A stretch of DNA of 9,728 nucleotides from Clostridia bacterium (GTDB lineage Bacteria; Bacillota_A; Clostridia; Christensenellales; Borkfalkiaceae): the NCBI GenBank assembly GCA_017462505.1, contig JAFTQY010000007.1, positions 1 through 9,728 on the forward strand. Direction: 5' to 3'. The position numbers were made by a program, and so were the translations under genes. The stretch's first letter is position 1. Each line of letters begins with the position of its first letter. Below the pieces are notes generated by a model that was not told the origin of the DNA, made no database searches, and was given only the letters and a program-made list of their open reading frames with translations. Positions 1 through 9,728 of the stretch are shown piece by piece.

Positions 1-967
1 AAAGGGTACGATCATCGAGGCGAAGCTCGACAAGGGCAAAGGTCCTGTGGCGAGCATTATCGTACAGACGGGTACGCTGAAAACGGGCGACAATATTCTG
101 TCGGGTACGACGATGGGGCGCGTCCGCGCTATGTTCGACGACAAGGGCAGAGCGGTCAAATCCGCAGGTCCGTCCATGGCGGTATCGATCCTTGGTTTGG
201 AGGACGTTCCCAACGCCGGCGACAGCATTATGGCGGTCGATCAGGCGCTTATGAAACAGGTACAGGAAGAAAGAAAGAACCGCGAACGCGAAAGCATGAT
301 CAAGGAGCAGAGCCGCGTTTCGCTCGACGATATCTTTGCACAGGTGGAAGAGGGCAAGATGAAGAACCTCAACCTCATCGTCAAGGGCGACGTGCAGGGT
401 AGCGTTGAGGCGGTGAAGCAGTCCCTTGAAAAGCTGTCGAACGAAGAGGTGCGCGTCAAGGTTATCCACTCGGCGGCGGGTGCGATCAACGAGGGTGACG
501 TGATGCTGGCGGACAGCGCGAACGCGATCATTATCGGGTTCAACGTTCGTCCCGATACCAAGGCGAAAAAGCTTGCGGAAACCTCTAAGGTGGACGTAAG
601 AAGTTACCGTATCATTTACGAGCTGATCGACGATATGGAAGCGGCGCTTAAAGGTATGCTTGCGCCTAAGCTTAAAGAAGTGCTTACGGGTAAGTGCGAA
701 GTGCGCCAGACGTTCAATATCACGGGCGTGGGTACGATTGCTGGCTGTTACGTTACGGACGGCAAGATCATCCGCGGCGGGAAACTCAGAATTTACCGCG
801 AAGATATCATGATCTGCGAGGGCGGCGTCAAGCAGTTGAAGAGATTTAAGGACGATGTGAAAGAGGTCAACTACGGCTACGAATGCGGCTGTGCGATCGA
901 GGGCTTTAACGAAATCCGCGTCGGCGATATTATCGAATGTTACGTTACGGAGGAAATCAAAGCGTAA
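1..967 (+). CDS. infB: Translation initiation factor IF-2, C-terminal part (5' end outside window)
   Basis: IF-2 is the GTPase that brings fMet-tRNA to the 30S P site and promotes 50S joining. The frame is open from base 2 and gives 321 residues; the N-terminal region and G domain lie upstream of the window. Seen here, in order: the end of the domain II beta-barrel (GTIIEAKLDKGKGP, then GRVRAMFDDKG and GPSMAVSILGL), a charged linker helix, domain III (LIVKGDVQGSVEAV to AIIIGFNVRPD), a connecting helix, and the C-terminal barrel that binds initiator tRNA (FNITGVGTIAGCYV to GDIIECYV). These are textbook IF-2 signatures. A GTG at 47 could be mistaken for a start, but family similarity continues upstream of it. 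The TAA stop at 965-967 overlaps the rbfA start by one base, which fits translational coupling in a nusA-infB-rbfA type operon. Confidence 0.97.
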   Translation, partial: KGTIIEAKLDKGKGPVASIIVQTGTLKTGDNILSGTTMGRVRAMFDDKGRAVKSAGPSMAVSILGLEDVPNAGDSIMAVDQALMKQVQEERKNRERESMIKEQSRVSLDDIFAQVEEGKMKNLNLIVKGDVQGSVEAVKQSLEKLSNEEVRVKVIHSAAGAINEGDVMLADSANAIIIGFNVRPDTKAKKLAETSKVDVRSYRIIYELIDDMEAALKGMLAPKLKEVLTGKCEVRQTFNITGVGTIAGCYVTDGKIIRGGKLRIYREDIMICEGGVKQLKRFKDDVKEVNYGYECGCAIEGFNEIRVGDIIECYVTEEIKA

Positions 968-1353
968 TGAAAGTGTCGAGAACTTCCCGTTTGAACGGGG
1001 AATATCAAAAGGAAATCAGCGCGATCTTGCGCCGTTTAAAGGATAAAGCGCCCGCTTTGAAAGGGCTGATATCGGTTACGGAAACGGACGTCGCGCCCGA
1101 TTTGAAAACGGCGATCGTTTACGTGAGTATCTACGGCACGACCGACGAGGAAACCAAGCGTTCTTTTGCGCTCTTGCAGGAAAACGCAGGGTGGATCCGT
1201 CACGAGCTGTCGCAGGTAATGCGTATGCGTACCGTTCCGTCGCTGACCTTCCGCATGGACGGGAGCATGGTGTACGGCGCGAAGATGGACGAGCTGTTTA
1301 AAAAAATTACCTATTCCACGCCCGCGGACGGGGATACGGACGAAGAAAAGTAA
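967..1353 (+). CDS. rbfA: Ribosome-binding factor A
   Basis: RbfA is a small KH-like protein that binds the 30S subunit and helps late maturation of the 16S rRNA 5' end, especially in the cold. The product is 128 residues, close to the family norm of about 115-135. The start (MKVSRTSRLNGEYQKEIS) and the core SVTETDVAPDLKTAIVYVSIYG followed by IRHELSQVMRMRTVPSLTFRMD match the family pattern, including the R-x-VP-L-F strand. An in-frame ATG at 937 lies inside infB, but the ATG at 967 gives the canonical N terminus and has GGAGGA at 949-954 upstream, so 967 is chosen. The C terminus is an acidic tail. The one-base overlap with infB and the nrnA-like gene downstream are the usual order in Bacillota. 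Confidence 0.96.
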   Translation: MKVSRTSRLNGEYQKEISAILRRLKDKAPALKGLISVTETDVAPDLKTAIVYVSIYGTTDEETKRSFALLQENAGWIRHELSQVMRMRTVPSLTFRMDGSMVYGAKMDELFKKITYSTPADGDTDEEK

Positions 1354-1358
1354 GTTTT

Positions 1359-1388
1359 TTAATGCGTTGCGGTTTTGCAGCGCATTAA
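1359..1388 (+). other. Hairpin between rbfA and the DHH phosphoesterase gene
   Basis: The arms TTAATGCGTTGC (1359-1370) and GCAGCGCATTAA (1377-1388) pair over 12 bp with one G-U wobble around a six-base loop. No T-tract follows directly (GGCTTTTTGGG comes next), so it is a poor intrinsic terminator. The next gene's Shine-Dalgarno site begins about 10 bases later. It may mark an RNA processing point or a weak attenuator; that role is inference. Confidence 0.5.
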
Positions 1389-1407
1389 GGCTTTTTGGGA
1401 GTATACT

Positions 1408-2376
1408 ATGAATTGTTCTTTGGAACAGATTGCAAACAGAATAAAATCGGCAAAAAGCGTGTTGATCGTGGGACATATGCGCCCTGACGGCGACGCGTTC
1501 GGGAGCGCGCTAGCGCTTTCTTGCGCGTTGGACACGCTTGGCATTGATAATGAGGTGTGCGTGGAAACGGACGTTCCGTCCAACCTCGCCTTTATCAACG
1601 GTATCGAGCGGGTGAAGAAAGCCCCGACGAGGGCGTATGATCTGCTGGTGACGGTGGATTGCAGCGACGAACAGCGTTTGGGGGCGTTGCAGGACGAGTT
1701 TTTGGCGGCGAAACGCAAGAAAATCGACACCGTCAATATCGATCACCATATCTCGAATAATAGCTTTGCGAAGTATAATTACGTGCGCGAATGTTCGGCG
1801 AATTGCATGAACGTTGCGGCGCTGATCGAAGGTCTGGGTGCTCCGTTTGATAAAAAAACGGCGGAATATCTCTTGATCGGGCTGTTGACCGATTCGGGGA
1901 ATTTTTCGCATGACGATGTGACGGAAGAAACGCTGACGTTGGCGGCAAAGCTGGTCGCGGCGGGGGCGGATATTCGGTATTACCATTATATGCTGTTTAA
2001 GAAACAGCCCAAGGCGCGCGCCGCGCTGTTTGCCAAGACCATGAGCGGTATGCGCTATTACCACGACGATAGATTTGCGGTGATCGTCGTCAGCAAGGAA
2101 AATATGGAGCTTTGCGGCGCGGATAATGGCATGACGGAAGGGTTTGTGGATTTCCCGTTGAACGTGGAAACGGTAGAGGTTGCCGCGTCTGTGATGGAAG
2201 TGAAAAAGGGACAGTATAAAATTTCGTTGCGTTCTAAGGAATACGCGGACGTGAACAAAATTGCGGGCGTATACGGCGGCGGCGGGCATATCCGCGCGGC
2301 GGGCTGTATGCTGTTTGGCGACGTGGAAGAAGTCATTGACAAGCTTTCGTATACCGTTTCGCAGTATTTGGAATAA
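1408..2376 (+). CDS. nrnA: DHH/DHHA1 phosphoesterase, NrnA-like (nanoRNase / pAp phosphatase)
   Basis: NrnA enzymes degrade 2-5 nt RNAs and dephosphorylate pAp; several relatives also hydrolyse pApA made from c-di-AMP. The 322-residue length is typical. The DHH domain shows every metal-ligand motif: GHMRPDGDAFGS (H23, D27, D29), VTVDCSD (D84), NIDHHISN (D112-H113-H114) and GLLTDSGNF (D162). The C-terminal DHHA1 substrate-binding domain ends with GGGGHIRAAG (from residue 290). The ATG at 1408 is chosen over an upstream TTG because GGGAG (1397-1401) precedes it at good spacing and the protein then begins just before the first family helix. It follows rbfA in the same direction, 54 bases apart. 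The usual next genes truB and ribF are absent; a hairpin and an AT-rich insert follow instead. The family is certain; the choice between nanoRNA, pAp and pApA as main substrate is not. Confidence 0.93.
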   Translation: MNCSLEQIANRIKSAKSVLIVGHMRPDGDAFGSALALSCALDTLGIDNEVCVETDVPSNLAFINGIERVKKAPTRAYDLLVTVDCSDEQRLGALQDEFLAAKRKKIDTVNIDHHISNNSFAKYNYVRECSANCMNVAALIEGLGAPFDKKTAEYLLIGLLTDSGNFSHDDVTEETLTLAAKLVAAGADIRYYHYMLFKKQPKARAALFAKTMSGMRYYHDDRFAVIVVSKENMELCGADNGMTEGFVDFPLNVETVEVAASVMEVKKGQYKISLRSKEYADVNKIAGVYGGGGHIRAAGCMLFGDVEEVIDKLSYTVSQYLE

Positions 2377-2380
2377 CGGA

Positions 2381-2410
2381 AAAAGCTCGGCTTTTATAAG
2401 TCGAGCTTTT
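2381..2410 (+). terminator. Probable terminator after nrnA
   Basis: AAAAGCTCG (2381-2389) pairs perfectly with CGAGCTTTT (2402-2410), and inner pairs G2390-T2401 and CTT/AAG extend the stem to about 13 bp with a four-base loop. The 3' arm ends in TTTT followed by ATAA, so the U-tract is short. It sits four bases after the stop codon and before a new promoter, which supports a termination role. Confidence 0.65.
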
Positions 2411-2418
2411 ATAACAAC

Positions 2419-2446
2419 TTGAAGTATATTGCTTTTTTGATATAAT
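2419..2446 (+). promoter_or_regulatory. Sigma-A-type promoter for the VOC gene
   Basis: TTGAAG (2419-2424) and a perfect TATAAT (2441-2446) are separated by 16 bases. The expected start point near 2453 leaves a leader of about 34 bases that includes AGGAGGT at 2473-2479. This supports independent transcription of the AT-rich gene that follows. Confidence 0.7.
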
Positions 2447-2486
2447 AAACACAAAGATAAATAAGAATTTGTAGGAGGTTTTTATT

Positions 2487-2840
2487 ATGAAACTTAATTG
2501 CGTAAATATAGCAACAACAAAAGTTTTAGAAATGAGTATTTTTTACTCTTTAGTTTTAAATAAACCGTATCACGAGAGAAATTTATACAGATACGAAATT
2601 CTGATTGATAATTGTTGTATTGTTATTACTTACACGGAAAACAAAACTCTTATAAATCCTGATTGTTGTGGTTTAGAATTTATTGTTGACGATGTTGATG
2701 CTGAATATAGCAGACTTATAAATGCAGGTGTAAATATAAATGATGAACCCAAGATACTTCCTTGGAATTATAAATACTTTTCAGTAAGAGACCCTGACGG
2801 TAATAACATCGATTTTGTTCAGTTTCTTGGGGATAAATAA
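2487..2840 (+). CDS. VOC-fold protein (glyoxalase / bleomycin-resistance superfamily)
   Basis: This 117-residue protein has the length and pattern of a single VOC-domain unit made of two beta-alpha-beta3 modules. Recognisable parts are the helix start MSIFYSLVLNKPY in module one, and in module two CGLEFIVDDVDAEYSRLINAGV followed by FSVRDPDGNNIDFVQF, the superfamily's classic closing strand. In metal-dependent members the first strand usually carries a His and the last strand a Glu; here the first strand reads LNCVNIATTK with no His, and the closing acidic residue is Asp. A binding or sequestering role is therefore as likely as catalysis, and the substrate is unknown. The ATG has a strong AGGAGGT at 2473-2479 and its own promoter. 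By my count the gene is about 29% GC and rich in TTA, AAA and ATA codons, unlike the roughly half-GC neighbours, which suggests recent transfer. Confidence 0.85.
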   Translation: MKLNCVNIATTKVLEMSIFYSLVLNKPYHERNLYRYEILIDNCCIVITYTENKTLINPDCCGLEFIVDDVDAEYSRLINAGVNINDEPKILPWNYKYFSVRDPDGNNIDFVQFLGDK

Positions 2841-2883
2841 GAAAGAATATGTGCTAAGGACCAAACCTGTGATAAATTGAAAT

Positions 2884-2917
2884 ATCATTTGAACAGTTGT
2901 TCAAATGTTCAAATGAT
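2884..2917 (+). promoter_or_regulatory. ArsR/SmtB-like operator dyad overlapping a possible promoter
   Basis: CATTTGAACA (2886-2895) and TGTTCAAATG (2898-2907) form a perfect 10-bp inverted repeat with a two-base centre. The right arm core TTCAAATG is repeated directly at 2908-2915, so ATCATTTGAACA (2884-2895) can also pair with TGTTCAAATGAT (2906-2917). The TGAACA-n2-TGTTCA core is what ArsR/SmtB-family metal-sensing repressors typically bind. TTGAAC (2889-2894) and AATGAT (2912-2917), 17 bases apart, could be an overlapping promoter. Downstream come AAGGAAG and an ATG followed after one codon by TAA, so no regulator or target gene remains. The dyad is seen directly; the ArsR assignment is inference. 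Confidence 0.5.
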
Positions 2918-2960
2918 AGACAAGGAAGTATGAAGTAAAAACAGGGAAGAACAAATTAAA

Positions 2961-3040
2961 GATAAGGAAGAACGCATTAGAATAAGGAAGAACGCATTAG
3001 AATAAGGAAGAATGCATTAGAATAAGGAAGAATGAATTAA
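2961..3040. repeat. Four tandem copies of a 20-bp repeat
   Basis: The unit AATAAGGAAGAACGCATTAG occurs four times head to tail at 2961-2980 (first base G), 2981-3000 (exact), 3001-3020 (C to T at position 13) and 3021-3040 (more diverged at its 3' end). Weaker copies flank it on both sides, around 2940-2960 and 3041-3056. There are no spacers. A 20-bp period is close to two helical turns, so each copy presents the same face of the DNA, and it is not a multiple of three, arguing against coding. The array ends about 90 bp before the Xre regulator gene. Confidence 0.9.
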
Positions 3041-3115
3041 AAATAAGAAAGAAGGCAATCGGAAACCAGAAAATCCCTTATTAAAGTAACAAATACAATT
3101 TATTTCTTACAACTG

Positions 3116-3124
3116 TGAGATAAT
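3116..3124 (+). promoter_or_regulatory. Possible extended -10 promoter of the Xre gene
   Basis: TGA followed directly by GATAAT (3119-3124) is an extended -10 element; no convincing -35 lies 16-18 bases upstream. Transcription would begin at about the ATG (3131), which would make the mRNA leaderless or nearly so. No good Shine-Dalgarno site precedes the ATG, which fits that reading. Confidence 0.4.
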
Positions 3125-3130
3125 ATATGT

Positions 3131-3337
3131 ATGAAAGAAATTTTTGCCGAAAGATTAAAAGACTTACGGACGGAAAAGGGGATCGGGCAGGAAAAGCTTG
3201 CGGATACCTTGGAGGTAAGCCACGGGACGATTAGCTTGTGGGAGAACGGTTTGCGTGAACCGAAACTCTCGAACCTTGTTCGCATTGCCAAGTATTTTGG
3301 CGTGTCCATTGATTATTTGGCGGGCTTGGAAAACTAA
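3131..3337 (+). CDS. Small Xre/Cro-CI-type helix-turn-helix regulator
   Basis: The 68-residue protein is almost entirely one HTH_3 domain. The pattern RLKDLRTEKGIGQEKLADTL, then VSHGTISLWENGLREPKL, then LVRIAKYFGVSIDYLAG contains the helix 2-turn-helix 3 core (QEKLADTLEVSHGTISLWE) and the familiar final helix of Xre regulators. There is no C-terminal sensor or oligomerisation domain. It should bind operator DNA as a dimer; the ligand and targets are unknown. Base composition returns to that of the chromosome here, so it may not belong to the AT-rich insert upstream. comEC starts 22 bases after its stop with no terminator between, so the two are likely cotranscribed and this regulator may control comEC. 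The 20-bp repeat array upstream is a candidate binding region, by position only. Confidence 0.88.
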   Translation: MKEIFAERLKDLRTEKGIGQEKLADTLEVSHGTISLWENGLREPKLSNLVRIAKYFGVSIDYLAGLEN

Positions 3338-3359
3338 ACTTTTCAACGAGTAGATACAA

Positions 3360-5039
3360 ATGTATACACAAAAGAGAGAAAACGTAGCCGATAGATTGTT
3401 CAATTTCCGTCCGTTGTTTTTCTCTGCCGCGAGCCTTGCGCTCGGTATTGTGTTCGCGTACTTGCATATTTTTAAAGACGTTTCCGCGTGGTGGAGCATG
3501 GCGTTGCTCCCGTTTGCGGCGGCGTCTTTTTGTTTTTGCAAAAGCTTGCGACGGTTGGCGTTGACGGCGGCCGCGGTCGGTTGGCTTTGCGCTTGTTTTT
3601 GCTTTGGCTATTCTGCTTTTACAAATAAAATACTTGATTTTACGGACGCGCGGCAATACAACGGACAGGCGGAAGTCGTGGGCGAGGTGGAAGAAAAGAC
3701 CTTGACCGATTATATGCTGACGGTGGTTTTGCGCGGCGTGCAGATCGACGGCGAGGGGCAAGACGGGCGGCTCATCGCGTACCTGTCCCCTGCGTATGCC
3801 GATAAAATTCGTCTTGCCGACGTGGTGCGCGGTGAGGGTTTTGTGCAGACGGACGTTTCCTTTTACGGCGAGTACGGCTTTCGCGCAAACGACCTTAGCG
3901 AGAACGTGCGCTTTTCCTTGACGGAAATGCAAGCGCTGGAAGTGATCGGGCGTAAATTTGCGCCGTTCGCCGCGATACGTACCCGCATGGAGCGCGTTGT
4001 ATATGCGGGTATGGACGAAACGCCTGCGGCGGTGACGATGGCGGTTTTGACAGGGGACACGTCTGGGATCGATTACGAGCTTTTGGAAAACGTGCGCAGG
4101 GGCGGTATCGCGCATATCTTTGCCGTGTCGGGGCTACACGTGGGCGCGCTGTACGCCTTTTGCCTGCTGTTGATACGGAAAACGCCCCTGAAAGGATTGC
4201 CAAAACCAGTGCATTTTATTCTGCTTGCGTTTATCTTATGTTTTTATGCGGGCGTGTGCGGGTTTACGGCGTCTGTTGTCCGCGCGTTAATCTTGTGTTT
4301 GGTAACGTATGCCGCCAAATTACTCGGGCTGAAAAGCGACGGCTTGGAAACGCTGGGCTTGGCGGCGTTTTTGATTTTGCTAGTTAACCCGATACAGCTC
4401 TTTTGCGTAGGCTTTCAACTGTCCTTTGCAGCGTGCTTTGGGATCGTGTTTTTGGCAAAACCCCTGGGGCATGTCTGCGATGAAACGTATGATCGGCTTG
4501 TTTTATCCCTTGCAGGCAAGCGCAGAGAAAGACTTTTACAGAGGCGGAAAGAACGGGAAGATCTGCCGCCGACCGTTTGGGAAAGCGTACGCCGCGCCCT
4601 CGTTTCTCTGCTATCGGTATCGCTGGCGGCGCAGATCGCTACTTCGCCCATTTTATTGCAGATGTTTGGGTACGTGTCCTGCTGGTCGCTGGTATTGAAC
4701 CTACTGTTCGTGCCGCTGATCAGCGCGGCGTTTTCGCTATTGCTTTTCTTCGTTTTTATAGCTTGCGCACTACCCGTGTCTGCGGCGAACGTCATTTTAT
4801 ACCTGCCGTCCATGCTCTGGTCGGCAACGTTGCTGGTCTTTGAGGCTTGCGATTTTTCCTCTTTTATGATCAGGGGATTTTCTTTGCCTGTGGGCGGCGC
4901 GGTATGCTATTATTTGGCGTGCACGTTCTGTTCGGATAAATGGAATTTATCCGCAAAAATCCGTCGGTACTGCGCTTGCGGGCTGACGTTGGGGGTTGTC
5001 GTCGCGACTTTTTTATATAATTTGCCTTTAATTTCCTAA
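3360..5039 (+). CDS. comEC: ComEC/Rec2-family DNA-uptake channel protein lacking the metallo-beta-lactamase domain
   Basis: ComEC forms the inner-membrane channel that carries single-stranded DNA into the cytoplasm in natural transformation. The 559-residue protein begins with two or three hydrophobic helices (about 17-85), followed by a soluble OB-like DUF4131 region (about 100-190), then the Competence domain. That domain has the hallmark HIFAVSGLHVG (252-262), FYAGVCGFTASVVRA and NPIQLFCVGFQLSFAACFGI (343-362). A highly charged loop (about 371-412) interrupts the helices. The protein ends after the last hydrophobic segments; the C-terminal metallo-beta-lactamase domain of full-length ComEC (about 750-800 aa, e.g. 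Bacillus subtilis) is missing, and the next gene follows too soon to encode it. An in-frame TAG at 3351 makes ATG 3360 the earliest start, although its Shine-Dalgarno site is weak. Transport function without the nuclease-like domain is uncertain. Confidence 0.9.
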   Translation: MYTQKRENVADRLFNFRPLFFSAASLALGIVFAYLHIFKDVSAWWSMALLPFAAASFCFCKSLRRLALTAAAVGWLCACFCFGYSAFTNKILDFTDARQYNGQAEVVGEVEEKTLTDYMLTVVLRGVQIDGEGQDGRLIAYLSPAYADKIRLADVVRGEGFVQTDVSFYGEYGFRANDLSENVRFSLTEMQALEVIGRKFAPFAAIRTRMERVVYAGMDETPAAVTMAVLTGDTSGIDYELLENVRRGGIAHIFAVSGLHVGALYAFCLLLIRKTPLKGLPKPVHFILLAFILCFYAGVCGFTASVVRALILCLVTYAAKLLGLKSDGLETLGLAAFLILLVNPIQLFCVGFQLSFAACFGIVFLAKPLGHVCDETYDRLVLSLAGKRRERLLQRRKEREDLPPTVWESVRRALVSLLSVSLAAQIATSPILLQMFGYVSCWSLVLNLLFVPLISAAFSLLLFFVFIACALPVSAANVILYLPSMLWSATLLVFEACDFSSFMIRGFSLPVGGAVCYYLACTFCSDKWNLSAKIRRYCACGLTLGVVVATFLYNLPLIS

Positions 5040-5078
5040 GAAAACGGGGCGAAAACGCAAGGTTTTGGGCGCAAGGTC

Positions 5079-5107
5079 TTGCTTTTTTTCTTCGCATGTG
5101 TTATAAT
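5079..5107 (+). promoter_or_regulatory. Promoter for holA
   Basis: TTGCTT (5079-5084) and a perfect TATAAT (5102-5107) are 17 bases apart, and TGT just before the -10 makes it an extended -10 element. The expected start near 5114 leaves a leader of about 20 bases carrying GGGGG at 5121-5125. A small GCAAG...CTTGC pairing (5057-5061 with 5078-5082) followed by seven Ts may be a weak terminator for comEC overlapping the -35. Confidence 0.75.
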
Positions 5108-5132
5108 AACAAAAAAGAGTGGGGGATTGCCC

Positions 5133-6131
5133 GTGAAATACGTAGAATTTAAAAAATTCACCGACGAAAACGGGGCGCGCCCGATTTATCTTTTTGAAGG
5201 CGAGGAAGTATATTTCCGCGAAAAGGGCGAACAGGCCTTGAAAAAGCTGTACGTGCAAGAGCCGACCTTGGATTACGCGTCCTTTGACGGCGGCGCGTTA
5301 AAGGGCGAAAAGCTGAAAACGCTCGTGGACGCGGTGAGCTGTTTTCCGTTCATCAGCCAAAAACGGTTGGTGCGGGTGACGGAATTTTACCCCACCGAAA
5401 AGGATTTTGACAGCTATCTTAAACCTCTGTTCGACAATCCGCCCGCGGACAGTATTTTGCTGATCGTGAACAGCGGAAAGGGGAAGACGGGTACGGCGGC
5501 TTTGGCGAAAAAGCCGAACGTGACCTACGTGGACTGTTCCCGTTCCGACGAAGAAACGATCAAGAAATGGATATACGTCACCTGCAAACGGGCGGGGGTG
5601 TATGCGGACGGAATTACCTGCGGCAAGCTGGCGTCCTATTGCGTGTTTGACATGTCCCGTATCGCGATGGAAACGGAAAAGCTGCTGGGCTATTGCGCGG
5701 CGACGGGCAAGGAGCGGCTGACGGACGAGATCGTGGACGGCTTGGTTTATCCCGATTCCGAGTATAAAATTTATGAGCTTGCCAACGCTTTGGCACGGAA
5801 AAATTATTCGGAATACATGAAGGTCATCAAGGATTTATCCACGCGCGGCTTTAACGAAACGTCCTTGCTGTCCTCTTTGGCGTCCTATTTCAAGGGCTTG
5901 TACGAGGTTTCCCTTTGCAGGGGTGGCGACAAGGAAGTGGCGACGGCGCTCGGGATCAAGGAATACGCGGCGAAAAAGAACCGCGAACAGGCGGCGAAAT
6001 TTGCCAAGGGCGAGCTTTTGGCGTTGTACAGCGGCGTGTATCAGGCGATCAGCGATATCAAATGCGGCGTGTTGACCCCGTCGGCGGCTTTAAAAACGGT
6101 AACAGCAAAGCTGTTTTTCAAAAAAAACTGA
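5133..6131 (+). CDS. holA: DNA polymerase III delta subunit
   Basis: HolA (delta) is the clamp-loader subunit that opens the beta sliding clamp so that it can be placed on DNA. The 332-residue length fits the family (about 330-350). Family features are the opening IYLFEGEEVYFREKGEQAL, the segment VDAVSCFPFISQKRLVRVTEFY, the middle ETIKKWIYVTCKRAGVYAD and CVFDMSRIAMETEKLLGY, and the C-terminal collar domain from about residue 225 (EYKIYELANALARKNY to TPSAALKTVTAKLFF). GTG 5133 is chosen over an upstream TTG because the family N terminus begins there and a G-rich Shine-Dalgarno site (5119-5126) precedes it. The order comEC-holA is common in bacteria. It has its own promoter and a hairpin at its stop, so it may form a single-gene unit. 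Confidence 0.95.
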   Translation: MKYVEFKKFTDENGARPIYLFEGEEVYFREKGEQALKKLYVQEPTLDYASFDGGALKGEKLKTLVDAVSCFPFISQKRLVRVTEFYPTEKDFDSYLKPLFDNPPADSILLIVNSGKGKTGTAALAKKPNVTYVDCSRSDEETIKKWIYVTCKRAGVYADGITCGKLASYCVFDMSRIAMETEKLLGYCAATGKERLTDEIVDGLVYPDSEYKIYELANALARKNYSEYMKVIKDLSTRGFNETSLLSSLASYFKGLYEVSLCRGGDKEVATALGIKEYAAKKNREQAAKFAKGELLALYSGVYQAISDIKCGVLTPSAALKTVTAKLFFKKN

Positions 6132-6161
6132 AAAAAATAGCGTAAAACGCTTTATTTTCAG
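6128..6161 (+). terminator. Hairpin overlapping the holA stop codon
   Basis: The left arm 6128-6142 (CTGAAAAAAATAGCG) and right arm 6148-6161 (CGCTTTATTTTCAG) pair imperfectly around TAAAA, with GC-rich pairs at the loop end and CTG/CAG at the base. The right arm is T-rich but no clean T-tract follows, so termination may be partial. It lies just before the cdaA promoter. Confidence 0.5.
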
Positions 6162-6173
6162 TGATAGATTTTA

Positions 6174-6290
6174 TATAATAATAGTACAAAATCCCTTTTT
6201 TTGCGGGAGATTTCACGGTGTTTAGAGCGTGCGACTTAGCCTTGTGCGCTTTACCAACGGAAAAGGACGTAAAAACGGGCGGAGGTATTT
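6174..6290 (+). promoter_or_regulatory. Promoter and structured leader of cdaA
   Basis: TATAAT at 6174-6179 is a good -10; the best -35 at 17 bases (TTTATT, 6151-6156) is poor. The leader to the cdaA ATG would be about 100 bases and can form two hairpins. The first is AAATCCC (6189-6195) with GG-A-GATTT (6206-6213, one bulge). The second has arms at 6223-6234 and 6242-6253 making 12 consecutive RNA pairs, four of them G-U, around a seven-base loop. GGAGG at 6281-6285 then gives a strong ribosome-binding site. The leader does not resemble the ydaO c-di-AMP riboswitch in size or motif as far as I can see. Confidence 0.5.
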
Positions 6291-7157
6291 ATGGGAACAC
6301 AACTTCTGACAACCAGCTGGAATGTATTAAAAACGAACGCACAGGCGTTTTTTAACAACTTCGGCGCATTGCAGGTGGTAGAGATTATTCTGTTGTTCAC
6401 GGTCATTTTCTTCGTGTCGAAGATCTTGCGGGACAACGAAGCGACCAACCTGATGTTGGTATATTGGTGTATACTCGTGGGGGGCGGTTGTATTTCCGCG
6501 TTCGATAAGGACATCATGCCTGCGCCGATCTTCTTCCTGTTCGTGTTGCTCGTCTCCGCGACCATGCTGTTGCTGTTTAGCGTGGAAGTGAAAAAATATT
6601 TCTGGGACGTACGAACGACGACGGAAAAGCCCGTGGAAAAGGCGACGGGCGGCACGGAAGTCGTTTCGCAGGCGGAAACGGAGCGTTGCATGACGCATAT
6701 CGTCAAGGCGTTGCAGAACATGTCCAAAAACAACGTGGGCGCGCTCATCGTTCTCTCCAAAGGCGCGTTGCCTAAGCAGGTTTTGCAGAGCGGCGTTTCC
6801 ATCGACGCGGAAATTTCGACGCAGATGATCGAAGGGGTGTTTTTCCCGAAAGCGCCTTTGCACGACGGCGCAATGGTTATTCACGGACATAAAATTCAGG
6901 CGGCAGGGTGTTTCTTGCCCCTGACGCAAAAGACTAGCTATCCCAAGGAATACGGCACGCGCCACCGCGCGGCGATCGGGATCACCGAGGTTGCCAACGT
7001 GATCTCGTTGGTGGTGTCCGAGGAAACGGGGATCATTTCGATCGTAAAACAGGGCGCGGTAACGAGATATGCCGATTACGATATGCTCGTGGACGCGTTG
7101 AAGGATTATTACTGGCACGAAATGCCTTTGACGGAAAAGAAAGGGGCGCGGAGGTAA
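6291..7157 (+). CDS. cdaA: Diadenylate cyclase CdaA (membrane-bound c-di-AMP synthase)
   Basis: CdaA joins two ATP into cyclic di-AMP, which in Bacillota controls potassium and osmolyte transport and is linked to cell-wall homeostasis. The 288-residue protein has three hydrophobic helices (about 28-44, 52-70 and 78-98), a short linker with a Thr/Glu-rich stretch, and the DisA_N catalytic domain. The active-site motifs are intact: LHDGAMVI (DGA at 192-194) and GTRHRAAIG (RHR at 224-226), followed by SEETG (243-247). Start ATG 6291 has GGAGG at 6281-6285. In most Bacillota the next gene is cdaR, whose YbbR repeats regulate CdaA; here only a 34-codon frame follows, and glmM is not next. The C terminus is basic (KKGARR). 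Confidence in the identity is very high. Confidence 0.97.
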   Translation: MGTQLLTTSWNVLKTNAQAFFNNFGALQVVEIILLFTVIFFVSKILRDNEATNLMLVYWCILVGGGCISAFDKDIMPAPIFFLFVLLVSATMLLLFSVEVKKYFWDVRTTTEKPVEKATGGTEVVSQAETERCMTHIVKALQNMSKNNVGALIVLSKGALPKQVLQSGVSIDAEISTQMIEGVFFPKAPLHDGAMVIHGHKIQAAGCFLPLTQKTSYPKEYGTRHRAAIGITEVANVISLVVSEETGIISIVKQGAVTRYADYDMLVDALKDYYWHEMPLTEKKGARR

Positions 7158-7163
7158 CGGACA

Positions 7164-7268
7164 ATGAAGTTTGCAAGATTTTTGAAAAACGTATTCGTTT
7201 CTAAATTTTGGATCAAAGCGATCTGCGTGGGGCTTGCCTTTTTCGTGGTGTTGGCTTTGCACGTGTAA
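7164..7268 (+). CDS. 34-aa membrane peptide, possible CdaR reduced to its N-terminal anchor
   Basis: The ATG at 7164 follows the cdaA stop by six bases, and GGAGG at 7150-7154 (inside the last cdaA codons) gives a strong Shine-Dalgarno site at nine-base spacing. The 34-residue product has a basic N terminus (MKFARFLKN), a segment FVSKFWIKAICVG and a hydrophobic stretch GLAFFVVLALHV, then TAA. The pattern of FLKN, an aromatic-x-K segment and a single helix matches the N-terminal anchor that opens CdaR/YbbR proteins, which normally follow cdaA. The extracytoplasmic YbbR repeats are absent, and only 103 bases separate the stop from the aspartokinase gene, so no frameshift can restore them here. 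It may be a relic or a functional micro-partner of CdaA. The frame and ribosome site are seen; the CdaR link is inference. Confidence 0.65.
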   Translation: MKFARFLKNVFVSKFWIKAICVGLAFFVVLALHV

Positions 7269-7283
7269 GCTTTGGCAAAAAAC

Positions 7284-7319
7284 GCCCGCAGGGGCGGTAT
7301 AGCCCGCAGAGGCGGCATA
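7284..7319. repeat. Tandem pair of 18-bp GC-rich repeats
   Basis: GCCCGCAGGGGCGGTATA (7284-7301) is followed directly by GCCCGCAGAGGCGGCATA (7302-7319), identical at 16 of 18 positions. The first copy, with one base upstream, can fold as CGCCC (7283-7287) against GGGCG (7292-7296). No T-tract follows, so this is not an obvious terminator. It lies between the small membrane peptide and lysC. Confidence 0.8.
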
Positions 7320-7341
7320 GAGAGAAAGAAAAAGAGTTTTG

Positions 7342-7358
7342 GCGGCAGAGGTTGCCGC
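7342..7358 (+). other. Hairpin just upstream of the lysC ribosome-binding site
   Basis: GCGGCA (7342-7347) and TGCCGC (7353-7358) form a perfect 6-bp stem around the five-base loop GAGGT. The Shine-Dalgarno site AAGGAG begins at 7361, so the hairpin abuts the ribosome-binding site without covering it. The loop itself resembles a Shine-Dalgarno core. A role in translation is possible but unsupported beyond position. Confidence 0.45.
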
Positions 7359-7371
7359 GCAAGGAGTTTGT

Positions 7372-8697
7372 ATGGGATTGAAAGTTTGTAAGTTCGGCGG
7401 TACGTCGATGGCGAGCGGTAACGTGATTTTGTCCGCCGCAAAGATCGTCGAAAGCGACGAACAGCGTCGCTACGTGGTGGTTTCCGCGCCCGGTAAGCGG
7501 TTTAGCGGAGATATCAAGGTGACCGACCTTTTGTATAAGTGTTCGGACGAGGTCGAAACGGGGGATATTGCGGCGTTTAAGGAAACGTTTGAAAAGATCC
7601 GCGTGCGCTTTACGAACATCGAAAAGGAAATCGGCAGAGAGCTGCATATCAAAGACGGCTTGGACGAGGCGGAAAAGGAAATTTTAAACGGTGCAGGTCG
7701 TGATTATTGCGCCTCGCGCGGGGAATTTTTGGCGGCGAAAATTATGGCGGCGGTGTTAAACGTTCCCTTTGTGGACGCGACCGAGTTTGTCCGCTTTGAC
7801 GAGAACGGCGTGCTCGATCAGGAAAGGACGTTTGCGCTGGGCGCGGAGGTTTTAAAGGCGTATCCGCGCGCGGTTATTCCCGGGTTTTACGGCTTGGGCG
7901 CAAATGGTAAGGTCAAGACCTTTTCGCGCGGCGGCGGGGATATTTCGGGTTCGATCGTAGCCCGTTCGGTGTATGCGAATTTGTATGAAAACTGGACGGA
8001 CGTCAGCGGCTTTTACGTGTGCGATCCCCGTATCGTAAACTCGCCGAAATGGATTCCCGAGCTCACCTATCAGGAACTGCGCGAGCTTTCGTATATGGGC
8101 GCGAACGTTTTGCACAGCGAATCGATTTTCCCCGTGCGCAGCGCAGGGATTCCCATTCGTATCTGCAACACCTTCCGTCCTGAGGACGCGGGCACGTATA
8201 TCGTGAAGAACTCGACGCGGGATATCCGCGATTACGTCGTTACGGGTATTGCGGGCAAAAAAGATTTTACCTCGATCACCCTCGAAAAATCGTTGATGAA
8301 CTCGGAGGTCGGTTTTGTCGGAAAGGTGCTTTCGGTGATCGGCAAGCACGGCATTTCCTTTGAGCATTTGCCCTCGGGGATCGATACCATGTCTTTGGTT
8401 ATCGACAACGAATATTTAAAGGGCGGCGTTTTGCAGGAGCTCCTTGACGAGTTCACGGCGGCGGTGCACCCCGATAAAATTTACGCGCACGAAAATATCG
8501 CGCTGATCGCAACGGTTGGGCACGGTATGGCGAAGAACGTCGGTACGTCCGCGCGCCTTTTCAAGGCGCTCAGCGAGGCGGGGATCAACGTGAACATGAT
8601 CGACCAAGGGTCGAGCGAGCTCAACATTATCGTCGGCGTGGAAAACAAGGACTATGCGGATTGCTTAAAAGCGATCTACAATGAATTTTTTAATTGA
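7372..8697 (+). CDS. lysC: Aspartate kinase with two ACT domains (YclM/LysC-III type)
   Basis: Aspartokinase phosphorylates L-aspartate with ATP, the first step toward lysine, methionine, threonine and diaminopimelate for the cell wall. The 441-residue protein opens with KFGGTS (7-12), the nucleotide/aspartate-binding signature. It has ASRGEFLAAKIMA in the substrate region and FSRGGGDISGSIVA (SRGGGD at 185-190), then WTDVSGFYVCDPRIV and LSYMGANVLHSES, all classic in the amino-acid kinase fold. The C-terminal third holds two ACT domains, one around VGFVGKVLSVIGKHGISFEH and one around ALIATVGHGMAKNVGTSARL with INVNMIDQGSSELNIIVGV. Those predict feedback inhibition, most likely by lysine; the effector is inference. 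ATG 7372 is chosen over an upstream TTG because AAGGAG (7361-7366) precedes it. The gene ends with tandem TGA stops, and the hydrolase gene follows after 12 bases. Confidence 0.95.
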   Translation: MGLKVCKFGGTSMASGNVILSAAKIVESDEQRRYVVVSAPGKRFSGDIKVTDLLYKCSDEVETGDIAAFKETFEKIRVRFTNIEKEIGRELHIKDGLDEAEKEILNGAGRDYCASRGEFLAAKIMAAVLNVPFVDATEFVRFDENGVLDQERTFALGAEVLKAYPRAVIPGFYGLGANGKVKTFSRGGGDISGSIVARSVYANLYENWTDVSGFYVCDPRIVNSPKWIPELTYQELRELSYMGANVLHSESIFPVRSAGIPIRICNTFRPEDAGTYIVKNSTRDIRDYVVTGIAGKKDFTSITLEKSLMNSEVGFVGKVLSVIGKHGISFEHLPSGIDTMSLVIDNEYLKGGVLQELLDEFTAAVHPDKIYAHENIALIATVGHGMAKNVGTSARLFKALSEAGINVNMIDQGSSELNIIVGVENKDYADCLKAIYNEFFN

Positions 8698-8709
8698 TGA
8701 GGAAAACAA

Positions 8710-9546
8710 ATGAAGACGATTTCGGTGAATTTGAAAGACGTATATCCCTTTTTGCAGGGCGGTAAGCTGGACGGGCTGGTAACCGATTATCCGTACGACG
8801 GCGAAACGGATCAAAACTGGGCAAGACCGGCGGTGTTGGTGCTCCCGGGCGGCGGGTATGCAATGACCAGCCGTCGCGAAGGCGAGCCGATCGCCAGCGC
8901 CTTTTTGGGACAGGGCTTTCAGGTGTTCGTGCTCTGGTATCTTACCGTAACGGACGGGGTGCGCTATCCCGAAGAGCTTTTGGAGGCGGCGTCCGCGGTG
9001 GATTATATTAAACAGCACGCAAAGGAACTGAATGTAAACCCTGACGAGGTGTTTGTCGTCGGATTTTCCGCAGGCGGGCACTTGACGGGCAATCTTGCCG
9101 TCGAACACCAAAACGTATCGAAAAAAGCGGGCGTTGCGCTCAATTGTAAACCTGCGGGGGTAGGGCTTTGCTATCCTGTTATTTCAAATGTTCACGGGCA
9201 TTTCGCGTCCTTTGAAAATCTTTTAAACGGGTATTCAGAAGAGGAAAAAGCGGCGCTTATGAAAACGCTTAATCTCAACGAGGCGGTTTCCGAGCATACC
9301 CCGCCTGCGTTCATTTGGGCGACTGCGGACGATCAGGTTGTTCCCGGGGACAATGCGATCCGTTTTGCACAGGCAATGTCCGATCACGAACGGGATTACG
9401 AATTACATATTTATCCGCACGGCAGACACGGTTTGGCGACGGGGAATTTGGATATCAACCCCGAAGGACCGGAGCTGAAAAAGGCAAGACGTTGGGTAGA
9501 GGACTGCGCGGAATTCTTCCGTATGTATTGCGTAGAAAAATTCTAA
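8710..9546 (+). CDS. Alpha/beta hydrolase, acetyl-esterase/BD-FAE-like
   Basis: This 278-residue protein is a serine hydrolase of the esterase/lipase alpha/beta type. Visible elements are the oxyanion segment VLVLPGGGYAMTS (PGGGY at 46-50), the nucleophile elbow VVGFSAGGHL (GFSAGG, Ser120), the acid strand FIWATADDQVVP (Asp208 best fits the D-x-V-V-P spacing), and HIYPHGRHGLA, where His240 is the likely catalytic His. The complete triad predicts an active enzyme; similar proteins remove acetyl or feruloyl groups from plant polysaccharides, but the substrate cannot be told from sequence. There is no signal peptide, so it should be cytoplasmic. GAGGA at 8699-8703 overlaps the lysC tandem stops and gives a good ribosome site for ATG 8710, so it is probably translated from the lysC message. 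A terminator follows seven bases after its stop. Confidence 0.88.
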   Translation: MKTISVNLKDVYPFLQGGKLDGLVTDYPYDGETDQNWARPAVLVLPGGGYAMTSRREGEPIASAFLGQGFQVFVLWYLTVTDGVRYPEELLEAASAVDYIKQHAKELNVNPDEVFVVGFSAGGHLTGNLAVEHQNVSKKAGVALNCKPAGVGLCYPVISNVHGHFASFENLLNGYSEEEKAALMKTLNLNEAVSEHTPPAFIWATADDQVVPGDNAIRFAQAMSDHERDYELHIYPHGRHGLATGNLDINPEGPELKKARRWVEDCAEFFRMYCVEKF

Positions 9547-9552
9547 ACATAG

Positions 9553-9587
9553 CAAAAAAAAGAGGGCAAAACAGCTCTCTTTTTTTA
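9553..9587 (+). terminator. Intrinsic terminator of the cdaA-to-hydrolase operon
   Basis: GAGGGC (9562-9567) pairs with GCTCTC (9574-9579, one G-U) around AAAACA, extended by an A-tract on the left and a T-tract on the right (9580-9586). The A and T flanks make it likely to work on both strands. Confidence 0.88.
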
Positions 9588-9645
9588 TTGTATAGTAATA
9601 CCCCGCGTTAGACGCGGGGTTCAGGAAATGTTACACATATAATTC

Positions 9646-9674
9646 TTGAGAATAAAAACTCCTTTTGGTATAAT
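9646..9674 (+). promoter_or_regulatory. Strong promoter reading out of the window
   Basis: TTGAGA (9646-9651) and a perfect TATAAT (9669-9674) are 17 bases apart. The expected start is near 9681-9682, giving a leader of under 50 bases to AAGGAGG (9712-9718) and a start codon probably at or just beyond 9729. Confidence 0.8.
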
Positions 9675-9717
9675 AAAATTGAGGTCTGCAAACCCAATAA
9701 ATAAAAACCAAAAGGAG
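9659..9717 (+). promoter_or_regulatory. Inverted repeat masking the ribosome-binding site
   Basis: CTCCTTTTGGT (9659-9669) and ACCAAAAGGAG (9707-9717) are perfect 11-bp complements; the right arm contains nearly all of the AAGGAGG site at 9712-9718. Inside, ATTG-A-GGT (9678-9685) pairs with ACC-CAAT (9692-9698) with one bulge. The left arm lies between -35 and -10 and ends on the first base of the -10, so RNA begun at the local promoter would lack it, while RNA coming from upstream would contain it. Confidence 0.8.
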
Positions 9718-9728
9718 GACATTCAAGG

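Follow-up and report, generated by a model that had tools for sequence, protein, structure and literature searches.

A putative anti-Shine-Dalgarno switch in the transposase promoter spacer of an IS200-group left end

We find that the window, the whole stretch of 9,728 nucleotides of Clostridia DNA that was analysed, ends about 130 nt into an insertion sequence of the IS200 group, and that the promoter predicted for its transposase gene carries, between the -35 and -10 elements, an arm complementary to the Shine-Dalgarno (SD) region of the same gene. On the strength of this arrangement and of its recurrence in relatives, we propose, with a probability of roughly three in four, that the left end holds a promoter-spacer anti-SD switch, in which native RNA would escape masking and readthrough RNA would be masked. 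Support is good for the anatomy and for its conservation, from which we infer the transcription start, the effect on translation and the selective reason.

Materials and methods

Left ends were gathered by transposase protein, by DNA and by Rfam family RF01405, a match to the tnpA N-terminus and at least 100 nt of upstream sequence being required for entry; L029 and L052, in which no start codon was found, were dropped. The 83 usable upstream regions reduced to 67 non-redundant ones, 59 of which have a TnpA at least 45% identical to P0001. Because 9 of these 59 had been chosen by DNA and 3 by RF01405, the count of promoter placement was repeated on the 47 protein-selected left ends. A set of 48 elements comprises those of the 59 with a stem score of at least 7.5, minus the enteric L107. 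The viral-contig set of 33 was obtained from 80 loci by removing 3 of insufficient length, 36 that nearly duplicated members of the first set and 8 that nearly duplicated one another. Loci with no clear left end or a wrongly assigned start (L047, L071, L073 and L115) were counted as misses. Terminators were scored at 51 of the 59 loci, 6 having no scorable end hairpin and 2 lying too close to the contig start.

Results

The end of the window has a full-length match to RF01405 (STnc490; model positions 1-124 of 124, 59.2 bits against a gathering cut-off of 56), a family whose alignment models the IS200 left end in the sense direction, with an end hairpin, a small hairpin and an arm CCuuuuG paired with CaaaaG. 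STnc490 takes its name from an RNA that is antisense to IS200 of Salmonella (PMC2515195). Two near-identical left ends extend beyond the point at which the window stops. L006, at the start of a contig in a roe-deer gut Clostridia genome (G002), matches positions 40-131 of the 133-nt query at 95% identity and runs into a 150-aa Y1 transposase (PF01797, 3.4e-39; NF033573, 1.6e-43; matches to Y1 transposases in the PDB), while L010 matches query positions 2-131 at 95% and leads into the same tnpA, the start of its TnpA being 99% identical. The single-ORF Y1 (HUH) transposase of the IS200 group is thus seen in these copies, the window itself containing no transposase codon. Two further features of the group lie within the window: the subterminal left-end hairpin, which belongs to the full-length RF01405 match, and the inverted repeat masking the tnpA SD, evident from the arms, their folding and the covariation of their pairs. 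Absence of tnpB is seen in L006 alone, where a putative right-end hairpin about 75 nt past the tnpA stop would leave no space for a second gene; the window stops before any position that tnpB could occupy. The initial annotation had suggested an IS200/IS605-like left end and had advised looking past the window for a Y1 TnpA; the RF01405 match and the two copies continuing into such a gene bear the suggestion out.

Several contigs from metagenome-assembled genomes start or end within the element (the window at 9728; L006, L008, L009 and L016), as expected because assemblers break at repeats, and the window end may be such a break. In L008 (1501-1633), CAAGGTGAA stands where L006 has CAAAATGAA, so the tnpA of the window may start with GTG. 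DNA similarity gave weak matches in plasmids and phages (L005 alone was taken further) and none in E. coli genomes, and strict two-arm patterns found no match in viral contigs. RF01405 exceeded its cut-off in none of the six Bacillota genomes searched, two of which had matches below it, which makes the model a poor detector of divergent members of the family.

The features of the locus are collected in Table 1. The 11-bp perfect inverted repeat reported in the initial annotation is correct in extent and position: its arms are complementary at 11 of 11 positions, 37 nt lie between them, and all of the SD except its final base is under the right arm. Of 3000 dinucleotide shuffles of 9601-9728, 12 contained an inverted repeat of at least 11 bp, and the feature recurs in relatives with different, co-varying arm sequences. 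The promoter, named in the same annotation as TTGAGA-17-TATAAT with the left arm upstream of the expected start, matches 11 of 12 consensus bases, has its TG flagged by the scan, and is the only plus-strand site among the two promoter-like sites in 9500-9728 (mean 0.5 in shuffles). The left arm occupies the 3′ part of the spacer and shares the first base of TATAAT. As this spacer belongs to an extended -10 promoter, the start is predicted downstream of the arm; a start 6-8 nt past the -10 (about 9681) would exclude the arm, the RNA beginning about 12 nt beyond the end of the arm. Absence of the left arm from native RNA, the mark of IS10/IS50-type protection, would follow from this predicted promoter position, and the predicted start differs from that of Salmonella IS200, which lies upstream of the arm. 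Another TATAAT in the window, at 9638-9643, is retained only in the nearest copies. Between the end hairpin and the left arm, many elements (e.g., L022, L049 and L079) have a small palindrome (GCTTTAGC, GCTTAAGC or alike) followed by GATGA-like letters.

Table 1. Features at the end of the window
Feature	Coordinates	Strand	Basis and remarks
Upstream host gene, hydrolase-like ORF, 278 aa	8710..9546	+	Co-directional with the element; name taken from the initial annotation
Terminator-like hairpin and T-tract of the host gene	9555..9586	+	Inverted repeat; score 16.2; element begins directly behind
RF01405 (STnc490) match	9599..9714	+	59.2 bits
Left-end subterminal hairpin, presumed TnpA recognition hairpin	9600..9620	+	9-bp perfect inverted repeat; first RF01405 hairpin
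-35 element TTGAGA	9646..9651	+	Promoter scan; TTGAAA in near relatives
Left arm CTCCTTTTGGT, anti-SD sequence within the promoter spacer	9659..9669	+	Inverted repeat; covariation
Extended -10 TGGTATAAT	9666..9674	+	TG at 9666-9667, TATAAT at 9669-9674
Inner hairpin in the loop	9679..9697	+	Fold and RF01405 structure; predicted native start (about 9681) at its foot
Right arm ACCAAAAGGAG, overlapping the SD	9707..9717	+	Inverted repeat
Shine-Dalgarno AAGGAGG of the gene exiting the window	9712..9718	+	Gene is tnpA in near-identical copies L006 and L010

The position of the promoter is conserved among relatives. For 50 of the 59 left ends, the best extended -10 of the 104 upstream positions scanned has its first base 42-62 nt ahead of the start codon, and the same placement was found in 39 of the 47 non-redundant protein-selected left ends (200 shuffles: mean 9.4, maximum 18). 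Replication in the viral-contig set, with the criterion preset, placed the -10 there in 27 of 33 non-redundant left ends; 8 of the 47 and 6 of the 33 do not show this placement. Measured from the 3′ end of the left arm, the best -10 lies at -4 to +7 nt in 43 of the 48 non-enteric stem-bearing elements (200 shuffles: mean 5.6, maximum 13), and it scores at least 7 in 34 of the 48 (shuffles: mean 0.3, maximum 2). The best -10 stands at the arm in 33 of 37 protein-selected stem-bearing elements and in 24 of 28 stem-bearing elements of the viral-contig set. A stricter stem finder, hampered by its choice of a single SD hexamer, gives 38 of 43. As second-position A and sixth-position T are rewarded by the scorer itself, their constancy is partly built in, and only the placement of the hits, the excess of scores over shuffles and the TG of the extended -10, present in 34 of the 43 elements with a -10 at the arm, are taken as evidence. 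Upstream of the arm, no -10 scoring at least 7 was found in any of the 48 (mean score 3.16, against 3.29 in shuffles). The -35 is weak in most elements, good ones occurring mainly among the near relatives of the window; in the other elements, promoter activity would have to come from the extended -10. A Pseudodesulfovibrio plasmid carries a relative with 43% TnpA identity (L113, 515-700) in which the SD stem is present with no -10 at the arm, and the design is therefore not universal in the family.

We next consider whether the arms evolved together. With no stem threshold and with partners searched anew in every comparison, the helix formed with an element's own right region scored 10.8 on average, against 7.1 with foreign right regions and 6.3 for shuffled left regions, and it exceeded the foreign mean in 50 of 57 elements of the first set. 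The viral set behaved alike (10.7 against 6.6 foreign and 6.2 shuffled; own above the foreign mean in 30 of 32). The own helix outscores 95% or more of the foreign partners in just 26 of 57 elements of the first set and 21 of 32 of the viral set, because close relatives have arms in common and the SD core is shared by every element. This comparison replaced a first arm-swap test (11.2 against 6.4; 46 of 48), which was biased toward own arms in that each left arm had been picked for its own partner. Along the stem, pair types change together around a nearly constant GG core, and at each offset from -6 to -1 and from 3 to 8 the 42 elements examined show more canonical pairing than any of 300 shuffles, a count that leans toward the chosen stem. 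If native RNA lacks the left arm, arm pairing could be selected only in readthrough RNA (or as DNA), and this is the main argument for the logic put forward in the initial annotation.

Folding predictions point in the same direction. Across the 43 elements with a -10 at the arm, the mean predicted probability that the SD core is unpaired is 0.52 in native and 0.04 in readthrough RNA, and the SD is more open in native RNA in all of them except L101 (42 of 43). Openness in native RNA is moderate (about 0.5), falling below 0.3 in several elements (L042, 0.01; L080, 0.21; L077, 0.22). For the window, the value is 0.49 for RNA starting at 9681 and 0.19-0.20 for any RNA that includes the arm, a floor set by the last G of the SD core, which lies outside the stem.

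The element is typically found behind a terminator. At 39 of the 51 loci scored, the 75 nt preceding the end hairpin contain a terminator-like hairpin with a T-tract, compared with 11.4% of 2431 control windows from the same loci, and terminator scores of at least 12 occur at 36 of 51 against 1.4% of these controls; as the controls are largely coding, some of the excess comes from the elements being intergenic. For 26 of these 39, the distance from the end of the terminator stem to the end hairpin is 13-19 nt, and such a fixed spacing argues for a real target preference for host terminators. The usual order is hairpin, T-tract, often TTGTA, and then the element (window 9555-9600; L105-L109, L116-L148 and other scored loci). 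At the window itself, a promoter and terminator scan with other thresholds listed no terminator at the hairpin of Table 1. Relatives of the host-gene locus (L001-L004) are 72-81% identical, and the three that were read, L001, L002 and L004, have the same hydrolase-like gene and terminator-like hairpin with no element behind, that is, an empty site. Such a hairpin precedes 24 of 27 copies across four multi-copy genomes, a count that excludes G531 (5 copies) and the G437 copy L132, which is of another type; because the flanks differ between copies, the hairpins are host DNA. The nearest upstream ORF of the 59 is co-directional in 39, opposed in 7, not found in 11 and too short in 2. The over-representation of IS200 between convergent genes stated in an extract of PMC9208149 fits this terminator context. 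Among the literature matches listed, the text available held nothing on terminators as IS200 targets, which is no proof of absence.

Enteric IS200 departs from this design. Like the window, the Salmonella and E. coli elements covered by RF01405 have a left-end hairpin, an inner hairpin, an SD-masking stem and a Y1 transposase, the latter about 74% identical, and all five copies scored (L105-L109) sit behind a terminator-like hairpin. In contrast, the -10 at the arm is degenerate: the six copies read have CCCCTTTTGATTTGTTAAAAC and no good -10 there (L107 scores 2.7). All six carry TTTTGATTTGTTAAAAC at the -10 place, a string also present in 35 of 77 viral-contig left ends taken irrespective of host. 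A further difference is the published Salmonella start, which the Fig. 1 legend of PMC12594629 places at bp 40, upstream of the arm, and assigns to a "poorly defined promoter"; with such a start, the enteric element's own mRNA would be masked. The same paper describes the SD-sequestering stem of the 5′ UTR as a brake on the element's own mRNA, and the folded 5′ end as being used as an sRNA. A midpoint-rooted tree of TnpA with 58 rows joins the five enteric ones in a single group (support 100/100) within a 19-row group (100/99), 13 of whose other 14 rows were scored promoter-bearing; the sister relation of this group to that of the window has moderate support (86/83). The 11 changes counted on the tree are likely too many, because rows labelled "other" include elements that have an evident -10 but escaped the stem finder (e.g., L049, L055, L060 and L098). 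Loss of the -10 in the enteric line is the simplest reading.

Discussion

What the comparison of sequences establishes is the identity of the element, the stem, the covariation of its arms, the conserved promoter position and the terminator context. The proposed mechanism builds on these. The transposase promoter of the IS200-group element would bear the anti-SD arm between its -35 and -10, so that RNA made from it would begin at the foot of the inner hairpin, carry no left arm and leave the SD accessible. RNA leaking past the host terminator would keep both arms and form the 11-bp stem over the SD, giving little or no transposase. Transposase expression would then be set by the element's own promoter, independently of the strength of the host gene upstream. 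In this regard, readthrough would be a standing threat because a terminator-like hairpin lies directly upstream in most scored loci, and since the hydrolase gene ends in a terminator of its own, the element would be reached by leakage alone. The distinction between native and readthrough RNA that the initial annotation had drawn from this one site fits the sequence, is conserved in the IS200 clade and is replicated in the viral-contig set, with the start and the translational effect as its predicted parts.

We weighed this switch against other explanations of the same anatomy. Under the classic control of IS200, the native start would lie upstream of the arm, native and readthrough RNA would both be masked, and the stem would keep transposase low. 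The bp 40 start and SD-sequestering stem of Salmonella IS200, as given in the excerpted text of PMC12594629, are in its favour, and since that start is ascribed to a poorly defined promoter, an unrecognised upstream promoter could exist here as well. However, no -10 of at least 7 was found upstream of the arm in any of the 48 elements, the best -10 abuts the arm in 43 of them, with replication, and it is precisely this -10 that enteric IS200 is without, and we consider such control unlikely here.

Alternatively, the repeat could act as DNA, as a single-strand hairpin read by TnpA or needed in transposition, its overlap with the SD being incidental. This appears quite improbable given that, of the 57 first-set loci whose upstream DNA was long enough, 51 have a separate end hairpin, that the stem sits on the ribosome site, and that its pairs covary around the GG core. 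The -10 might also be a coincidence beside the arm, with no promoter function, in a region that is AT-rich and with a scorer that chooses some -10 in any sequence; but the 43 of 48 and 39 of 47 observed compare with maxima of 13 and 18 in dinucleotide shuffles, and the 34 scores of at least 7 with a maximum of 2, so that we give this explanation very little credence. Chance, a role as DNA only and a second upstream promoter were accordingly ranked lower, on the shuffles, the covariation and the lack of an upstream -10 of at least 7.

A switch of the kind proposed has precedents in another class of transposons, those with terminal inverted repeats. In IS10 (Tn10) and IS50 (Tn5), readthrough RNA masks the ribosome site of the transposase and native RNA is open. 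The same masking logic is what we infer for the window, whose family differs in moving as single-stranded DNA and in having the arm within the promoter spacer. While the principle is known from IS10 and IS50, its occurrence in a single-strand transposon, the location of the arm in the promoter spacer and the tie to insertion behind terminators would be new. Mobile attenuators, described in an extract of PMC2965389 as terminators at the 5′ ends of insertion sequences, likewise represent element-borne protection against outside transcription; they act through termination of RNA, whereas here the RNA that got through would be masked from translation. No IS200 promoter overlapping an arm appears in the available text of the literature matches listed, which does not prove that none has been described.

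It is tempting to extend this reading to the history of the group, although we do so tentatively and put its probability somewhat below even. The ancestral IS200 design would sort own from leaked RNA through a spacer-hidden anti-SD arm, matched to insertion behind intrinsic terminators. Enteric IS200 would have lost the arm-abutting -10 and would start upstream, its RNA being always folded and yielding almost no transposase, and so free for domestication as the 5′tnpA sRNA. On this view, a promoter shift would have brought about the long-standing dormancy of IS200 as a by-product.

Should the stem, in most of the clade, sense where a transcript originated, the enteric textbook case would be the exception, and the near-immobility of enteric IS200 and its use as an sRNA would have an explanation open to test. 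Protection from impinging transcription would also extend to single-strand transposons, where it would be linked to the very preference for terminators that makes it necessary.
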